From Nonomuraea coxensis DSM 45129 (GTDB lineage Bacteria; Actinomycetota; Actinomycetes; Streptosporangiales; Streptosporangiaceae), in the NCBI RefSeq assembly GCF_019397265.1, contig NZ_CP068985.1, positions 3,638,501 to 3,702,500 on the forward strand: a stretch of DNA of 64,000 nt, in the 5' to 3' direction. Positions 1-64,000 of this stretch are shown here, piece by piece. A program made the translations under genes and the position numbers. Numbering within the stretch: the first letter of the stretch is position 1; each line of letters opens with the position of its first letter. The notes below the pieces were generated by a model. The model saw nothing but the letters and a program-made list of their open reading frames with translations. It had not been told where the DNA came from and ran no database searches.

Positions 1-1
1 G

Positions 2-445
2 TACGTGACCGCCAAGCTGCTCGGCGCCGCCGCCGGGGTGCTGCCCAGCATCCTCGTCGTGCTGGCGGCGGGCGCGCTGCTCGGCGGCGTACGGCTGCCC
101 GCGGGCACGTGGGCGGCCCTGGTGCCGCTCGTCTGGGCGGGTGTGCTGCCGTTCGCCGCGCTCGGCGTGGCCTTCGGCTACACCTTCAGCGGCCAGCTCG
201 CGAGCCTCGCCATGATGATCGTCTACTTCGGGCTGTCCGTGCTCGGCGGGCTGTGGGTGCCGGTCACGAGCATGCCGTCCGGCATGCGGGCCCTGGCCGA
301 GTACAGCCCCACCTACCAGGTCGGCTCCCTCGGCTGGCGGGCGCTGGAGGGCAGGCCGCCGACGGGGCTCTCGCTCGCCGTGCTCGCCGGCTGGACGCTG
401 GTCTTCGTCGCGCTGGCCCTCTGGCGTTACCGTCGGGCCCTGTGA
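2..445 (+). CDS. ABC-2 type transporter permease, C-terminal part
   Basis: About 147 codons run in from the left edge, so the start is missing. The visible part has four to five hydrophobic segments, including a long AMMIVYFGLSVLGGLWVPV-type helix. It also has the typical ABC-2 permease ending, with a soluble loop (MPSGMRALAEYSPTYQ) before a final helix and a basic tail (WRYRRAL). The family forms the membrane channel of drug or lipid exporters of the DrrB/NatB type, with a separate ATPase probably encoded just outside the window. Its TGA stop overlaps the GTG start of the next kinase gene (GTGA), so the transporter and the two-component system are translated as one operon. This arrangement is common for kinases that sense envelope stress or a drug handled by the transporter. 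The substrate is unknown. Confidence 0.85.
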   Translation, partial: YVTAKLLGAAAGVLPSILVVLAAGALLGGVRLPAGTWAALVPLVWAGVLPFAALGVAFGYTFSGQLASLAMMIVYFGLSVLGGLWVPVTSMPSGMRALAEYSPTYQVGSLGWRALEGRPPTGLSLAVLAGWTLVFVALALWRYRRAL

Positions 446-486
446 GCGTGGACGACGTGAGCGTGGACGACGTGAGCGTGGACGAC
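442..486 (+). repeat. Three tandem 15-bp copies at the kinase start
   Basis: The unit GTGAGCGTGGACGAC occurs three times in perfect tandem at 442-456, 457-471 and 472-486. Each copy begins with an in-frame GTG and encodes Val-Ser-Val-Asp-Asp, so the kinase has three equivalent candidate starts. The first GTG overlaps the stop codon of the upstream permease gene. Confidence 0.9.
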
Positions 487-1587
487 TTCGACTTCAGCCG
501 GGGACGCGCGGCGGCCAGGGCCGGCTCGGCCGCCTGGCTGGCCCTGCTGGCCTGGCCGCTGGGGGCGTTCCTGTGGGCGTCCCCGGGGGCCGGGCGGGTG
601 CTGTGGGCGGTCGCGGTGACCGCGGTCCTCGTCGTGTGCTGGATCCGTACGACGTGGGCGGTGTTCGGGCCGGGCCGGCCCGCGCCGTGGTGGCCCGCGG
701 GGGTGGCCGCCGCGGCGCTGGCCGGCATGCCGGTGCTGGGGCCGCCGTGGGCGTACGTGAGCTTCGTCTTCGTGGTCAGCGCGCTGGCCCCCGTCGTTCG
801 CGGGGCGGCGTTCGCGGCGGCGCTCGCGGCGACGGCGGCCGTCACGACCGGCGCGCTGGCGGCGTACGGGCTGCCGCTCGGGCAGATCTGGTGGGTGCCC
901 CTGGTGATCCTCGCCGAGGCGGGCGCGGTCTCCGCGCTGCTCGGCATGGGCGAGCTGCTGGCGAGGCTCGCCGCCGCCCGCGCCGAGGTGGCGCAGCTCG
1001 CCGTGGACAACGAGCGGCTGCGCTTCGCCCGCGACCTGCACGACACCCTCGGCCACACGCTCACCTCGATCACGATCTCCAGCCAGCTCGCCGCCCGGCT
1101 CGCCCGCGACGACCCCGAGGGGGCCGCGAGCCGCATGGCCGACGTGGAGCGCGCCGCCCGCCGGGCCCTCGACGAGGTGCGCCACTCCGTCGCCGGCTAC
1201 CGCGCCCCCGCCCTGTCGGACGAGCTGCGGCGGGCGACCGGCGGCCTCGCGCTGGCCGGGATCCGCCTGGAGGTCTCGCCCGCCGCCGGCCCCATCCCGG
1301 CCGCCGCCGAGACGCTGCTCGCCTGGACCGTACGCGAGGCCGCCACGAACGTCGTCCGCCACAGCCGCGCCCGCCGCTGCCGGATCGCCCTCGCCGTGGA
1401 CGACGGCGCCGCCACCGTCGAGGTACGCGACGACGGGACCGGCCCGGCCCCCGGCACCGCCCCGGGGAACGGCCTGACCGGGCTGGCCGAACGCCTCGCC
1501 GCGGCGGGCGGGCGCCTGGAGACCGGCCCGCCGCCGGACGGCGCCGGCTACCTGCTGCGCGCCCGCGTCCCCGTGGAGCCGTCATGA
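442..1587 (+). CDS. Sensor histidine kinase, HPK7/DesK type
   Basis: Membrane sensor kinase of about 382 residues. The N-terminal half has four to five hydrophobic segments. A HisKA_3 dimerisation domain follows, with the phospho-acceptor in FARDLHDTLGHTLTSI, and then a HATPase_c domain with the N box REAATNVVRHSR and the G boxes DDGTG and GNGLTGLAERL. In this family the kinase autophosphorylates on the His of the LHDTLGH motif and passes the phosphate to a NarL-type regulator, which is encoded directly downstream with an ATGA overlap. The start is placed at GTG 442 because it couples to the permease stop; the repeats also offer GTG 457 and 472. Family is certain, signal unknown. Confidence 0.9.
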   Translation: MSVDDVSVDDVSVDDFDFSRGRAAARAGSAAWLALLAWPLGAFLWASPGAGRVLWAVAVTAVLVVCWIRTTWAVFGPGRPAPWWPAGVAAAALAGMPVLGPPWAYVSFVFVVSALAPVVRGAAFAAALAATAAVTTGALAAYGLPLGQIWWVPLVILAEAGAVSALLGMGELLARLAAARAEVAQLAVDNERLRFARDLHDTLGHTLTSITISSQLAARLARDDPEGAASRMADVERAARRALDEVRHSVAGYRAPALSDELRRATGGLALAGIRLEVSPAAGPIPAAAETLLAWTVREAATNVVRHSRARRCRIALAVDDGAATVEVRDDGTGPAPGTAPGNGLTGLAERLAAAGGRLETGPPPDGAGYLLRARVPVEPS

Positions 1588-2177
1588 TCCGCGTCCTCGT
1601 CGCCGACGACCAGGAACTCGTCCGGGGCGGCCTCGCCGCGCTGCTGTCGCTGGAGGACGACATCGAGGTGGTGGCCGAGGTCGGGCGCGGCGACCAGGTC
1701 GAGGCCGCGGTGGCCGAGCACCGGCCCGACGTGATCCTGCTCGACATCGAGATGCCCGGCATGTCCGGCCTGACGGTCGCCGAACGCCTGCGCGGGCAGC
1801 GCGTGGTCATCGTCACGACGTTCGGCAGGCCCGGCTACCTGGGCCGGGCGCTCGCGGCCGGCGTCGCCGGATTCGTCGTCAAGGACGCGCCGGTGGCCGA
1901 GCTGACCGCGGCCGTGCGGCGCGTCATGGCCGGGGAGACCGTGATCGACCCGAAGCTGGCGCTCTCCGCCCTGACGGTCGGGCCGAGCCCGCTCACCCAG
2001 CGCGAGGCCGAGGTGCTGCGGGCCGCGTCCGGCGGCGCGACCGTCGCCGAGCTGGCCCGCCACCTGTTCCTGACCGAGGGCACCGTGCGCAACTACCTGT
2101 CCTCCGCGATCGGCAAGACCGGGGCCCGCAACCGGGCGGAGGCCGTACGGGTCGCCGAGTCCCGCGGCTGGCTCTGA
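1584..2177 (+). CDS. NarL/DesR-family response regulator
   Basis: A 197-residue two-domain regulator. The receiver domain has the acidic pair VADDQ, the phospho-acceptor Asp in VILLDIEMPGMSG, the conserved Thr in VIVTTFG and the Lys in FVVKDAP. A LuxR-type HTH follows (LTQREAEVLRAASGG, TVAELARHLFLTEGTVRNYLS). The ATG lies inside the kinase stop (ATGA), so it is the cognate partner of the kinase upstream. It probably controls the permease operon, but no operator is visible inside the window because the promoter lies to the left of it. The sequence matches the DesR-like subgroup that ends in ESRGWL. Confidence 0.93.
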   Translation: MIRVLVADDQELVRGGLAALLSLEDDIEVVAEVGRGDQVEAAVAEHRPDVILLDIEMPGMSGLTVAERLRGQRVVIVTTFGRPGYLGRALAAGVAGFVVKDAPVAELTAAVRRVMAGETVIDPKLALSALTVGPSPLTQREAEVLRAASGGATVAELARHLFLTEGTVRNYLSSAIGKTGARNRAEAVRVAESRGWL

Positions 2178-2231
2178 CCGGCGCAGCGCCAGTGGTCCCG
2201 GTGGGTCGAGCCGCTGCCGTCGTCCCGCGAG

Positions 2232-2268
2232 GAGCCGGGCCGGTCACAAGGGGCGCCGGGCCCGGCTC
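2232..2268. terminator. Probable bidirectional terminator
   Basis: Perfect 10-bp inverted repeat, GAGCCGGGCC at 2232-2241 and GGCCCGGCTC at 2259-2268, with a 17-nt loop. It sits between the convergent response-regulator and MarR genes and overlaps the MarR stop codon. There is no T tract, which is usual in high-GC actinomycetes. Confidence 0.55.
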
Positions 2269-2773
2269 ACGGGGCGTCGGGCCAGCCGAGCGGGTAGCGC
2301 GGGCCGGGCAGGCGCTCGCCGCCGGCCTCGGTGAAGGCGTTCATGGCGGAGACGAGCGCGCGGGACTGCTCGGGGGTCATGCGGGAGACGATGCCGGCGA
2401 TCTCCTCGCGGCGGCGCGCCATCACGTCCTCGACGAGCTGCCGGCCGTCCGAGGTGAGCCGCATGAGGCTTTCGCGGCGGTTGTGCGGGTTGACCTCGCG
2501 GGTGACGAGACCGGCCGCGGAGAGACGGTCGGCCATCCGCATGGCGGTGGAGCTGTTGACGTCGAGCAGCTCGGCCATGGTGACGAGCTTGGTCTCGCCG
2601 TGCAGGGACAGCACCACCAGCATGCGGAACTGGGGGAGCGTGACCCGGTCCTGGACCGCGGCCATGGAACGGGCGGCGATGGCCACCAGCAGCCGCGAGC
2701 CGGTGAGCACGGCCGAGATGACGGCGTCGAGATCGCCGGCGCCGGCCCGGCCACCCGCGAAGGGCTGTTTCAT
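2267..2773 (-). CDS. MarR-family transcriptional regulator
   Basis: A 168-residue winged-helix regulator. The wHTH core is visible as LPQFRMLVVLSLHGETK, then VTMAELLDVNSSTAMRMADR as the recognition region, then GLVTREVNPHNRRESLMRLT as the beta wing with the conserved Asp/Arg-rich turn. The C-terminal dimerisation helix follows. MarR proteins repress efflux, detoxification or catabolic genes and are released by small aromatic ligands. ATG 2773 is preferred; an in-frame GTG lies two codons upstream. It is transcribed in the same direction as the DUF4142 gene just upstream, with only 26 bases between the coding regions, so the two may be co-transcribed. Confidence 0.88.
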   Translation of the reverse strand: MKQPFAGGRAGAGDLDAVISAVLTGSRLLVAIAARSMAAVQDRVTLPQFRMLVVLSLHGETKLVTMAELLDVNSSTAMRMADRLSAAGLVTREVNPHNRRESLMRLTSDGRQLVEDVMARRREEIAGIVSRMTPEQSRALVSAMNAFTEAGGERLPGPRYPLGWPDAP

Positions 2774-2799
2774 GGACACAGTTGTACACGTTGGTGCGT

Positions 2800-3456
2800 T
2801 CAGGAGGGCGGGGTGGGGAAGCTCTCGGGGGTCGTCAGGCCGGTGCTCTCCAGGAGGCGCTGGTGGTTGAGCACGGCGGCGTTGGCCTGCTCGGAGAAGC
2901 GGCGGATCAGGGTGTTCTGGGTGGTGCCGCGCACCGTGCCGATGACCCCGAAGATCTGGCCGTGCGCCAGGCGCAGCCACTTGACGTACGTGGCGTCGTA
3001 GGCCTGCCCGGACCGGCCCGAGATGTCGGTCATCCACGCCTGCTGCTGGTCCGTGGGCTTGACCGGCAGAGTGATCCGCAGCTTGCCCGCCACGTCGCGG
3101 ACCTGGCCGTCGAGGGTGTGGTGCTGGGCGGCGATCTCCCTGCTGATCTGCCGGACGCGGGCGGCCTCGCCGCGCTGGATCGCGTCCTGCGCCATGGGCA
3201 TCTCCCACAGACTGGCCAGGCGTACCTTGCGGACGAGGTCGCGGTCGAGCTCCGACAGCGGGCCCCACTTGGTCTGGACCGTGCCGGTGTCGCTCTCCCG
3301 CTCGGAAGGGGTGGCGTCGGGCTCCGCGGACGCGGCGGCGTCGAGGGCGGCGGTGTCGGGGAGCGGCGTGGGGGTGTAGCCGGCGCAGGCGGTGAGCAGG
3401 CAGAGGGCGGCGAGGCCCCCGGCGGTGGTGGTGCTGGGGTGGGCCATGGTCGTCAT
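2800..3456 (-). CDS. DUF4142 lipoprotein
   Basis: A 218-residue exported protein. The N-terminal signal peptide ends in the lipobox LTAC (Cys at about residue 25), so the mature protein should be a lipid-anchored surface protein. The rest matches the ferritin-like four-helix DUF4142 family: DRDLVRKVRLASLWEMPMAQ, then AARVRQISREIAAQHHTLD, and WLRLAHGQIFGVIGTVRG near the end. The function of DUF4142 is not established; it is often linked to stress or redox survival. A low-complexity Ala/Asp/Ser linker separates the lipobox from the domain. The start could be ATG 3456 or ATG 3447. Confidence 0.82.
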   Translation of the reverse strand: MTTMAHPSTTTAGGLAALCLLTACAGYTPTPLPDTAALDAAASAEPDATPSERESDTGTVQTKWGPLSELDRDLVRKVRLASLWEMPMAQDAIQRGEAARVRQISREIAAQHHTLDGQVRDVAGKLRITLPVKPTDQQQAWMTDISGRSGQAYDATYVKWLRLAHGQIFGVIGTVRGTTQNTLIRRFSEQANAAVLNHQRLLESTGLTTPESFPTPPS

Positions 3457-3574
3457 CCCGTTCCGGATCGGGGTGGCGCGGCGTCCGGGCGGAGGGCGCC
3501 GCTCGTCATGAGATACGCGCGACGGGCCCCGGCCTGTTCATGGCAGTGTGCAACGGTTGCGGGCCGCGGCCGCC

Positions 3575-4429
3575 TCAGGCGGCGGGCAGCCGGGCGTCGT
3601 TGGCGACGATCGGGTTGCGTACGCTGCCGAGCCGTTCGACCTCGACCTCCACCTCGTCGCCCGGCCGCAGCAGCCACGGCGGCGTACGCGCGTAGCCGAC
3701 CCCGGCGGGCGTGCCGGTGGCCAGCAGGTCGCCCGGCCGCAGCGTGAACGTACGGGAGATGAGGGCGAGCGTGTCGCCGACGGTGTAGACCATCTCGTCG
3801 GTGCGGCCGTCCTGGACGACCTCGCCGTTGACCCGCGTCCGCACCCGCAGCCCGTCACGCAGGTCGCCGACCTCGGCGGCGGGCACCAGAGGGCCGAGGG
3901 GACCGGAGTTGTCGCCGTTCTTGCCGAGGGTCCACTGGCTGGTCAGCTTCTGCGCCCGGCGCGAGGTGATGTCGTTGAAGGCCGAGTAGCCGGCCACGGC
4001 GGCCAGCGCCTCGTCCGGGTCGGCGTCGGCCAGCGGCGCCCCCACGTACGCCACGACCTCGCCCTCCCAGTCCAGGCCGTCCTCGCCCGACGGCACCGGC
4101 ACCGGGGCGCCGCCCACGGTCAGTGAGCGCGTCCAGCGGGCGAACAGCGTCGGGTGCGGCGGGACGCCCTCGCCCGCGTACGAGCCCTCGGCCACGTGCC
4201 TGAGGTAGTTGAGCCCGACGCAGATCACCCGCGCGCCCGGCAGCACCGGCGGCACGAAGGCGACCGCCGAGGCCGGGACCGTCTCGCCGGCCGGCTCCCT
4301 GGACAGCCATCCGGCCGCGCCCGCCCAGAACTCCTCCAGTCCGGCCAGCACGGTGACCGTCGTGCCGTCGGGCGACAGCGACGCCACCTCGACCGGGCCG
4401 CCGTCCCTGCGGATGCCTGCGATCCTCAT
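3575..4429 (-). CDS. Fumarylacetoacetate hydrolase (FAH) family protein
   Basis: A 284-residue protein with the full FAH C-terminal fold: VICVGLNYLRHVAEG, LDWEGEVVAYVG (metal-binding Glu-Glu), AFNDITSRRAQ, GKNGDNSGPLGP and the terminal LATGTPAGVGYARTPP. Family members hydrolyse or decarboxylate beta-diketo acids in aromatic and sugar-acid catabolism, using Mg or Mn held by the Glu/Asp residues. It is divergent from a GntR/FCD regulator with an operator-like repeat between them. The DUF3500 gene lies beyond the regulator. The substrate cannot be read from the sequence; a keto-acid from aromatic or sugar-acid breakdown is likely. Confidence 0.88.
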   Translation of the reverse strand: MRIAGIRRDGGPVEVASLSPDGTTVTVLAGLEEFWAGAAGWLSREPAGETVPASAVAFVPPVLPGARVICVGLNYLRHVAEGSYAGEGVPPHPTLFARWTRSLTVGGAPVPVPSGEDGLDWEGEVVAYVGAPLADADPDEALAAVAGYSAFNDITSRRAQKLTSQWTLGKNGDNSGPLGPLVPAAEVGDLRDGLRVRTRVNGEVVQDGRTDEMVYTVGDTLALISRTFTLRPGDLLATGTPAGVGYARTPPWLLRPGDEVEVEVERLGSVRNPIVANDARLPAA

Positions 4430-4456
4430 CGGCCCTCTCCTCGCTGCCCGCCGTGA

Positions 4457-4471
4457 AACCTTCTAAAGGTT
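4457..4471. promoter_or_regulatory. Perfect inverted repeat, candidate GntR/FCD operator
   Basis: AACCTT-CTA-AAGGTT is a perfect 6-bp inverted repeat with a 3-nt spacer. It lies between the divergent FAH gene (start 4429) and GntR gene (start 4489). A further GGAGGTTT follows at 4473-4480. Size and position suit an FCD-type dimer site controlling both genes. Confidence 0.6.
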
Positions 4472-4488
4472 CGGAGGTTTGTGCTTGG

Positions 4489-5253
4489 ATGGCGACTATG
4501 CCGCAGACCTCCTCCTCCGGACAACCCCTGGCCGGCGTCGGGCAGGGCGCGCGGACCCGCGCCGAGCGGCTGGCCGCCGCGCTCGACGAGCGCGTCCGCG
4601 GGCTCGCCCCCGGCGAGCCGGTCGGGACGCTGGAGTCGCTGCGCGCCGAGACCGGCCTCGCCTACGCGACGGTCAGCGAGGCCGTCCGGCTGCTGCGCGA
4701 CCGGGGCGTGCTGGAGATCCGGCCGGGGCGCGGGGGCGGGCTGTTCGCGGCCGAGCGCGGGCCGGTGGTGCGGCTGCGGCACACGCTGCTGAGCGTCGCC
4801 GACGAGCCGGGCGCGGTCGCCGACGCCATCGAGCTGCGCGAGCACCTCGAAGAGCTCATCGACCTCGCCGCCGCCCGGCACCGCACCGCCCAGGACGTCG
4901 CCGACCTGCGCCGCCTGCTGCGCCGGCTGCGCGCCGCGCCCGGCTGGGACGGCTTCATGCGCGCCAACTGGGCGCTGCACGAGCGGATCGCCGCCATCAG
5001 CCCGAACGCGATGGCGCGGGCCGTCTACGTCGGCACCCTCGGCCACCTGGGCACCACCTCCGCCCGCCTCGCCGACGACCGGCCCTCTGACGACCACGAC
5101 CGGCCCGCCGACGACCGCCCCGCCGACGACCCGCGGGCGGCGTACCGGGCCGCCCGCTACCAGGTTCACGCCGACCTGGTCGAGGCCATCGCCGACGGCG
5201 ACGAGGCCGCGGTCCGCGCCGCCGTCGCCGCACACCGCACCCCCGCCCCCTGA
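4489..5253 (+). CDS. GntR-family (FCD) transcriptional regulator
   Basis: About 254 residues. The N-terminal winged HTH reads VGTLESLRAETGLAYATVSEAVRLLRDRGVLEIRPGRGGG. An all-helical FCD ligand-binding domain follows, with the metal/ligand signature IELREHLEELIDLAA and the later WALHERIAA and QVHADLVEAIADGDEAAVRAAVAAH. FCD regulators repress carboxylic-acid catabolic genes and are released by the substrate or an intermediate, which suits the adjacent FAH hydrolase. ATG 4489 is chosen because an upstream GTG at 4453 would put the inverted repeat inside the gene; ATG 4498 is also possible. A low-complexity run rich in Asp/Arg/Pro (DDRPADDRPADDP) interrupts the C-terminal domain. Confidence 0.85.
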   Translation: MATMPQTSSSGQPLAGVGQGARTRAERLAAALDERVRGLAPGEPVGTLESLRAETGLAYATVSEAVRLLRDRGVLEIRPGRGGGLFAAERGPVVRLRHTLLSVADEPGAVADAIELREHLEELIDLAAARHRTAQDVADLRRLLRRLRAAPGWDGFMRANWALHERIAAISPNAMARAVYVGTLGHLGTTSARLADDRPSDDHDRPADDRPADDPRAAYRAARYQVHADLVEAIADGDEAAVRAAVAAHRTPAP

Positions 5254-5298
5254 GCCCCACCCCGTCCCCTCACCCCCTGAACGCCGGAGGAGCCCGTC

Positions 5299-6549
5299 AT
5301 GCCCGGTGAGTACCGACGGCACCTGTTCCCGCACGACCACCCGCGCCTGGCCGAGATCCGCGGCCTCGACCCGTACGCCTACGGCGAGCTCGCCAGGAGA
5401 CCGGGCACGTTCACCGGCGGCCTGGTCGCGAACTGGACGCCGCTCTACAGGAACGAGTTCCGCGGCGTCACCGAGAACGGCGTCCTCCGCGAGGGCCTGC
5501 ACCCGCTGACGCCCGCCGAGCCCGGCGAGGAGGCGCCCGTCGCGGCCATGGTCGCCGCCGCGCGCGACCTGCTCGCCGCCCTCGACGACGAGGGCCGCGC
5601 CCGCATCGGTCATCCGGTGGACGCCGTGGAGTGGCAGACCTGGGCCAACCCGGAGTTCCTGCAGTTCGACACCGGCCTGCGCCTGGACCTCCAGCCGGAG
5701 CCCGTCCGCGAGAAGGCCCTGGCGCTGGTGCGGGCCTCGCTCTCGCCCGAGGGCTACCACCTGGCGCGCGCCATGATGCTCATCAACGGCTTCCTCGGCG
5801 AGGTCGTCGGCCTGGAGACCATCCTCAACGAGTTCAGCTACAACCTCGCGCTCTACGGCACCCCCGACCTCCGGGCCCCGTGGGGCTGGCAGCTCTACGG
5901 CCACCACTGCGCGCTCAACTGCCTGGTCGTCGAGGGCCGCATGGCGCTGTCGCCGGTGTTCCTCGGTGCGGAGCCCGACGAGATCGACGCGGGCCCGCAC
6001 GCCGGGCTGCGCGACGTGTTCGCCGACCGTGTGGAGCTGGGGCTGCGGCTGATGGCCGCGCTGCCCGCCGAGCAGCGCCGGCAGGCCGTCGTCTACGAGC
6101 GGATGGTCGATCCGGCCATGCCGGAGGGCCGGGTGGATCCGGGCGACGAACGCCACCTGGCCGGGGCGTTCCAGGACAACCGGGTGATCCCGGTCGAGGG
6201 TCTCCGGGTCGCCGACATGCCCGCCGAGGCCCAGGAGCACGCGCTGGCGATCGCGGGCACGTTCGCCGGGCTCCTGCCGGAGGGGCCGCGCGCCGCCCGG
6301 CTCAGGGAGGTCGCCGCCCATCTGAGGGAGACCTGGTTCTGCTGGATCGGCGGGCACCGGCCCGGCGACGTCTTCTACTACCGGCTCCAGTCGCCGGTGA
6401 TCGTCGCCGAGCTCGACCACCACTGCGGCGTCTTCCTCGACTACGACACCCCCAAGCCGTTCCACGTCCACACCGTGCTGCGCACCCCGCACGGCAACGA
6501 CTACGGCCGCGCCTGGGTACGGCAGTGGCAGGCCAGGCGGGATCAGTAG
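5299..6549 (+). CDS. DUF3500-family protein
   Basis: A 416-residue cytoplasmic protein with no signal peptide. The C-terminal third carries the DUF3500 signature, with WFCWIGGH, FYYRLQSPVIVAELDHHCGV and the ending PFHVHTVLRTPHGNDYG. DUF3500 proteins have no established reaction; they occur in sugar-acid and aromatic catabolic clusters. The histidines in LDHHCG and HVHTV look like metal ligands (inference). The gene starts 45 bases after the GntR stop, with a GGAGGAG ribosome site, and is probably co-transcribed with the regulator. Its stop overlaps the convergent response-regulator gene by seven bases. Confidence 0.75.
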   Translation: MPGEYRRHLFPHDHPRLAEIRGLDPYAYGELARRPGTFTGGLVANWTPLYRNEFRGVTENGVLREGLHPLTPAEPGEEAPVAAMVAAARDLLAALDDEGRARIGHPVDAVEWQTWANPEFLQFDTGLRLDLQPEPVREKALALVRASLSPEGYHLARAMMLINGFLGEVVGLETILNEFSYNLALYGTPDLRAPWGWQLYGHHCALNCLVVEGRMALSPVFLGAEPDEIDAGPHAGLRDVFADRVELGLRLMAALPAEQRRQAVVYERMVDPAMPEGRVDPGDERHLAGAFQDNRVIPVEGLRVADMPAEAQEHALAIAGTFAGLLPEGPRAARLREVAAHLRETWFCWIGGHRPGDVFYYRLQSPVIVAELDHHCGVFLDYDTPKPFHVHTVLRTPHGNDYGRAWVRQWQARRDQ

Positions 6550-7214
6550 CCGGACGGGCGGACCAGGCCCGTCTCGTACGCGAACACCGCCGCCTGCGTC
6601 CGGTCACGCAGCCCGAGCTTGACCAGGATCCGGCTCACGTGCGTCTTGACCGTCTGCTCGGCGACCACCAGGCCGGCGGCGATCTCCGCGTTCGACAGGC
6701 CCTGCGCGACCAGCGCCAGCACCTCCGTCTCCCGCTCGGTCAGGTCGCCGAGGCGCTCCTTGAGCGGGGCGCGCGGCCCGGCGCTCAGCCGCGTGAACTC
6801 GGCGATGAGGCGCCTGGTGACGGCCGGCGCGAGCAGCGCGTCCCCGGCGGCGACGACCCGCACCGCCTGGGCCAGTTCGGCCGCCGAGGCGTCCTTCAGC
6901 AGGAAGCCGGACGCGCCGGCGCGCAGCGCCTCGTACACGTAGTCGTCCAGGTCGAACGTGGTCAGCATCAGGACCTTCACCGTCGTGCCAGGACGGGCGG
7001 CGATGCGGCGGGTGGCCTCGATGCCGCCGAGCTCGGGCATCCGCACGTCCATGAGCACGACGTCGGGGTTCAGCGCGGCGGCCATGGAGACGGCGTCGAG
7101 GCCGTTCGCGGCCTGGCCGACGACCTCGATGCCCGGCTCGGCGTCGAGCAGCACGGTGAAGCCCTGGCGCACCATCGCCTGGTCGTCGGCTATGAGCACG
7201 CGGATGCTCGTCAT
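6543..7214 (-). CDS. NarL-family response regulator
   Basis: A 223-residue regulator. The receiver domain has the acidic pocket IADDQAMVRQGF, the phospho-acceptor Asp in VVLMDVRMPELGG, the Thr in MLTTFDLDDYVYEAL and the Lys in GFLLKDASAAEL. The LuxR HTH at the C-terminus reads LTERETEVLALVAQGLSNAEI, then EQTVKTHVSRIL. The ATG overlaps the stop of the kinase gene upstream on the same strand (ATGA), so the two form a cognate pair. It belongs to the common actinobacterial subgroup that controls nearby transporters, but no transporter is adjacent here, so its targets lie elsewhere or are unknown. Confidence 0.93.
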   Translation of the reverse strand: MTSIRVLIADDQAMVRQGFTVLLDAEPGIEVVGQAANGLDAVSMAAALNPDVVLMDVRMPELGGIEATRRIAARPGTTVKVLMLTTFDLDDYVYEALRAGASGFLLKDASAAELAQAVRVVAAGDALLAPAVTRRLIAEFTRLSAGPRAPLKERLGDLTERETEVLALVAQGLSNAEIAAGLVVAEQTVKTHVSRILVKLGLRDRTQAAVFAYETGLVRPSGY

Positions 7215-8560
7215 GAGAGGGTCTCGTCACCTTTCTCCGGGGCCGCCGGCGTACCGGCGGGCAGGTACGCGCTGACCTCGTAGCCGCCGTCCGGCGTCGG
7301 CCCGGCGGCCAGGTCGCCGCCGAGCATGGCGGCGCGCTCGCGCATCCCCGGCAGCCCGTGCCCGCCGTCCGAAGGCGGCGCCGGCTTCGCGGGGGCGGCG
7401 TTGACGACCCGGATCGTGAGGGCGTCCGGCCGGTAACCCAGCCGGAGCGTCACGGCCGCGCCCGGCGCGTGCCGCATCGCGTTGCTGAGCGCCTCCTGCA
7501 CGATCCGGAACGCCGACAGCTCCACGCCGGGCGCGAGCGGACGCCGCTCGCCCGCGATCTCGACGGTGAGCGTGACGCCCGCGCCGCGCACGTTCGCCAG
7601 CAGCTCGCCGAGCCGGTCGAGCGTCGGCTGCGGCGCCTGCCCCGGCGCGTGGCCCGCGGTGTCCTCCGTGCGCAGCACGCCGAGGATCCTGCGCAGCTCG
7701 GTCAGCGCCTCGACGGCGTTCCCGCGGATGCCGGCCAGGTTCTCCCGCAGCTCGTCCGGCGGGTCGTGGACGAGGTGCGGCGCCACCTGCGCCTGGATGG
7801 AGATCACCGACATGTGGTGCGCCACCACGTCGTGCAGCTCGCGGGCGATCCTGCTGCGCTCCTGGAGCAGCGTGCGGTGGGCGCGCTCCTCCGCCGTCAG
7901 CTCCTCCTGGGCCTCCAGCCGGGTCCTGGTCGTCCTCAGCATCCGGACCATCGTGCCCGAGGCGACGGCGAGCGCGTACACGGGGACGGCGACCACCGGC
8001 GTGCCGCCCGTCTGCTCGGGCAGGAACACCACGCACGCCGCCGCGGCGAGCACGCTGACCGCCAGCGTCTCCGCGGCCGCGCGGGGCCGTACCCGCAGGG
8101 CCAGCAGGAACAGCACCCCGGCGTGCAGGAAGATCCCCGACCCCGTCCAGGGGAACGCCACCGGGTCGGCGTACAGGATCCTCGGCATGAGCGGCGCGCC
8201 GGGCGCCTCCCGCTCGACCATCCAGGGGAAGGTGAGGGTCTGCGGCAGGTACGTCATCCCGGCACGGGCTCCGGCCAGCACGACGGCGAGCGACGCCCAG
8301 AACGCCGGCAGCGGGCGGAACATCGCGGCCACCAGCGCCGCCGCCTGCGCCGTCGCGAGCAGCGGGACCGTCGGGTCGATGCCCGCGCCGTCCGGGAACA
8401 GGCCGAGGACCAGCGCGTACAGGACGACGAGGACGTGCGGCAGCCGGGCCAGCGGGCGCGGCCCGCGCATCCGGGGGAGCGGGTCGGCGGCCGTGGACCA
8501 CAGGTCGGCGCGTAAGGCGGCGAGGAGACCACGCCGCCCGGCTTCCTGCTTCCGCCTCAC
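7211..8560 (-). CDS. Sensor histidine kinase, HPK7 type
   Basis: About 449 residues. Several hydrophobic segments in the N-terminal 200 residues form a membrane sensor. A short coiled segment (TRTRLEAQEELTAEERAHRT) precedes the HisKA_3 box ERSRIARELHDVVAHHMSVI, whose first His is the phospho-acceptor. The HATPase_c part has FRIVQEALSNAMRHAPG and the G2 box DGGHGLPGMRERAAML. It phosphorylates the overlapping response regulator. GTG 8560 is chosen because GGAGG lies four bases upstream. An ATG at 8653 would add about 31 Arg/Gly-rich residues and overlap the DUF1023 gene. Confidence 0.9.
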   Translation of the reverse strand: MRRKQEAGRRGLLAALRADLWSTAADPLPRMRGPRPLARLPHVLVVLYALVLGLFPDGAGIDPTVPLLATAQAAALVAAMFRPLPAFWASLAVVLAGARAGMTYLPQTLTFPWMVEREAPGAPLMPRILYADPVAFPWTGSGIFLHAGVLFLLALRVRPRAAAETLAVSVLAAAACVVFLPEQTGGTPVVAVPVYALAVASGTMVRMLRTTRTRLEAQEELTAEERAHRTLLQERSRIARELHDVVAHHMSVISIQAQVAPHLVHDPPDELRENLAGIRGNAVEALTELRRILGVLRTEDTAGHAPGQAPQPTLDRLGELLANVRGAGVTLTVEIAGERRPLAPGVELSAFRIVQEALSNAMRHAPGAAVTLRLGYRPDALTIRVVNAAPAKPAPPSDGGHGLPGMRERAAMLGGDLAAGPTPDGGYEVSAYLPAGTPAAPEKGDETLS

Positions 8561-8645
8561 GTCGCCTCCACCCCGGCCGTCCCCGCGTCCGGCCGCTCCA
8601 GCGTAGCGACGCGGCCGGGCCCGTGGCGGCACCTGCCGGGGACGG

Positions 8646-9623
8646 TCATCCATCGCCGCCACCCGCCCCCGCCACGATCCGCGCGACGCCCGCCAGCGCC
8701 GGGGAGCCGGCCGCCAGGTAGTCGCCGTGCCCGCCGGCGCCCGCGTCGAGCACCCGGGCGCCGAACCCGGGCGACACCGGGTCGGCGGCCAGCCCCACCG
8801 TGGCGAACGGCAGCTCGACGGACACGTGCGGCAGCAGGGCGACCCAGTCACCGGCTGCCCGGCCCGCCCACACCTCGGCGTACGGGCCCAGCGCGGCGGC
8901 GGTGGCGACGCCCGCGCCGGGGCCGCCGAGCAGCACGACGCCGGTCACGTCCAGCCCGCCGGCGGCTCGGCCGCACACGACGGAGCCGTAGGAGTGGCAC
9001 ACGAGCCAGATCCGCGCCGCCGGCCTGGCCGCGCGCAGCTCGCGTACGAAGGCGCGCAGGGCGGGGACCGCCGCGTCGGCGCGGGCCGGGGTCAGCGCCT
9101 GGAGGCTCACGCTGCTCGGGGTCGCGTATCCGAGCCAGGCGACCACGGCGGAGCCGCCGCCGAGCGTGTCCCGCAGCCGCGTCGCGCCGCCGCGCAGCGG
9201 GCCGTACCGGTCGAGGTCGACGCCCGCGCCGGGGACCAGCACCGCGATCGCGCGGGCGGCGGGCAGGTCGCCGAAGACCTCCGCCGCCCGGCCGCCGTCC
9301 CGCCCGTCGAAGGCCAGGAAGCGGCGGGCTGGGACGGCCATCTCGCGGAGCGCGGCGGCCCGCCGGTGATGCCCGTGGCGGTCCGCGGTCCGTACGGCGG
9401 CCAGGATCTCCGCGCGGGCGGCCGCGTACCGCGTGGCGAGCCCGTCGCCGAGCGGGACGGCCAGCGGCGGGACGGGCGCGGGCACGGGCGCGGGCACCGC
9501 CCCCGGCCGCGCCGCCCCGGTCGCCGGCCACACGACCGCCCCCATGATCAGCGCTGCCAGCCCGGCCCGGAGCGCCCCCGGGCGCGGCGGACGGGGCTTC
9601 GGAGGGGTGGGGAAGAAGAGCAT
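8646..9623 (-). CDS. Secreted alpha/beta hydrolase, DUF1023 family
   Basis: A 325-residue protein. The start is basic and proline-rich (KPRPPRP), followed by a hydrophobic export segment (ALIMGAVVWPATGAA) and a Pro/Val linker. The hydrolase domain matches DUF1023: RRFLAFDGRDGGRAAEVFGD, VLVPGAGVDLDRY, WLGYATP, the nucleophile elbow LVCHSYGSVVCG with Ser, and the catalytic His in GGHGDYLA. DUF1023 proteins are predicted serine hydrolases or lipases of actinobacteria with no settled substrate. It ends just upstream of the kinase gene on the same strand and may be read through into it. Confidence 0.8.
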   Translation of the reverse strand: MLFFPTPPKPRPPRPGALRAGLAALIMGAVVWPATGAARPGAVPAPVPAPVPPLAVPLGDGLATRYAAARAEILAAVRTADRHGHHRRAAALREMAVPARRFLAFDGRDGGRAAEVFGDLPAARAIAVLVPGAGVDLDRYGPLRGGATRLRDTLGGGSAVVAWLGYATPSSVSLQALTPARADAAVPALRAFVRELRAARPAARIWLVCHSYGSVVCGRAAGGLDVTGVVLLGGPGAGVATAAALGPYAEVWAGRAAGDWVALLPHVSVELPFATVGLAADPVSPGFGARVLDAGAGGHGDYLAAGSPALAGVARIVAGAGGGDG

Positions 9624-9726
9624 GGCGGTCCCTCGGTGGTCGGTGATCGTCCACGCCGACCGTACGGATCACCGGGGGCCGTCCGACTCCCGCTGCGGAG
9701 CGAACTTCGCGCGTAGCTCCCGCGTA

Positions 9727-10353
9727 CTACGAGTCGCCGGGCCGGTCGAGGCCCGCGGCCAGCTCGGCCATCACCTCGTCCAGGCTCTCCCGCAGTGCCG
9801 CCCGGGACGCGGCGGCGTCGTCCAGCCACTCGTCCAGGACGAGACGCATCGCCGTCAGCGCCGTGGCCGCGCACAGCGCCGGGTAGCGGGCGCCGGCCAC
9901 GGCGGGCACCCGCTCGGCGATGGCCGCCGCGAGGGCCCGCTCCTGGGCGGCGAACACCGCGAGCCGCTGCGGCTCCAGCGAGGGGGCCCGCACGATCAGC
10001 CGCAGCGCCTGGATCTGCTCCGGCCCGGCGAGGTCGCCGGCCCGCAGCACGCGCAGCGCCGCCTCCCGCAGGGCCGTCAGCACCGACTCGGAGGGCGGCC
10101 GGGCGCGGAACTCGGCGATCAGCGCCTCCGCCCCGGCGGCCAGCGTGGCGACCATCGCCTCCTCCCTGCTGGAGAAGTAGTTGAAGAAGGTCCGCACCGC
10201 GATGTCGGCCTCGGCGGCGATCCGCTCGACGGTGACGCGCTCCACCCCGTGGCGCGCGGCCAGCCGCAGCGCCGCCTCCCGGAGCGCGGCGCGGGTGGCC
10301 AGCTTCTTGCGCTCGCGCCGCCCGGTCACCGCGGGCGCGCCGGCTTCGCTCAT
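9727..10353 (-). CDS. TetR-family transcriptional regulator
   Basis: A 208-residue regulator. The N-terminal HTH is clear: REAALRLAARHGVERVTVER, IAAEADIAVRTFFNYFSSRE, then AMVATLA. The C-terminal helices include an MftR-like dimer region (LRLIVRAPSLEPQRLAVF). The gene begins one base after the stop of the P450 gene upstream, so it is the second gene of a P450-TetR operon and probably represses its own promoter. The 38-bp palindrome upstream of the P450 is the obvious candidate operator. The ligand is unknown and may be the P450 substrate. Confidence 0.9.
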   Translation of the reverse strand: MSEAGAPAVTGRRERKKLATRAALREAALRLAARHGVERVTVERIAAEADIAVRTFFNYFSSREEAMVATLAAGAEALIAEFRARPPSESVLTALREAALRVLRAGDLAGPEQIQALRLIVRAPSLEPQRLAVFAAQERALAAAIAERVPAVAGARYPALCAATALTAMRLVLDEWLDDAAASRAALRESLDEVMAELAAGLDRPGDS

Positions 10354-10354
10354 C

Positions 10355-11599
10355 TCACGGGCCCCAGGTCACCGGCAGGGAGTGCACGCCGAAGATCAGC
10401 ATCTCGTTGCGCAGCGGCACCTGGCCGGCCGGTACGGCGAGGCGCAGGTCCGGCAGCCGGGCCAGCAGCTCGCCCAGGCCGACCTTGAGCTCCACGCGGG
10501 CGAGCTGCTGGCCGAGGCACTGGTGCACGCCATGCCCGAAGGCCAGGTGCGAGACCCGGCGGCGGCGGACGTCGAGCCGGTCAGGGTCGTCCCAGTGGCG
10601 CGGGTCGCGGTTGGCCTCGGGCGTGGCGATGATCACCGTGGCGCCCGCGGGGACGTCGGCCCCGGCGATCGTGACGTCCTCGGTCGCCACCCGGCTGACG
10701 CCCATCTGGATGATCGACAGGAACCGCAGCAGCTCCTCGACGGCGTTGTCCAGCAGGCCGGGGTCGTCGCGCAGCGCGGCGAGCTGCTCGGGGTTCTCCA
10801 GCAGCGCGAACGTGCCGAGGGCCAGCATGTTGGCGGTCGTCTCGTGGCCGGCGCCGAGCAGCACCAGCGCCATGTCGACGAGCTGGGCGTCGGTCAGCGG
10901 CGGGTCGGCGTCGTGGATGAGCCCGGACAGCATGTCGTCGCCCGGCTCGGCCTTCTTGGCGTCGACCAGCGTCTGGATGAAGCCGTACAGCTCCAGCCCG
11001 GCGCGGGCCCGCTCGTCGTCGGGGGTGTCGGAGTTGAGGGCGACGGCGGTGTTGCTCTGGAACTGGGCGCGGTCGGCGTAGTCGACGCCGAGCATCTCGC
11101 AGATCACCAGGGAGGGGATCGGCAGCGCGTACGCGGGCACGAGGTCGGCCTCGGTGCCCGCGGCCCGCATCGCCTCCAGGTGCTCGACGGCGATCTCGCG
11201 GACGCGCGACTCCAGCGCCCGCATCCGCCGTACGGTGAACTGGCCGGTCAGCAGCCGCCGCAGCCGGGTGTGCTCCGGCGGGTCCATGAAGACGAACATC
11301 CCGTCGGTCCGGCTCTCGACCTGCGGCGCGGCGGGCCCGGGGCTCGTGGCGTCGGGGTGGCGGACCCGGTCGGCGCTGAAGCGGGGGTCGCCGAGCACGG
11401 CCCTCGCCTCCTCCAGGCCGGTGACCAGCCAGGCCGGCGCGCCGTTGCCCAGCGTCAGCGGCCGGATCGCCCCCTTGCCGCGCAGCTCGCGCAGCCCGGC
11501 CGGCGGGTCGAACGGGCACGCGCCCCGCTCCACCATGTCGGCGGGCAGCAGGCGCCGCATCGCGGTGGGGGACTCGGGCCGGTCGCTGGTGGACGCCAT
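10355..11599 (-). CDS. Cytochrome P450 monooxygenase
   Basis: A 414-residue soluble bacterial class I P450. Landmarks: the I-helix oxygen-binding motif LLGAGHETTANML, the K-helix EELLRFLS (ExxR), and the haem ligand loop HLAFGHGVHQCLGQQLARVE with the proximal Cys. MFVFMDPPEHTRLRRLLTGQFT is the typical C-helix region. It resembles the CYP105/CYP107 type that hydroxylates xenobiotics or natural products using ferredoxin. No ferredoxin or ferredoxin reductase gene is adjacent, so electrons must come from elsewhere. A good AAAGGA site precedes ATG 11599. It is co-transcribed with the TetR gene immediately downstream. Confidence 0.95.
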   Translation of the reverse strand: MASTSDRPESPTAMRRLLPADMVERGACPFDPPAGLRELRGKGAIRPLTLGNGAPAWLVTGLEEARAVLGDPRFSADRVRHPDATSPGPAAPQVESRTDGMFVFMDPPEHTRLRRLLTGQFTVRRMRALESRVREIAVEHLEAMRAAGTEADLVPAYALPIPSLVICEMLGVDYADRAQFQSNTAVALNSDTPDDERARAGLELYGFIQTLVDAKKAEPGDDMLSGLIHDADPPLTDAQLVDMALVLLGAGHETTANMLALGTFALLENPEQLAALRDDPGLLDNAVEELLRFLSIIQMGVSRVATEDVTIAGADVPAGATVIIATPEANRDPRHWDDPDRLDVRRRRVSHLAFGHGVHQCLGQQLARVELKVGLGELLARLPDLRLAVPAGQVPLRNEMLIFGVHSLPVTWGP

Positions 11600-11650
11600 G
11601 GGCGCATCCTTTCCTGGGCGGGCAGGGTCTCGCCGGCCACCCTAGCGACA

Positions 11651-11688
11651 AACGTGCACGACATGCATCCATGCATGTCGTGCACGTT
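11651..11688. promoter_or_regulatory. Perfect 38-bp palindrome upstream of the P450-TetR operon
   Basis: Left arm AACGTGCACGACATGCAT (11651-11668), spacer CC, right arm ATGCATGTCGTGCACGTT (11671-11688): 18 of 18 bases pair. Each arm itself contains TGCAcgacaTGCA, so the site could hold two regulator dimers. It lies 52 bases upstream of the P450 start and 34 bases downstream of the oxidoreductase operon. A TetR operator is the likely role; a terminator is less likely because there is no T tract and the loop is only two bases. Confidence 0.7.
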
Positions 11689-11722
11689 CGCGCCGCCGCC
11701 TACCTGGAGGACGTCCCGCCGG

Positions 11723-12961
11723 TCAGGCCAGCGTGAGACGTACCGGTCCGCCCGCCGGGTCGGCCCCCGCCACCAGCGAGTACGGGACGCGGAAGACCCG
11801 TCCGGGCGCGGCCGGCCACGGCAGGCGGGCACGGCCGAGCACCCGCCCGTCCTGGGTGGCGGTGACGCGGGGGAGCGTGCGGAAGGCGTCCGACCACAGC
11901 AGCAGCTTGCCGCGCGAGGGCGGCGGGCCGCCGGGCCTGACGAGCTGCGGCGCGACCCACCGCAGCGGCGCCTCGGCGACCAGCGGCACCCCGCCGCCCG
12001 GCGCGGGCTCGCCGGCCAGATGGCCGAGGACGGCCGCGGCGACGTGCCGGCCGTCGAGCGCCGCGACGTCGGCGGTGTCGACCGGGTGCAGCAGGTTCCC
12101 GGCCGCGAACACGCCGGGCACGCTCGTGGCCAGCGAGGTGTCCACGCGCGGCCCCCGCGTGCCCTCGTCCAGGTCGAGGCCGGCGGCGCGGGCCAGCTCG
12201 TGGTCCGGGATCCAGTCGCCGGTGGTGATCACCGTGTCGCAGGGGACGCGGTGACGCTGCCCGGTGTCCAGGTTCTCGATCTCGACCGAGGTCACCCGGC
12301 CCTTGCCGTGGATGGCGACCACGCGGGTGCGGGCGCGCACCAGCACGCCGAAGGCCAGCCGCCCCGGCACGCGGAACGCGGTGTACGCCTCCGGCTTGTC
12401 GTACTCGCTGGTCATGAGCACCGTGCGGCAGCCCGCCTCGTGCAGGGTCAGCACCGCCGACCAGCTCACCAGCTCCGCGCCGACGATCACGGCCCGCCGC
12501 CCGACCTCGCGGTGGTGCAGGTGCACGAGGTTCTGCAGCTGGCCGGTGGTGTAGACGCCGTCGGGGCGGTCGCCCGCGATGAGCCGGGCCGGGCGGGGCC
12601 GCTCCCTGGCGCCGGTCGCGAGGACCACCGCGTCCGCCTCGACCAGCCGCCGGCCGCGCGGCGAGGTCACCTCAAGGGTGCGCGGCCCGGCCCAGCCGGT
12701 CACCATGGCCTCGGTCTCCAGCCGGGCCCCGGCCTCGCGGGCCGAGCCGGTGAGCCGGCGCGCGTACTCGGGGCCGGACATGAACCGGCGCAGGTCGCGC
12801 AGGCCGTAGCCGGGATGGTCGCTGTGCCGGGGGATGCCGCCGGTCTCGACCTCCCGCTCCAGCACCAGGACGTCGCCGGCCACGGACGGGGCGAGGGCGG
12901 CCGCCGCGGTCAGCCCGGCCGGGCCGCCGCCGATCACGGCCACCCGCACGCGCTCGGTCAT
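11723..12961 (-). CDS. FAD/NAD(P)-dependent oxidoreductase, GlpB/HcnB-like
   Basis: A 412-residue flavoprotein. The N-terminal FAD-binding Rossmann motif is AVIGGGPAGLTAAAALAP. Next come the GG-doublet region REVETGGIPRHSDHPGYGL, the ATG motif VVLATGARERPRPARL, a second Rossmann fold for NAD(P) (RRAVIVGAELVSWSAVL) and the FAD-closing VPGVFAAGNLLHPVDTADVAALDG. Such subunits pair with a DAO-fold dehydrogenase and pass electrons onwards, as in anaerobic glycerol-3-phosphate dehydrogenase and HCN synthase. Its ATG overlaps the stop of the GlpA-like gene, so the two products probably form one complex. It is the last gene of the four-gene operon. Confidence 0.85.
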   Translation of the reverse strand: MTERVRVAVIGGGPAGLTAAAALAPSVAGDVLVLEREVETGGIPRHSDHPGYGLRDLRRFMSGPEYARRLTGSAREAGARLETEAMVTGWAGPRTLEVTSPRGRRLVEADAVVLATGARERPRPARLIAGDRPDGVYTTGQLQNLVHLHHREVGRRAVIVGAELVSWSAVLTLHEAGCRTVLMTSEYDKPEAYTAFRVPGRLAFGVLVRARTRVVAIHGKGRVTSVEIENLDTGQRHRVPCDTVITTGDWIPDHELARAAGLDLDEGTRGPRVDTSLATSVPGVFAAGNLLHPVDTADVAALDGRHVAAAVLGHLAGEPAPGGGVPLVAEAPLRWVAPQLVRPGGPPPSRGKLLLWSDAFRTLPRVTATQDGRVLGRARLPWPAAPGRVFRVPYSLVAGADPAGGPVRLTLA

Positions 12962-14328
12962 TCGTTCTCCCCCTCGAAGATCTCGCGTACCCGGGCGCCG
13001 CAGTAGAACCCCTGGCAGCGCCCGTTCATGACCCTCGTACGGCGGCGCAGCCCCTCCAGGTCGGCGGGCGGGACCGGCGAGGCGAGGGCGTCGCGCAGCT
13101 CACCCCGGGTGACCCGCTCGCAGAAGCACACCACCCGGCCGTACTCGGGGTCGGCCGCGATCGCGGCGGCGTCCTGGTACGGGCGGGTGAACGCCTCGCC
13201 GAGGTTGGGCATGCGCGGCGGCGCGGGCAGCCCGGCCCGCTGGGCGAGGTCCAGGTGCTCGCCGAGCAGCCCCGCGACGTGCTCGGCGATCGCCATCCCG
13301 GCCGTCAGGCCGGTGGAGCGGATGCCGCCGACGAGGAGGTAGCGCTGCCCGGCGTCGAGGTCGATGAGGTAGTCGTCGCGGCCGGCCGAGGCCCGCAGGC
13401 CCGCGTACGTGGCGGTGACCTCCTCCTCGGTCAGCGCCGGCATGAGCGCGGCCGCCTTCTCCCACAGGAACGCGAGCCCCGCCTCCGAGGTGCCGGTGGC
13501 GGTGCGGTCCGACAGGTCCTCGGCGGTCGGGCCGACCATGACGTTGCCGTAGATCGTCGGGCTGACCAGCACGCCCTTGCCCGCCGACGACGGCACCGGC
13601 AGCACGATGCAGGGCGCGAGCGGCCGGGCGAGCTTGTCGAAGACCAGCAGCTCGCCGCGGCGCGGCGTCACGGTGAAGCGGTCGTGGCCGAAGAGCGCGT
13701 CGAGCCGGTCGGCGCCGAGTCCGGCGGCGTTGACCACCCACCGGGCGGTGACCTCGCCCGCGGTGGTGGTGAGCCGGGTGGCGTCCGCGCCCTGGTGGAC
13801 CGCGGTGACCCGGTGGCCGCGCAGCAGGCGTACGCCGCGGTTGACGGCGTCGGTGGCGAGGGCCAGGTTCGTGGTCCAGGTGCAGATGACGGACTCGCCC
13901 GGCACGGTCAGGCCGCCGAGCGCGCCAGGACCGAGCGCGGGGACCCGGCGGCGGACCTCGGCCGCGTCCACGATCTCGCAGGCGGTGTAGCCGTTGCGCG
14001 CGGCCTTGTCGCGCAGCCCCGGCAGGGCGTCGAGCTGTTCCTGGCTCCAGGCGACCAGCAGCGCGCCGGTGCGCTCGACCGGGATGCCGGTGGCGGCGGC
14101 GTACTCGCCGAGCAGGTGGTAGCCGCGGGCGACCAGGCGCGACTCCAGGGTGCCCGGCTTGGCGTCGAAGCCGGTGTGCAGGATGGCCGTGTTGGCCTTG
14201 CTGGTGCCGTCGCCCACGTCGCCGCGGGCCTCCAGCAGCGCGACCGACAGGTCGGCGCCGCCGAGCAGGCGGGCGATGGCCGAGCCGACGATGCCGCCGC
14301 CGATCACGGCGACGTCGTACGAGGTCAT
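12958..14328 (-). CDS. GlpA-like FAD dehydrogenase with BFD-like iron-sulfur domain
   Basis: A 456-residue protein. The DAO-fold N-terminal domain opens with YDVAVIGGGIVGSAIARLL and KANTAILHTGFDAKPGT, and continues with WVVNAAGLGAD and the substrate-side YAGLRASAGRDDYLID. The C-terminal 80 residues carry a BFD-like [2Fe-2S] domain with VVCFCERVTRGEL and NGRCQGFYCGARV, giving four cysteines in a CxC...CxxxxC pattern. This architecture matches the catalytic subunit of anaerobic glycerol-3-phosphate dehydrogenase and related polyol-phosphate oxidases. It overlaps the kinase gene upstream by four bases (ATGA) and the GlpB-like gene downstream by four. The product of the adjacent FGGY kinase is the probable substrate. 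Confidence 0.88.
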   Translation of the reverse strand: MTSYDVAVIGGGIVGSAIARLLGGADLSVALLEARGDVGDGTSKANTAILHTGFDAKPGTLESRLVARGYHLLGEYAAATGIPVERTGALLVAWSQEQLDALPGLRDKAARNGYTACEIVDAAEVRRRVPALGPGALGGLTVPGESVICTWTTNLALATDAVNRGVRLLRGHRVTAVHQGADATRLTTTAGEVTARWVVNAAGLGADRLDALFGHDRFTVTPRRGELLVFDKLARPLAPCIVLPVPSSAGKGVLVSPTIYGNVMVGPTAEDLSDRTATGTSEAGLAFLWEKAAALMPALTEEEVTATYAGLRASAGRDDYLIDLDAGQRYLLVGGIRSTGLTAGMAIAEHVAGLLGEHLDLAQRAGLPAPPRMPNLGEAFTRPYQDAAAIAADPEYGRVVCFCERVTRGELRDALASPVPPADLEGLRRRTRVMNGRCQGFYCGARVREIFEGENE

Positions 14329-15761
14329 GAGTGCTCCTCGGAGTTCACGGACAGGGTGGCGCGGGCGGCGGCCTGCCATCGCTCCAGGTACGCGGCGGCC
14401 CGCTCGGCCGGCCAGGCGGGCTCGTAGACCGCCGACGGCCGCCAGCCGCCCGTGGCGGTGGCCGGGTCCAGTGCGGGGTCGAGAGCCATGAGGGCGCAGG
14501 CGGCGGCGCCGAGCGGGGTCGCGTGCGGCGACGGGTAGACCTCGACGGGGATCTGCGCGAGGTCGGCCTGCGCCTGCATGAGGACGCGGGAGCGGGTGAG
14601 GCCGCCGTCGGCGCGCAGCCGGGTCAGCGGCGCGCCGAGATCCGCCCCGGCCAGCTCGGCCAGCGCGGCGACCTGCGCGGCGACGCCCTCCAGCAGGGCA
14701 CGTACGAGATGGCCGCGGCCGGTGCTGAGCGTCATGCCGGTGAAGGAGGCGGTGGCGCCGGCGTCCCACCACGGCGCGGCGAGCCCGGCGAGCGCGGGCA
14801 CGCACAGCACCCCGTCGCCGGACGGCGCCGCGACGGCGTCGAGCTCGGCCGCGCCGCTGATGAGCCCGAGGTCGGCGAGCCAGCGCACGGCCGAGGCCGC
14901 CGTGTAGACCTGGCCGTCCACGCAGTAGCGGGTCTCGCCGCGCAGCCGCCAGGCGATGGAGGTGGCGAGCCCGGACGCCGAGCGCGCGGGCGAGCCGCCG
15001 AGCTGGGCGAGCAGGAACGCGCCCGTGCCGTACGTGCACTTGGCGGTGCCCGCCTCCAGGCACGACTCGGCCAGCAGCGCCGCCTGCTGGTCCACGATCA
15101 GCCCGGTCACCGGCAGCTCGGGCCCGAACGCGCTGGTCGTGCCCACCACGGCGTCGCTGGCGACGATCTCCGGCAGCCGCTCGCCGCCGAGGCCGAACAG
15201 CTCTACCAGCTCGTCGTTCCAGCGGGCGTCGTCCAGGCCGAGCAGCAGCGAGCGGGAGGCGGTGGAGGCGTCGGTGACGAACGCCCCGCACAGCCGGTGC
15301 ACCAGCCAGGTGTCCGTGGTCGTCACGACGCCCTCGGTCGTGAGCTCGTCCCGGATCCAGCGCATCTTCGGCGCCGAGAAGTACGGGTCGAGCACGAGGC
15401 CGGTCAGCTCGGCGACCCGCCCGGCGTGCGCGGCCCGCTCCGCGCACAACCGCTCGGCCCTGCGGTCCTGCCAGACCACGGCGGGGGTGAGCGGCTCGCC
15501 GGTGCGGGGGTCCCAGGCGAGCACGGTCTCACCCTGGTTGGCCAGGGCGACCGCGTCCAGCGGCACCCCGGCCTCGGCCGCGGCCCGCCGCCCGGCGGTC
15601 AGGACGGACGCGAGCAGGGCCTGGGGGTCCTGCTCGACGCCGCCGCCGTCCAGGTAGCGGGGCCGCAGGCCCTCCTCGGCGATCGCCAGGACCGTCCCGG
15701 CCGCGTCCACGACGATGGCCTTGGTCCCGGAGGTGCCCTGGTCGATGGCGAGGATGTGCAT
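14325..15761 (-). CDS. FGGY-family carbohydrate kinase
   Basis: A 478-residue kinase. The N-terminal phosphate-1 motif is ILAIDQGTSGTKAIVVD, followed by VEQDPQALLASVL and the FGGY signatures CTYGTGAFLLAQLG and LTRLRADGGLTRSRVLMQ near the end. It is closest in layout to glycerol kinase, with the sequence QGETVLAWDPRTGEPLTPAVVWQDRR, but the neighbouring amino-acid-type permease argues against plain glycerol. It is expected to phosphorylate a small polyol or amino-polyol in the cytoplasm, giving the substrate for the GlpA-like oxidase. It starts two bases after the permease stop and overlaps the GlpA-like gene. Confidence 0.9.
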   Translation of the reverse strand: MHILAIDQGTSGTKAIVVDAAGTVLAIAEEGLRPRYLDGGGVEQDPQALLASVLTAGRRAAAEAGVPLDAVALANQGETVLAWDPRTGEPLTPAVVWQDRRAERLCAERAAHAGRVAELTGLVLDPYFSAPKMRWIRDELTTEGVVTTTDTWLVHRLCGAFVTDASTASRSLLLGLDDARWNDELVELFGLGGERLPEIVASDAVVGTTSAFGPELPVTGLIVDQQAALLAESCLEAGTAKCTYGTGAFLLAQLGGSPARSASGLATSIAWRLRGETRYCVDGQVYTAASAVRWLADLGLISGAAELDAVAAPSGDGVLCVPALAGLAAPWWDAGATASFTGMTLSTGRGHLVRALLEGVAAQVAALAELAGADLGAPLTRLRADGGLTRSRVLMQAQADLAQIPVEVYPSPHATPLGAAACALMALDPALDPATATGGWRPSAVYEPAWPAERAAAYLERWQAAARATLSVNSEEHS

Positions 15762-15763
15762 CG

Positions 15764-17254
15764 TCAGCTCTGCTCCTTCTGCGCGAACGCGGCGTCGATC
15801 GAGTGCATGTCGGGCATGTCGAGCGCCCGGCGGCCCCGGGTCGCCAGCAGCGTCACCAGGTAGGCGGCGCCGATCACGACCATCACCAGAACGTAGAGCC
15901 AGGCGTCGCGGAAGGAGGCGTCGCGGAAGAGCGACAGCTCGAACACCAGCCAGACCACGGAGACCGCCAGCACGGGCTTCTCCCACCCGCTGAGATCGAA
16001 CTTGCCGCCCTCGGGCAGCGCCCGCCGCTTGGTGAGGTAGAGCGCGACGGTCGCGGCGTAGATGACGGCCGGCAGCAGCGTGGCCGCGCCGAACAGGGTG
16101 AACAGCGCGTCCTCGGAGAAGGCCGAGAACAGGCCCAGGATCACCTCGGCGAGCACCACGTAGAACAGCGTCGCGCGCAGCGGGGTGCCGAAGCGCGGCG
16201 AGACCTTCTTCCACTGCCGCCAGCCGGGGAAACGCTCGTCCCTGGACATCGCCCAGGTCAGGCGGGTGCCGGTCATCATGATGACCAGGCCGCAGGCGAA
16301 GATCGCCAGCACGACGAGCAGCAGCAGGAGCGTGGCCACGACCGGGCCCAGGGTGTTCTTGATGACGTCGGCGATCGGGGTGCCCGAGGCCGCCAGCGCC
16401 ACCGGGTCGCCGGCCGCGAGCGTCACCGCGACCAGGAACAGGAAGCCCAGCACGCCCGAGGCGAGCACGGCCTGCCACATGGCACGCGGCACCACCCGCT
16501 CGGGGTCGTTGGTCTCCTCGGCGAGGTTGGCCGCCGACTCGAAGCCGACGATGGTGAACGCGCCCAGCAGGAAGCCCAGCATCCACGGGCCCGCCGAGGT
16601 CGCCTCCCCGAAGCTCCAGTAGCCCTCGGCCGCGACGGCGCCCCGGCTCCACAGGTTGCTGAAGTCCATGTTGTTGCGGATCGCGGCCACCACGAGCAGC
16701 AGCACGGTCAGCAGCACCATGCCGACGAGCTCGGCCGAGACGGCGGCGTTGTTGACCTTCTCCGTCCACTTGGTCGAGCTGCCGATGAGCGCGGCCTGCC
16801 CGAGCAGGATCACGGCGGTGACCGCCCAGGTGACGAAGCCGTTCGCCTCGTAGTCCAGCAGGACGGGCAGCACCGTCGAGGCCACCGTGTAGTCCACGGC
16901 CACGACCACGACCGCGAGGAACATGAACGAGATCCAGCCGATGATCCAGCCGAGCACGGGGTTGGCCAGGCGGGAGGTCCACTGGTAGGCGTAGCCGGTC
17001 ACCGGGATGCGGGAGGCCAGCGAGCCGATGACGAGGGCCACCGCGAGCTGGCCGACCACCGCGATCGGCCAGGTCCAGATGCCGAGCGGGCCCGAGGAGT
17101 TCAGGACCGACCCGTAGGTGGTGAAGATGCCGGTCGCGATCGAGACGAACGCGAAGGCCACCGCGAACGACGCGAACTTGCCCGTCCGCCGTTCGAAGGA
17201 CTGTTCATAACCGAAGCGAGCCAGCTCGTCGCTGTCGGTGTTGTGTTGACTCAT
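15764..17254 (-). CDS. APC-superfamily amino acid/amine permease
   Basis: A 496-residue integral membrane protein with about 12-14 hydrophobic segments. APC landmarks are the first-helix GIFTTYGSVLNSSGP, the helix-3 SRIPVTGYAYQWTSRL and helix-6 GFESAANLAEETNDPERVVP, all typical of the GABA/choline/amine branch. It should import a cationic or zwitterionic amine or amino acid with protons. ATG 17254 is chosen because AAGGAGGAGG lies directly upstream; an earlier ATG at 17281 would run through the operator. It is the first gene of the four-gene operon and is divergent from the HutC-type regulator. Confidence 0.92.
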   Translation of the reverse strand: MSQHNTDSDELARFGYEQSFERRTGKFASFAVAFAFVSIATGIFTTYGSVLNSSGPLGIWTWPIAVVGQLAVALVIGSLASRIPVTGYAYQWTSRLANPVLGWIIGWISFMFLAVVVVAVDYTVASTVLPVLLDYEANGFVTWAVTAVILLGQAALIGSSTKWTEKVNNAAVSAELVGMVLLTVLLLVVAAIRNNMDFSNLWSRGAVAAEGYWSFGEATSAGPWMLGFLLGAFTIVGFESAANLAEETNDPERVVPRAMWQAVLASGVLGFLFLVAVTLAAGDPVALAASGTPIADVIKNTLGPVVATLLLLLVVLAIFACGLVIMMTGTRLTWAMSRDERFPGWRQWKKVSPRFGTPLRATLFYVVLAEVILGLFSAFSEDALFTLFGAATLLPAVIYAATVALYLTKRRALPEGGKFDLSGWEKPVLAVSVVWLVFELSLFRDASFRDAWLYVLVMVVIGAAYLVTLLATRGRRALDMPDMHSIDAAFAQKEQS

Positions 17255-17269
17255 CGCAACCTCCTCCTT

Positions 17270-17293
17270 GGTATATACCATGTGGTGTAGACC
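17270..17293. promoter_or_regulatory. Two tandem GntR/HutC operator sites
   Basis: GGTATATACC at 17270-17279 (inside the palindrome TGGTATATACCA) and GGTGTAGACC at 17284-17293 both fit the HutC-subfamily pattern GT-N-TA-N-AC. Their centres are 14 bases apart. They lie between the divergent permease and GntR genes, immediately upstream of the permease ribosome site. Confidence 0.8.
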
Positions 17294-17328
17294 GCAAGGT
17301 ACCGTCCAAGCGGGCTAAGGTGTCAACC

Positions 17329-18066
17329 ATGGGGACGAGAGTTCACAAGACCGCAACATCTCCGCGCTACGTCTCGATCGCCGCGGAGCTCCGCGACCGG
17401 ATCACCGGTGACAAGCTCGGCCCGCACACCCTCATGCCGTCGGAACGCGAGCTCAGCGACACCTACGGCGTCAGCAGGATGACCGCCAGGCAGGCCCTCG
17501 CGCTCCTGGAGAAGGAGGGGTACGTCTACCGCAGGCCGCCGCGCGGCACGTTCGTCGCCGAGCCCCGCGTGCCCTTCCACATCGGCAGCTTCTCCGACGA
17601 GATCATCCTGGCCGGGCGGCGGCCGTCCGCCCAGCTCATCTGGGCCGAGGAACGCCCGCCCACCCCCTCGGCGCGGGCGGCGCTCGACCTCGCGGGCGAG
17701 GAGACCGTGCACGCCCTGCACCGGCTCCGCTTCGCCGACGACGAGCCCATCGCCCTGGAGACCACCTACTTCCCGAGCGCCCTCACGCCCGGCCTGCTGG
17801 AGCAGCCGCTCACCGGCTCGCTCTGGCACGTCCTGCGCAACGAGTACGGGGTCGTCCCCACGCAGGCGTCGGCCGTCATCGAGTCGATCGTCATCGACGA
17901 CGCCTCATGCGCCCGGCTCCAGGTGCGCAGCGCCTCGAACGGCGTCCTGCTGACCCGCCGCACCTACACCGCCGAGGGCCGCTGCATCGAGTTCGCCCGC
18001 GACGTCTACCGCGCCGACCGGGCGTCGTTCAAGGTCGAGGCGCGCATCCCCGTGCCCGTCGACTGA
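17329..18066 (+). CDS. GntR-family regulator, HutC type with UTRA domain
   Basis: About 245 residues. The N-terminal winged HTH reads YVSIAAELRDRI, LMPSERELSDTYGVSRMTAR, then QALALLEKEGYVYRRPPRGTF. The UTRA ligand domain follows, with HALHRLRFADDEPIALETTY, GSLWHVLRNEYGV and LTRRTYTAEGRCIEFARDVY. UTRA regulators repress the adjacent catabolic genes and are released by the substrate or its phosphate. Two matching operator sites lie in the divergent promoter, so it very probably controls both itself and the permease-kinase-oxidase operon. ATG 17329 with AAGG eight bases upstream is preferred over GTG 17320. Confidence 0.93.
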   Translation: MGTRVHKTATSPRYVSIAAELRDRITGDKLGPHTLMPSERELSDTYGVSRMTARQALALLEKEGYVYRRPPRGTFVAEPRVPFHIGSFSDEIILAGRRPSAQLIWAEERPPTPSARAALDLAGEETVHALHRLRFADDEPIALETTYFPSALTPGLLEQPLTGSLWHVLRNEYGVVPTQASAVIESIVIDDASCARLQVRSASNGVLLTRRTYTAEGRCIEFARDVYRADRASFKVEARIPVPVD

Positions 18067-18069
18067 GTC

Positions 18070-18834
18070 TCAGGCGTCGTCCGCCCGCGGGGGAGCGGGG
18101 AGCGGCTTGCCGAACGGGACGGCGCGCAGCACGCGCAGGCGCTCGGCGGCGCCCGGGTGACCCCGCCCGGCGGCGAGCCGGTAGTAGAACCGCGCGATGC
18201 GGAGCTTGGCCGGGCCCCCCTGCTCGCACGCCTCCCCGTAGGCGAAGGACAGGCCGGCCGCGAGCTCGACCGGCCGCGGATGGGCGGCGAGGGCGCGGGC
18301 GTCCGGATGGCCGCGCCGGGCCGCGGCGTGGATCCAGTACCGCGCCTCGGCGAGGTCGCCGGTCAGCAGGTCGATGATCGCCAGCCGGCACGCTGCGTCG
18401 GGGTCGCCGTCGCCCGCCAGGCGGACCAGGCGCGCGACGGTCCTGGTGGTGCGCCGCTCCGCCTCGTCGGGGGGCGTCGTGTAGGGGTCGTACGAGCCGG
18501 TGACCCGCGGGCGGGCCGGCGGCTCGTTGCGGGCGGCGCGCCAGCGGGCCGCCCACTCCTCCAGGGTGCCGAGAGGGCCGGCCGGCAGGCCGGTCTGCTC
18601 GGCGTGGCGCCGGCAGACCGCGACGAAGGAGGCGACGAGCCCCCAGTCCGGCAGGCGCTCCCGCTTGCCGTTGAGTATGTCGTTGAGCGTGCTCGCGGGC
18701 AGCTCCTTGGGTGTGCCCTGCACGCGGGACAACCGATGCATCTGGGTATAGCTCGGCTGCCCGGCCGCTTCCCGCAACTCTATGAGCGCGGCGATGAAGG
18801 CGGAATGCGGTCCCGCCCGGTAGGTGTCCGTCAT
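18070..18834 (-). CDS. XRE-like HTH protein with Sel1-type repeats
   Basis: About 254 residues. The N-terminal region (FIAALIELREAAGQPSYTQM, then ASTLNDILNGKRERLPDWG) matches the helix-turn-helix domain of actinobacterial regulators. The middle is a linker rich in Pro/Arg. The C-terminal half carries Sel1/TPR-like helical repeats (DPDAACRLAIIDLLTGDLAEARYW; LRIARFYYRLAAGRGHPGAAERL), which usually mediate protein contacts. ATG 18834 follows an AGGGACG site. The role is unknown; this architecture is expanded in Streptosporangiales. It is convergent with the GntR gene and separated from it by three bases. Confidence 0.75.
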   Translation of the reverse strand: MTDTYRAGPHSAFIAALIELREAAGQPSYTQMHRLSRVQGTPKELPASTLNDILNGKRERLPDWGLVASFVAVCRRHAEQTGLPAGPLGTLEEWAARWRAARNEPPARPRVTGSYDPYTTPPDEAERRTTRTVARLVRLAGDGDPDAACRLAIIDLLTGDLAEARYWIHAAARRGHPDARALAAHPRPVELAAGLSFAYGEACEQGGPAKLRIARFYYRLAAGRGHPGAAERLRVLRAVPFGKPLPAPPRADDA

Positions 18835-19176
18835 CGTCCCTGGTGAACTCGGAGGTGGATGAATGCGGCCATAGTTCCAGAAATTTCCTCGCAACCCGCG
18901 ATGATTGACGAATCCCGTCTCGTTCGGCGACCGGGGTCACGCCGGTCAATCGCCGCCCCAAAGGTCTCAGGAGCGGGTCGGGACTTCTCTTTGTTATTCC
19001 GTCCGGACGAGTCCGGATAAATCCGGATGAATGCCGAGAATTACGGATATTGGCGGCATTGCCGCCGCTCTTTCCGGGCTCGTACGGCCCCGTCCGGGCA
19101 CGTTTGGACCGGTGGCCGGCCGCTTCCCCGCACCGGCAGGGTGGGCCGCGATCCACCCACCGGGAGGCCGCCGCCC
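18835..19176. other. Intergenic region with operator-like repeats
   Basis: This 342-base gap is clearly more AT-rich around 18990-19055 than its surroundings, as expected for divergent promoters of the XRE/Sel1 gene and the two small genes. It contains three phased TCCGGA repeats (separate entry) and a perfect inverted repeat GGCGGC-ATT-GCCGCC at 19052-19066. I see no gene in it. Confidence 0.6.
19002..19031 (+). repeat. Three direct repeats with exact 10-bp period
   Basis: TCCGGACGAG (19002), TCCGGATAAA (19012) and TCCGGATGAA (19022) share TCCGGA at a spacing of exactly one helical turn. They lie about 155 bases upstream of the small gene at 19177. This looks like a cooperative regulator binding array. 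Confidence 0.6.
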
Positions 19177-19365
19177 ATGCCCCTGCCCATGCGCCCGTCG
19201 AGCATCGCCTACCGTGCCGACGCTCCCTGCCTCGCGGACGAGCGCCTGCTGGTCACGCTGCTGACGACCTGGGTCCTGGCGACGGGCCGCACCCCTCCCG
19301 CCGGCCGCCCCGGGGACCTCACCCCCGAGGAGCTCATCGACTTCTGGGCCGACGACCGCCCCTGA
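19177..19365 (+). CDS. Small conserved-looking protein, unknown function
   Basis: A 62-residue protein starting at ATG 19177, with GGGAGG nine bases upstream. It has no signal peptide or membrane segment. The C-terminal half ends in an acidic helix (LTPEELIDFWADDRP), which looks like a protein-interaction tail. It is followed 21 bases later by another very small gene with its own ribosome site. The high GC3 of its codons and the good ribosome site support it as real. I do not recognise the family. Confidence 0.5.
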   Translation: MPLPMRPSSIAYRADAPCLADERLLVTLLTTWVLATGRTPPAGRPGDLTPEELIDFWADDRP

Positions 19366-19386
19366 CCGCTTCAGAGAAGAGGACCC

Positions 19387-19563
19387 ATGTTCACCACGCG
19401 CCAGCTGCTCACGCTCACCGTGACCGTCGTGATCGCCGCGATCACCTGCGCGCTCGTCCTGGCCACCGGCGCGGAGTGGCCGGGCGCCCTGCTCGGCGCG
19501 GGCGGCGCGGGCGGCGCGACGCTGGCGGCCCTGCCGAAGCTGCTGAGCAGGCGCGACCCCTAA
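19387..19563 (+). CDS. Small membrane protein, 58 residues
   Basis: The translation begins MFTTRQLLTLTVTVVIAA and contains two hydrophobic segments, about residues 7-25 and 31-50. They are separated by a short GAEW turn, and the tail is basic (PKLLSRRDP). A GAAGAGGA site precedes the ATG. It is convergent with the recQ gene and overlaps its 3' end by four bases. Together with the 62-residue gene just upstream it forms a two-gene unit. Function unknown; a small holin-like or stress peptide is possible but not supported by any motif. Confidence 0.5.
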   Translation: MFTTRQLLTLTVTVVIAAITCALVLATGAEWPGALLGAGGAGGATLAALPKLLSRRDP

Positions 19564-21209
19564 CCCGGCCCGTCGCCGGGTGTCAGGACGTGGTCGAGCG
19601 CGCTCAGCGCCAGCGTCTTGTAGCCGACCGAGTCGAACAGGACGGTGATCCGGTCGGACTCGCGGCCCATCACCGTCCCCTGGCCCCAGGTCCTGTGCGT
19701 CACCTTCGCCCCCACGGGGAACGGCCCCTCGTCCGCCGGGGGCGGCGGCTCCGGAGCCTCGCCGTCCCGGCAGGTGTCGCACGAGCCGCACGCCCCCGCC
19801 GCGTACGGCTCCCCGAAGTACGCCAGCAGGAAGCGGCGGCGGCACCCCCGGGTCTCCGCGTAGCCGCGCATCATGTCGATCCGCGACCGGTCCAGGTGGT
19901 GCCGGGCCTCGTCCAGGGCCGCCGCCCGCTCGGCGGCCCGCTCGGCCGGCAGCCCGGGGTCGGCGTACCGGAGGTCGCCGGCGTCGGTCACGGCGAGCGC
20001 CTCCGCCCGCTCCAGCAGGTTGACCAGCCGGGTGAGCTGGGACGCGCTCAGCTCCAGCAGCCCGGCCACCTCCCGCGCGGGCACCGCCCCGCCGCGCTCG
20101 CGGACCAGCGCCGCCACCCGGAGCAGCGTCCCCGCGTCGGCCCGGCCGCCGGTGAAGAAGCGGCGCAGGCCGAGGTCCTCCGGCCGGTAGAACAGCACCG
20201 CCGAGGCGGGCGCGCCGTCCCGTCCCGCGCGGCCGATCTCCTGGTAGTAGGCGTCCGGCGACTCGGGCGGCGCGGCGTGCAGCACGTACCGGACGTCCGG
20301 CCGGTCGATGCCCATCCCGAACGCCGACGTCGCCACCACCACGTCCAGGTCCCCGGCGGCGAACAGCTCCTGGACGCGGGTCCGCTCGGCGGCCCGCATC
20401 CCGCCGTGGTACGCCTCCGCCCGCCGCCCCCGCTCGGCCAGCGCGGCGGCGTACCGCTCGGTGTCCTTGCGGGTGGCGGCGTAGACCAGGCCGAGGCCGT
20501 CCTGCCCGGCGGCGTGCTCGACCAGCGCCCGGCTCTTGTCCTCCTCGCGGACGAACCGGCGGACCTCCAGCGCGATGTTCGGCCGGTCGAACCCCCGGAC
20601 GATCTCCACGGGGTCGGACAGGCCGAGCGCTCGGACGATCTCCTCGCGGACGTTCGGCGCGGCGGTGGCCGTCATCGCCACCACCGGCGGATGCCCGAGC
20701 CGCTCGACGACCCTGCCGAGCCGCTGGTAGTCGGGCCGGAAGTCGTGCCCCCACGCGGCGACGCAGTGCGCCTCGTCGATCGCGATCAGCGAGGGCCGGG
20801 CCGACGCCAGCCGCTCGACCACGTCCGCCTTGGCGAGCTGCTCCGGCGACAGGAAAACGAACTCGGCCGCGCCCGCCGTCACCTGCTCCAGCCCGCTGTC
20901 CACGGAGGTGGTCGAGTTGACCGCCACCGCGCCGCCCGCGTCGGCCTTCAGCAGGCCCGCCACCTGGTCGCGCTGGAGCGCGATGAGCGGCGAGACGACG
21001 ACCGTCGGGCCGTCGAGGAGCTGCGCGGGGAGCTGGTAGACGGCCGACTTGCCGGCCCCCGTCGGCATGACGAGCAGCACGTCCCTCCCCGCGAGCAGGT
21101 GCTCCATCGCCTCCTGCTGGCCCGGCCGCAGCCGCTCCCACCCGAACCGCCGCCGCGCCGCGGCCCGCAGCCGCCGGCCGCGCCGCCCGAACCGATGCCT
21201 CAACGCCAC
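19560..21209 (-). CDS. recQ: RecQ-family ATP-dependent DNA helicase with Tudor-like tail
   Basis: About 549 residues. SF2 helicase motifs are in order: Q motif FGWERLRPGQQEAM, motif I LLVMPTGAGKSAVYQLP, motif II (DEAH) IAIDEAHCVAAWGHDFRPDY, motif III AMTATAAP, motif V VVVATSAFGMGIDRPDVRYV and motif VI YYQEIGRAGRDGAPA. The RQC zinc-binding region is LAYFGEPYAAGACGSCDTC. There is no HRDC domain. The last 45 residues (PVGAKVTHRTWGQGTVMG, then ITVLFDSVGYKTL) instead resemble the Tudor-like C-terminal domain of UvrD/PcrA. GTG 21209 is chosen for the spacing of its AGGTGG site; ATG 21308 would add 33 poorly conserved residues. Confidence 0.93.
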   Translation of the reverse strand: MALRHRFGRRGRRLRAAARRRFGWERLRPGQQEAMEHLLAGRDVLLVMPTGAGKSAVYQLPAQLLDGPTVVVSPLIALQRDQVAGLLKADAGGAVAVNSTTSVDSGLEQVTAGAAEFVFLSPEQLAKADVVERLASARPSLIAIDEAHCVAAWGHDFRPDYQRLGRVVERLGHPPVVAMTATAAPNVREEIVRALGLSDPVEIVRGFDRPNIALEVRRFVREEDKSRALVEHAAGQDGLGLVYAATRKDTERYAAALAERGRRAEAYHGGMRAAERTRVQELFAAGDLDVVVATSAFGMGIDRPDVRYVLHAAPPESPDAYYQEIGRAGRDGAPASAVLFYRPEDLGLRRFFTGGRADAGTLLRVAALVRERGGAVPAREVAGLLELSASQLTRLVNLLERAEALAVTDAGDLRYADPGLPAERAAERAAALDEARHHLDRSRIDMMRGYAETRGCRRRFLLAYFGEPYAAGACGSCDTCRDGEAPEPPPPADEGPFPVGAKVTHRTWGQGTVMGRESDRITVLFDSVGYKTLALSALDHVLTPGDGPG

Positions 21210-21350
21210 CGTCAGGCCCACCTGCCACCCGCCTTCGCCGTCGTACCGCCGCCATGGTGGGCGGGCCAGTACCCAGCCTGGCCCCGCCCATGCGCTCGCG
21301 ACGGCCATCAGCAGGCCGGCGCGGGTCCGGCGTGGACCCGCGCGCGCGGA

Positions 21351-21704
21351 TCAGCACTGAGGCGCCACGGCGTCGATCTTGCCGCCGAAGTCGTTGTCGT
21401 AGACGGTGCGGTAGTCGCCGTTACGGACGACGCGCGTCTCCTTCCTGGTGGGGACCTGGATCCAGTTGATGAAGCAGCCGTTCGCCTGCGCGCGAAAGGA
21501 GCCGACGTTGTCGTGCAGGGCGGGCGGCACGTCCACGTATCCGTTGCCCGGGTTCCAGCACCAGTGCGCCCCCGAGAAGTTGCGGCCGGTGTACAGGCAG
21601 ATGTCACCCGCGCGTGCCGCCGCTGCAGGGACGGCCAGGACGGCCATCGTGGCGAGCGCGGCGGCGGAGGCGGCGGCGATGCGGGTGACGTGGGTCTTCC
21701 TCAT
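21351..21704 (-). CDS. Secreted peptidase-inhibitor family I36-like protein
   Basis: A 117-residue protein. The signal peptide (basic MRKTHVTR, then an Ala-rich hydrophobic core) is followed by an AAARA-type cleavage region. The mature part has the beta/gamma-crystallin-like I36 pattern: ICLYTGRNFSGAHWCW, VPPALHDNVGSFRAQANGCF and RTVYDNDFGG, with four cysteines that probably form two disulfides. The family includes the Streptomyces metalloprotease inhibitor SMPI; many members are uncharacterised. A GAGGAGAGA site precedes ATG 21704. It stands alone, with the helicase downstream and a 388-base gap upstream. Confidence 0.82.
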   Translation of the reverse strand: MRKTHVTRIAAASAAALATMAVLAVPAAAARAGDICLYTGRNFSGAHWCWNPGNGYVDVPPALHDNVGSFRAQANGCFINWIQVPTRKETRVVRNGDYRTVYDNDFGGKIDAVAPQC

Positions 21705-22092
21705 GATGTCTCTCCTCGTGTCCGGTGCCGGACGGCGGTCGCCGCCTCGGCTCGGTCACATCCTGTAGCAGAATGCTCACTCTTCGAATCCACCCGTGTG
21801 GGAGAAGAGAGGGCACTCCAGGTGGCAGAGAAGTGGCCGGAGAGGTCATGGCGCGGGCCGCCGCTCTCGGGCTACAGGACGGCGGTTGGGTGCGGCGCGG
21901 ACCGGCGTCGCCGGACGACCTGGCCGACGCCCTCCTGTCGTGCCTCGGCGACCCGGGAGCCGCCGGGGGACTGGGGTGCGGCGCACGTACGGGCCGGTGC
22001 GTGAGGCCGCTTTGCCACCTGTCTGCGCTTCCCCGTACGGTACGGCGCGAGGCGGTCGGAATGATCGCCGTACCTGATGGAAAGAGGACGAC
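21705..22092. other. Intergenic region, possible decayed coding remnant
   Basis: A 388-base stretch with no convincing gene. On the + strand around 21849-21995 one frame reads ARAAALGLQDGGWVRRGPAS and DDLADALLSCLGDPGAAG with high GC3, which resembles coding sequence, but no start with a ribosome site and no family match are visible. It may be the remnant of an old gene. The right part should hold the promoter of the VOC gene, and the left part that of the I36 gene. Confidence 0.3.
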
Positions 22093-22482
22093 GTGCCGCA
22101 CTACAGCAAGCTCTGCCGCATCGTGATCGACGTCGAGGAGCGCCACCACGCCGACGAGCTCGCCTTCTGGCAGGGCGCGACCGGCGCTGCGATGGAGAAC
22201 TTCCCCTCCTTCCCGGAGTTCCACGGCGCCATGCTGGGCGACGGCGACTTCGGGCTGCTGGTCCAGCGCCTGGGCGAGGGGCCGGCCGGGGTGCACCTGG
22301 ACATCCACACCGACGACGTCGAGGCCGAGACGGCCCGGCTGGAGCGTCTGGGCGCCAAGCGCGTACAGAACGTGGAAGGCCGCTGGTGGATCATGGAGGA
22401 CCCGGCGGGCCTGCGGTTCTGCGTCATCCCCGACCCGCCCGGCACCCTCCACGACGGCAACGCCCGGCGCTGGGAGGACTGA
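22093..22482 (+). CDS. VOC-family protein (glyoxalase/dioxygenase fold)
   Basis: A 129-residue single-domain vicinal-oxygen-chelate protein. The typical beta-alpha-beta-beta-beta modules are visible: CRIVIDVEERHHADELAFWQ at the start, VHLDIHTDDVEAETARLERL at the centre of the second module, and WWIMEDPAGLRFCVIPDP at the end. Candidate metal ligands are the His of VHLDIH and late acidic residues. Small actinobacterial VOC proteins are often drug-binding or lyase proteins of unknown substrate. GTG 22093 follows a GAGG site five bases upstream. No linked enzyme suggests its substrate. Confidence 0.85.
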   Translation: MPHYSKLCRIVIDVEERHHADELAFWQGATGAAMENFPSFPEFHGAMLGDGDFGLLVQRLGEGPAGVHLDIHTDDVEAETARLERLGAKRVQNVEGRWWIMEDPAGLRFCVIPDPPGTLHDGNARRWED

Positions 22483-22520
22483 GGGCCCGGCAGCCCGCTC
22501 CCGCCTGTCGAAACCGGCTC

Positions 22521-22560
22521 CGATTGCAGGATTCTTGCAATCGGTTGTTGCAGGAATCTT
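22521..22560. promoter_or_regulatory. Inverted and direct repeats upstream of the pectate lyase
   Basis: CGATTGCA (22521-22528) and TGCAATCG (22536-22543) form a perfect 8-bp inverted repeat with a 7-base loop. TTGCAGGATTCTT (22524-22536) recurs as TTGCAGGAATCTT (22548-22560). A third element, GTCAC-T-GTGAC, lies at about 22633-22643. The cluster sits 156-195 bases upstream of the lyase start and is a candidate regulator site. Confidence 0.5.
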
Positions 22561-22715
22561 CGCGCAGCCAGCCAGAACTCCCGGCGCCGTTTGCAGTTTT
22601 ACCTGGATGTATTGACGTTTCCGGCAGGTAACGTCACTGTGACTGCAACCGGTTGGTATTCCCCCCTTGCGAGCTCTGCAGCGCCATGCCTCGAACCGAC
22701 CGAACGGAGCCGGAC

Positions 22716-24404
22716 GTGCGCAACAACCATTTCCCGGGACGCAGAGCGGCCGTCACGCTGGCCGCCGGCGTCCTCGCCGCGGGCGGCCTGGTGGCCGTGC
22801 TCGGCGCCCCCGCCTCGGCCGCCCCCGCCGAAGGCGCCTACACCCTCGTCAACGCGGGCAGCGGCCTGTGCGCCACCGTCCCCGGCGCCGCCACCGGAGA
22901 CGGCGTCCAACTGAGCCAGACCTCCTGCACCGGCGCCGCCGGGCAGGTCTTCACCCTCACGGCCGGCGGGTCCGCCTACCGCATCACCGCCCGGCACAGC
23001 GGCAAGTGCGTCGGCGTCCGCGACGCCTCCACCAGCGCGGGCAAGCCCGTCCAGCAGGAGAGCTGCACCGGCGCCACCTCCCAGACCTGGCAGCTCACCG
23101 CCTCCGGCGCCAACTACCGCATCGTCAACGCCAACGGCGGCAAGTGCCTCAACGTCAAGGACAACGCCACCTCCTCCGGAGCCCTGCTCCAGCAGAACTC
23201 CTGCGACTCGGTCTCCACCAAGCAGTGGACGCTCAGCCCCGCGGGCGCCGGCCCGACCCCCACGTCCACGCCGACCAGCACCCCCACCACCACGCCGACC
23301 ACCACGCCCCCGCCGGCGAGCGGCACCCTGTACGTGTCACCCAGCGGCCGCGACAGCGCCACCGGCACGCAGTCCGACCCGACGACACTCACCTCGGCGA
23401 TCACCAGGATCGCCGCCGGCGGCACCATCTACCTGCGGGGCGGCACCTACTCCTACGCCCAGACCGTCACCATCGCCCCCGGCAACAACGGCACCTCCAG
23501 CGCCCGCAAGAAACTGTCGGCCTACCCGGGCGAGACCCCGGTGCTGAACTTCTCGGCCCAGAGCGAGGACCCGGCCAACCGCGGGCTCGCGGTGAACGGG
23601 GCGTACTGGCACGTCTACGGCATCGTCGTCGAGCGGGCCGGCGACAACGGCATCTTCGTCGGCGGCAGCGACAACATCATCGAGCGCACCACGACGCGCT
23701 ACAACCGCGACACCGGCCTGCAGCTCTCGCGGATCGCCTCCGACACCCCGAACAGCCAGTGGCCGGCCAACAACCTCATGCTCAGCGTCCTGTCGCACGA
23801 CAACGCCGACTCCGACGGCGAGGACGCCGACGGTTTCGCCGCCAAGCTGACGGTCGGCTCCGGCAACGTCTTCCGCTACGCGGTGTCCCGCAACAACATC
23901 GACGACGGCTGGGACCTCTACACCAAGACCGACACCGGCCCCATCGGCGTGGTGACCATCGAGGACTCCCTGGCCTACGGCAACGGCACCCTGAGCAACG
24001 GCGGCCAGGCCGGCAACGGCGACCGCAACGGCTACAAGCTCGGCGGCGAGGACATATCCGTCAACCACGTCATCCGCCGCAACATCGCCTACCGCAACGG
24101 CAAGCACGGCTTCACCTACAACCGCAACCTCGGCACCATGACGATCTCCGACAACGTGAGCATCGACAACTCCGAGCGCAACTTCTCCTTCGACGGCGGC
24201 ACCTCGGTCTTCCGCGGCAACACCTCCTGCCGCAGCGGCAGCGGGAGCAACGACAAGATCGTCGGTAACTCCGACAGCTCCAACCAGTTCTGGAGCGGCT
24301 CGAACGGCTCGCGCTGCTCGTCCTACAGTGGCGCGCTGAGCTGGTCCTTCGCCTCGGACGGCCGTCTCGTCGTGAGCTTCGGCGGCGTCCCGGTCACGTT
24401 CTAG
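22716..24404 (+). CDS. Secreted ricin-domain pectate lyase, PL9-like
   Basis: About 562 residues. A signal peptide (basic RNNHFPGRRAAVTLAAG, hydrophobic core, ASAAPA cleavage) leads to a ricin-type CBM13 domain of about 125 residues with repeated QxW-type blocks (SGKCVGVRDAST; TSQTWQLTA; NGGKCLNVKDNA; TKQWTLSP). A Thr/Pro linker follows. The catalytic part is a right-handed parallel beta-helix: LYVSPSGRDSATGTQSDPTT, GGTIYLRGGTYSY, ADGFAAKL, NNIDDGWDLYTK and NGYKLGGED. The acidic DADG and NIDDGWD loops and the Lys of GYKLGG match the calcium site and catalytic base known for PL9 enzymes. It should cut pectate outside the cell. GTG 22716 has a GGAG site; ATG 22686 is an alternative. The stop codon is shared with a mobile-element insertion. 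Confidence 0.85.
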   Translation: MRNNHFPGRRAAVTLAAGVLAAGGLVAVLGAPASAAPAEGAYTLVNAGSGLCATVPGAATGDGVQLSQTSCTGAAGQVFTLTAGGSAYRITARHSGKCVGVRDASTSAGKPVQQESCTGATSQTWQLTASGANYRIVNANGGKCLNVKDNATSSGALLQQNSCDSVSTKQWTLSPAGAGPTPTSTPTSTPTTTPTTTPPPASGTLYVSPSGRDSATGTQSDPTTLTSAITRIAAGGTIYLRGGTYSYAQTVTIAPGNNGTSSARKKLSAYPGETPVLNFSAQSEDPANRGLAVNGAYWHVYGIVVERAGDNGIFVGGSDNIIERTTTRYNRDTGLQLSRIASDTPNSQWPANNLMLSVLSHDNADSDGEDADGFAAKLTVGSGNVFRYAVSRNNIDDGWDLYTKTDTGPIGVVTIEDSLAYGNGTLSNGGQAGNGDRNGYKLGGEDISVNHVIRRNIAYRNGKHGFTYNRNLGTMTISDNVSIDNSERNFSFDGGTSVFRGNTSCRSGSGSNDKIVGNSDSSNQFWSGSNGSRCSSYSGALSWSFASDGRLVVSFGGVPVTF

Positions 24405-24466
24405 TGGCCCGTCACCGATCGTTGGACGGGTAATTGATCTCGGGCGGTGAACCCGTCAGGCTGGCT
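24404..24466 (+). repeat. Left terminal inverted repeat of the IS630-type element
   Basis: Reading inwards it begins GTGGCCCGTCACCGATCGTT. It aligns over about 63 bases, with roughly nine mismatches, to the reverse complement of 26231-26293. The shared core GATCTCGGGCGGTG is identical in both ends. Confidence 0.85.
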
Positions 24467-24477
24467 GCTTTCACAAC

Positions 24478-25586
24478 ATGGAGGTGGTCGTGGCTCGCCG
24501 ACCGGAGGTGTTCGTCCGGCCGCTGACGATGGAGGAAGGCCGCAAGCTGCAGCGGATCACGCGTAATGCGAAGGATCCGGTCAAGCTGCGGCGGGCGATC
24601 GGGGCGATGATGTCCGGCCAAGGCCAAAGCGTTCCGGACATCACCTCGTTGATGCAGGTCAGCGACGACTACGTGCGCGATGTCATCCACGCTTTCAACG
24701 AGCGGGGGTTCGACGCGCTGGACCCAAAATGGAGCGGGGGCCGTCCACCGGCGATCAGTGAGCAGGTGCGTGAGCACATCTGCCTGATCGCCACGACGGC
24801 CCCCACCGAGTGGGGCATCGAAGGGATGTCGACCTGGAGCCTGCGCACCCTGGCCGAGCACCTCATCGCGCGGGGTGTCGTGGCGGCGATCAGCCGTGAC
24901 ATCTGCGGCGGATCCTGCGCAAGGGCGGGGTGAGCTGGCAGACCACCACGACGTGGAAGGCCTCCACCGACCCGCACTTCAGCGCCAAGATGCAGCGCGT
25001 GCTGGAGTTATACGATCACCCACCGGCCGACGGGCGGGTGATCTGCGTCGATGAGTTCGGCCCGTTGAACCTAATGCCACGCAAAGGTAAGCGCTGGTGG
25101 CCGGCCCGCTCGCCGGCGCGGTTGCGCGCCACCTACCACCGCTACCACGGCGTGATGCAGATGATCGCCGCACTCGACCTGGCCACCGGCAAGCTCTACT
25201 ACCGCATCCGCACCCGCAAGCGCTGGCGGGAGTACTTGTCCTTCCTCAAGACGCTCCGCGCCCGATGGCCTGGCGAGAAGCTGTATGTGATCGCCGACAA
25301 CTACTCCCCGCACAAGCATCCTCAGGTCCGCTCCCGGGCCGCGGCCAACGATGTCGAGCTGGTGTTCTTGCCGACCTATGGCTCGTGGCTGAACTGGATC
25401 GAGTCCGAGTTCGCCGCCTTGCGTTACTACGCGCTCAACGGCACCGATCACCGCAGCCACGACGAGCAGAACGCGGCGATCGGCACGTACGTGCGCTGGC
25501 GCAACGCCCGAGCCCAGCCCAAGACGAACTCCGCAGCCAGCTCACCCATCAGGAGCTGGACCAGTTACCCGTCCAAGGTTGCGTGA
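24478..25586 (+). pseudogene. IS630-family transposase, frameshifted
   Basis: Two overlapping frames make up one IS630 transposase. The first (24478-24933) has the N-terminal HTH part: SVPDITSLMQVSDDYVRDVI and DPKWSGGRPPAISEQVREHI. The second (from GTG 24930) holds the whole DDE domain: Asp in VICVDEFGPLN, Asp in YVIADNYSPHKHP and Glu in SWLNWIESEFAALRYY. The frames join near 24900, where GACATCTG stands in place of the expected GAC-CAT-CTG (Asp-His-Leu, then RRILRKGGVSW). A single C has apparently been lost. No slippery heptamer is visible, so programmed frameshifting is unlikely, and the element is probably immobile unless helped in trans. Confidence 0.85.
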
Positions 25587-26113
25587 GGGGCCTGGAAATA
25601 CTGAATGCGCTGCTTCAGCAACCAACGCTCGACATCCTCATCCGTGGCATCGACATACGGCTCTTCGGCCAGACGCTCTAGGAGTTCGTCGCGCTCCGGA
25701 TGATCACTTGCCGCCACCATCGACCGCACCGCGACCACACCACCAGCGAGAACAGCCCACAGATCCAGACCCATCTCCGTGTCGAAGTTAGCGATCTTCG
25801 CGCTCCACTGCAGCCAGGCATCATCCACGCAGCGATGCTCTGCCAGCAACAACATGCCGAGTCTCAGCCCGTCGGACACACCCCAGAACTGTTCAGCTTC
25901 CCGAATATCCTGCTGCAGCAGGAACCTCAGCAAAGCCCGATCAGCGGCCCGCGGATCGAACAGAATCGCAGCCAACACCGCCGCACGACGTTCGGCGTTG
26001 GCGTCCCAGGTGTCGTCATCCTCGGCGGGGGCGAAGCCCAGACCGGACCAAGACTCCGGGTCAGCCCGCAGGACATCCAGCAACTGCCGACTCTCCGCAT
26101 CAGGCTCATTCAT
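25565..26113 (-). CDS. Passenger gene of the IS630-type element, unknown function
   Basis: A 182-residue acidic, mostly helical protein lying entirely between the terminal repeats and opposite to the transposase, whose 3' end it overlaps by 22 bases. It has no signal peptide or membrane segment. Visible stretches such as LRFLLQQDIREAEQFWGVSD and LGMLLLAEHRCVDDAWLQWS suggest a helical repeat (HEAT-like) fold. The codons are less GC-rich than those of the neighbouring genes, consistent with a foreign origin. I do not recognise the family. It may be a passenger of the element or an older gene captured with it. Confidence 0.6.
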   Translation of the reverse strand: MNEPDAESRQLLDVLRADPESWSGLGFAPAEDDDTWDANAERRAAVLAAILFDPRAADRALLRFLLQQDIREAEQFWGVSDGLRLGMLLLAEHRCVDDAWLQWSAKIANFDTEMGLDLWAVLAGGVVAVRSMVAASDHPERDELLERLAEEPYVDATDEDVERWLLKQRIQYFQAPHATLDG

Positions 26114-26230
26114 CGCGCGTCATCCTAGGCCCTGGAAGCCAATGGGCAGGATGCCAGCCCACTCTGAGATCTAAGAGTCTGTCCAGCTTACGCTTATGGC
26201 TGCGCCTCCCCAGGAGGGCTTAAGCCCTGG

Positions 26231-26293
26231 GAGCCGGCCGACGGGTCCACCGCCCGAGATCGATTACCCGACTAACGTTCGGTGACGAGCCAC
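26231..26293 (-). repeat. Right terminal inverted repeat of the IS630-type element
   Basis: This is the imperfect complement of the left end. Just inside it lies a perfect 14-bp palindrome, AGGGCTTAAGCCCT, at 26215-26228. The repeat ends at 26293 against the flanking TA. Confidence 0.85.
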
Positions 26294-26311
26294 TAGCGCG
26301 GCCCTTCTCCC

Positions 26312-26344
26312 CGCCACCCGTCCGGAAGCTCCGGGCGGGTGGCG
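26312..26344. terminator. Strong stem-loop terminator displaced from the lyase gene
   Basis: CGCCACCCGTCCGGA (26312-26326), loop AGC, then TCCGGGCGGGTGGCG (26330-26344): 15-bp stem with a single mismatch. It lies between the element and the convergent TetR gene. Before the insertion it would have followed the pectate lyase stop codon by about 16 bases. Confidence 0.8.
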
Positions 26345-26351
26345 CTCGCGT

Positions 26352-26927
26352 TCACGGGCCCGGCGTGCCCGCCGTCACGGCCCTCAGCTCGGCGAACGCC
26401 TCCCGCATCGCCTGCCGCAGGTCCGCCTCGCCGGGCTCGTCCGTCCAGCGTTCAAAGGCGATCTTGAAGACCGCGATGCCCGCCTCGGCGGCGAGGCTTG
26501 CGGCCGGCTCGCCGACCCCGCGCTCGCGCAGCGCGCCGGCGAGTGCCCTGGCGAGCGTGGCCAGCTTGATCAGCTCGCGCTCCCGCAGCTCGGCGTGGGC
26601 GAGGATGATCGCCTGACGCCTGCGGGAGCGCTCGTGGCGCTCCTGGAACAGCGGCCCGGCGGCGTCGAGCGCCGCCGCGACCGCCTCCAGCGGCCCGGCC
26701 GAGTCGGGCGCGGCGGCGACGGCCGCCGTCAGGCGCTCCTCCAGCAGCTTCCCGCCGCCGAACAGCACCTCGCGCTTGTCGGCGAAGTGCCGGAAGAACG
26801 TGCGCTCGGTGAGCCCGGCGCGCCTGGCGATCTCCGCCACCGTCGTCTGCTCGTAGCCGCGCTCGCCGTACAGCTCCAGCGCGGCCTCCTCAAGCCGGCC
26901 GCGCGCGTTCGGCTCCCATCGCCCCAT
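26352..26927 (-). CDS. TetR-family transcriptional regulator
   Basis: About 191 residues. The HTH is LEEAALELYGERGYEQTTVA, EIARRAGLTERTFFRHFADK, then REVLFGG. The C-terminal domain includes the AcrR/MftR-like QERHERSRRRQAIILAHAEL. ATG 26927 (MGRWEPN, a common TetR start) is preferred over ATG 26960, which would place one operator copy inside the gene. It is divergent from an NAD-dependent epimerase gene, and two copies of a TGACAG-N3-CTGACA motif lie between them. Control of the epimerase gene and of itself is the likely role. Confidence 0.9.
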   Translation of the reverse strand: MGRWEPNARGRLEEAALELYGERGYEQTTVAEIARRAGLTERTFFRHFADKREVLFGGGKLLEERLTAAVAAAPDSAGPLEAVAAALDAAGPLFQERHERSRRRQAIILAHAELRERELIKLATLARALAGALRERGVGEPAASLAAEAGIAVFKIAFERWTDEPGEADLRQAMREAFAELRAVTAGTPGP

Positions 26928-26944
26928 GGCCCGATCATAGTTGA

Positions 26945-26993
26945 TGACAGTTACTGACATCGCGGGCTATCCTGCTGATGACAGCAACTGACA
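26945..26993. promoter_or_regulatory. Two TetR operator copies, TGACAG-N3-CTGACA
   Basis: TGACAG-TTA-CTGACA at 26945-26959 and TGACAG-CAA-CTGACA at 26979-26993 are near-palindromes 34 bases apart, about three helical turns. They occupy the gap between the divergent TetR and epimerase genes. Confidence 0.75.
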
Positions 26994-27044
26994 TCAGTCG
27001 GGGGCGGCGTCAGCCTGCCCGCCGGCTCTCCCGGAGGTCTTCTC

Positions 27045-27971
27045 ATGCGTGTCTTCGTCACCGGCGCGTCCGGCTGGATCGGATCCGCCCTCGTCCCCGA
27101 GCTCATCGGCGCGGGACACCAGGTCATCGGGCTCGCCCGGTCCGACGCCGCGGCGGACGCGCTCGCCGTGGCCGGCGCGGAGGTCCGCCGGGGCGCCCTC
27201 GACGACCTCGACGTCCTGCGGGACGCCTCCGCCGCCGCCGACGGCGTGATTCACCTCGCCTTCAAGCACGACCTCGCCTTCAGCGGCGGCTTCGAGGCCG
27301 CCGCCACCGCCGACCGGCGCGCGGTCGAGGTCATGGGGGAGGCGCTGGCGGGCTCCGGCCGGCCGTTCGTCCTCGCCTCCGGCCTGCTGGGGCTGCTGCC
27401 CGGCCGGGTGTCCACCGAGCGGGACGACCCGCCCGCGGACAGCGTGCCCGCCGGCCCCGCCGTCCGCTGGGAGACCGCGCGGCTGACCGTCGCGCTCGCG
27501 GAGCGGGGCGTACGGTCGATCGTCCTGCGGCTGCCCCCGACCGTGCACGGCGAGGGGGACCACGGCTTCATGGCGTCACTGGTCGGCGTCGCCCGCGACA
27601 AGGGCGTGGCGGGCTATGTGGGCGACGGGTCCAACCGGTGGCCGGCCGCGCACCGCCTCGACGTCGCGACGCTCTTCCTGATGGCGCTGGAGCGGGCCCC
27701 CGCGGGGTCGGTGCTGCACGCCGCCGCCGAGGAAGGGGTGCCGTTCCGCGCGATCGCCGAGGTGTTCGGCCGCCACCTGGGGCTGCCGGTGGCCTCGATC
27801 CCCGAGGGGGAGGCGGGCGCGCACTTCGGCTGGCTGGCCGCCTTCGCCGGCACGGACGCCCCGGCCTCCAGCAAGCTGACCCGCGAGCTGCTCGGCTGGC
27901 GGCCCGTACGGCGGGGGCTGCTCGCCGATCTCGACGAGGGACACTACTTCCGGTCAGCTTCTCGGCCGTGA
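27045..27971 (+). CDS. NAD(P)-dependent epimerase/dehydratase-like SDR protein
   Basis: A 308-residue extended/atypical short-chain dehydrogenase. The N-terminal Rossmann motif is MRVFVTGASGWIGSALVPEL (the GxxGxxG type). HLAFKHDLAFSGGFEAA replaces the usual central region, and a classic YxxxK is not obvious (WETARL in that area), as in atypical SDRs. The end LLGWRPVRRGLLADLDEGHY is typical of the family often annotated as a nucleoside-diphosphate-sugar epimerase. The substrate is unknown. It is divergent from, and probably repressed by, the TetR regulator. The last few codons abut the TnpB element. Confidence 0.88.
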   Translation: MRVFVTGASGWIGSALVPELIGAGHQVIGLARSDAAADALAVAGAEVRRGALDDLDVLRDASAAADGVIHLAFKHDLAFSGGFEAAATADRRAVEVMGEALAGSGRPFVLASGLLGLLPGRVSTERDDPPADSVPAGPAVRWETARLTVALAERGVRSIVLRLPPTVHGEGDHGFMASLVGVARDKGVAGYVGDGSNRWPAAHRLDVATLFLMALERAPAGSVLHAAAEEGVPFRAIAEVFGRHLGLPVASIPEGEAGAHFGWLAAFAGTDAPASSKLTRELLGWRPVRRGLLADLDEGHYFRSASRP

Positions 27972-27977
27972 ACGACC

Positions 27978-28013
27978 GAGCTTGCAGCTCCTCGCCGTCG
28001 ATGGCTTCGACGG
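27978..28013 (-). ncRNA. Hairpins at the right end of the TnpB element (possible 3' part of the guide RNA)
   Basis: Directly downstream of tnpB, reading on the minus strand, lie CCGTCGA-AGCCA-TCGACGG (27995-28013, 7-bp stem) and GAGCT-GCA-AGCTC (27978-27990, 5-bp stem). Known TnpB elements encode an omega RNA that overlaps the gene's 3' end and finishes at the element's right-end hairpin, with the guide lying just outside. Here the guide would read into the end of the epimerase gene. The boundaries are inferred. Confidence 0.4.
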
Positions 28014-28024
28014 TCCGGTCCGCG

Positions 28025-29167
28025 TCAGGCAGCGTGACTCACTGCCCAGCCCGTCTCACCGCGTGAGGCGATGTTGCGGGCTGCGTTGACGTCGGCGTGC
28101 TCAGCGAAACCGCACGACGTACATCTGAAGGTGGCCTGGTCAGGCCGGTTGCGCTTGTCCACATGCCCACAGCGCGAGCACTGCTGTGAGGTGTAGGCCG
28201 CATCCACGAGAATCACGGCCACTCCTGCCAGGACCGCCTTGTAGGCGATGAAGGCTCCGAGCTGGTGGAAACTCCAGGAATGCAGCGTGACCCGCTGGGG
28301 CTTGCGAAGCCGTACCCGTTCGCGGATGCCCTGGAGATCCTCCAGAGCGATCCCGCGCCCGGTGCGTTCTGCCTCGGTCACGATGCTCTTGGCGATGACG
28401 TGGGCGACATTCGCGGCGAACCGCGCCTCGCTACGACGCCGCCGTTTCAGCAGCCGCTTGGCGGACTTGGTCCGCTTGGCCTGCAGGCGGCGGCGAAGCC
28501 GGCGATGACGGTGGCGGACCGCGTTCAGGCCCTTGCCGCGATGACGGACCCCATCGGAGGTGGTGGCGATGTTGGCGATGCCCAGATCCACCCCGACGAA
28601 GCCGTCCGGTTCCGATGGCGGCCGGTCGGCCACCTCGACCGTGGCATGCAGGAACCACATCCCGTCCCGGCAGATCAGATCCGACTCACCGCGTCGATGG
28701 ACGGCCAGCAGCGCCAGTTGCCGCGCCGAGCCGGTGAAGGTCACCCCTTTCAGCCGCCCGGCGGTCGTCCAGATCGACACCGTCCGCGCGTCATGCTGCC
28801 AGGACAGGCACCGGTCGTCATACGGCTGGGCCGCCGGCGACCGGAAGGAGATCGGCCGGGCTTCGATGGCGGCCCGGCGCGGCGATCCGGGCTTGCCCAG
28901 GTGCCCGGCGGCCAGGTTGGCGTGCAGGGTGCGATAGGCGTCGCACACCTTCTTGATCACATGCTGGGCGGCCTGGGCGGCCGGCCCGAACTCGGCCTTG
29001 ATCCGGTCGTAGGTGTGCTTGCGCAGGTCGAAGTTGCGGAAACAGTGGTGCTGGAACGCCAGTGCCGCGACCAGATTCGCCGCTCGGTTGGCGGCGTCCA
29101 GCGTGGCTTCCAGCGCCGCCGCCTGCTGCGGCGTCGGCAGGAGCTTCACCTGCACCACCAGTTTCAC
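28025..29167 (-). CDS. tnpB: TnpB, IS200/IS605-family RNA-guided nuclease
   Basis: About 380 residues. The N-terminal region is VQVKLLPTPQQAAALEATLD. The split RuvC-like domain keeps all three acidic residues: Asp in DGFVGVDLGIANIATT, Glu in IALEDLQGIRERV and Asp in EHADVNAARNIA. The zinc ribbon between them is QQCSRCGH and FRCTSCG, giving four Cys. Arg-rich helices (RRLRRRLQAKRTKSAKRLLK) suit RNA binding. TnpB cuts DNA guided by an RNA from its own 3' end and so maintains the element after excision. All catalytic residues are intact and nothing is truncated. The start is set at GTG 29167; ATG 29194 is possible. Confidence 0.95.
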   Translation of the reverse strand: MKLVVQVKLLPTPQQAAALEATLDAANRAANLVAALAFQHHCFRNFDLRKHTYDRIKAEFGPAAQAAQHVIKKVCDAYRTLHANLAAGHLGKPGSPRRAAIEARPISFRSPAAQPYDDRCLSWQHDARTVSIWTTAGRLKGVTFTGSARQLALLAVHRRGESDLICRDGMWFLHATVEVADRPPSEPDGFVGVDLGIANIATTSDGVRHRGKGLNAVRHRHRRLRRRLQAKRTKSAKRLLKRRRRSEARFAANVAHVIAKSIVTEAERTGRGIALEDLQGIRERVRLRKPQRVTLHSWSFHQLGAFIAYKAVLAGVAVILVDAAYTSQQCSRCGHVDKRNRPDQATFRCTSCGFAEHADVNAARNIASRGETGWAVSHAA

Positions 29168-29497
29168 AATCGAACAAACTATCAGCAGGTCCATCTCGCC
29201 GCGCTGGAAACCCGGTTTCCGGCGGGGTCGTAGCGTGGTCAGCGCGACTGCTGCGCAAGGAGTTTCCGGCCCACAATCGCCGGTATCTGTGGGGCGGCCC
29301 CGCCGCAGGACGCGGCGAGATACGGGCAGGCTGAGCCGTCCACAGAGACCGACCGTCAGAGCACCGCTCGGGCCTGGAGGGCCTCCCGGGCCGGCGTCTC
29401 CTGGCGGGCGTGAACCTCCGTCGTTCCACGGCAGATCATGCTAAATCGCGGGTGGTGGCCTTGGCAGCCGCCGCGCCTGCCTTTAATGTTCGGTGCA
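29168..29497. other. Intergenic region upstream of tnpB
   Basis: A 330-base gap. Near its left end it carries a short reading-frame remnant resembling the IS200-type transposase TnpA (separate entry). The rest contains no convincing gene. The AT-richer stretch around 29480-29500 should hold the promoter of the following hydrolase gene. The left boundary of the TnpB element must lie here, but I could not place it. Confidence 0.5.
29227..29298 (+). pseudogene. Relic of IS200-type transposase TnpA
   Basis: Twenty-four codons in one + strand frame include SARLLRKEFPAHNRRYLWGG, which resembles the conserved S-[RK]-x-LRxEFP...LWGG region of Y1 transposases of the IS200/IS605 group. The HUH motif and catalytic Tyr are absent. 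It is divergent from tnpB, the order seen in IS605-type elements. It is probably what is left after deletion of tnpA. Confidence 0.4.
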
Positions 29498-30787
29498 ATG
29501 CCACACATTACTTACATCATGCCGGGCGTCCTCGTACGCGAGCACGTGACCGCCGTGCCGCTCGACTGGTCCGACCCGTCGCGGGGCGAGATCGACATCT
29601 TCTTCCGCGAGCTGGCCGACCCCGCGCGGGCGCGCGAGGACCTGCCGTGCCTGGTCTACCTGCAAGGCGGCCCCGGCGGGAAGGGGCCGCGCCCGCTCAC
29701 CGCGGACGGCTGGCTCGGCCAGGCGCTGCGCACCCACCGCGTGATCCTCATGGACCAGCGCGGCACCGGCCGCAGCACCCGGGTCGACGGCCGCAGGATG
29801 AGCGCCTTCGCCACCGCCGAGGAGGGGGCGCGCCACCTCGCCTGCTTCCGTGCCGACGCCATCGTGGCCGACCACGAGCACGTACGCAGGACGTTCTTCG
29901 GCGGGCGGCGCTGGAGCACGCTCGGTCAGTCGTACGGCGGGTTCCTCACGCTGACGTACCTGTCGAACGCGCCAGAAGGGCTGAGCGCCTGCTACGTCAC
30001 CGGCGGCCTGCCCGGCCTGGACCCCTCCGCGGCCGAGGTCTACCGGCGCACCTACCCCCGCGTCCAGGCCAAGAACGAGGAGTTCTACCGCCGCTACCCC
30101 CAGCACGCCGGGACGGCCGCCCGCGTCGCCGACCGGCTCGCCGCCGGCGACGTGCGGCTGCCCGACGGCGACCCGCTGACCGTGCGGCGGCTGCAGTCGC
30201 TCGGCGTCGACCTCGGCATGAAACCCGGCCACGAACGCCTGCACTACCTGCTCGACGAGGCGTTCAGCGGGGACGAGCTGTCGGCGACGTTCCTGCACCA
30301 GGTGCTGGCCCGCACCTCCTACAGCGACAACCCGCTGTACGCCGCGCTCCAGGAGAGCATCTACGGCCACGGCCCCGGCCCCACGGGATGGGCCGCCGAG
30401 GCCGAGCGGGCCCGGCACCCGCGCTTCGCGGAGGACGCCAGGCCGCTGCTGTTCACCGGCGAGATGATCTACCCCTGGATGTTCGAGGAGATCGCCGGGC
30501 TGCGGCCCTTCCGCGGCGCGGTCGAGCTGCTGGCCGCCCGCCCCGAGTGGCCGCCGCTCTACGACCACGACCGGCTGGCCGCCAACGAGGTCCCGCTCGC
30601 CGCCGCCGTCTACTACGACGACATGTACGTCGACGCCCACCTCCAGCTCGACACCGCCGCCAGGATCGGCAACACCCGCTGCTGGGTCACCAACGAGTAC
30701 GAGCACGACGGCGTCGGCGACCCCCGCGTCCTCGGCCGGCTCAGGGAACTGGTCCGCGACATGGGAGGAGAGCTCCCCGATGCGTGA
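29498..30787 (+). CDS. Alpha/beta hydrolase, proline iminopeptidase-like (S33)
   Basis: A 429-residue cytoplasmic hydrolase. The oxyanion-hole region is LVYLQGGPGGKGPRPL, then RVILMDQRGTGRSTRV, and the nucleophile elbow is STLGQSYGGFLTLTYL with Ser. The C-terminal His lies in NEYEHDGVGDPRVL. Length and motifs match the long S33 prolyl aminopeptidases, which remove N-terminal proline from peptides. It is followed 30 bases later by the three-gene D-amino-acid/hydroxyproline dehydrogenase-like operon, which suggests that the released proline or hydroxyproline derivative is degraded there (inference). ATG 29498 is chosen; ATG 29519 is possible. Confidence 0.85.
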   Translation: MPHITYIMPGVLVREHVTAVPLDWSDPSRGEIDIFFRELADPARAREDLPCLVYLQGGPGGKGPRPLTADGWLGQALRTHRVILMDQRGTGRSTRVDGRRMSAFATAEEGARHLACFRADAIVADHEHVRRTFFGGRRWSTLGQSYGGFLTLTYLSNAPEGLSACYVTGGLPGLDPSAAEVYRRTYPRVQAKNEEFYRRYPQHAGTAARVADRLAAGDVRLPDGDPLTVRRLQSLGVDLGMKPGHERLHYLLDEAFSGDELSATFLHQVLARTSYSDNPLYAALQESIYGHGPGPTGWAAEAERARHPRFAEDARPLLFTGEMIYPWMFEEIAGLRPFRGAVELLAARPEWPPLYDHDRLAANEVPLAAAVYYDDMYVDAHLQLDTAARIGNTRCWVTNEYEHDGVGDPRVLGRLRELVRDMGGELPDA

Positions 30788-30817
30788 CCGCGGCGGCGCG
30801 ACCGCTCAGGAGCGGGC

Positions 30818-31975
30818 ATGAGGGCCGATCTTGTCGTGATCGGCGCGGGCGTGGTCGGCGCCGCCGCCGCCTACTTCGCGTCGCTGGCCGGGCTGCGGGT
30901 GGTCGTCGCCGAACGCGGCGCCATCGCCGGCGGCACCTCCAGCGCCGGCGAGGGCAACCTGCTCGTCTCCGACAAGGAAGCCGGGCCCGAGCTCGACCTC
31001 GCCCTCTACGCGCAGCGCGTCTGGCGCGAGGACCTGGCCGAGCACGCCGGGCTGTGGGAGTTCGAGTCCAAGGGCGGCCTCGTCGTCGCCGGGTCGCAGG
31101 CGAGCGTCGCGACGCTGCGCGAGCTCGCCGTCCACCAGCGCCGCCACGGCGTCGAGGTCCGCGACGTCCCCGGGGACGAGCTGCGCGCGTACGAGCCGCA
31201 CCTGTCGCCCGGGCTGCGCGGCGGCGCGTTCTACCCGCAGGACGCGCAGGTCCAGCCGATGCTCGTGGTCGCCCACCTGCTGCGCCTGGCCCGGGGGCTC
31301 GGGGCGCGGGTGCGCACCGGGGCCGAGGTGACCGGGTTCCTGCGCGACGGCGGCCGGGTGACGGGCGTGCGCACCACCGCCGGCGACGTCCACGCGGGCG
31401 CGGTGCTCAACGCCGCGGGCACCTGGGCGGGCGGCGTGGCCGCGCTGGCCGGGGCGCACCTGCCGGTGCTGCCGCGGCGCGGGTTCGTGCTGGTCACACA
31501 GCCCATGCCGGCCCGGACGATCCGGCACAAGGTGTACGCCGCCGAGTACGTCGGCGACGTCGCCAGCTCCGACGCCGCGCTCCAGACCTCGCCCGTGGTC
31601 GAGGGCACCGGAAGCGGCACGATCCTCATCGGGGCCTCGCGCGAGCGGGTCGGGTTCGACCGCACGGTGTCCACGGCGGCGATCGGTGCGCTCGCGGCCA
31701 AGGCGATCGCGCTGTTCCCCATGCTGCGGGACGTCCGCGTCATGCGCACGTACCTGGGGTTCCGCCCCTACTGCCCCGACCACCTGCCGGTCATCGGGCC
31801 CGACCCGAGGGCGCCCGGCCTCTGGCACGCCTGCGGCCACGAAGGGGCGGGCATCGGGCTGTCGGCGGGCACCGGCAAGCTGATCGCGCAGGCCCTCACC
31901 GGCGAGCGGCCCGACCTTGACCTCAAGCCGTTCGCGCCCGAACGGTTCCCGGAGCCCGAGGAGGTGCTCTCATGA
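30818..31975 (+). CDS. FAD-dependent D-amino-acid/hydroxyproline dehydrogenase, beta-type subunit
   Basis: A 385-residue DAO-fold flavoenzyme. The FAD-binding motif is ADLVVIGAGVVGAAAAYFAS, followed by AIAGGTSSAGEGNLLVSDKE, the middle VLNAAGTWAGGVAALAG and the C-terminal FAD motif WHACGHEGAGIGLSAGTGKL. It shares its order with the catalytic subunit of heteromeric D-hydroxyproline or D-proline dehydrogenases and opine oxidases. The next two genes, a [2Fe-2S] protein and an FAD/NAD-type subunit with a BFD-like domain, overlap it by 4 and 8 bases. The three products should form one complex. The substrate is inferred from this arrangement. Confidence 0.88.
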   Translation: MRADLVVIGAGVVGAAAAYFASLAGLRVVVAERGAIAGGTSSAGEGNLLVSDKEAGPELDLALYAQRVWREDLAEHAGLWEFESKGGLVVAGSQASVATLRELAVHQRRHGVEVRDVPGDELRAYEPHLSPGLRGGAFYPQDAQVQPMLVVAHLLRLARGLGARVRTGAEVTGFLRDGGRVTGVRTTAGDVHAGAVLNAAGTWAGGVAALAGAHLPVLPRRGFVLVTQPMPARTIRHKVYAAEYVGDVASSDAALQTSPVVEGTGSGTILIGASRERVGFDRTVSTAAIGALAAKAIALFPMLRDVRVMRTYLGFRPYCPDHLPVIGPDPRAPGLWHACGHEGAGIGLSAGTGKLIAQALTGERPDLDLKPFAPERFPEPEEVLS

Positions 31976-32442
31976 CGTACCGCATGACCTTCCGCGGCGC
32001 CGCCGTCCCCGCCGAGCCGGGCCAGAGCGTCGGCGCGGCGCTCGTCGCGGCCGGGATCCGCGACTGGCGCACCACCCGCAGGGGCGGCCGGCCGCGCGGC
32101 CTGTTCTGCGGCATCGGCGTCTGCTTCGACTGCCTCATCACGGTGAACGGCATCCCCGACCTCCGCGCCTGCCTCACCCCGGCCGCCGACGGCCTCCACC
32201 TCACCCCCACCCCCGAGACCCCCACCCGTGAGGACCCCACCCCCGAGGACCCCGCCCCCGAGGACCCCGCCCCCGAGGGCGCTGCTGCCGAGGGACCCGC
32301 CCCCAAGGACGTGGCCCCTAAGGACGTGGCCCCCAAGGACCTCGCCCCCAAGGACGTGGCCCCCAAGGACGCCGCCTCCGCGGACCCTGCCCCCAAGGGC
32401 ACCACACTCGGTGGTGGCGAGATGGGGCGTGGGCATGCGTGA
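31972..32442 (+). CDS. [2Fe-2S] ferredoxin-like gamma subunit with repetitive tail
   Basis: A 156-residue protein. Residues 1-85 form a plant-ferredoxin-type [2Fe-2S] domain as in the small subunit of heteromeric dehydrogenases: MTYRMTFRGAAVPAEPGQSV, then GRPRGLFCGIGVCFDCLITV with C-x4-C-x2-C, and the final Cys in LRACLTPAAD. The tail, about residues 86-145, is an unusual acidic/basic repeat of the kind TPEDPAPEDPAPE followed by five APKD units. The sequence was possibly expanded by DNA slippage. The tail is absent from ordinary members of the family. It overlaps the preceding (ATGA) and following genes. Confidence 0.85.
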   Translation: MTYRMTFRGAAVPAEPGQSVGAALVAAGIRDWRTTRRGGRPRGLFCGIGVCFDCLITVNGIPDLRACLTPAADGLHLTPTPETPTREDPTPEDPAPEDPAPEGAAAEGPAPKDVAPKDVAPKDLAPKDVAPKDAASADPAPKGTTLGGGEMGRGHA

Positions 32443-33889
32443 GTATGAGGTGGCCGTGGTCGGGGCCGGGCCGGCGGGGCTGGCCGCGGCGGTGGAGGCG
32501 GCCGAGGCCGGGCTGCGGGTCGCGCTCGTGGACGCCGCCGCCCAGCCCGGCGGCCAGTACTGGCGGCACTACGACGAGCGCCACGCCCGCCCCGCCGACC
32601 GTACGGGCCACCACGACCTGCGGACGTTCACCCGCCTCCGTGGCCGCCTGCGCGCCCTGTCCGCCGCCGGCCTGATCGACCACCTCCCCGGCCTCCAGGT
32701 CTGGCTGATCACCCGCGCCGCCGGCGGCGCCTTCGTCCTCCGCACCACCCCGGTGGCCGGCGCGCCGGGCGAGACCGGAGTCACGGTCACCGCCCCCGCG
32801 CTGATCCTGTGCCCCGGCGGCTACGACCGCCAGCTCCCCGTCCCCGGCTGGGACCTGCCCGGCGTGATGACCGCGGGCGGCGCGCAGGCCCTGCTCAAGG
32901 GCCACCGTACGACGGCCGGCCGGCGCGCCGTCGTCGCCGGCACCGGCCCGTTCCTGCTGCCGGTCGCGACGGGCCTGGCCCGCGCGGGCACCGAGGTGGC
33001 GGCCGTCGTCGAGGCCAACGCCACCCTGGGCTGGCTGCGCGACCCGGCGGGCGCGGCCTCGGCCCCGGGCAAGGGCGTGGAGGCGCTCCAGTACGCGGCG
33101 CTGATGGCCCGGCACCGCATCCCGTACCGGACCAGGACGGCGATCACCGAGATCCTCGGCGAGGACCGGGTGGAGGCGGTCCGCGTCGCCCGCGTGGACC
33201 GCGAGGGCCGCCCGTACGGACCGGCCGACGAGATCCGCGCCGACCTCGTCGCCCTCGGCTGGGGGTTCACCCCGTCGATCGAGCTGCCGCTCATGCTCGG
33301 CGCCGACGCCCGCAAGGACGTGGACGGCTCGCTCGTGGTGTCCGTGGACGCCCTGCAGCGCAGCAGCGTCCCCGGCCTGTACGTGGCCGGCGAGGCGACC
33401 GGCGTCGGCGGCGCGGCACTGGCCGGGCAGGAGGGCCGCCTGAGCGCGCTCGCCCTGGCCCGCTCGCTGGGCCGTCCGGCCGATCCGGCGTTGATGGTCC
33501 GGTTGCGGGCCGCGATCGTACGGGGCCGCCGCTTCGCCGCCGCCATGCACCGCACCTACCGGGTGCCGCCGGCGTGGACCGGCTGGCTGCGGGACTCGAC
33601 GCTGGTCTGCCGCTGCGAGGAGGTCTCGTACGGCGAGCTGCGCGCGGCGCACGCCGAGCTGGGCGCCGCGGACCCCCGTACGCTGAAGATGCTGGCCCGG
33701 CCCGGCATGGGCTGGTGTCAGGGCCGGGTGTGCGGCTTCGCCACGGCGGGCGTCGCGGCGTGCCTCAGCGGACGCGAGAGCACCGCGGACGACCTGCGAC
33801 CGATGTCCACCCGCCCGATCGCCGCCCCGGTGACGCTGGGCGAGCTCGCCGCGCTGGCCGACGACGGGGCGGGGGAGAGCGGCCCCTGA
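32435..33889 (+). CDS. FAD/NAD(P)-binding alpha-type subunit with BFD-like domain
   Basis: A 484-residue flavoprotein. The N-terminal FAD motif is EVAVVGAGPAGLAAAVEAAE and AAQPGGQYWRHYDE. A second nucleotide-binding fold (RRAVVAGTGPFLLPVATGLA) follows, then VPGLYVAGEATGVGGAALAG. The C-terminal BFD-like [2Fe-2S] domain is LVCRCEEVSYGEL and GMGWCQGRVCGF, with four cysteines. In the D-hydroxyproline dehydrogenase and opine oxidase families this subunit takes electrons from the DAO-fold subunit via the small ferredoxin-like partner. ATG 32435 lies eight bases inside the preceding gene. A strong terminator follows the gene. Confidence 0.88.
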   Translation: MREYEVAVVGAGPAGLAAAVEAAEAGLRVALVDAAAQPGGQYWRHYDERHARPADRTGHHDLRTFTRLRGRLRALSAAGLIDHLPGLQVWLITRAAGGAFVLRTTPVAGAPGETGVTVTAPALILCPGGYDRQLPVPGWDLPGVMTAGGAQALLKGHRTTAGRRAVVAGTGPFLLPVATGLARAGTEVAAVVEANATLGWLRDPAGAASAPGKGVEALQYAALMARHRIPYRTRTAITEILGEDRVEAVRVARVDREGRPYGPADEIRADLVALGWGFTPSIELPLMLGADARKDVDGSLVVSVDALQRSSVPGLYVAGEATGVGGAALAGQEGRLSALALARSLGRPADPALMVRLRAAIVRGRRFAAAMHRTYRVPPAWTGWLRDSTLVCRCEEVSYGELRAAHAELGAADPRTLKMLARPGMGWCQGRVCGFATAGVAACLSGRESTADDLRPMSTRPIAAPVTLGELAALADDGAGESGP

Positions 33890-33929
33890 CGCCGGGCCGG
33901 CCCCGTTCCCGGCCGGCCCTGACGGCGGG

Positions 33930-33977
33930 CCGGCCGGCACCGCCTCCGTCGCCCCGGCCGGAGGCGGTGCCGGCCGG
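33930..33977 (+). terminator. Strong terminator after the dehydrogenase operon
   Basis: CCGGCCGGCACCGCCTCC (33930-33947) and GGAGGCGGTGCCGGCCGG (33960-33977) are perfectly complementary 18-base arms with a 12-base loop. They lie 41 bases after the last gene of the dehydrogenase operon. Confidence 0.85.
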
Positions 33978-33995
33978 GGCGACGGAGCACGGGCG

Positions 33996-34133
33996 TCAGC
34001 CGCAGTGCTCGAAGGGGCTGGTGTAGGAGCTGGAACGGGGGACGCCTGAGGCGTCTCTCGCCTTTCGGTGCCGGAGTGACAGCCGGTAAGGCAGAGGATC
34101 AAGAAGATATCCGTGAGAGATGTCCTCGCTCAA
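33996..34133 (-). other. Doubtful 45-codon reading frame resembling a DUF397 fragment
   Basis: From TTG 34133 a frame of 45 codons ends VPRSSSYTSPFEHCG. The R-S-S-S-Y-x-S...C pattern resembles the start of DUF397 proteins (consensus W-x-K-S-S-Y-S...C-V-E-V). Those proteins commonly follow XRE regulators, as here. There is no ATG or GTG start, no ribosome site, and the frame stops straight after the Cys. The region also contains the inverted repeat GACGCC-TGA-GGCGTC at 34041-34055. A decayed DUF397 gene is possible. Confidence 0.25.
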
Positions 34134-34160
34134 CGCCCGCGCGCTCGCCCGGCGCCGTTC

Positions 34161-34538
34161 TCACCGGCCGGGCCCGGGCTCCTCCACGTACCGCAGCGTG
34201 ACGGTCAGCTCGATCGCCGTGCCCGAGGCGGCCCTGGTCAGGGCGCCCAGCTCGGCCGCCTCCAGGCCCAGCGCCTCGGCGAGCAGCCGTAGGGACGTGG
34301 CGCGCGGCCGGCTCAGTGCGTCCGCCTCCACCCGGCGCACCGTGCGCACGTTCAGCCCCGCCCGCTCCGCCAGCTCCTCCTGGGTCAGCAGGGACCGTTC
34401 CCGCCAGGCCCGCAGCAGCGCGCCCAGCACCGGTTCCGCTCCCGTGGGAACCGGCGCCCCGCCGTTCCGCTCGCGCGGCGGCAGGTCCTCGTCCTCCCTG
34501 GCCGGTGCGGCCACGGTGATGTCCGCCAGCACCCGCAT
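34161..34538 (-). CDS. XRE-family helix-turn-helix regulator
   Basis: A 125-residue protein. The HTH_31/HTH_3 domain in the middle reads LLRAWRERSLLTQEELAERA, then GLNVRTVRRVEADALSRPR. A leucine-rich helix (SLRLLAEALGLEAAELGALT) follows. The N-terminal 45 residues are disordered and rich in Pro/Glu/Arg. Such small regulators often act with a DUF397 protein or anti-sigma partner; a doubtful DUF397-like remnant lies just downstream. GGAGGAG precedes ATG 34538. The gene is followed by the convergent dehydrogenase operon. Confidence 0.8.
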   Translation of the reverse strand: MRVLADITVAAPAREDEDLPPRERNGGAPVPTGAEPVLGALLRAWRERSLLTQEELAERAGLNVRTVRRVEADALSRPRATSLRLLAEALGLEAAELGALTRAASGTAIELTVTLRYVEEPGPGR

Positions 34539-34657
34539 AGGCTCTCCTCCTTCCGGACGCCGGCACGGTGCCGGCCGGACCCCACTCTTCGGCGCGCCCG
34601 GCCGCGCGGCAACGGCACCGGCCGTCCGTGTCCTGATCCCTGCGAACGCTGGCCGAA

Positions 34658-34697
34658 ATCCGCGCGGCCGGCCCGTCGTGGCGCCGGCCGCGCGGAT
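34658..34697 (-). terminator. Perfect stem-loop terminator after the hydrolase gene
   Basis: ATCCGCGCGGCCGGC (34658-34672) and GCCGGCCGCGCGGAT (34683-34697) are perfectly complementary 15-base arms with a 10-base loop, 46 bases downstream of the hydrolase stop. Confidence 0.8.
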
Positions 34698-34742
34698 CGT
34701 CGTCGCCCTCCGCGCCGCCCGCCGGCGGCTCCTACGCGGGTT

Positions 34743-35624
34743 TCAGCAGGTCGCAAGCGTCTTCCGCAGCGCCTCCCCGAACGCCGCGGGGTCCGTGCCG
34801 AAGCCGCCGTGGTCGCCGGGGAACGGGGCGATCTCCGCGCCCAGCCGCTCGGCCACCAGCCGGGTGGCGCGCGCGTACGGCTCGTCCTCCGCCGTGGCCG
34901 CGCCGAGCGCCGGCACGACCCGCACCCCGGCCGCCCGGACCGCGGCGAGGTCGGGGACGTGGCGGGAGAAGTACGGCGCCTCGTAGCCGATGAAGAACGT
35001 GGCGTTGCTCGCCAGGCGGCCCATCATGGCGATGATCTCCGGATCCGGCTCGCCCTCGGGGGCCTCACCACCGGCCGGGCCGCCCTCCTGGCCGGCGTCG
35101 GAGCCGCCCTCCGGCGCGCCGTCCAGGCCGGCGGCGAAGAGCCGGTGCGCGGCGTCCGGGCCGTCCTGCCGGAAGGTCTTCTCGACGTCCAGGAACAGGG
35201 CCCGCCACCGGTCGCGCTCGGGCAGCAGCTCGAACAGGGGCGGCTCGTGCGCGACCAGCGCCCGCACCAGCTCGGGACGGCGGGCCGCGAGCTCCAGGCC
35301 GATCGCCGCGCCCGAGCTGTTGCCGAAGACCAGGGCCGGCTGCTCCGGCGTCACGCCGGCCGCCACCAGCAGCCGGGCCGCGTCGTCGGCGTGCACCTCG
35401 ACGCTCTGCGCCTCCGGCGGGCCGTCCAGGGGGCTGCGCGAGTTGCCGCGCCGGTCATAGGTGATCACGGTGTACCGGTCGGCAAGGGTCGCGGCGAGGG
35501 CCGAGAAACCGGCGGCGTCGTACACGCCGCCGCAGATCAGCAGCAGGATCGGGCCCGAGCCCCTGACCTCGTGGTACAAGGTCGCGCCGGGCGTCGTGAG
35601 CGTGCCGGTCCTGATCGCTTCCAT
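34743..35624 (-). CDS. Alpha/beta hydrolase, esterase-like
   Basis: A 293-residue hydrolase. The oxyanion/strand-3 region is LYHEVRGSGPILLLICGG. YTVITYDRRGNSRSP marks strand 4, the nucleophile elbow is ALVFGNSSGAAIGLELA with Ser, and the His is in PFPGDHGGFGTDPAAF. This is the common actinobacterial family annotated as alpha/beta fold hydrolase. A Gly/Glu-rich insertion (PEGGSDAGQEGGPAGGEAPE) lies in the cap region and is unusual. The gene is monocistronic and divergent from an ABC exporter, with its own terminator. The substrate is unknown. Confidence 0.9.
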   Translation of the reverse strand: MEAIRTGTLTTPGATLYHEVRGSGPILLLICGGVYDAAGFSALAATLADRYTVITYDRRGNSRSPLDGPPEAQSVEVHADDAARLLVAAGVTPEQPALVFGNSSGAAIGLELAARRPELVRALVAHEPPLFELLPERDRWRALFLDVEKTFRQDGPDAAHRLFAAGLDGAPEGGSDAGQEGGPAGGEAPEGEPDPEIIAMMGRLASNATFFIGYEAPYFSRHVPDLAAVRAAGVRVVPALGAATAEDEPYARATRLVAERLGAEIAPFPGDHGGFGTDPAAFGEALRKTLATC

Positions 35625-35785
35625 GGTGTCTCCTCAGGAGTGGACGGTGTCCTCTTCATGCGGCAGTCGGCGCCGACGCCGGGTTCTCGACATCCGCGGC
35701 GGCTTCTTCCTGACGGAAAATCGTTGGCTCCCGCCGTGAGCGCTGCGGCAGCATGACAGGGCGGCGTCGGCATTCGGGAGGGCGG

Positions 35786-37642
35786 ATGGCTGTGCTCGGA
35801 TCACTCGCGGGCTCCGGAGAGCGATCGTCCGCACGAAGATCGGCGGTCCTGCTCGCGCTGCGCTACTACTGGAACGAACTGCGCCGGCAGTGGCCGGTCG
35901 CGCTCCCCGCGCTGACCCTGCCCGCCGTCGGCAACATCTGCCTGTTCTACCTGGCGCCGCTCGCGGTGGCCGGCCTGGTGGGGCACCTGGCGGGCGGCGG
36001 GGACGGGTCCGTCGAGTCGCTGCTGCCGTACGTCGCCGGCTTCGCGGGGATGCTGCTGGCGGGCGAGGTGCTGTGGCGGGTGGGCCTGCACTTCCTCAAC
36101 CGCACCGACGCCCGCGGCATCGAACGGCTCGGCGTCGTCGGCATGGACGAGCTGCTGGCCAAGGACGCCGCGTTCTTCCACAACAACTTCGCCGGTTCGC
36201 TGACCAAGCGGGTGCTGGGATTCTCCTCCAGGTTCGAGGAGTTCGCCGACACGCTCACCTTCTCGATCATGGCCAAGGTGGTGCCGCTGGGCTTCGCCTC
36301 GGTGGTGCTGTGGCAGTACCACCCGCTGCTGGTCCTGGTGCTGGTGGGCCTCATCCTCGTCACCGGCTTCCTCGTCGCCCCGCTCATCCGCCGCCGGCAG
36401 GCGCTGGTCGACCGGCGCGAGGCCGCCAAGGTGCTGGTGTCGGGGCACGTCGCCGACGTGCTGGCGAACATGGACACCGTGCGCGCCTTCGCCGCCGAGG
36501 ACCGTGAGGCCGCCGAGCACCGGGCCAGGGTCGCCGAGCAGGGCCGGGCGTCCCTGCGCTCGTGGGACTACGGCAACCTGCGGGTCGACACCGTCGTCGC
36601 GCCCCTGTCGGTGCTGACCAGCGCCGTCGGCCTCCTGCTCGCCGTGGCGCTGCGCGGCGGGCTGGGCGTGGAGGCGATCGTGGTGACGTTCACGTACTAC
36701 ACCAACACGATCAGCATCATGTTCGAGTTCAACCAGATCTACCGGCGGATCGAGAGCGTGCTCACGGAGGCCGCGCAGTTCACGGAGCTGCTGCTGGACC
36801 CGCCGACCGTGGTGGACCCGCCCGAGCCGCAGCCGCTGCGCCCGGCCGACGCGGGCGTGCGCTTCGAGCGGGTGCGCTTCGGCTACGCGGGCGGCGACCC
36901 CCTCTTCGCCGACCTGGACCTCGACATCCCCAGCGGCACCAAGATCGGCCTGGTCGGTCAGTCGGGCGGCGGCAAGACCACGCTCACCCGGCTGCTGCTG
37001 CGTCTCATGGACGTCGACGGCGGCCGGATCCTCGTCGGCGGCCAGGACATCTCCCGGCTGCGCCAGGCCGACCTGCGGAGCCTGATCGCCTACGTCCCGC
37101 AGGAACCCGCGATGTTCCACCGCACGGTCCGCGACAACATCGCCTTCGCCCGGCCGGGCGCCACCGAGGCCGAGATCCTGCGGGCGGCGCGGGCGGCGCA
37201 CGTCACGGAGTTCGTCGAGGCCCTGCCCGAGGGCTTCGACACGCTGGTCGGCGAGCGGGGCGTGAAGCTGTCCGGCGGGCAGCGCCAGCGCGTCGCGCTC
37301 GCCCGCGCCATCCTGCGCGACGCCCCGATCCTGCTGCTGGACGAGGCCACCAGCGCCCTCGACTCCGAGAGCGAGATCCTCGTCCAGGAGGCGCTGTGGC
37401 GGCTCATGCAGGATCGTACGGCGATCGTGGTCGCCCACCGGCTGAGCACGGTGGTCAGGATGGACCGGCTCGTCGTGCTCAACCGGGGGACCATCGTGGA
37501 GCAGGGCTCCCACAGCGAGCTGCTGCGGGCGCAGGGCCCCTACGCCCGCCTCTGGAGCCACCAGTCCGGCGGTTTCCTGCCCGAGGACGACGCCTCCGAC
37601 GGCATCCAGGAGGCGCGGGCGGGCCGGGAACTCACGGCCTGA
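35786..37642 (+). CDS. ABC exporter, fused membrane and ATPase domains
   Basis: About 618 residues. The N-terminal half has six hydrophobic segments of the type I exporter fold. The ATPase domain carries Walker A KIGLVGQSGGGKTTLTRLLL, Q-loop AYVPQEPAMFHRTV, the signature VKLSGGQRQRVALARAIL, Walker B APILLLDEATSALDSESEIL and the His switch IVVAHRLST. Such half-transporters act as homo- or heterodimers in export of lipids, peptides or drugs. No second half-transporter is adjacent, so a homodimer is likely. ATG 35786 follows GGGAGGG closely; ATG 35753 has no such site. Confidence 0.93.
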   Translation: MAVLGSLAGSGERSSARRSAVLLALRYYWNELRRQWPVALPALTLPAVGNICLFYLAPLAVAGLVGHLAGGGDGSVESLLPYVAGFAGMLLAGEVLWRVGLHFLNRTDARGIERLGVVGMDELLAKDAAFFHNNFAGSLTKRVLGFSSRFEEFADTLTFSIMAKVVPLGFASVVLWQYHPLLVLVLVGLILVTGFLVAPLIRRRQALVDRREAAKVLVSGHVADVLANMDTVRAFAAEDREAAEHRARVAEQGRASLRSWDYGNLRVDTVVAPLSVLTSAVGLLLAVALRGGLGVEAIVVTFTYYTNTISIMFEFNQIYRRIESVLTEAAQFTELLLDPPTVVDPPEPQPLRPADAGVRFERVRFGYAGGDPLFADLDLDIPSGTKIGLVGQSGGGKTTLTRLLLRLMDVDGGRILVGGQDISRLRQADLRSLIAYVPQEPAMFHRTVRDNIAFARPGATEAEILRAARAAHVTEFVEALPEGFDTLVGERGVKLSGGQRQRVALARAILRDAPILLLDEATSALDSESEILVQEALWRLMQDRTAIVVAHRLSTVVRMDRLVVLNRGTIVEQGSHSELLRAQGPYARLWSHQSGGFLPEDDASDGIQEARAGRELTA

Positions 37643-37677
37643 GCGCCGTGGCCCCGTGAGGTCAGGTGAAGGGCGGG

Positions 37678-37694
37678 CCGGCGGCCTCCGCCGG
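37678..37694. terminator. Small stem-loop after the ABC exporter
   Basis: CCGGCGG-CCT-CCGCCGG is a perfect 7-bp stem with a 3-base loop, 35 bases after the exporter stop. It may terminate both the exporter transcript and the convergent pseudogene. Confidence 0.45.
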
Positions 37695-37748
37695 TCGCAT
37701 GGGGTCAGGCCAAGGCAGGCTTGCCGCCCGCGCCGGCCGCCGTGCGGG

Positions 37749-38337
37749 TCAGGCCGGGGCGGGTTTGCGGGCCACGCCGCACACCGCGCTCACCACCGCG
37801 CTCACCACCGCGCTCACCACCGCGCTCACCACCGGGCCGGCCGCCACGGGCGGCTCGCCCGTGCCCGCGTCCGGACGCCATTCGGGCGTCGGCACCACGC
37901 CGGGCTCCACCGGCTCCAGCAGCCGGGCGACGACGTCCTCCGGGGCGTCGTCGTCGGTGAGCTGCCCGGCGACGCTCAGCATCATGAGCGCCACCGGCTG
38001 CGAGAGGTCGAGCGTCCGGGCCGCCTGCTCCAGGATGAGGCCGGTGTCGCGGACGTCCGCGTGCACGTACGCCGTGGTGCCCTCCGGTGCGCCGGCCAGC
38101 AGGGCGCGGGCGTGCGCCAGCACGACGGGATCGTGGTCGACGTACACGACCCGTGACCCGGGCGCGAGGGCCTGCGCGACCTCATGGGTGTTGTCCGCCG
38201 TGGGCAGCCCGCTGCCGACATCCAGGAACTGCCGGATCCCGGCCTCCAGCACGAGATGGCGCACGGCCCGGATGAGGAACGCGCGCTGCGTGCGGGACCG
38301 TGGTGTCGACCTCGGTCCAGGCGTCGTGCTCGCTCAT
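37749..38337 (-). pseudogene. SAM-dependent methyltransferase (Methyltransf_19/DUF574), internally deleted
   Basis: The start (MSEHDAWTEVDTTVPHA) and the core (LEAGIRQFLDVGSGLPTADN, then VVYVDHDPVVLAHARALL) are typical of this actinobacterial family of about 270 residues. Two pieces are missing. After VPHA the usual 50-odd residues are lost, with a frame change, so the text jumps to RAFLIRAVRHLV. After DDDAPEDVVARL the text jumps straight to LEPVEPGVVPTPEWRPD. The end GVARKP is normal but is preceded by a Ser-Ala-Val-Val repeat array. The gene is non-functional or at most a fragment from GTG 38264. Confidence 0.75.
37783..37830 (-). repeat. Four tandem 12-bp repeats in the pseudogene
   Basis: ACCGCGCTCACC occurs four times in perfect tandem (37783-37830). 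On the coding strand it encodes Ser-Ala-Val-Val units just before the family's terminal CGVARKP. It looks like a slippage expansion. Confidence 0.9.
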
Positions 38338-38400
38338 CGGCCGCTCCCATCCCGTCATGATCCGGAACGGGTTCCAGGGCATCACGGGAGGGAGGGGCGG

Positions 38401-39405
38401 TCAAGCCTCGTCGGCCTGCGGCGGAGGCGGGACGCGTTCGGCCCGCAGGCTGGTGATCGTGACGGTGAACAGGACCGTGACGATGACGCCGAGCGAGGCC
38501 GCCGTGGGGATCTCCGGCACCCACGCCCAGATCCCGTGCGCCCAGTGCAGCACCAGCTTGACCCCGATGAAGGCCAGGATGACGGCCAGGCCGTAGTTGA
38601 GGTGGCGCAGCCGGGCCAGCGCGCCGCGCAGCACGAAGTACAGGGCCCGCAGGCCGAGCAGGGCGAAGGCGTTCGTGGCGAAGACCAGGAACGGGTCCTC
38701 GGTGACGCCGTAGACGGCGGGCACGGAGTCGACGGCGAAGACGATGTCGGTGGCGAAGACCGCCACGGTCGCCAGCGCCAGCGGCGTGATCGCGGTCCTG
38801 CCGTTCTCCCGCACCAGGAGCCGGAAGCCGTGGTAGCGGGGGGAGACGGGGACGAGGCGGCGCAGCAGCCGCACACTGCGCATGGAGTCGATGTCGACCG
38901 CGTGCGCCTCGCCCTTGCGGGCCTCCCTGAGCACCTTGACGGCGGTCACGATGAGGACCGCGCCGAACAGCAGGAACGCCCACGTGCCGCTCTTCAGCGC
39001 CGCCGCGCCCAGGGCGATGAAGACCGCCCGGAGCACCAGCGCCCCGATGATGCCGTACAGCAGCACCCGTTGCGCCAGCTCGGTGGGCACCGCGAAGGCG
39101 GCCAGCAGCAACATGAACACGAACAGGTTGTCCACCGACAGCGACTTCTCCACCACCCAGCCGGTGAAGAACTCGACCGCCACGCCCCCGTCGAACGCGG
39201 CCCACAGGTAGAAGCCGAACAGCACCGGCAGCACCAGGTAGAACACCGACCAGCCGACCGCCTCGCGCATCCGCACCTCGTGCGGGCGCCTGGTCAGGAC
39301 GATGTCGACGACCAGCAGCAGGAGCAGCGCGGCGACGGTGACCGCCCACAGCGTGAACGACGCGATGGTGCTTCCGCTCGCAGCCGAAAGTGTCCCCGGG
39401 GACAT
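38401..39405 (-). CDS. TerC/Alx-family integral membrane protein
   Basis: A 334-residue protein with about nine hydrophobic segments. TerC signatures are EFFTGWVVEKSLSVDNLFVF, with the charged E-K-S-D-N helix, and a second half FATDIVFAVDSVPAVYGVTE, with the D-F-A-D-S-P motif. TerC/Alx proteins export manganese and in some bacteria support metalation of secreted enzymes or tellurite resistance. GGAGG four bases upstream supports ATG 39405. The 5' leader carries the features of the manganese-sensing yybP-ykoY riboswitch, so Mn control is likely. A second IS630-type transposase lies right upstream of the leader. Confidence 0.92.
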   Translation of the reverse strand: MSPGTLSAASGSTIASFTLWAVTVAALLLLLVVDIVLTRRPHEVRMREAVGWSVFYLVLPVLFGFYLWAAFDGGVAVEFFTGWVVEKSLSVDNLFVFMLLLAAFAVPTELAQRVLLYGIIGALVLRAVFIALGAAALKSGTWAFLLFGAVLIVTAVKVLREARKGEAHAVDIDSMRSVRLLRRLVPVSPRYHGFRLLVRENGRTAITPLALATVAVFATDIVFAVDSVPAVYGVTEDPFLVFATNAFALLGLRALYFVLRGALARLRHLNYGLAVILAFIGVKLVLHWAHGIWAWVPEIPTAASLGVIVTVLFTVTITSLRAERVPPPPQADEA

Positions 39406-39419
39406 GGAACCTCCTCGAA

Positions 39420-39535
39420 CGTGACTCAACCGTTCGAGGTCTCCTTCGCCCGGGGGTGACGGGCGGCCGTCCGGGGACGCTCAGGTACGTCCGTACTGAC
39501 CGGATCGGCGCTTGCGAAGTACTCCCCTCGCCACG
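39420..39535 (-). promoter_or_regulatory. Probable yybP-ykoY (manganese) riboswitch leader of terC
   Basis: On the minus strand the leader contains GAGGGGAGTACTTCGC at about 39514-39529. This matches the conserved GGGGAGTA start of the yybP-ykoY aptamer. Later come CGGTCAGTACGG and, close to the gene, GAAGGAGACCTCG. The position directly upstream of a TerC gene is the classical one. A tentative promoter, TTCAGG-17 nt-TACGCT, lies just before it (about 39540-39568). Covariance scoring was not possible. Confidence 0.55.
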
Positions 39536-39609
39536 CTGAGCGTAGACCAGATTCGGACGTACCTGAACCTTCCCGGCCTAAGTGGTTCGCGCTGTAAATC
39601 CTTCTGGGG

Positions 39610-40863
39610 TTATGCGGCGGGGTTCAGTACGGCAGGCTGATGGTCGCAGCCGGTGGGCTGCTGGGAGTTGCGCTCTTTCTGTTCGTGTCGCTCGATCCGG
39701 GCCAGCAGGTCCTCGAGGTCGGCCGGGGTGAACTTCCATCTGAAGGGCCGGGCGGTCTCGTTGTAACGACGCTCGAAGGCGATCAGCCGGTGTTCGACCT
39801 GGTCAAGGCTGGTGAAGTCGTTGGGTGTGACGACTTTGCGCTGCACGATGGAGAAGTAGATCTCGATCTGGTTGAGCCACGAGGCATGCACGGGCGTGTG
39901 CACCATGACCGCGTTGGGGAAGCGTGCGGTGAGCCGGTCGGCGGCGGCTTTGCCACGATGGCTGGAACCGTTGTCGACGATCCAGAACACGCGCTTGGCC
40001 GAGGCGTAGGGCTCTTGGGTCATGACCTGGGTGACCAGGTCCATGAACGGGACGATCCCGGTCTTGGCCGAGCAGCGGCCGAACACGCGAGCGGCGTGGA
40101 CGTCGTAGGCGGCCAGGTAGGCCAGCGCACCACCGCGCTCGTAGTCGTGGTTGACGCGCATCATCCGTGCTATGCCCGGGGGCAGGGTGGGGTGGCAGCG
40201 GCAGCGGGCTTGAATGGAGGTCTTCTCATCGGCGCTGATGACGTACTCATCGTCGCCGAGCGCAAGGTCGTCCCAACGGCGCGCGTATAAGTCGAGCACG
40301 CGAGCAGCCTTGTCGGCGAAGTGAGGGTCGCGGATGAAGATCCACGATTGATGCCGCCACGGTCTGAGCGTGTCCTCGGCCAGAATCCGGCGCACCGTGG
40401 AGGCCGAGATCGCCGCTGCCAGGCTGCGGGTGACGGCCTCGCGCGCCAGTTCGGGGCAGCTCCAGCGCGACAGCGGCGCGCCGGTCTCGGCCGGGAGTTG
40501 GCAGGCCAGTGCCTTGATCTCGGCGCGCTGGAGCGGGCTGAAGGCAGGTGGCCGGCCGGAGCGGGGCCGATCGGTCAGGCTCTTGATGCCATCCTGGCTG
40601 CGGTAGCGTCCCCGCCATAACCGCACGGTGTCCACCGTCACCCCGCGACGCTGGGCGATCTTGTTGTTGGAGTAGCCATGCGCGGCATCCAGGATGATCT
40701 GGACTCGGACCACGAGCTGGTAGGCAGCGGTGTGGGAGTAGGCGATCTTCTTAAGCCGCTGCCGTTCGGCGGCGGTCAGCGTGATCAAGCGAGCGCGACA
40801 GCGGGGCACCGAGATCTTTCTCCAGTCGATCTTCACGAATGACCCGCCGACTTTGCCCGGCAT
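39610..40863 (-). CDS. IS630-family transposase, intact
   Basis: About 417 residues from ATG 40863 (GTG 40836 is an alternative start). The N-terminal HTH part is IAQRRGVTVDTVRLWRGRYR and SLTDRPRSGRPPAFSPLQRA. The DDE domain is complete: Asp in YVISADEKTSIQAR, Asp in RVFWIVDNGSSHRGKAA and Glu in HASWLNQIEIYFSIVQRKV. It is only distantly similar to the frameshifted IS630 at 24.5 kb and belongs to another subgroup. I could not identify terminal repeats on either side. The gene ends about 75 bases upstream of the terC riboswitch, so insertion may have altered the terC promoter. Confidence 0.93.
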   Translation of the reverse strand: MPGKVGGSFVKIDWRKISVPRCRARLITLTAAERQRLKKIAYSHTAAYQLVVRVQIILDAAHGYSNNKIAQRRGVTVDTVRLWRGRYRSQDGIKSLTDRPRSGRPPAFSPLQRAEIKALACQLPAETGAPLSRWSCPELAREAVTRSLAAAISASTVRRILAEDTLRPWRHQSWIFIRDPHFADKAARVLDLYARRWDDLALGDDEYVISADEKTSIQARCRCHPTLPPGIARMMRVNHDYERGGALAYLAAYDVHAARVFGRCSAKTGIVPFMDLVTQVMTQEPYASAKRVFWIVDNGSSHRGKAAADRLTARFPNAVMVHTPVHASWLNQIEIYFSIVQRKVVTPNDFTSLDQVEHRLIAFERRYNETARPFRWKFTPADLEDLLARIERHEQKERNSQQPTGCDHQPAVLNPAA

Positions 40864-40902
40864 GTGCCAGTGTGTGCACGCCTGACACGCCTGCACGGCA
40901 AG

Positions 40903-41226
40903 ATGGCGGTCATGCCCGCGATCCCCGCCTCGACCAAGACCTCGCTGGACCAGCGGCTCACGCTGCACGCCAACGAGCACTGGCCGCAACTGGTCACGGT
41001 CCACGTGCGCTACCACGGCCAGTTCGCCTACGTTGAAGGACAGCTCACCGACGGCGGCACGCTGCCCCTGATGCGGCTGCGTTACGGGGGCTCGGCCACC
41101 TACTGGGGGCTGGCCATCCACACCCCCAGCAACGACCGCTACGAGGCCGCACCCTGGTTCAGCGGCACCCCTCAGGACGCCCTGGACCTGGTCTGCGATC
41201 TCTACGTCACCAGCATCGACTCCTGA
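40903..41226 (+). CDS. Uncharacterised small protein divergent from the transposase
   Basis: A 107-residue soluble protein starting MAVMPAIPASTKTSLDQRL (ATG 40903, or ATG 40912). The central part reads YVEGQLTDGGTLPLMRLRYG and the end WFSGTPQDALDLVCDLYVTS. No signal peptide or membrane segment is seen. The pattern suggests a small alpha/beta fold. The start lies 40 bases from the divergent IS630 transposase start, so it may be part of that mobile unit or a neighbour. I do not recognise a functional family. Confidence 0.65.
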   Translation: MAVMPAIPASTKTSLDQRLTLHANEHWPQLVTVHVRYHGQFAYVEGQLTDGGTLPLMRLRYGGSATYWGLAIHTPSNDRYEAAPWFSGTPQDALDLVCDLYVTSIDS

Positions 41227-41318
41227 CGCTGAAGCACGATCAGTCTCGGCCCGTCAACCCCCGAGAGACTTCCAGGCGGCACCACTAAGTAACGGCCGGA
41301 AGAGCGGTCGCGCGGCCG

Positions 41319-41789
41319 TCACATGGTGGGCCGGGTCCCGTCCACCCGCGTGGCCGGACCCCGCCCCCTGAAGTGGCGGCTCGCCGCCATCCCGGCCGCG
41401 GCCAGGCCCATGAGGGCGATCCAGATGCCGACGACGACGTTGTTCAGCACGGCTCTGCCCGGGACTGCGCCGCCGTACATGACCCAGGGCGCGATGATCG
41501 TCCAGAGGCCGATGACCGGCGCCACCCAGATCAGCCCGTGCGTGCGCCCGTAGGCCGTGGCGAAGCCCACGGCGAGGGCCGCCACCGCCAGGCCGGTGAC
41601 CAGGTTGCTGACGGTCAGCCGGTCGAGCTGGGCGAAGCGCGCCACCCAGGGCGAGATCGCCAGATAGAGCCCGGCGAGCAGGGCGAGGCCGTCGAGCGCC
41701 TGGAACCCGGCCCGGCAGGCCGCCTCCTCGTAGTGCTGCCGCGTTTCCGCCATGTCGGGACGCACCCGCGTCCCCGATGTTCGCACCAT
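41319..41789 (-). CDS. SPW-repeat membrane protein
   Basis: A 156-residue protein with four hydrophobic segments and two SPW-type motifs: LAISPWVARFAQLDRLTVSN and TIIAPWVMYGG. Each is followed by a conserved loop and a helix with asparagines, the pattern of the SPW-repeat family. Function is unknown; these proteins sit in the cytoplasmic membrane of actinobacteria and proteobacteria. AGGAAGG nine bases upstream supports ATG 41789. The N-terminal 30 residues are soluble and charged. Confidence 0.82.
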   Translation of the reverse strand: MVRTSGTRVRPDMAETRQHYEEAACRAGFQALDGLALLAGLYLAISPWVARFAQLDRLTVSNLVTGLAVAALAVGFATAYGRTHGLIWVAPVIGLWTIIAPWVMYGGAVPGRAVLNNVVVGIWIALMGLAAAGMAASRHFRGRGPATRVDGTRPTM

Positions 41790-41858
41790 CGTGCACCGCC
41801 TTCCTGAAATGCGCGGACCTCGGTGCCTAACGCCCCCATACCCCTGGTGAGGGGCCTA

Positions 41859-41882
41859 TTCAAAGGAGCGTTCAAAGGAGCG
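41859..41882 (-). repeat. Tandem 12-bp duplication across the STAS stop codon
   Basis: TTCAAAGGAGCG occurs twice in tandem (41859-41870 and 41871-41882). The second copy contains the stop codon (TGA on the minus strand) of the STAS gene. A CCCCT-GGTG-AGGGG hairpin lies just beyond, at about 41841-41854. Confidence 0.85.
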
Positions 41883-42252
41883 GGCCGTCCTCCAGCCGCC
41901 GTACGGCCTCGGCCAGCGTCGGCTGGATGTCGAGGAACCGGTCGAGGCCGCGGTCGCGGAAGATGCGGCGGGGGAGCGGGCCGACGCCGAAGACGACGAG
42001 GCCGCCTCCGGCCGTCCGCACGTGCCGCTCGGTGGCCAGCAGGACGGTCAGCCCGTACGAGTCGGCCGAGGTCAGGCCGCTCAGGTCGATCGCCAGCAGC
42101 GGCGGTTCGCGCACGGTCAGCGCCCGGGCCAGCGCGACCTGCAGGGCGGGACAGGTGTCGAGGTCGAGCGGCCCGCGTACGGTCACCACGACGACCCGGT
42201 CGCCGGTCACGCGGTCGCCGATCTCCAGCCGGCCGCCGGCGGACGGGCTCAT
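41872..42252 (-). CDS. STAS-domain protein (anti-anti-sigma factor-like)
   Basis: A 126-residue single STAS domain: VVVVTVRGPLDLDTCPALQV at the start, then the phospho-site loop LLAIDLSGLTSADSYGLTVL and LVVFGVGPLPRRIFRDRGLD. In SpoIIAA-type proteins the Ser of DSSG is phosphorylated by an anti-sigma kinase; here the motif is DSYG, which keeps that Ser. It overlaps the DUF1345 gene by four bases (ATGA), so the two are translationally coupled, an unusual pairing. An anti-sigma-type ATPase gene is found 2.5 kb away at 44.7 kb. Confidence 0.88.
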   Translation of the reverse strand: MSPSAGGRLEIGDRVTGDRVVVVTVRGPLDLDTCPALQVALARALTVREPPLLAIDLSGLTSADSYGLTVLLATERHVRTAGGGLVVFGVGPLPRRIFRDRGLDRFLDIQPTLAEAVRRLEDGPLL

Positions 42253-42914
42253 CGGCCCACGCCCGCGACCAGGTTGATGGTGAGGGCCAGGATGACGGCG
42301 CCGAACAGGTACGACAGCAGCGCCTGGCGCAGCACCGCCGCGCGGAACGCGGGGGTGTTGAGCTCGGTGTCGGAGACCTGGAACGTCATCCCCACGGTGA
42401 AGGCGAGGTAGGCGAAGTCGGTGAAGCGGGGCTGGGCGTCCGGGTCGTGGTCGTGGAAGTCCACCCCGCCCCAGGGGTCGGGGGTGTAGAACATCCGCGT
42501 GTACCGCAGCGTGAAGATCGTGTGCACCACCGCCCACGAGACCACGACGCTGGCCACGCCGACCCCCACGTGCAGTACCAGCTCCGCCGGGGTGTCGGCC
42601 TGGACGACCAGGTAGGCCACGGCCACCAGGCTGGCCACCGCGGCGACCAGCACCGCGAGGTCCGCCCCCGCCCGTGACGGGTCCTCGCGCGCGACGTCGG
42701 CGGCGGTGGCGGGGCCGTCGAGCCGGCCGATCCGCCACCAGGTGGCCGTGAGGAAGGAGAGCGCCGCGGCGTCCCAGCCGATGAGCGGCACGAAGGACGC
42801 CGGCACGAGGGCCGCCGCTCCGGCCATGACGACGATCCCGATCACGGCGGCGATCTCCGAGGTCCGCCGCGCGGCGGCCCCCATCAGCCCGGTCACCCGC
42901 TTCCGCCGCACCAC
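42249..42914 (-). CDS. DUF1345 membrane protein
   Basis: About 221 residues with five to six hydrophobic segments. DUF1345 features are LVPASFVPLIGWDAAALSFL near the start and the conserved second half WAVVHTIFTLRYTRMFYTPD, GGVDFHDHDPDAQPRFTDFA and AYLAFTVGMTFQVSDTEL. The function is unknown; the family resembles ion-channel-like membrane proteins. GTG 42914 is chosen because a GGAGGG site lies upstream; ATG 42986 would add an Arg-rich stretch. It is the first gene of a two-gene unit with the STAS protein. Confidence 0.85.
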   Translation of the reverse strand: MVRRKRVTGLMGAAARRTSEIAAVIGIVVMAGAAALVPASFVPLIGWDAAALSFLTATWWRIGRLDGPATAADVAREDPSRAGADLAVLVAAVASLVAVAYLVVQADTPAELVLHVGVGVASVVVSWAVVHTIFTLRYTRMFYTPDPWGGVDFHDHDPDAQPRFTDFAYLAFTVGMTFQVSDTELNTPAFRAAVLRQALLSYLFGAVILALTINLVAGVGR

Positions 42915-43022
42915 CTGGGATCCCTCCGCTCGCTCGTCGCGTCGTGACCAGGCTAGCGCCGCACGCAGTCCCGGATGATCTCCCACGAGGGCCGGGTCAT
43001 GAAGACTTGCCCGTCCGTAAGG

Positions 43023-43034
43023 GGGTGATCACCC
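43023..43034. promoter_or_regulatory. Perfect 12-bp palindrome upstream of the phosphodiesterase gene
   Basis: GGGTGATCACCC lies 60 bases upstream of the start, within an imperfect wider palindrome (AAGGG...CCCTATT). The surrounding sequence is AT-richer than average. It is a candidate operator for the glycerophosphodiesterase or the divergent DUF1345 gene. Confidence 0.45.
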
Positions 43035-43093
43035 TATTAACGGGCACAGCCTGCATGTCCGACATAACTTTGCGTAGTGGGTGAAGGATGGAG

Positions 43094-44023
43094 ATGTACC
43101 GCTCCTTCGGCATTGTCGCCGCATATCTCACCGGCACGGTACTTCTCGCCGGCGCGGCGTGGGCCTCGCCGGCGAGCCCGCCGAACCGGGTGAACCTGAC
43201 GAAACCGGTGCGCCTGGCGAGCCCGAACCTGGCGAGCCAGGCGAACCTCATGCGGCCGCCGAGGCGGCCGCACTTCGCGCGGGCCGAGAACATCGCGCAC
43301 CGCGCGGGCTCCGGCCAGGCGCCGGAGAACACCATCGTCGCCTGCGCCCGCGCCGGCGCCGCGGGCGCCGACCTGTGCGAGTTCGACGTCCAGCAGACCA
43401 AGGACCAGCAGCTCGTCCTCATCCACGACGAGACGCTGGCCCGCACCACGAACGTCGAGCAGGTGTTCCCCAACCGCCGCCCGTGGCGCGTCTCCGACTT
43501 CACCCTCGCCGAGATCCGTCGCCTGGACGCCGGGTCGTGGTTCTCGCCGCGCTACCGCGGCACGCGCGTGCCCACGCTCGGCCAGGCCCTGGAGCTGCTG
43601 GACAAGGGCGGGGCCGGGCTGCTGCTGGAGGTCAAGCACTCGCCCCGCAGCCCCGGCATCGACCGCCGGGTGGCCGCCGAGCTGCTGGAGAACAAGGACC
43701 TGTGGCAGGGCCGGCGCCTCGCGCTCCAGGCCTTCGACTGGCAGGCGATGCGGACGCTGCACCGCATGGTGCCCGACGTCCCCATCCTCCTGCTGGGCGT
43801 GAACGGCAAGCGGCTGTCCGAGGTGGGCGACTACGCCAGCGCCCTCGTCCTGCCGCAGGCCAGGCTCACCGAACGGCAGGTGCGCGAGGTCAAGGCGCAC
43901 GGCCTGCGCGTCTACACGGGCCCGACGGACCGGCCCCGGGCGCTGCGCCGCCTGCTCTCCTACGGCGTGGACGGCATCATGACAGGCGTGCCCGCCCGCC
44001 TGCGGAACGTGCTGCGCGAGTGA
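43094..44023 (+). CDS. Secreted glycerophosphodiester phosphodiesterase
   Basis: About 309 residues. A signal peptide (MYRSFGIVAAYLTGTVLLAG, cleavage near AWASPAS) is followed by a linker of about 40 residues and the GDPD TIM barrel. Catalytic motifs are AENIAHRAGSGQAPENTIVA (HRG-type His and the Glu of PENT), LCEFDVQQTKDQQLVLIHDE (metal-binding Glu/Asp and the second His), then LLLEVKHSPRSPG. The enzyme releases glycerol-3-phosphate from glycerophosphodiesters outside the cell, a phosphate-scavenging role. ATG 43094 has GAAGG at the right distance; ATG 43088 is only two codons earlier. Confidence 0.92.
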   Translation: MYRSFGIVAAYLTGTVLLAGAAWASPASPPNRVNLTKPVRLASPNLASQANLMRPPRRPHFARAENIAHRAGSGQAPENTIVACARAGAAGADLCEFDVQQTKDQQLVLIHDETLARTTNVEQVFPNRRPWRVSDFTLAEIRRLDAGSWFSPRYRGTRVPTLGQALELLDKGGAGLLLEVKHSPRSPGIDRRVAAELLENKDLWQGRRLALQAFDWQAMRTLHRMVPDVPILLLGVNGKRLSEVGDYASALVLPQARLTERQVREVKAHGLRVYTGPTDRPRALRRLLSYGVDGIMTGVPARLRNVLRE

Positions 44024-44031
44024 GGCGCGGC

Positions 44032-44499
44032 TCAGCCCTTGCCCGCGGCGTTGACGATGCGGGTGGTCGAGCGGCCGGGGATGGCCTCCATCTCCCAGCA
44101 GTCGGCGCCCAGGATCGCCGCCGCCGCGGCGCGCGCCCCGGCGTGCGGGTCACCCGCGGTGTGGGCCAGGGCGCGCGGGCTCATGGGGGCGAGCAGGTCG
44201 ATGTAGTCCTCCGGGCCGTGCGCCTCGGGCGGCCCGGTCACGATGAAGACGCCCGCGACGAACCGGAGCGCGGCCAGCACCTCGGCGCGCTCGGCGGCGG
44301 GGTTGAGCGGGCGGGTCGGCCCCTTCCACGCGCGTACGCGGGGGTCGTCCTCGACGCCGACGACGAGCGGCAGCCCGCGCGACGCCACGGCGCCGAGATA
44401 GCGCACGTGGCCCACGTGCAGGATGTCGAAGACCCCGGTGACCACCGCCGCCCCCGTCCGGTCGTACGGCTGCACCCAGACGGCCTCCAGGCTGCTCAC
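44032..44499 (-). CDS. Cytidylyltransferase-like nucleotidyltransferase
   Basis: A 155-residue protein with the HxGH nucleotidyl-transfer motif, AAVVTGVFDILHVGHVRYLG. PLVVGVEDDPRVRAWKGPTR follows, and the C-terminal ISSTxx-equivalent motif is PGRSTTRIVNAAGKG. The fold is that of RfaE/TagD-type enzymes, which activate phospho-sugars or glycerol-3-phosphate with CTP or ATP. It lies next to, and convergent with, the glycerophosphodiesterase that yields glycerol-3-phosphate, but any functional link is inference. The start ATG 44499 has AAGGAGG upstream. Confidence 0.87.
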   Translation of the reverse strand: MSSLEAVWVQPYDRTGAAVVTGVFDILHVGHVRYLGAVASRGLPLVVGVEDDPRVRAWKGPTRPLNPAAERAEVLAALRFVAGVFIVTGPPEAHGPEDYIDLLAPMSPRALAHTAGDPHAGARAAAAAILGADCWEMEAIPGRSTTRIVNAAGKG

Positions 44500-44708
44500 G
44501 CGACCTCCTTCGCTGCCCTGCCGGCCTCGGCGGCTCTGCCCCTGGGCCTAGACGACTCGTCGATCGCAGCGTACTCGGTCGCTTCCGCGGACCGTGCAGG
44601 TGACCATGGGAAAGTGCATTCCTACCTTTTGGCGAGGCTCCGGGAGGCGGGCGCGGCGCGTCTCATAACGCCGCCCGGGTTCGGGCTCGATCATGGGGGA
44701 GGTCGCTG

Positions 44709-45176
44709 ATGCCGGACTTTCACCGCGTCAACGGGGGTGTCGACGGGGGTGCCGACGGCGCTGACGCGCCCGCCCCCGGCGACCTCGTGGTCCAGTTGCC
44801 GGGTGCTCCCTCCCAGGTGGCGAGGGCGCGGGGGATCGTCACCGACGCGCTGGGCCGCGACCATCCGCTCCACGACGACGTGGTGCTGCTCACGAGCGAA
44901 CTGGCCACGAACGCGGTCCTGCACACCCGGTCGGGGGCCGGCGGCTCGTTCACGGTGAGCGTGACGAGCTCGCCGTCGGTGGTGCGGGTGCGCGTGGAGG
45001 ACGCCGGGTCGGACGGGCCGCCGTGCGTGTGCCGTACGGGGGCGCAGTCGACCAGCGGGCGCGGCCTGCCGCTCATCGAGGCGCTCAGCCACCGCTGGGG
45101 GTTCACCCGCGAGAACGGCTCGACGACGGTCTGGTTCGAGCTGCTGCAGGCGGGCGTCGCGGCGGTCGCGGTCTAG
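44709..45176 (+). CDS. Anti-sigma factor-type ATP-binding protein (HATPase_c_2)
   Basis: A 155-residue serine-kinase-type ATPase. After a Gly/Asp-rich N-terminus, the Bergerat fold shows LHDDVVLLTSELATNAVLHT (N box with Glu and Asn), VRVRVEDAGSDGPPC (G1 region) and STSGRGLPLIEALSHRWGFT (G2 box). Proteins of this type bind and phosphorylate STAS anti-anti-sigma factors, or bind sigma factors. A STAS protein is encoded 2.5 kb to the left. GGGGGAGG precedes ATG 44709. It stands alone between a nucleotidyltransferase and a LuxR regulator. Confidence 0.9.
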   Translation: MPDFHRVNGGVDGGADGADAPAPGDLVVQLPGAPSQVARARGIVTDALGRDHPLHDDVVLLTSELATNAVLHTRSGAGGSFTVSVTSSPSVVRVRVEDAGSDGPPCVCRTGAQSTSGRGLPLIEALSHRWGFTRENGSTTVWFELLQAGVAAVAV

Positions 45177-45210
45177 CGCGGCCACCGGCTCGTCCGGCAC
45201 CGGGCGCGGC

Positions 45211-46182
45211 TCACACGTCGAGGCGGCACAGTCCTTCGGCGAGCGCCTTCGTGGTGAGCCTGGTGCGGCTGTCGCAGCCCAGCTTGGCGAAGATGTGCTC
45301 CAGGTGCGTGGTCACCGTGCGCACACTGAGCACCAGCGCGGCGGCGATCTGCGGGTTGGAGTCGCCCGCCGCCACCCGGGTCAGCACGTCCACCTCGCGG
45401 CCGGTCAGCTCGTACGGCAACGCGCACGGCCGCTCCCCGGCCACCGCCCCCTGGAGCGCCCCCTGGAACCCGACGCCGGCCCGCAGCAGCCGCAGCTCGT
45501 GCCAGCGCCCGCCGCCGTCGAGCCACAGGCCGTGGCGGCTCAGCTCCCGCGAGTCGATGAACGCGCGCGCGTAGGCCGCCACGGCCGGATCGTCCCAGAG
45601 CGCCGGCGACGGCTCGCGCCCCGGCACCTCGCGCCGGACGCCGAGCCGGTCGAACGCCACCGCCCGGAAGCCGGGCGGCAGGCCGACCGGGTCGATCACG
45701 CAGCGGCTCAGGTCGGTGAGGTGCGCGAGCAGCGGGCTGACGGCCGCCACCACGGCCCCCGTCCGCCCGGGGAACGTCTCGCGGGTGGCCAGGTGCAGCA
45801 GCCCCGTGTAGCGGCCCTCCGGCAGGAACAGCGGCGCGGTCAGGCCCGCCCGCCAGCCGTAGGGGGCGAGGTGGCGGCGGAAGTAACGCTCGGTGCAGGG
45901 CTCGGGCATCGGCACGGGGGAGCGGGTGGCGCGGGCGCGGCGGTAGGCCTCCAGCCCGGCGTACTCCTCGGCGGCGTCGCGGTCGATCTGCCGGTGGCCG
46001 TCGGAGACGACGCTGTGATGGCGCCCCGTGGCGGGGTCGAAGGCGACGAACTCGTAGGCGTCGAGCGGAACCACCCTGCGCAGCGCGGCCATCGCCCCGT
46101 GCGCGTCGCCGCCGCCCGCCACCTGGTAGCCGACCTCCGCGAACGCCCGGAGATGGCGGACGTCCAGGGTGATCTCGGCCAC
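45211..46182 (-). CDS. LuxR-type regulator with GAF-like sensor region
   Basis: A 323-residue protein. The N-terminal 230 residues resemble GAF/autoinducer-type sensing domains: YEFVAFDPATGRHHSVVSDG, RAGLTAPLFLPEGRYTGLLH and HLATRETFPGRTGAVVAAVS. The C-terminal LuxR HTH is LTGREVDVLTRVAAGDSNPQ, IAAALVLSVRTVTTHLEHIF, AKLGCDSRT. No receiver domain is present, so it responds to a ligand rather than to phosphorylation. It is divergent from the threonyl-tRNA synthetase-like gene, with an AT-rich gap holding both promoters. Target genes are unknown. Confidence 0.87.
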   Translation of the reverse strand: MAEITLDVRHLRAFAEVGYQVAGGGDAHGAMAALRRVVPLDAYEFVAFDPATGRHHSVVSDGHRQIDRDAAEEYAGLEAYRRARATRSPVPMPEPCTERYFRRHLAPYGWRAGLTAPLFLPEGRYTGLLHLATRETFPGRTGAVVAAVSPLLAHLTDLSRCVIDPVGLPPGFRAVAFDRLGVRREVPGREPSPALWDDPAVAAYARAFIDSRELSRHGLWLDGGGRWHELRLLRAGVGFQGALQGAVAGERPCALPYELTGREVDVLTRVAAGDSNPQIAAALVLSVRTVTTHLEHIFAKLGCDSRTRLTTKALAEGLCRLDV

Positions 46183-46262
46183 CGCCCCTTTATATCATTC
46201 GCCAATCCTGGAGATCCTGTTGAAGATTATTTTCAGCGGACTCGGGATGTTACGGTGGATCC

Positions 46263-46319
46263 GTGCAGCGCGCTCACGTCCTCGCCACGACGACGCCGGA
46301 CCTCGTCCCGGCGCGCTGA
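46263..46319 (+). CDS. Leader peptide with three consecutive Thr codons
   Basis: GTG 46263 opens an 18-codon frame, VQRAHVLATTTPDLVPAR, ending in TGA 46317-46319, 66 bases upstream of the threonyl-tRNA synthetase-like gene. The codons 46287-46295 are ACG ACG ACG (Thr-Thr-Thr). A leader rich in the cognate amino acid followed by competing hairpins is the classical design of ribosome-mediated attenuation. There is a weak GGTGG site five bases before the start; a leaderless transcript is also conceivable. A possible promoter begins with TTGAAG at 46220. Confidence 0.6.
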   Translation: MQRAHVLATTTPDLVPAR

Positions 46320-46378
46320 CTCCATGCTCCCGGGCGAACGCCCGGGACCGCTGGTCGTTCGCCCTTTCCCGCGAAAGG
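46305..46378 (+). promoter_or_regulatory. Putative transcription attenuator of the ThrRS-like gene
   Basis: Four segments can pair in alternative ways. A, GTCCCGG at 46305-46311, pairs with CCGGGAC at 46342-46348. B, TCCCGGGCG at 46328-46336, pairs perfectly with C, CGCCCGGGA at 46339-46347. GGGCGAACG (46332-46340) pairs perfectly with D, CGTTCGCCC (46356-46364), which is followed by TTT like a terminator. B:C and B:D exclude each other. A further hairpin, CCTTTC-CCGC-GAAAGG (46363-46378), hides the ribosome site. Stalling at the Thr codons should favour B:C and read-through. Confidence 0.55.
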
Positions 46379-46384
46379 ATGATC

Positions 46385-47572
46385 ATGAACGACCACCGCA
46401 GACTCGGCCGAGAGCTCGGCATCTTCGACACCGACCCGCTCATCGGCTCCGGCCTGCCCTACTGGCTGCCCGCCGGGGCCGCCCTGCGCAAGGCCGTCGA
46501 GGACTACGTCCACGAACTCGAACGCCGCAACGGCTACCGGCACGTCAACTCGCCCGTCCTCGGCAAACGCGAGCTCTACGAGCGATCCGGCCACTGGGCC
46601 CACTACGCCGAGGACATGTTCCCGCCGATGAACGTCGGCGGCGAGGAGTTCGTGCTGCGCCCCAGCCTGTGCCCGCACCACGCCATCGTCTACCGCTCAC
46701 ACCAGCGCAGCCACCGCGACCTGCCGCTGCGCCTGGCCGAACTGGGCGGCATGTACCGCTCCGAGCCGTCCGGCGTGCTCGGCGGCCTCAGCCGGGTGCG
46801 CGCCATCCAGCTCAACGACGGCCACGTCTTCTGCCCGCCCGAGCACGCCGCCGCCGAGGTGTCGGCCGCGCTCGACCTCATCGGGCAGGCCCACGCCAGG
46901 CTCGGCGTCGGCGCCGTCCGCTACCGGCTGTCGCTGCGCGGCGAGGGCGGCAAGTACGTCGACGACCCCGCCATGTGGGCCCGCTCCGAGGCCCTGCTGC
47001 GCGAGGTCCTGGCCGGACGCGGCCAGGACTACGACGAGGAGCCCGGCGAGGGCGCCTTCTACGGCCCGAAGATCGACATCCAGATCACCGACCCGGCCGG
47101 CCGCGAGAGCACCCTGTCCACCGTCCAGGTCGACCTCTACCAGCCCGCCCGCTTCGACCTCACCTACGTGAGCCCCGAAGGCCCGCGACGGCCCGTCATG
47201 GTGCACCGCAGCGTCGTCGGCGGCCTCGAACGCCTGGCCGCGCACCTGATCGAGGTGCACGCGGGGGCGTTCCCCGCCTGGCTCGCCCCGGTGCAGGCCG
47301 TGGTGCTGCCGCTGTCGGACGCCGAGCTGCCCGCCGCCGCCGAGCTGCTGCGCCGCTGCCTGGCCGCCGGGCTGCGGGCCGAGCTGGCGCCCGCCGACCG
47401 GGGCAGCCTCGGGGCCAGGATCAGGGCGCACCGGCTGGTGCCGTACCAGCTCGTGGTGGGGCCGCGCGAGGCGGCGGCCGGCGGCGCGTCCGTACGGCTG
47501 CGCGACGGCGGCCAGGCGGGGGACGTGCCGGTCGAACGGCTCGCCGCCGAGGCCCGGCCGTTCGTCGGATGA
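46385..47572 (+). CDS. thrS: Threonyl-tRNA synthetase-like protein lacking TGS and editing domains
   Basis: About 395 residues, little more than the catalytic core and anticodon-binding domain of ThrRS (usual length about 640-690). It has motif 1 (RNGYRHVNSPVLGKRELYER), motif 2 (LRLAELGGMYRSEPSGVLGG) and motif 3 (MVHRSVVGGLERLAAHLIEV). The zinc ligands of ThrRS are all kept: Cys96 in SLCPHH, His147 in NDGHVFC and His274 in MVHRS. Their spacing matches E. coli ThrRS Cys334/His385/His511. The enzyme should therefore charge tRNA-Thr without proofreading; a drug-resistant duplicate or a specialised role is possible. The Thr-codon leader upstream supports a response to charged tRNA-Thr. ATG 46385 is chosen with AAAGGA upstream. 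Confidence 0.85.
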   Translation: MNDHRRLGRELGIFDTDPLIGSGLPYWLPAGAALRKAVEDYVHELERRNGYRHVNSPVLGKRELYERSGHWAHYAEDMFPPMNVGGEEFVLRPSLCPHHAIVYRSHQRSHRDLPLRLAELGGMYRSEPSGVLGGLSRVRAIQLNDGHVFCPPEHAAAEVSAALDLIGQAHARLGVGAVRYRLSLRGEGGKYVDDPAMWARSEALLREVLAGRGQDYDEEPGEGAFYGPKIDIQITDPAGRESTLSTVQVDLYQPARFDLTYVSPEGPRRPVMVHRSVVGGLERLAAHLIEVHAGAFPAWLAPVQAVVLPLSDAELPAAAELLRRCLAAGLRAELAPADRGSLGARIRAHRLVPYQLVVGPREAAAGGASVRLRDGGQAGDVPVERLAAEARPFVG

Positions 47573-47669
47573 TCTGCCCGGCCGCCGCAACAGTCGGATG
47601 ACAGGCCCTTCCCCGATCACCGACAAGGTGCGCAAGGTCCCTGCAACGCCGCGTGTCGGGGAGGACGCC

Positions 47670-47756
47670 TTGACCGAAGTGAGCGAGCGCGAGGCCGGGC
47701 TGGCCGCCGCCCGGCCCTTCTTCCTGGACACCGCGTACGCGAAGGTCAGCCCTTGA
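47670..47756 (+). CDS. Possible 28-residue peptide gene
   Basis: TTG 47670 follows an excellent GGGGAGG site and opens a frame beginning LTEVSEREAGLAAARPFFLD and ending AKVSP. It overlaps the 3' end of the convergent DUF72 gene by 11 bases. The composition is protein-like, but nothing is recognisable and the frame is short. It could equally be the 5' remnant of a lost gene. Confidence 0.3.
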   Translation: MTEVSEREAGLAAARPFFLDTAYAKVSP

Positions 47757-48480
47757 GCGCCGCGCTGTCGCCCGCGAGGGCGGCGAAGCGCCGCGCGTCG
47801 CGCACCGCGGCGCCGCCCGGGTCGTTGTTGAAGTAGACGTACGCCTCCGTCAAGCCCGCCTCGCGCAGCCGGCCCGCCCACGCCGGCAGGGCGCCGCGCC
47901 CGCCGTACTCCCAGCCGTCCGCCGCCTGGTGCAGGCGCAGGTAGCCCCAGCCGGCGGTGCGCCAGAGCGGGCTCACCGGACGGCCCAGCCGGTCCGCCCA
48001 GCACAGCGCCGCGCCGCGCGCCTCCAGGACGCCCCTGACCTCGTCGGTCCACCAGGACTCGTGCCGGGGCTCGACCGCCACCCGCACCCCGGCGGGGAAG
48101 GCGGCCAGGCACTGGTCGAGGCGGCCGGGCTCGGCCCGCAGGGTGGGCGGGAGCTGCAGCAGGACCGGGCCCAGTTTCTCCTTCAGCCCCGACGCCGCCC
48201 CCATCAGCCGCCGCACCGGCTCCTCGGGATCACGCAGCCGCTTGATGTGGGTGAGGAACCGGCTCGCCTTCACCGCCATCACGAACCCGTCGGGCGTGCG
48301 TTCCCGCCACGCCGCGAACGTCTCCGGCCGCGGCAGCCGGTAGAAGGCGTTGTTGCTCTCGACCGTGGGGAACTCGGCCGCGTACGTCTCCAGCCAGAGC
48401 CGCTGCGGCACCCCCTCCGGATACAGCACCTCCCGCCAGTCCTTGTACTGCCAGCCCGAGGTGCCCACCCACCATGTCAT
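47746..48480 (-). CDS. DUF72-family protein (YecE-like)
   Basis: About 244 residues forming a TIM-barrel DUF72 protein. Signatures: WWVGTSGWQYKDWREVLYPE at the start, then FPTVESNNAFYRLPRPETFA, DGFVMAVKASRFLTHIKRL, VAVEPRHESWWTDEVRGVL and AYVYFNNDPGGAAVRDARR near the end. The family is widespread; its reaction is not established. A second DUF72 protein is encoded 3 kb to the right. ATG 48480 is chosen; the upstream frame is not conserved. Confidence 0.92.
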   Translation of the reverse strand: MTWWVGTSGWQYKDWREVLYPEGVPQRLWLETYAAEFPTVESNNAFYRLPRPETFAAWRERTPDGFVMAVKASRFLTHIKRLRDPEEPVRRLMGAASGLKEKLGPVLLQLPPTLRAEPGRLDQCLAAFPAGVRVAVEPRHESWWTDEVRGVLEARGAALCWADRLGRPVSPLWRTAGWGYLRLHQAADGWEYGGRGALPAWAGRLREAGLTEAYVYFNNDPGGAAVRDARRFAALAGDSAALKG

Positions 48481-48552
48481 GACTTTACGCCTACCCTGAC
48501 CCCCGCCTTGCAGTACTGTCACTACTCGTCAGGCGAGGAGGACCAACACACG

Positions 48553-50025
48553 ATGGGCGCCAATCACGCTCACGGCCCCGCCGCCCCCGTGTCGCGGCGT
48601 ACGCTCATGGCCGGGCTGGCGGTTGTGGTGCCGCTGGCGATCGTCACGCTGGCGGCGCTGATCTGGCTGTGGCCGGACGGCGGCCGGGCCGCGGCCCCGG
48701 GCCCGGAGACCGGCAGCCAGCGGCTCGGCGGCACCGTCACCGCCGTCACGCTCGCGCCGTGCCCGGCCGCGAGCGAAGGCGCCCCCCGGCCCGATCCGGC
48801 CACCTGCGGCAAGGCGACCGTCAAGGTCGATGACGGGCCCGACACCGGCAGGGAGATCCAGCTCCGCCTGCCCAGCGGGCCGGGGGCGCAGCGCTTCGCC
48901 GCGGGCGACGCGGTGATCCTGCTGCGCGGCCCCGACGGCGGCTACCAGCTCTCCGACCACGACCGGGGCACGCCGCTGCTGCTGTTCGGGCTGGCGTTCG
49001 CGCTGGCGGTGATCGCCTTCGGCCGGTGGCGCGGGGTGACCGCGCTGGCGGGGCTGGCGGTGACGTTCGTGGTGCTGCTGACGTTCGTCATCCCCGGCAT
49101 CATCGACGGCAAGCCGCCCATCCTCGTCGCCGTCGTCGGCTCCGCCGCGATCATGCTGACCGTGCTCTACCTCACGCACGGCTTCTCGCCGTCCACCACG
49201 ACGGCCGTGCTCGGCACGCTCGCCGCGCTCGCGCTCACCGCGGGGCTGTCGTCGGCGGCGCTGGCCCTCGCCCAGCTCAACGGCGCCACCGACGACGTCG
49301 CCGTGACCGTCGGCATGAGCCTGCCCATCGACACGCGGGGCCTGCTGCTGGCCGGGATCATCATCGGCGCGCTCGGCGTCCTCGACGACGTCACCGTCAC
49401 CCAGGCGGTCACGGTGACCGAGCTGGCGCACGCCAACCCGTCCTACGGCTTCGCGCGCCTCTACCGGGCCGCGGCCCGGGTCGGGCGGGCGCACATCGCC
49501 TCGGTCATCAACACGATCATCCTGGCGTACGCGGGGGCGTCGCTGCCGCTGCTGCTGCTGTTCAGCATCGGCTCCCAGCCCCTGGGCGAGGTGCTGACGA
49601 CGCCGGTGGTCGCCCAGGAGATCGTCCGCAGCATCGCGGGCACGCTCGGCCTCATCTCCGCCGTGCCCGTCACGACGGCGCTGGCCGCCTTCGCCGCCTC
49701 CCGCCGCGCCCGCTCCGCGCCCGAGGCGGCCGGGCCGGTCGAGGACGAGCCCGGCGACTTCTTCAGCCGCCAGGACGACCCCGACGACGACGACTTCTTC
49801 AGCCGGGTGGGCGGCGACGAGCACGCCGCCGCGCCGGCAGGGACCGAGCGCCGTGACTCCCCGGTGCCCGAGGGCGGCTTCTTCACCCCGGCCCCGCAGC
49901 GTCCTGACGGGCCGTCCGCGCTGCGTCCCGACCCGCATCCTGCCTACCCGTCGTCGGCCGGGAACGACTCCCACGCGCAGCCGCCCGCCGGGCGCCGTGC
50001 GTCCCGCCACCGCCGCCGCGCCTGA
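48553..50025 (+). CDS. YibE/F-family membrane protein
   Basis: A 490-residue protein. One N-terminal transmembrane helix (ALIWLWPDGG region) is followed by an extracytoplasmic domain of about 90 residues. Then come seven to eight hydrophobic segments with the YibE/F motifs FGLAFALAVIAFGRWRGVTA, THGFSPSTTTAVLGTLAALA and IIIGALGVLDDVTVTQAVTV, with the conserved Asp-Asp. The C-terminal 100 residues are a disordered, acidic then basic tail with two DDFFSR-type repeats. The function is not settled; the family is a probable transporter. ATG 48553 is preceded by AGGAGGA at a rather long spacing. Confidence 0.9.
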   Translation: MGANHAHGPAAPVSRRTLMAGLAVVVPLAIVTLAALIWLWPDGGRAAAPGPETGSQRLGGTVTAVTLAPCPAASEGAPRPDPATCGKATVKVDDGPDTGREIQLRLPSGPGAQRFAAGDAVILLRGPDGGYQLSDHDRGTPLLLFGLAFALAVIAFGRWRGVTALAGLAVTFVVLLTFVIPGIIDGKPPILVAVVGSAAIMLTVLYLTHGFSPSTTTAVLGTLAALALTAGLSSAALALAQLNGATDDVAVTVGMSLPIDTRGLLLAGIIIGALGVLDDVTVTQAVTVTELAHANPSYGFARLYRAAARVGRAHIASVINTIILAYAGASLPLLLLFSIGSQPLGEVLTTPVVAQEIVRSIAGTLGLISAVPVTTALAAFAASRRARSAPEAAGPVEDEPGDFFSRQDDPDDDDFFSRVGGDEHAAAPAGTERRDSPVPEGGFFTPAPQRPDGPSALRPDPHPAYPSSAGNDSHAQPPAGRRASRHRRRA

Positions 50026-50042
50026 CCGGCCTCAGGGCCGGG

Positions 50043-50900
50043 TCAGTACGCCTCGGCGCTGCCGTCCACCCGCAGCTTGCGCCGGGCCCGCTCGTAGAAG
50101 GTGGTGCCGAGCCGCACCACCTTGGCCGCCCCCGGCCACGCGCTGACCGTGACGGAGTCGCCGGGGGACAGGTGCCCGACGACCGCGCCGTCCACCTCGA
50201 CGGCCAGCCGCCCGCTGGTGGGCAGCACCTTCAGCGTCACCTCCTCGTCCGCGGGCAGCACCAGCGCCCGGTTGAACGAGGAGTGGGCCGCCGCGGGCAC
50301 CACCAGCACCGCCTCCACCCGGGGCGAGACGATCGGCCCGCCCGCCGAGAAGCTGTAGGCGGTGGACCCCGTGGTGGTCGCCACGATCACGGCGTCGGCG
50401 GAGAACCGGACGAAGTCGCTGCCCGCCGGCGTGACGGCCACGGCCGCGAGCCCGTCGCCGGGGGTGCGGACGAGCGCGATGTCGTTGAAGGCGGTCACGT
50501 GCGCGCCCGCGACCCGGCTCCTGATCGCCATCCTGGGCTCCACCGTGTGGCGGTGCTCGTCGATGGCCGACAGGGTGCCGGCCAGCTCGTCGACGTCGAT
50601 CTCGGCGAGGAACCCGAGCCGCCCGAGGTTGACCCCGAGGATGGGCGTCGGCCGCCCGGCCAGCAGCCGCATGGTGCGCAGCATCGTCCCGTCGCCGCCG
50701 AGCCCCACCAGCAGGTCGGCCCGCTCGACCAGCGTGTCGGCGTCCACCGCGACGGCGCTGCAGTCGATCCGCCCGACCTCCTCGGGCAGGCCGAGCACGG
50801 TGGCGCCCTTGGCCCCCGCCCAGCGCAGGATGGTGTCGATCGCCTTCTTCGAGTCGCGCTCCGGATGCAACACCAGCCCGACCGTCCCGACCATGCCCAT
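50043..50900 (-). CDS. nadK: NAD kinase
   Basis: A 285-residue enzyme that phosphorylates NAD to NADP with ATP or polyphosphate. Signature motifs: LLVGLGGDGTMLRTMRLLAG (GGDGT with the catalytic Asp), ILGVNLGRLGFLAEIDVDEL, VTAFNDIALVRTPGDGLAAV (the NE/ND substrate loop) and VIVATTTGSTAYSFSAGGPI with SPR following. It is not in the usual tlyA-recN context of the main actinobacterial gene, so it may be a second copy. The DUF72 gene divergent from it shares a 43-base promoter region. Confidence 0.95.
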   Translation of the reverse strand: MGMVGTVGLVLHPERDSKKAIDTILRWAGAKGATVLGLPEEVGRIDCSAVAVDADTLVERADLLVGLGGDGTMLRTMRLLAGRPTPILGVNLGRLGFLAEIDVDELAGTLSAIDEHRHTVEPRMAIRSRVAGAHVTAFNDIALVRTPGDGLAAVAVTPAGSDFVRFSADAVIVATTTGSTAYSFSAGGPIVSPRVEAVLVVPAAAHSSFNRALVLPADEEVTLKVLPTSGRLAVEVDGAVVGHLSPGDSVTVSAWPGAAKVVRLGTTFYERARRKLRVDGSAEAY

Positions 50901-50943
50901 AGGCCCACAGTATGCGGTGCCTCTCCTCCGCTACGGTCGAGGC

Positions 50944-51807
50944 ATGCGGCTTCATGTGGGATGCGCGATGTGGACGCACGCGAAGTGGCCGGGGCGGTTC
51001 CTGCCGCCGCACCTGGCGGCGGGGGAGCGGCTGGGCGCGTACGCGACCTGGTGCAACGCGGTGGAGGGCAACACGACCTTCTACGCCACCCCGTCGCGCG
51101 ACACCGTGGAGTCGTGGGCGCGGCAGACGCCGCCGGACTTCCGGTTCGTGGTGAAGCTTCCCAAGCCGGTGACGCACGAGCGGCGGCTGGCGGACGTCGA
51201 CGAGCCGATGCGGGCGTTCCTGGAGGCGATGGCGCCGATCGAGTCGCGTACGCATGCGCTCTGGGTGCAGTTGCCTGGTTCGTTCGGCCCTGGTGAGGTG
51301 GGCGCGCTGGCGGCGTTCCTGCGCCGGGTGCCCCGTTCCTACCGCTGCGCCGTCGAGGTGCGGCATCCGGCGTTCTTCGCCGACGACCATGCCGGGCGGC
51401 TGCTGGAGCGGGTGCTGGACGCGGCCGGGGCCGAGTGGGTGCCGTTCGACACGACCGCGCTGTTCGCCGCGCCGCCGGCCAGCGACGCCGAGCGCGACGC
51501 GTGGACCAAGAAGCCGCGCCTGCCGCGCAGGAGCCGCGCCCTGACCGGGCATCCGATCGTCCGCTACCTCGGCAGGGACGCCACCGAGCGGACGGTGGAG
51601 GGCTGGCGGCCGTGGCTGGACACCGTCGTGGCGTGGCTGCGCGAGGGCCGGTCGCCGACCCTGTTCGTCCACACCCCCGACAACGCCGACGCCCTGGAGC
51701 TGGCCCGGCGCTTCCACGACGAGGTACGCGCCCGGCTGCCCGAGCTGGAGCCGCTGCCCGAGCCGATGCCGCTGCCCGCGGAGGACGAGCCCCTGACCCT
51801 CTTCTGA
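50944..51807 (+). CDS. DUF72-family protein, second copy
   Basis: A 287-residue TIM-barrel DUF72 protein. It starts MRLHVGCAMWTHAKWPGRFL and contains WCNAVEGNTTFYATPSRDTV, FRFVVKLPKPVTHERRL and YRCAVEVRHPAFFADDHAGR. The C-terminal motif SPTLFVHTPDNADALELARR replaces the usual FNNxPxG, typical of a second subgroup. Only distant similarity to the DUF72 protein at 47.7 kb is visible, so this is not a recent duplication. ATG 50944 follows a weak GAGG site. It is probably independent of the NAD kinase gene, which diverges from it. Confidence 0.92.
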   Translation: MRLHVGCAMWTHAKWPGRFLPPHLAAGERLGAYATWCNAVEGNTTFYATPSRDTVESWARQTPPDFRFVVKLPKPVTHERRLADVDEPMRAFLEAMAPIESRTHALWVQLPGSFGPGEVGALAAFLRRVPRSYRCAVEVRHPAFFADDHAGRLLERVLDAAGAEWVPFDTTALFAAPPASDAERDAWTKKPRLPRRSRALTGHPIVRYLGRDATERTVEGWRPWLDTVVAWLREGRSPTLFVHTPDNADALELARRFHDEVRARLPELEPLPEPMPLPAEDEPLTLF

Positions 51808-51908
51808 GCTGCACTTCCGGGCCGCACTTCTGGGCCGGCGTCCGGCGGGGACACGCGACGCGCCCGTGTGATCGGGCCGCGGCCCGTGATCGCGTAACCT
51901 TTCCTGCC

Positions 51909-52493
51909 ATGATGGCCGACTCGCTGGCGAAACGGGTGACGGACCTGCTGGCGCCCCAGGTGCTGGTGATCCTCATGCCGCCGCTCGTCGGCCTCATCGC
52001 GCAGGGCTGGAGCGGGGCCGCGTGGGGCCTGGTGGCCTCGGCGTTGTGCGGGGGCGTGCCGGCGGCGGTGATCGCGGCCGGGGTGCGGTCGGGACGGCTC
52101 GACTCGCACCACATCGTGGACCGGGCGCGGCGGGCCGGGCCGCTCATGGCGGCGGTGGCGGCCGTGCTGGTGGCGCTGCTGCTGCTCGTGCTGATGGGCG
52201 CGCCGCTGCTGCTGCTGGCCACGGTGACGGCGATGCTGGTGGCGCTGGCGGTGACCGTGCCGATCACGCTGCGGTGGAAGATCTCCTTCCACGCGGCCGT
52301 GTCGGCGGGGACGGTCGTCGTGCTGGCGTACGTGCTGCCGCCCGCGCCGACGCTGCTCGCCGGAGCGGCGGTGGTGGCGCTGATCTGCTGGGCGCGGGTG
52401 CGGCTGACGCACCACACGTGGCCGCAGGTCGCGGCCGGCGCGGCGGTGGGCGCGCTGACGACCTGGGCCACCCTGACCGCCTTCGGGCTCTGA
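51909..52493 (+). CDS. Small polytopic membrane protein, PAP2-like
   Basis: A 194-residue protein with five to six hydrophobic segments. The C-terminal ARVRLTHHTWPQVAAGAAVG resembles the last histidine motif of PAP2-type membrane phosphatases, but the KxxxxxxRP and PSGH motifs are missing. A catalytic role is therefore unlikely. The family is often called 'hypothetical protein, PAP2 superfamily-like' in actinobacteria. ATG 51909 is chosen. It lies between the DUF72 and DUF427 genes, on the same strand as both. Confidence 0.75.
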   Translation: MMADSLAKRVTDLLAPQVLVILMPPLVGLIAQGWSGAAWGLVASALCGGVPAAVIAAGVRSGRLDSHHIVDRARRAGPLMAAVAAVLVALLLLVLMGAPLLLLATVTAMLVALAVTVPITLRWKISFHAAVSAGTVVVLAYVLPPAPTLLAGAAVVALICWARVRLTHHTWPQVAAGAAVGALTTWATLTAFGL

Positions 52494-52532
52494 GCCCGGA
52501 ATAGGCGGGTTCCGTGCGGGGTTGCCGCGTTC

Positions 52533-53276
52533 ATGGATACCGCAGCTCGTGGCCGGGTGCGGGTCGAGCGCACGGCCAAGCGTGTCAGGGCCTACCTGGG
52601 CGGGCGGGCGGTGGCCGACACCACCGCCGCCCTTCTCGTGTGGGAGGTCCCGTACTATCCGACCTACTACTTCCCGCTCGCGGACGTCGAGGAGTCGGCG
52701 CTGAAGGCGACCGGGGCCACCACGCGCTCGCCGTCGCGCGGCGAGGGCGTCGTGCACACCGTGACGAGCGGCGCCGCCGAGGCGCCCGGCGCGGCGCTGA
52801 CCTATCCTGACTCGCCGCTGGAGGAGATCCGGGGGCACGTCAGGTTCGAGTGGGACGCGATGGACGCCTGGTTCGAGGAGGACGAGGAGGTCTACGTCCA
52901 TCCGCGCGACCCGTACACGCGGGTGGACATCCTGCCCACCTCCCGGCACGTCCGGGTGGAGGTGGACGGGGTGACCGTGGCCGACTCGCGGGGCGCCCGC
53001 GTGCTGTTCGAGACGGGGCTGCCCGCCCGCTACTACCTGCCGAAGACGGACGTCCGGCTCGACCTGCTGGAGCCCACCGGCACGGTGACCCGCTGCCCCT
53101 ACAAGGGGACGGCGGAGTACTGGTCCGTGAACGGGCGGGAGGACCTGGCCTGGTCGTACCGGACGCCGCTGCCGGAGAGCGAGCGGATCGCCGGGCTGAT
53201 CGCGTTCTACAACGAGAAGCTCGACATCTACGTGGACGGCGAGCTCCAGGAGCGGCCGCGGACGAAGTTCTCCTAG
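52533..53276 (+). CDS. Protein with two DUF427 domains
   Basis: A 247-residue protein with duplicated DUF427 beta-roll domains. The first includes KRVRAYLGGRAVADTTAALL and VWEVPYYPTYYFPLADVEES. The second includes RHVRVEVDGVTVADSRGARV, LFETGLPARYYLPKTDVRLD and TRCPYKGTAEYWSVNGREDL. An aromatic Y-Y-x-P pocket is repeated in both. The function is unknown; structures of the family show a small-molecule-binding barrel. The stop overlaps the convergent TIGR03086 gene by four bases. ATG 52533 follows a weak site. Confidence 0.9.
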   Translation: MDTAARGRVRVERTAKRVRAYLGGRAVADTTAALLVWEVPYYPTYYFPLADVEESALKATGATTRSPSRGEGVVHTVTSGAAEAPGAALTYPDSPLEEIRGHVRFEWDAMDAWFEEDEEVYVHPRDPYTRVDILPTSRHVRVEVDGVTVADSRGARVLFETGLPARYYLPKTDVRLDLLEPTGTVTRCPYKGTAEYWSVNGREDLAWSYRTPLPESERIAGLIAFYNEKLDIYVDGELQERPRTKFS

Positions 53277-53875
53277 GCCGCCGGGGGCTGCCAGTGCGGG
53301 TCGCGGCCGAGGTGACGCAGCAGCGCGGCCACGTCGTCGTCGCCCTGCTCGGGGGCCAGGGCGGCGGCGTACGCGCCCCAGGCGCGCAGCGGCTCGACGA
53401 TCTCGCGGGCCACCCGCGTGAGCGGCCTGGCCAGCCCGGGCGTGAGCGGCGAGGGCGCGCCGGCCGCCCTCGCGATGTCCCAGGCGTGGACGCCGGCGTC
53501 GAGCGCGCACGCGGCCATGCCGGACCAGGCCGTCATCCGGTGCGGCGGCACCGGGGTGGGCACCTCGGCGACGTCGTGGCCGACGGCCGCCCAGGCGGCG
53601 GCCGAGCGGTTCAGCGCCGCCTCCAGGAACGCCCGCGGGTCCTCCTCCGGCTTGCCCGAGGGGGAGAACGGGTCGAAGTCCGGGCCGGGCTCGCCGGTGA
53701 GCGCGGAGGCGAACCCGATCTGGTCGCCGGCCGCGTGCTGCAGGACGGCGGTGACGTTCCAGCCCGCGCAGGGCGTGGCGAGGTCCCAGCCGCCGGCCGG
53801 GACGCCGGCGACCGCCGCGCGGAGTGCCGCGTGCGCCTCGTCCAGAACGTCCCAGCCGCTGGTGATGCCGCTCAT
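53273..53875 (-). CDS. TIGR03086-family metal-binding protein (DinB/MDMPI fold)
   Basis: A 200-residue four-helix bundle. The N-terminal signature is WDLATPCAGWNVTAVLQHAA, with the first metal His in LQHAAGDQ. The later DAGVHAWDIARAAG supplies two more ligands (H, D). These proteins resemble mycothiol-dependent maleylpyruvate isomerase and DinB and are thought to use mycothiol and zinc, but most have no known substrate. It is encoded downstream of the M20 peptidase gene on the same strand with 33 bases between them, so it is probably the last gene of that operon. Confidence 0.9.
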   Translation of the reverse strand: MSGITSGWDVLDEAHAALRAAVAGVPAGGWDLATPCAGWNVTAVLQHAAGDQIGFASALTGEPGPDFDPFSPSGKPEEDPRAFLEAALNRSAAAWAAVGHDVAEVPTPVPPHRMTAWSGMAACALDAGVHAWDIARAAGAPSPLTPGLARPLTRVAREIVEPLRAWGAYAAALAPEQGDDDVAALLRHLGRDPHWQPPAA

Positions 53876-53908
53876 GAGTGAGTCCCCTTTCGTGGTGACT
53901 CCACTCTA

Positions 53909-55201
53909 TCAGAACGGAATGCTTTGTTCCACTCGGTCGCCGGTCAGGAGCCGCGTCAGGACGCGGACGCCGAACTCCAGGCCCTCCACCGGCACCCGCT
54001 CGTCCTTGCCGTGGAACATGCCGAAGTAGTCCAGGTCGGGCCGCAGCATCAGCGGGGCGAAGCCGTAGCCCTTGATGCCGATCCTGGCGAACGACTTGGC
54101 GTCCGTCCCGCCCGCCATCACGTACGGCACCGGCCGGGCGAGCGGATCCTCGGCCATCAGCGCCCCCGCCAGCTCGTCGAAGAACGCCGACGGGTACGGC
54201 GCGTCCGGCGCGTCCTCCAGGTTGACGAACTCGCGGGTGACCTTCGCCCCGAGCAGCTCGTCGATCGTGTCCAGGAACTCCTCGCGCAGCCCCGGCAGGT
54301 AACGCCCGTCCACGTGCGCCTCCGCCGTCGAGGGGACGACGTTCACCTTGTAGCCGGCGTCCAGCATGGTGGGGTTGGCCGAGTTGCGGATCTGGCTCCT
54401 GAACAGGCCACCGAGCGGGCCGAGCCGGGCCGCCTCCTCGTCCAGCCGGTCCAGGTCCACGGGCCGGCCGGTGATCTCGCCGAGCTCCTCCAGCAGCGCG
54501 GCCACCGACGGCGTCAGCCGTACCGGCCAGCGGTAGGAGGCGATCCTGGACAGGGCGTGCACGAGCGTGGCCACCGGGTTGTCCACCGGCGGGCGCGAGC
54601 CGTGCCCGGCCACGCCGTGCGCGGTCAGCCTCATCCAGGCGGTGCCGCGCTCGCCCACCGCGATCGGGTACACCCGGCGCCCGCCGGAGTCCACGCTGAA
54701 CCCGCCGGACTCGCTGATCGCCTCGCTCACCCCGTCGAACAGCTCGCGGTGCTCGGTGACCGCGTGCCGCGAGCCGTGGTCGCCGGTCGCCTCCTCGTCG
54801 GCCAGGAACGCGAGCACCAGGTCCCGCCTCGGCCGTTCGCCGCGCGCCGCCATGCCGAGCACGGCCGCCAGCGTCATCGCGCACGAGCCCTTCATGTCGA
54901 CCGCGCCGCGCCCGTACACGCAGCCGTCCACGATCTCGCCCGAGAACGGATGCATCCGCCACTCGGCCGGGTCGGCCGGCACCACGTCCAGGTGGCCGTG
55001 GACGAGCAGCGCGTCCGGCGAGTCGCCGGCGATCCTCGCGACGACCGTGGTCCGCTTCGGCGCCGCCTCGAACACGACCGGCTCCAGGCCGGCGTCGGCC
55101 AGCAGGGTGGCGGTGTACTCGGCCGCCGGGCGTTCCCCGGAACCCGGATTGGTGGTGTCGAACCTGATCAGATCCGAGCAGATCTCGGCGACGCTCTTCA
55201 C
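53909..55201 (-). CDS. M20-family metallopeptidase
   Basis: A 430-residue peptidase of the M20/M25/M40 group. The metal-binding and catalytic motifs are ALLVHGHLDVVPADPAEWRM (His and Asp), CVYGRGAVDMKGSCAMTLAA (bridging Asp), LVLAFLADEEATGDHGSRHA (catalytic Glu and metal Glu) and MFHGKDERVPVEGLEFGVRV (last His). The dimerisation lid carries AHGVAGHGSRPPVDNPVATL. It removes amino acids from short peptides or acylated amino acids. Its GTG overlaps the S9 peptidase stop (GTGA), so the two are coupled. Confidence 0.93.
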   Translation of the reverse strand: MKSVAEICSDLIRFDTTNPGSGERPAAEYTATLLADAGLEPVVFEAAPKRTTVVARIAGDSPDALLVHGHLDVVPADPAEWRMHPFSGEIVDGCVYGRGAVDMKGSCAMTLAAVLGMAARGERPRRDLVLAFLADEEATGDHGSRHAVTEHRELFDGVSEAISESGGFSVDSGGRRVYPIAVGERGTAWMRLTAHGVAGHGSRPPVDNPVATLVHALSRIASYRWPVRLTPSVAALLEELGEITGRPVDLDRLDEEAARLGPLGGLFRSQIRNSANPTMLDAGYKVNVVPSTAEAHVDGRYLPGLREEFLDTIDELLGAKVTREFVNLEDAPDAPYPSAFFDELAGALMAEDPLARPVPYVMAGGTDAKSFARIGIKGYGFAPLMLRPDLDYFGMFHGKDERVPVEGLEFGVRVLTRLLTGDRVEQSIPF

Positions 55202-57060
55202 ACTCGTCCCTTCAGGGTCAGCGGCGGCACCTCGGGCGTCTCCATGCCGAAGATCAGCCCGTAGAAGGCCAGCTCGGCCTCCAGTGCCGCGACGATGGTC
55301 TCCTCCCTGCGCCAGCCGTGCTGCTCGCCGGGGAAGGTCAGCAGGGCCCACTCCTTGCCGTGCCGGTCCAGCTCTGCGGTGAAGCGCTCGGCCTGGCTCA
55401 CGTCCACGATGGCGTCCTCCAGGCCGTGCAGCATCAGGCACGGGCCCGAGGCGCGGCCGGCGTTGAGCAGCGGCGAGCGCTCGGTGTAGCGCTGCCGGGT
55501 CTCCGGCAGCGGGCCCACCAGGCCGTCCAGGTAGCGGGACTCGAAGTCGTGGGTCTCGGCCGCCCAGCTCTCCGGATCGGTGATCGCGTAGTGGGCGACG
55601 CCGCCCGCGAACACGTCGCTGTGCACCAGCGCGGCGACCGTCGTCCAGCCGCCCGCGCTACCGCCGCGGATCGCCAGCCTGGCGGCGTCCGCGCGGCCCA
55701 GCTCGACCAGGCCGCGGGCCACCCTGGCGCAGTCCTGCACGTCCACCACGCCCCACTGGTGGCGCAGCCGCTCCCGGTAGGCGCGGCCGTAGCCGGTCGA
55801 GCCGCCGTAGTTGACGACGGCGACGCCGATGCCTCGGCTGGTGAAGTAGGCGATCTCCAGGTCGAGCACGATCGGCATGTGGCCGGTGGGCCCGCCGTGC
55901 ACGAAGATCACGTACGGGGCCGGCCCCGCGGGCGCCCCTGACGGCGGGTAGAGGTGCGCGTGCACGCCCTCGACCGTCACCGCCTCCGGGGTGGGCAGCA
56001 GCGCCCGGTCCGGCAGCGGCTTGGGCGCCGAGACGACCTCGCGCCCGCCGCCGTCCAGGCCGAGCAGCACGACCTCCATCGGCGTGTACGGCGTCGCCGC
56101 CACCCCGGCGACCCGCCCGTCCGCCACCGACACGGTCGAGACCCAGTGCGTCGCCTCCCCGCCGATCTCGCGCAGCTCGCCGCTCCCCGGGTCGAGCACG
56201 CCGAGCCTGCGCCGGTCGGCCGTGCCGTACAGAACCGCCGGCCGCCCGTCCGCCGCCACGGCGAAGAACGACATGCCCGGCTTCCAGGTGGCCGCGCCGA
56301 ACTCCGACTCCATCGGCGTGAGGTTGACCGAGGGGGAGCCGCCGAGCGGCACGAGGTGGAGGTTCCACCAGCCGGTGGGGTCCGTCACCGCGTACAGGCT
56401 CGCCCCGTCGCGCCACTCCGCCTGGGCCACCGACTCGCGCGGGCCGCCGGCCACCACGCGGTGCGGGCCCGCCGTGCCGTCCGCGCCGAGCGGGGCGACG
56501 CACAGCTCGGTGCCGTCCCACGGCATGGCCGGGTGGTCCCAGCCGATCCAGCAGACGTGCCGGCCGTCCGGCGACAGGCGGGGGTTCATGAGGAAGTGCT
56601 GGGCCTTCGCGACCACCCGGACCTCGCCGCCCGCCAGCGGCACCGCCACCAGGTCGCGGACGTCGTCCACCTCGCGCACCGCCCACACCTCGTCGCGGCC
56701 CGGCGGCAGGTACAGGTCGGCGTACCTTGCGGGGCCCTCCGGGGTGAGCGGGACCGGGGCGGCCTCGCCGTCGCGGCGGTAGAGGCGTTGGTCGGCCCAG
56801 TTCGTGAAGACCAGGCCGCCGCCGGGCAGCGGGCGCCAGGAACGGCCGCCGTACTCGACCACCCGGTTGCGGGCGTTCCAGCCGGGCGGCAGCGCGTCCG
56901 TGCGCGTCCCGTCCGGCAGCCGGCGCACCACGCATCTGCGGCCGTCCTCGTGGGGACGCGGCTCGTCCCACCACACCTCGACGCCGGCGGGCGTGGCCAC
57001 CGCCTCCACCCACTGGGGGCCGCCGTCGGTACGGGCCACGTCGATCGGTCGAATGCTCAT
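55198..57060 (-). CDS. S9-family serine peptidase (acylaminoacyl/oligopeptidase type)
   Basis: About 620 residues. An N-terminal seven-bladed beta-propeller of about 350 residues (with FLMNPRLSPDGRHVCWIGWD) is followed by a hydrolase domain. The catalytic Ser lies in LAIRGGSAGGWTTVAALVHS, Asp in MLHGLEDAIVDVSQAERFTA and His in FPGEQHGWRREETIVAALEA. VIFVHGGPTGHMP forms the oxyanion side. These enzymes cut short peptides in the cytoplasm. ATG 57060 follows a GGTGAG site and lies four bases after the C39 peptidase stop. With the M20 and C39 genes it forms a peptide-degrading operon. Confidence 0.95.
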   Translation of the reverse strand: MSIRPIDVARTDGGPQWVEAVATPAGVEVWWDEPRPHEDGRRCVVRRLPDGTRTDALPPGWNARNRVVEYGGRSWRPLPGGGLVFTNWADQRLYRRDGEAAPVPLTPEGPARYADLYLPPGRDEVWAVREVDDVRDLVAVPLAGGEVRVVAKAQHFLMNPRLSPDGRHVCWIGWDHPAMPWDGTELCVAPLGADGTAGPHRVVAGGPRESVAQAEWRDGASLYAVTDPTGWWNLHLVPLGGSPSVNLTPMESEFGAATWKPGMSFFAVAADGRPAVLYGTADRRRLGVLDPGSGELREIGGEATHWVSTVSVADGRVAGVAATPYTPMEVVLLGLDGGGREVVSAPKPLPDRALLPTPEAVTVEGVHAHLYPPSGAPAGPAPYVIFVHGGPTGHMPIVLDLEIAYFTSRGIGVAVVNYGGSTGYGRAYRERLRHQWGVVDVQDCARVARGLVELGRADAARLAIRGGSAGGWTTVAALVHSDVFAGGVAHYAITDPESWAAETHDFESRYLDGLVGPLPETRQRYTERSPLLNAGRASGPCLMLHGLEDAIVDVSQAERFTAELDRHGKEWALLTFPGEQHGWRREETIVAALEAELAFYGLIFGMETPEVPPLTLKGRV

Positions 57061-57064
57061 CAAC

Positions 57065-58138
57065 TCACCAATTGCCATCACTACTGTAGGGAAGGGAATG
57101 ATCGGGCGGATGCAGCACGTACGCGATGCCGCCGCTGCCCGATCCCCGCAGCCACACGTTCTCGAACGCGGCCCGCGGATACACCCGCCGCACCTCGCCG
57201 TCGGGCACGGCCGGGTCGTTCACGACCACGTCGCCGGCCGCCGTGAAGCCGACGACGACGTGGATGTGGCCGTTCGTGGAGTAGCCGGAGCCGGGCAGCT
57301 CGTGCGCCTTGAACGACTGCGACGTGATCACCGGGATCCCGGCCCTGACGAACAGCTCCAGCTCCGCCGCCGAGCGCAGCCGCGTCACGAACCCGGCCAG
57401 CCCGTAACGGCCCGCGTAGGCCACGTTGAACGGCCAGTTGCCGGTGCCCTGGTAGCTCTCGTCGTAGGCGCCCATGGCCGCGTGGTCCACCGACGGGGCC
57501 GGGTCGCCGGCCCCCACCCACGCCAGCTCATCGGGGCCGGGGCCGCGGCCCCAGTAGCCGAGCACCATGGCCACCGACGCCGGGCCGCACCAGTTCGCGC
57601 CGCCGCCGTCGAAGCGCGGATGGTGCCCGGCGTGCGCGTGCTGCCAGTGCCGCGGCACGGCCAGCTCCACCGGCTCGGCGGCGAGCGGCGCGCTCGGCGT
57701 GGGCGGGCGGAGCGGCACGGCCGAGGCCATCACGCCCAGCCCGGTCACCCGCGCCGGGCCGTGCCGGACGATCCGCACCTGGTAGGCGGTCACCGGCCGC
57801 CGCGCCACGAACGTGTCCACCGCCACGTCGCCGTCCTCGTCCCCCTGGCCGGGCACCGACGTGCGGGGAGCGCCCTGTTCGGACCAGCGCCCCATCACGT
57901 ACCACTTGGTACGGGCCCCTGACGGGACCCTGGCCCGAAGCGCGACCTCGATCCACGCGCCCGGCGGGGTGCGCGCGGTCCACGAGGGCACGAGCTGGGT
58001 GGCGGGGAAGCCGATCTCGCGTTCCTCGCCGATCCACACGTCGCCCGCCGTCGTGGCGCCCGGGTCGCCCGCCGCTGGGGGCACGGCGAAGCGGGCGAAG
58101 GAGACGCGGGCGAGATCGACGGTGAGCACCAGGCACAT
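57065..58138 (-). CDS. C39-like papain-fold peptidase
   Basis: A 357-residue protein. The C-terminal 200 residues form a C39-like domain: Cys in GANWCGPASVAMVLGYWGRG, the middle GNWPFNVAYAGRYGLAGFVT and the His/Asn pair in NGHIHVVVGFTAAGDVVVND. The N-terminal 150 residues form a beta-rich domain of unknown role. There is no signal peptide, so it works inside the cell or is exported by another route. It is the first gene of the C39-S9-M20 operon and is divergent from the SWIM gene. The start at ATG 58138 is tentative. Confidence 0.82.
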   Translation of the reverse strand: MCLVLTVDLARVSFARFAVPPAAGDPGATTAGDVWIGEEREIGFPATQLVPSWTARTPPGAWIEVALRARVPSGARTKWYVMGRWSEQGAPRTSVPGQGDEDGDVAVDTFVARRPVTAYQVRIVRHGPARVTGLGVMASAVPLRPPTPSAPLAAEPVELAVPRHWQHAHAGHHPRFDGGGANWCGPASVAMVLGYWGRGPGPDELAWVGAGDPAPSVDHAAMGAYDESYQGTGNWPFNVAYAGRYGLAGFVTRLRSAAELELFVRAGIPVITSQSFKAHELPGSGYSTNGHIHVVVGFTAAGDVVVNDPAVPDGEVRRVYPRAAFENVWLRGSGSGGIAYVLHPPDHSLPYSSDGNW

Positions 58139-58247
58139 TGTGGTTTCGTCCCTGGATGCCGCACATCGGATGGTTTACGTACCGGCCTGGGCGGGGGCTC
58201 TCCACGGCGGCGGAAATGTGTCGGTGTTGATCTCTATGGTGCGGGCC

Positions 58248-59597
58248 ATGACTCAAGCCGTACAGGCCTACTCCTACGCGGGCCCCTCCACGCTGGCCGA
58301 CGGCAGGCTCGGCCTCTCGACCTCCGGCGGCACCGCGCTGTCCGGGCCGCAGGCGCACCCCCGCTTCTTCAGCGGCCTGCTCACCCACGCCGCCCCGGCC
58401 GCCGCCGGGCTGCTGGCCGTCGCCGACGTCGCGCTCACCCGCTACCACCAGCCCCGGCCCGGCTGGACCCGCGACCCGGTGGTGACCTGCGACGGCGACC
58501 GGCTCAGGTTCGAGTCGTTCTCCGCCTGCGGCGGCGTCTACGCCCGCCTCGACGTGCTGGAGCTCGACGGCGACGTCCTCGACCGCGGCACATCCAACGT
58601 CGACGTCAACGGCCCGCTGCGCGAATCCCTCGCCAGGGTCGGCGGGCGCGACCCGCTCCACCTCGGCGTCGGGCCCGACGAGCTGACCGTCACCACCCTC
58701 GACGGCGCCGTGGTGGAGAAGAAGGTGCCGCTGCCGGAGCGGTGGCTGCGCGGCTTCGCCGAGGTGCAGGTGATCGCCGCCGGGTTCGACCTGCGCGCCG
58801 AGCTGGCGGGGCCGCAGGCGGTCCGCTTCCTGCGGTCCCTGCCGCGCGGCGCCCGCTCCACCGTCTGGGCCGTCCCGTCCGGGCGCGACCTGCGCCTCTC
58901 CTCGGGGCCCGCGCGCGGCGGCGTCTGCCTGTCCGGCACCGGGCGCGTCGCCACCCTCCTGCCGCTGCTGCGCTTCGCCAAGAGGCTGCGCGTGTACGGG
59001 CCCGCCGACGGCTCCTCCACCGCCGGCGCCTGGGAGCTGGAGCTGCCCGGCATGCGCTACACCCTCGCCGTCTCGCCCGAGCCGTGGCGCGGCTTCTCCG
59101 GCGAGGGCGCCGTCCTGTCCGACCTCGCCACCGACGAGGCCGCCGGCGACGCCGACCTGGTCGGCATGCTGCTCAACTTCGAGCCGACGGTCGAGCTCGG
59201 CCTGCTCGCCGACCGCTCCGGCCTGCCCGCCGAGCGCGTCCGCGCCGCCCTCACCCAGCTCGGCGTATCCGGGCGCGTCGGCTACGACCTGCACGAGGCC
59301 GCCCACTTCCACCGCGAGCTGCCGTACGACCGCGACCAGGTCGCCCAGCTCAACCCCCGCCTGACCGCCGCCCGCCGGCTGGTCGCTGCCGGCGCGGTGC
59401 GGCTCATGGGCGACACGGCCGAGGTCACCACGGACGGCGGCGTGCGGCGGGTGCGCATCGAGTCCGGCGCGTGCACCTGCCCCTGGTGGTGGGACCACCA
59501 GGGGTCGCGCGGCCCCTGCAAGCACGTCCTCGCCGCGCGCATCGCCGCCCGCCCCACCACCCCCGCCGAACCCGTCCCGTCCGAGGCCACCCCATGA
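58248..59597 (+). CDS. SWIM zinc-finger protein
   Basis: A 449-residue protein. The C-terminal SWIM motif is RRVRIESGACTCPWWWDHQG followed by SRGPCKHVLAA, the CxC...CxH zinc-binding pattern. The N-terminal 400 residues form a beta-rich region of unknown fold (SYAGPSTLADGRLGLSTSGG at the start), typical of actinobacterial SWIM proteins that accompany DUF6493. SWIM domains bind DNA or proteins. Its TGA overlaps the ATG of the DUF6493 gene (ATGA), so the two products are made together. ATG 58248 is chosen. Confidence 0.9.
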   Translation: MTQAVQAYSYAGPSTLADGRLGLSTSGGTALSGPQAHPRFFSGLLTHAAPAAAGLLAVADVALTRYHQPRPGWTRDPVVTCDGDRLRFESFSACGGVYARLDVLELDGDVLDRGTSNVDVNGPLRESLARVGGRDPLHLGVGPDELTVTTLDGAVVEKKVPLPERWLRGFAEVQVIAAGFDLRAELAGPQAVRFLRSLPRGARSTVWAVPSGRDLRLSSGPARGGVCLSGTGRVATLLPLLRFAKRLRVYGPADGSSTAGAWELELPGMRYTLAVSPEPWRGFSGEGAVLSDLATDEAAGDADLVGMLLNFEPTVELGLLADRSGLPAERVRAALTQLGVSGRVGYDLHEAAHFHRELPYDRDQVAQLNPRLTAARRLVAAGAVRLMGDTAEVTTDGGVRRVRIESGACTCPWWWDHQGSRGPCKHVLAARIAARPTTPAEPVPSEATP

Positions 59598-62335
59598 CCC
59601 CCACCCACTCCCCACCCTCCCCTCCTGGGGGCCTTGCTCGGGTCGGTGGGGAAGGGGTGTGGGAGGCGGTCGGCAGCGGGGATGCGGAGCTGGTCGCCGA
59701 GCGTGTCCTGGCTCTGGACGCGGAGGGACGGAAGGCGGTGGCCGCGGCTCTCCCGGGCCGTCTCGCCGTGGCACGGCGCCGCGCGGTGACCGTCGCCCCA
59801 GGCGACGAGACCTGGATCGACCCCATGCGCGTCGCCGGCGCGGGCGCCATCTCCGGTGCCGCCGCCACCGTGGCCTGGCTCAACCGCCGCGACTTCCAGG
59901 ACCGCCGGCACGAGGCCCCCGACGCCACCCCCGTCCTGGTGCGGGTCCTGTCGGCCCGCCCGCCCGCCTGGCAGGCCGACTTCGCCACCCGCGCCGCGCT
60001 CAGGCTCCCCGGCCGCCGCGGCGGCCACCGCCGCTCCGGCGACCTGGGCGCCCTGGTCCTCGCCATGCTGCGCCACACCGGCGTCACCCCGCCGGCGCAC
60101 GACCCGCTCGTGGTCGAGTGGGCCGCGCGCCCGCCCACCGCCTCCCAGCTCGGCCGCGACCCGCTCCTCGGCCACCTCCTGCCCCGGCTGTTCGAGGCGG
60201 ACGGCGTCGGCAGGGCGCTGCGCGACGAACGCGGCGACCGTTCCGCCTCCGGCGCCTGGCTCGCCGCGCTCACGACCCTGGCCGGCGACGGCGGGATCGG
60301 CCGCGACCTGCTGCTCGACGGCTGCGTACACCGTTTCCTGCGCGGCGGCCCCGTCGTCGGCCTGCGCTTCTTCGCCCGCCTGCACGAACGGCTGGAGCCC
60401 ACCTACGACGAGGTGCACGCGCGCGCCCACGCCTACCTGCGCCTGCTCACCGCCGCGCCCGGCTCGGTCGCCGACCTGGCGCTGCGGCACCTGCGGCGGC
60501 TCGCCGGCCTCGGCCACCAGGACGTGGGGGAGGCGGTGCGGGCGCTGCTGTCCCGCCCGGAACGCAGGCTGGTGACGGCCGGGCTCGCCTGGCTCGACGA
60601 GTACGCGAGCGACCGCGACGCCGGGCTGGACACGTTCGCGCCCGCGCTGGCGAACGCCTTCCGCTGCCCGTCGGCCGACGTCCAGGGGCGGGCGGTGCGG
60701 CTGGCGGTCACGCACGCCAGGCATTTCGGCCCCGAGGGGGTCGCGGCCGTACGGGCCGGAGCCAGGGTGCTGCCCCAGGACCTCGCGGAGACCCTGGCGG
60801 CGGCGTTCGGCGGTGCGGCGCACGCGGGGGCGCGGCGGGAGCACGACGGCTTCGCCCCCGTCCCGCTGCCCGCCCCCCGGCCCCTGCCGCCGCTGCCGCC
60901 CGCGCCCCGTACCGCCGCCGACCTCGCGGACATCCCTCATCGCGACTCGTGGCCGGCCATGGAGCTGTGGCTGGCGGGCGTCGTCCGGCTGCACGGCGAG
61001 GACCCCGGCGGCCTCGCGACGGCCCTGGCCGTACGCGCCGCCAGGAGGACGGCAACCGGCGGCCCCCGCGACGGGATCGAGGCGTGCTCGGAGACGATCC
61101 TCGCCTGCCTCGCGGACGCGCCCGCCGACCGACCTGGGGGCGGGGCCGCGGGAGCCCCTGCGGACGGCCTTCCGCGGGGGCTCTCCGGTGAACCCCTGGA
61201 CGACGGGGCTGTGGGCGCACCCGGCGCCGGGGCCCGCTTGCCCGCGCCGTACCTGTTGCTGCTGCGTCGCTGGGCCGAGGTCCGTGACGGGCTGCGTGCG
61301 GGGACGTTGCCGCCGTTCCTGCTCGCCGAGCCCACCGAGCCGACGGGCCACATCGACCCCGCCGAGCTGGTGACCCGGTTGGAGGACTACGAGCGCGCGG
61401 ACGTCCAGGTCATGCCCGCCGACCTGCAGCAGGCCCTGCTCCGGTTGCCGCGCGCCGTACCGCCCGAGGTGGTGGCCCGGGCACGGGCGCTCGCCTCGAC
61501 GGCGGGACGCGCGGCGGCCCGATGGATGGACGGCGCCCGCCCGGCGCCGCTGACCGCCGTCGCATGGCCGGGCGAACAGCCGGGCGAACAGCCGGGCGAA
61601 CGGCAGGGGGAACGGCTGGACGGGCTCGTGGCGCGCATCCGCGCCGACGCCACCGGGCTGCCGCTGATCGACCTGCTGTTCGCCGATCCCGAGCCCCGCC
61701 CGGACGAGGAGCACGCCGGCGGCTGCCTGCCGTGGTGGCCGTACGTCATGCCGTCGGACCGGGAGGTGGCCGCGCAGCACTACCTGCCCTGGCTGCGCCT
61801 GGCCGGGACGCCGGGGCGCGAGGACGTCGGGCCGGGGGAGGCGCTGGCGCTCGCGGCGAGCGGCGGGCCGCCGGGGGAGGGGGTCGCCCTCGTGCTCGCC
61901 CACGTCGTCGCGGACCGGCCCCGGGGCGGCGCTCCGGAGCGGCGGGCCGCGCCGGTGGTGGAGCTGGCCGCGCGCGGCGAACTGGACGGGGCCGGGCTCG
62001 GGCGGCAGCTCGGCCGGCTGCTGCGCGGGGGATGGCGCAAGCCGGGCCCGGTGCTGGAGACGCTGGAGGCCGCGGCGGCGCTGGGGGCGCACCGGCAGGT
62101 GTGGGAGGTCGTGACGGGGTTGCTGGAAACGTTCCTGCCGGGGCCCGAGGAGCGGCCGGCCGCGCGGCACGCGCAGGTGCTCGGCTTCGCCCTGCGCGCG
62201 GCACGGTGGGCAGAGGCGCGCGGGCCGGTGCCGTGCGTGGCGGAGGCCGCCGCGCGCCGGGCGTCGAACAACTTCGTACGCGAGGCGCGGCGGCTCCACA
62301 CCTACCTGACGCGACGCGGCCCGCACCGGGCCTGA
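59594..62335 (+). CDS. DUF6493-family protein, large helical repeat
   Basis: A 913-residue protein dominated by helices of HEAT-like type: LLTAAPGSVADLALRHLRRL, AGLAWLDEYASDRDAGLDTF and VQGRAVRLAVTHARHFGPEG. No catalytic motif is visible. A Pro-rich hinge (PLPAPRPLPPLPPAPR) separates the first and second halves. In actinobacteria DUF6493 is repeatedly found next to SWIM proteins, as here, and its function is unknown. It overlaps the SWIM gene by four bases. A PGEQPGEQPGER repeat near residue 660 marks a slippage-prone stretch. It is convergent with the AAA ATPase gene. Confidence 0.85.
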   Translation: MTPTHSPPSPPGGLARVGGEGVWEAVGSGDAELVAERVLALDAEGRKAVAAALPGRLAVARRRAVTVAPGDETWIDPMRVAGAGAISGAAATVAWLNRRDFQDRRHEAPDATPVLVRVLSARPPAWQADFATRAALRLPGRRGGHRRSGDLGALVLAMLRHTGVTPPAHDPLVVEWAARPPTASQLGRDPLLGHLLPRLFEADGVGRALRDERGDRSASGAWLAALTTLAGDGGIGRDLLLDGCVHRFLRGGPVVGLRFFARLHERLEPTYDEVHARAHAYLRLLTAAPGSVADLALRHLRRLAGLGHQDVGEAVRALLSRPERRLVTAGLAWLDEYASDRDAGLDTFAPALANAFRCPSADVQGRAVRLAVTHARHFGPEGVAAVRAGARVLPQDLAETLAAAFGGAAHAGARREHDGFAPVPLPAPRPLPPLPPAPRTAADLADIPHRDSWPAMELWLAGVVRLHGEDPGGLATALAVRAARRTATGGPRDGIEACSETILACLADAPADRPGGGAAGAPADGLPRGLSGEPLDDGAVGAPGAGARLPAPYLLLLRRWAEVRDGLRAGTLPPFLLAEPTEPTGHIDPAELVTRLEDYERADVQVMPADLQQALLRLPRAVPPEVVARARALASTAGRAAARWMDGARPAPLTAVAWPGEQPGEQPGERQGERLDGLVARIRADATGLPLIDLLFADPEPRPDEEHAGGCLPWWPYVMPSDREVAAQHYLPWLRLAGTPGREDVGPGEALALAASGGPPGEGVALVLAHVVADRPRGGAPERRAAPVVELAARGELDGAGLGRQLGRLLRGGWRKPGPVLETLEAAAALGAHRQVWEVVTGLLETFLPGPEERPAARHAQVLGFALRAARWAEARGPVPCVAEAAARRASNNFVREARRLHTYLTRRGPHRA

Positions 62336-62351
62336 CGCCCGGGTGGCGGGG

Positions 62352-63470
62352 TCAGAGGTAGAGGCCGGTGGACTCGTCGCCCTGGGCGGGGGTGAACTCG
62401 CGGCCGGCGCGCAGCGCGTACAGCTCCGCCAGGGTCGCCCCCGACGGGCCCACGCCGTCGGACCTGCCGAGCCAGGCGACGGCCTCGTCCCTGCTCAGCG
62501 GCCCCACCTCGAGCTGGGTCAGGCACCGGCCCGGACGGACGACGGCCGGGTGGAGCCGGGCGAGGTCCTCGTTGGTGGTGATGGCCACCAGCACGTCCCG
62601 GCCCTGGCCGAGCAGGCCGTCGGTCAGGTTGAGCAGCCGCGACAGGCCCTGCCCCGCCTGCGCCTTCGCGCCCGAGCTGATCAGCTCGTCGCAGTCCTCC
62701 AGGACGAGCAGCCGCCAGCGCTGCGCGTCCTCGTCGGTGTCGTAGCCGACCGCCACCTCCATCAGGTAGCCGGGCTCGTTGAACAGGCGCTCGGGGTCGA
62801 GCACGCAGTCGACCTGGCACCACTCGCGCCACTGCTTGGCGAGCGTGCGCAGCAGCGTGGTCTTGCCGGTGCCGGGCTGGCCGTGCAGCAGGATGAGCCG
62901 GCCGTTGACGTCGGCCGGGGTGATCGACATCAGCCGGTCGAGGGCGGGACGCACCTTGCCGGAGTAGTTCTGGCTGATCTCCGGCCAGGGCTGGGCGGTG
63001 ATCGGCTTCTCCGAGCGCGTGCCGCCGTGCGTGCCCCGCCACCAGAAGCCCATGTCGACGTGGTCGGCCTCGGGCACGGCCTCCTCGGCGCCCTCGATGC
63101 TCTCGCGCAGCACCGACTTGGCCAGCTCCTCGTCGACCGCCGTGACGCTGACCGTGGCCGTGCGGTTGCGGTGGCGCACCACGCGCAGCGTCCAGCCGTC
63201 GCCGCAGATGAGCCGCGACTCCGTGCCGTCCTCGACCCGCGCCGTGCGCAGCACCCGGCCGCCCTTGGGGGCGAGCGGCGCGTCGGTGCGCACGCGCTCC
63301 AGGTTCGCCAGCCGGGACCACGGCTGGGCGCCCGTCGCGAACGGCGACAGCGCCAGGGCGTCGATCACGTCGATGGCGGAGTCGGCGTCGTCGATCCAGA
63401 TGTTCATCGGAAGCTCCGAAGAGTCCGGGCTGGGGAACGGCACCTCCTTAATCACAGACATAGCGTCCAT
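62352..63470 (-). CDS. AAA-family ATPase with DUF5925 N-terminal region
   Basis: A 372-residue protein. The N-terminal half is the DUF5925 region, with VRVVRHRNRTATVSV-like beta strands and AEEAVPEADHVDMGFWWRGT. The AAA domain has Walker A RLILLHGQPGTGKTTLLRTL, Walker B WRLLVLEDCDELISSGAKAQ, the sensor-1 Asn in VLVAITTNEDLARLHPAVVR and the Arg finger RPGRC. The fold is that of the BCS1/CbxX-like unfoldases. Actinobacteria use such ATPases in poorly known stress systems. It is convergent with DUF6493, and only a possible, not a proven, partner. The start is ATG 63470 or 63461. Confidence 0.9.
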   Translation of the reverse strand: MDAMSVIKEVPFPSPDSSELPMNIWIDDADSAIDVIDALALSPFATGAQPWSRLANLERVRTDAPLAPKGGRVLRTARVEDGTESRLICGDGWTLRVVRHRNRTATVSVTAVDEELAKSVLRESIEGAEEAVPEADHVDMGFWWRGTHGGTRSEKPITAQPWPEISQNYSGKVRPALDRLMSITPADVNGRLILLHGQPGTGKTTLLRTLAKQWREWCQVDCVLDPERLFNEPGYLMEVAVGYDTDEDAQRWRLLVLEDCDELISSGAKAQAGQGLSRLLNLTDGLLGQGRDVLVAITTNEDLARLHPAVVRPGRCLTQLEVGPLSRDEAVAWLGRSDGVGPSGATLAELYALRAGREFTPAQGDESTGLYL

Positions 63471-63519
63471 GATCTAGTCAGCCGGGCCCGATGTCGAAGG
63501 TTTTTGCCTGCCGATCTGG

Positions 63520-63999
63520 TTAGTTCTTGCTGAGCGAACCGGTCTGCGTCACGAGACCCAGGCCGGGCTCGTCGCGCCAGGTGTAGCCGAGCGTGCCGTC
63601 GGGGCGCAGGTCGAGCCAGATGGTGCCGGCGATGCAGCCGCCCTCGTTCGCGCCGAGGGAGAAGGTGAGCCGGGTGTCCTCGACCTGGGTGAGGGTGATC
63701 GTGCCCCTGCACTTGCCGCCGTTGTTGTCCTCGCGCCATTCGGCGGTGGACTCGCCGCTCTTCAGGCGTACCTCGTTGTCGGCGCCGTCGCCGTCCATGG
63801 GGTTGGTGCTGGTGGTGTGGCCGGACCAGTGGCCCGCGAAGGCGGCCGGGATCCTGGGGTTGCCGGCGGGGCGGGAGGCGACGCTGGCAGGAGGGCTGGC
63901 AGGGAGGCTGGTCGGGGGGCTGGTGGGGGCGGTGCTGCCGTTGCCGGACGCGGGGGAGGTGGTGGCGGGCGGGGCGGCCGACGGGGAGCGGCCCGTGTC
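63520..63999 (-). CDS. C-terminal part of a Ser/Thr-kinase-type exported domain protein
   Basis: The frame runs to the right edge, so the start is missing. About 60 residues of a Pro/Ser/Thr-rich linker (SPTSLPASPPASVASRPAGN-like) lead to a C-terminal beta domain of about 100 residues: FAGHWSGHTT, then TAEWREDNNGGKCRGTITLT, ANEGGCIAGTIWLDLRPDG and LGYTWRDEPG. Its two Cys may form a disulfide. This layout is typical of the extracellular end of actinobacterial serine/threonine kinases and some lipoproteins, but the defining domain lies outside the window. Confidence 0.7.
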   Translation of the reverse strand, partial: DTGRSPSAAPPATTSPASGNGSTAPTSPPTSLPASPPASVASRPAGNPRIPAAFAGHWSGHTTSTNPMDGDGADNEVRLKSGESTAEWREDNNGGKCRGTITLTQVEDTRLTFSLGANEGGCIAGTIWLDLRPDGTLGYTWRDEPGLGLVTQTGSLSKN

Positions 64000-64000
64000 G

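Follow-up and report, generated by a model that had tools for sequence, protein, structure and literature searches.

Arrangement of the short thrS locus

Located on the plus strand of the window, which is the whole 64,000-nt stretch of the Nonomuraea coxensis DSM 45129 chromosome that was analyzed, is a gene encoding a short threonyl-tRNA synthetase (ThrRS). The gene is preceded by a small leader ORF with a run of Thr codons and by three RNA helices, designated P1, P2 and P3, the last of which contains the ribosome-binding site of the synthetase gene (Table 1). The leader itself holds a local hairpin, Hp, and a segment designated region 2. A preliminary description of this DNA had reported an 18-codon frame with three consecutive ACG codons, and this frame was found exactly where it had been placed. 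The frame also lies directly upstream of the gene, as described, but the gap between its stop and the ATG at 46385 is 65 nt and not 66.

Table 1 Features of the leader and synthetase gene in the window
Feature	Position	Strand	Details
-10 hexamer TACGGT	46251-46256	+	6 nt upstream of the leader GTG
Leader ORF, 18 codons, MQRAHVLATTTPDLVPAR	46263-46319	+	GTG start at 46263; TGA at 46317-46319
Three Thr codons, ACG ACG ACG	46287-46295	+	proposed sensor
Local leader hairpin Hp	46294-46313	+	CGCCGG 46294-46299 with CCGGCG 46308-46313
Region 2, GTCCCGGCGCGC	46305-46316	+	part of the leader that can pair with P1
P1, attenuator hairpin	46328-46347	+	TCCCGGGC 46328-46335 with GCCCGGGA 46340-46347; no U-tract in the window
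P2 5' arm, GGGCGAACG	46332-46340	+	overlaps P1 arm and loop
P2 3' arm, CGTTCGCCC	46356-46364	+	overlaps P3 5' arm
P3 outer 5' arm, GGTCGTT	46353-46359	+	pairs with 46388-46394, just past the start codon
P3 inner hairpin, CCTTTC/GAAAGG	46363-46378	+	46363-46368 with 46373-46378; buries the ribosome-binding site
Ribosome-binding site, GAAAGGA	46373-46379	+	5 nt before ATG 46385
Short auxiliary threonyl-tRNA synthetase, 395 aa	46385-47572	+	catalytic core and anticodon domain

The synthetase is a short, threonine-poor second ThrRS

The product of 46385-47572 matched the NCBIfam thrS model TIGR00418 with 407.1 bits, above the cutoff of 383.65, over profile positions 171-559 only, and Pfam assigned PF00587 and PF03129 and no other domains. 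Because the alignment covers these positions alone and Pfam found only the core and anticodon domains, the short ThrRS is without the N-terminal TGS/editing region. A full-length thrS paralogue (G000:C1:5927765-5928934) is 41% identical to it. The nearest named relative, N. wenchangensis, has a short ThrRS homologue that is 95% identical, and the short form was found in 46 of 54 Nonomuraea genomes (E<=1e-100), in 62 of the 394 genomes of a class-wide sample representing 17 of 137 genera (E<=1e-107), and in 96 of 199 Streptomyces genomes. The N-terminal tail of the short ThrRS, from the ribosome site to the DHR motif, is His/Asp-rich and very variable in length among four members (L122, L123, L146 and L209). 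Two diverged members (L174 and L175, 56-57% identical) are preceded by the leaders MAHHQHLTTTPGTLTRRGCGVT and MARLHHLTTTPGTVTRRAAA, in which the Thr run and the -10 element are retained and the hairpins differ.

The short form contains little threonine. Thr content averaged 1.24% in Nonomuraea short ThrRS (range 0.5-2.6, n = 33) compared to 3.92% in the cores of Nonomuraea housekeeping ThrRS (3.4-4.4, n = 12), with no overlap between the two ranges, and 70 short ThrRS from all genera had a mean of 1.36% (range 0.5-3.9%). This poverty in threonine suggests selection for synthesis of the enzyme under threonine-tRNA shortage. ACG stood at 2.6% within the short ThrRS genes. That ACG is a rare codon genome-wide was considered and rejected, as it accounted for 43 of 101 Thr codons in seven hand-picked neighboring genes. 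Borrelidin resistance of the short ThrRS likewise found no support. The position equivalent to L489 of E. coli ThrRS, which we take to be a borrelidin-resistance position, is Q in the short and housekeeping ThrRS of the window strain alike, and the short ThrRS family is variable at this position.

A leader ORF with a Thr run precedes the short ThrRS across genera

Loci were gathered by way of the synthetase and never by way of the leader. A script, which favored candidates with a -10 element and TTTP where several ORFs were possible, found a Thr-run leader in 158 of 163 loci (some repeated between collections), corresponding to 136 distinct leaders. The remaining five loci were inspected by hand: two do carry the leader (L135 and L144), two are cut by contig ends (L147 and L152), and one (L105) has no leader, its diverged short ThrRS-like protein continuing the frame of coding sequence further upstream. 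The leader was therefore present before the short ThrRS in 160 of the 161 loci with enough upstream sequence. These counts leave aside eight loci whose synthetase is of the full-length type (L110-L117, 40-42% identity), 13 of the 46 genomes from the genus, L211-L219, and 69 of 98 Streptomyces matches.

The Thr codons proved to be conserved in homologous loci, 135 of the 136 distinct leaders reading TTTP and one TSTP. The run took the form ACGACGACG in 117 leaders, ACCACGACG in 18 and ACGTCGACG in one; start codons were ATG (128) or GTG (8), and the peptides were 16-26 residues long. Nonomuraea leaders are mostly of the form MQRA..TTTPDxVPAR, those of Streptomyces mostly ..TTTP[DE]xVPAR and those of Micromonospora mostly MRSAVVTTTPGIPGAPH. 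Among 29 further Streptomyces loci, taken from the 98 matches, 28 had the leader, with TTP in 27 and TTAP in one (L195); the other locus (L200) had lost the leader and retained the hairpin. An ORF about 1.8 kb from the leader in the window (44032-44499, minus strand) and an ORF close upstream of the leader, on the leader's (plus) strand, in seven Nonomuraea loci (L058, L062-L065, L067 and L069) share almost the same C-terminus (..IPGRSTTRIVNAA..).

In its exact form the leader motif is a single-copy element. The pattern ACSACGACGCCGGANNNNNTCCCGGYGCGCTGA was present in one copy each in 51 of the 394 class-level genomes, and the reversed pattern in none of these 51. All but one of the 51 hold the short ThrRS, the exception being a match 164 nt from a contig start (G286). 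None of 12 Nonomuraea housekeeping thrS loci carried the leader motif, and the single-copy occurrence led us to reject a wider regulon.

The leader transcript is probably leaderless

A TANNNT element precedes the leader start codon in all 136 distinct leaders (gaps of 4-9 nt allowed), at a distance of 7 nt in 92 and 6 nt in 44, compared to a background of 10 in 5620 positions further upstream. With this constant 6-7 nt spacing the transcript is probably leaderless, its start being predicted from the position of the -10 element; in the window the element lies directly upstream of 46263 and places the predicted start at or beside that position. RNA-seq of S. lividans gave the same -10 consensus, on average 6.3 nt from the transcription start, and showed thrL to be leaderless (PMC8079986). 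A sigma-70-like promoter match at 46226-46253 is on the minus strand, as is a divergent LuxR-family gene (45211-46182). Because this match overlaps the leader promoter region, the leader and the LuxR-family gene may compete for polymerase.

The S. coelicolor gene thrS2 is listed as WblC-activated (PMC7157823, Table 1). Exact GAAAWY boxes were identified upstream of the -10 element in 42 of the 136 leaders, all 26-28 nt away, which is the place expected for WblC. The window has no exact GAAAWY box of the WblC/WhiB7 type (3 nt upstream of the -35), and only 5 of 43 Nonomuraea sequences have one, though the leader is equally conserved there.

P1, P2 and P3 form a chain of competing helices

The two mutually exclusive hairpins reported in the preliminary description (46328-46347 and 46332-46364) were confirmed at those positions, and the third hairpin said to hide the ribosome site is present as P3. 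Folding of the region was more stable than that of shuffled sequences (z = -3.91 for 46255-46400 and -3.56 for 46320-46402). The stretch from P1 to the gene gave a mean z of -2.81 in Nonomuraea and only -1.21 outside this genus.

P1, P2 and the inner part of P3 covary in homologues. In the unselected 136 rows, 0.828 of P1 cells were paired compared to a shuffled mean of 0.749 (74 distinct rows), and 0.877 of P2 cells compared to 0.828 (66 distinct rows), with none of 500 shuffles as good in either case. A 16-row alignment, picked from 25 stretches with nine omitted for a cleaner alignment (including four from Micromonospora), may flatter both helices through this selection; in it P1 had a covariation score of 0.252 compared to 0.135 when shuffled (0/500), 90.2% of its cells were paired and 15 were changed on both sides (slid controls, 22-67%), and P2 was 98.6% paired compared to 40-58% in slid controls, with both sides changed in eight cells. 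An alignment of P3 across all clades hardly surpassed shuffles, if at all (28/500 and 167/500), and for this reason its test was restricted to 24 of the 43 Nonomuraea sequences. In these rows the inner P3 showed changes on both sides at three of six pairs; 99.4% of the cells of the outer arm were paired, mostly invariant and partly coding; and P3 as a whole was 93.6% paired compared to 92.0% in shuffles (1/500), the best slid control reaching 66.7%. An outer leader helix (46266-46273 with 46311-46318) scored 0.798 compared to 0.767 (4/500), which is too weak to build on.

Since the 3' arm of P2 is also the 5' arm of P3, and the 5' arm of P2 consists of a P1 arm and the P1 loop, the three helices form a chain in which P1 permits P3, and P2 prevents both P1 and P3. 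These results indicated that the Thr-codon leader and its helix arrangement are real and are conserved far beyond chance.

Past the Thr run the leader is constrained as RNA

Leaders of the VPAR type use nearly fixed codons, with CCG in 108 of 108, GCG in 106 of 108 and CGC in 108 of 108, compared to 65.5%, 40.2% and 46.9% of the respective codon families in the synthetase genes. Three loci (L132, L167 and L192) retained the RNA CCCGGCGCGCTGAC and read it in another frame. As judged from codon choice and reading frame, the constraint past the Thr run acts on the RNA and not on the peptide. Hp is nearly invariant, with four distinct forms in 136 rows.

The preliminary description had proposed that 46305-46311 (GTCCCGG) captures the 3' arm of P1, and this segment is indeed complementary to 46342-46348. 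With a simulated ribosome at the second Thr codon, region 2 paired with the 5' half of P1 before the 3' arm exists in all 136 leaders (at least 4 expected pairs). Pairing between leader and P1 is nearly invariant across rows, and shuffled leaders paired as well with P1 in 15% (Nonomuraea) and 28% (others) of trials. As the margin over shuffles is modest, this step rests mainly on the invariance. Once both P1 arms exist, P1 is favored over pairing with the leader.

Transcriptional and translational features differ between clades

P1 outside Nonomuraea is terminator-like (GAAGCCCCGGGGC-GAGT-GCCCCGGGGCTTC), with a mean length of 12.7 pairs compared to 8.5 in Nonomuraea. At least five T in the 8 nt at the stem end were found in 8 of 93 non-Nonomuraea sequences, and a CTTCG tail in 37 of 93. 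Neither the window nor any of the 43 Nonomuraea sequences had a U-tract after P1 (0-3 T in 8 nt). The 8 nt after P2 hold 2-5 T in Nonomuraea (five T in 5 of 43) and 0-4 T outside it, where 84 of 93 have 0-2, and a terminator scan of the window returned no terminator-like site in the leader region. The P2 helix (46332-46364) had been put forward as a terminator, which these counts bear out weakly at best; outside Nonomuraea the terminator-like element is P1, and there P2 as a general terminator was rejected on its T-poor flank.

One feature of erm-like translational attenuators is present, in that the ribosome site lies within the covarying inner P3 and the 3' arm of P2 overlaps the 5' arm of P3. 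Control in Nonomuraea is probably translational. In Streptomyces, Micromonospora and others with a long, terminator-like P1, transcription termination is probably added to it.

A threonine attenuator is proposed for the short ThrRS

We consider it likely that the leader ORF, itself probably leaderless, acts as a threonine attenuator that controls the short ThrRS by way of charged tRNA-Thr. Ribosome-mediated control through the Thr codons had been suggested in the preliminary description, and it is supported by the conserved Thr codons, the covarying stems and the adjacent -10 element. As the -10 position implies, RNA polymerase would start at the leader start codon or beside it, and the first ribosome would begin at the 5' end. 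When Thr-tRNA is ample, the ribosome would reach the stop and leave, allowing P1 to fold and excluding P2, and the synthetase gene would then have its ribosome site buried in P3 (off). A shortage of charged tRNA-Thr would make the ribosome stall on the ACG codons, where it, given the usual ribosome footprint, would cover the 5' arm of Hp and free region 2, which Hp may hold unless a ribosome is stalled at the Thr codons. The freed region 2 would pair with the 5' half of the nascent P1 and, in the window, may also take the P1 3' arm. With P1 prevented, P2 could form ahead of transcription of the P3 3' arm, leaving the ribosome site exposed for long enough to allow translation initiation (on). 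We infer leader translation, stalling, the threonine response, its sign and the order of folding from the sequence; that starvation is the on state is suggested by the gene product and the logic of the helices.

Folding calculations gave evidence both for and against this switch. With the P1 3' arm blocked and P3 incomplete, the mean pair probability of P2 was 0.88 in the 43 Nonomuraea sequences and 0.47 in the 93 others, exceeding 0.5 in 43 of 43 and 48 of 93, respectively. At equilibrium, the same block raised accessibility of the ribosome site by more than 0.1 in only 1 of 43 Nonomuraea sequences and 14 of 93 others, and lowered it in 4 of the 93. P3 thus outcompetes P2 at equilibrium, so that the switch must be kinetic, or the blocking constraint is too crude.

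The distance between the leader stop codon and the helices bears on the sign of control. Measured from the stop codon (46319), P1 begins 8 nt and P2 12 nt downstream in the window, and across the 43 Nonomuraea sequences these distances are 6-9 and 11-14 nt, so a ribosome that lingers at the stop could interfere with P1 while leaving P2 unaffected. Outside Nonomuraea P1 starts at least 11 nt after the stop in 92 of 93 sequences, and a ribosome that has finished the leader should therefore not obstruct most of P1. In Nonomuraea, a ribosome at the stop codon would reverse the sign, with the gene on in plenty, provided that P2 opens the ribosome site; we regard this as the less likely outcome. Spacing and folding energies could be compatible with either sign in Nonomuraea, including the window.

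Alternative explanations

Applied to Nonomuraea, the original scheme makes P2 a weak terminator and P1 its antiterminator, such that occupancy of the stop codon by a ribosome keeps P1 from forming, P2 then forms and ends transcription, and a ribosome stalled at the Thr codons lets P1 form and the gene be read. The Nonomuraea spacing of both helices from the stop fits this scheme, as do the 2-5 T that follow P2, yet five T were reached in only 5 of 43 sequences and the scan of the region was without a terminator-like site. Outside the genus P2 mostly has no T-rich tail and P1 is the terminator-like element; moreover, formation of P1 would leave the ribosome site concealed in P3, and we consider the scheme unlikely. 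Transcription attenuation alone, with P1 as an intrinsic terminator in all members and P2 and P3 incidental, would suit the longer P1 outside Nonomuraea and the T-rich or CTTCG ends that some of these hairpins have. This explanation seems quite unlikely to us, as P2 and the inner P3 covary, no Nonomuraea P1 hairpin carries a U-tract, and the 3' arm of P2 lies beyond P1, so that P2 cannot act before a P1 terminator.

Control might instead operate without a P1/P2/P3 switch that reads charged tRNA-Thr. T-box leaders that bind tRNA, and feedback by the synthetase on an operator, are known routes of synthetase control in bacteria. Either seems most improbable here: a search of 45900-46700 and of four relatives against Rfam was without a match, transcription from the leader codon would leave no long 5' region, and the Thr run would be explained by neither. 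Hardly more credible is a functional microprotein with RNA pairing as a secondary matter. The C-terminal TTTP[DE]xVPAR is highly conserved, but the conserved residues track fixed codons, the length varies from 16 to 26 residues, the Micromonospora ends differ (GIPGAPH), and the three frame-shifted loci keep the RNA. The leader could also sense translation-blocking antibiotics, through stalled or slowed ribosomes, as part of a WblC/WhiB7 response and not through charged tRNA-Thr. Activation of thrS2 by WblC in S. coelicolor (PMC7157823) and the 42 uniformly placed GAAAWY boxes speak for such a role. We nevertheless judge it highly unlikely, since RNA pairing accounts less well for the Thr codons than for any other conserved codons and the regulated gene encodes a ThrRS, since the exact box is absent from the window and from all but 5 of 43 Nonomuraea sequences while the leader is conserved regardless, and since the box works on initiation and not on the leader. 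The threonine attenuator remains our preferred reading.

Relation to known attenuators and biological significance

The preliminary description held that such control of ThrRS genes is rarely described in actinobacteria, which is correct, but the same leader has already been published for Streptomyces lividans TK24. There, thrL (SLIV_19412) lies upstream of thrS (SLIV_19410), is leaderless and encodes MKRVRPFLETTPGFVPAR; one hairpin without a U-rich stretch was reported, and termination was called unclear (PMC8079986). Like the window leader, whose start is predicted, thrL is a leaderless Thr leader that ends in VPAR before a threonine-tRNA ligase, and unlike it, thrL has two Thr codons and was reported from a single species (PMC8079986). 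The parts of that paper that deal with thrL make no mention of a P2/P3 switch, conservation, a WblC box or the form of the enzyme (PMC8079986). The thrL end pattern matched two of 392 Streptomyces genomes (L209 and L210), and both have exactly MKRVRPFLETTPGFVPAR before a short ThrRS, so the S. lividans thrL belongs to the same family. Given these identical leaders, SLIV_19410 is presumably of the short form as well. In the open-licence literature searched, Thr-leader control of an actinomycete ThrRS gene is published for this one species only.

Attenuators of related kinds have been described in actinobacteria. S. coelicolor trpRS1 is said, in work attributed to Vecchione and Sello (2010, J Bacteriol), to have a transcriptional attenuator with Trp leader codons. 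Like the short ThrRS, trpRS1 is an auxiliary synthetase under ribosome-mediated attenuation with cognate codons in the leader peptide; it differs in that it concerns tryptophan, is transcriptional and encodes a drug-resistant enzyme, resistance being without support for the short ThrRS. Mycobacteria reportedly have leaderless polycysteine leader ORFs (attributed to Canestrari, 2020), which resemble the ThrRS leader in being leaderless and in carrying a run of the sensed codon, and differ in that this codon is for cysteine. Streptomyces trpS and leuS have attenuators with cognate-codon leader peptides and competing hairpins (Seliverstov 2005; PMC1262725), and so share leader codons, competing hairpins and actinobacterial synthetase targets with the leader described here. 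For threonine, the same survey of actinobacteria found no conserved RNA structures (PMC1262725). The LEU element before leuA also combines leader codons with structures that reach the ribosome site, yet its Leu codons pair directly with the ribosome site and it involves a pseudoknot (PMC1262725). A threonine attenuator of an auxiliary ThrRS belongs to a kind already known, of which one member is in print; the P1/P2/P3 chain with its covariation, the breadth of occurrence of the leader and the threonine-poor enzyme are new within the scope of our literature search.

Taken together, the leader may operate as a three-way kinetic RNA switch, with the P1 arm and loop as a covarying decoy that draws off the strand by which the ribosome site is hidden, and with a single leaderless Thr leader governing translation as well as completion of the transcript. 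Such a switch would drive an editing-free, threonine-depleted emergency ThrRS suited to a near absence of Thr-tRNA, and its promoter would be gated by WblC in many genera. We offer this combined reading tentatively, as a possibility that may well not hold in every part. For the threonine attenuator as such, expression of the spare ThrRS should follow the charging of Thr-tRNA. Through the attenuator, a spare ThrRS that lacks editing would be tied to translation stress, and the leader RNA could report tRNA-Thr charging in antibiotic-producing bacteria.
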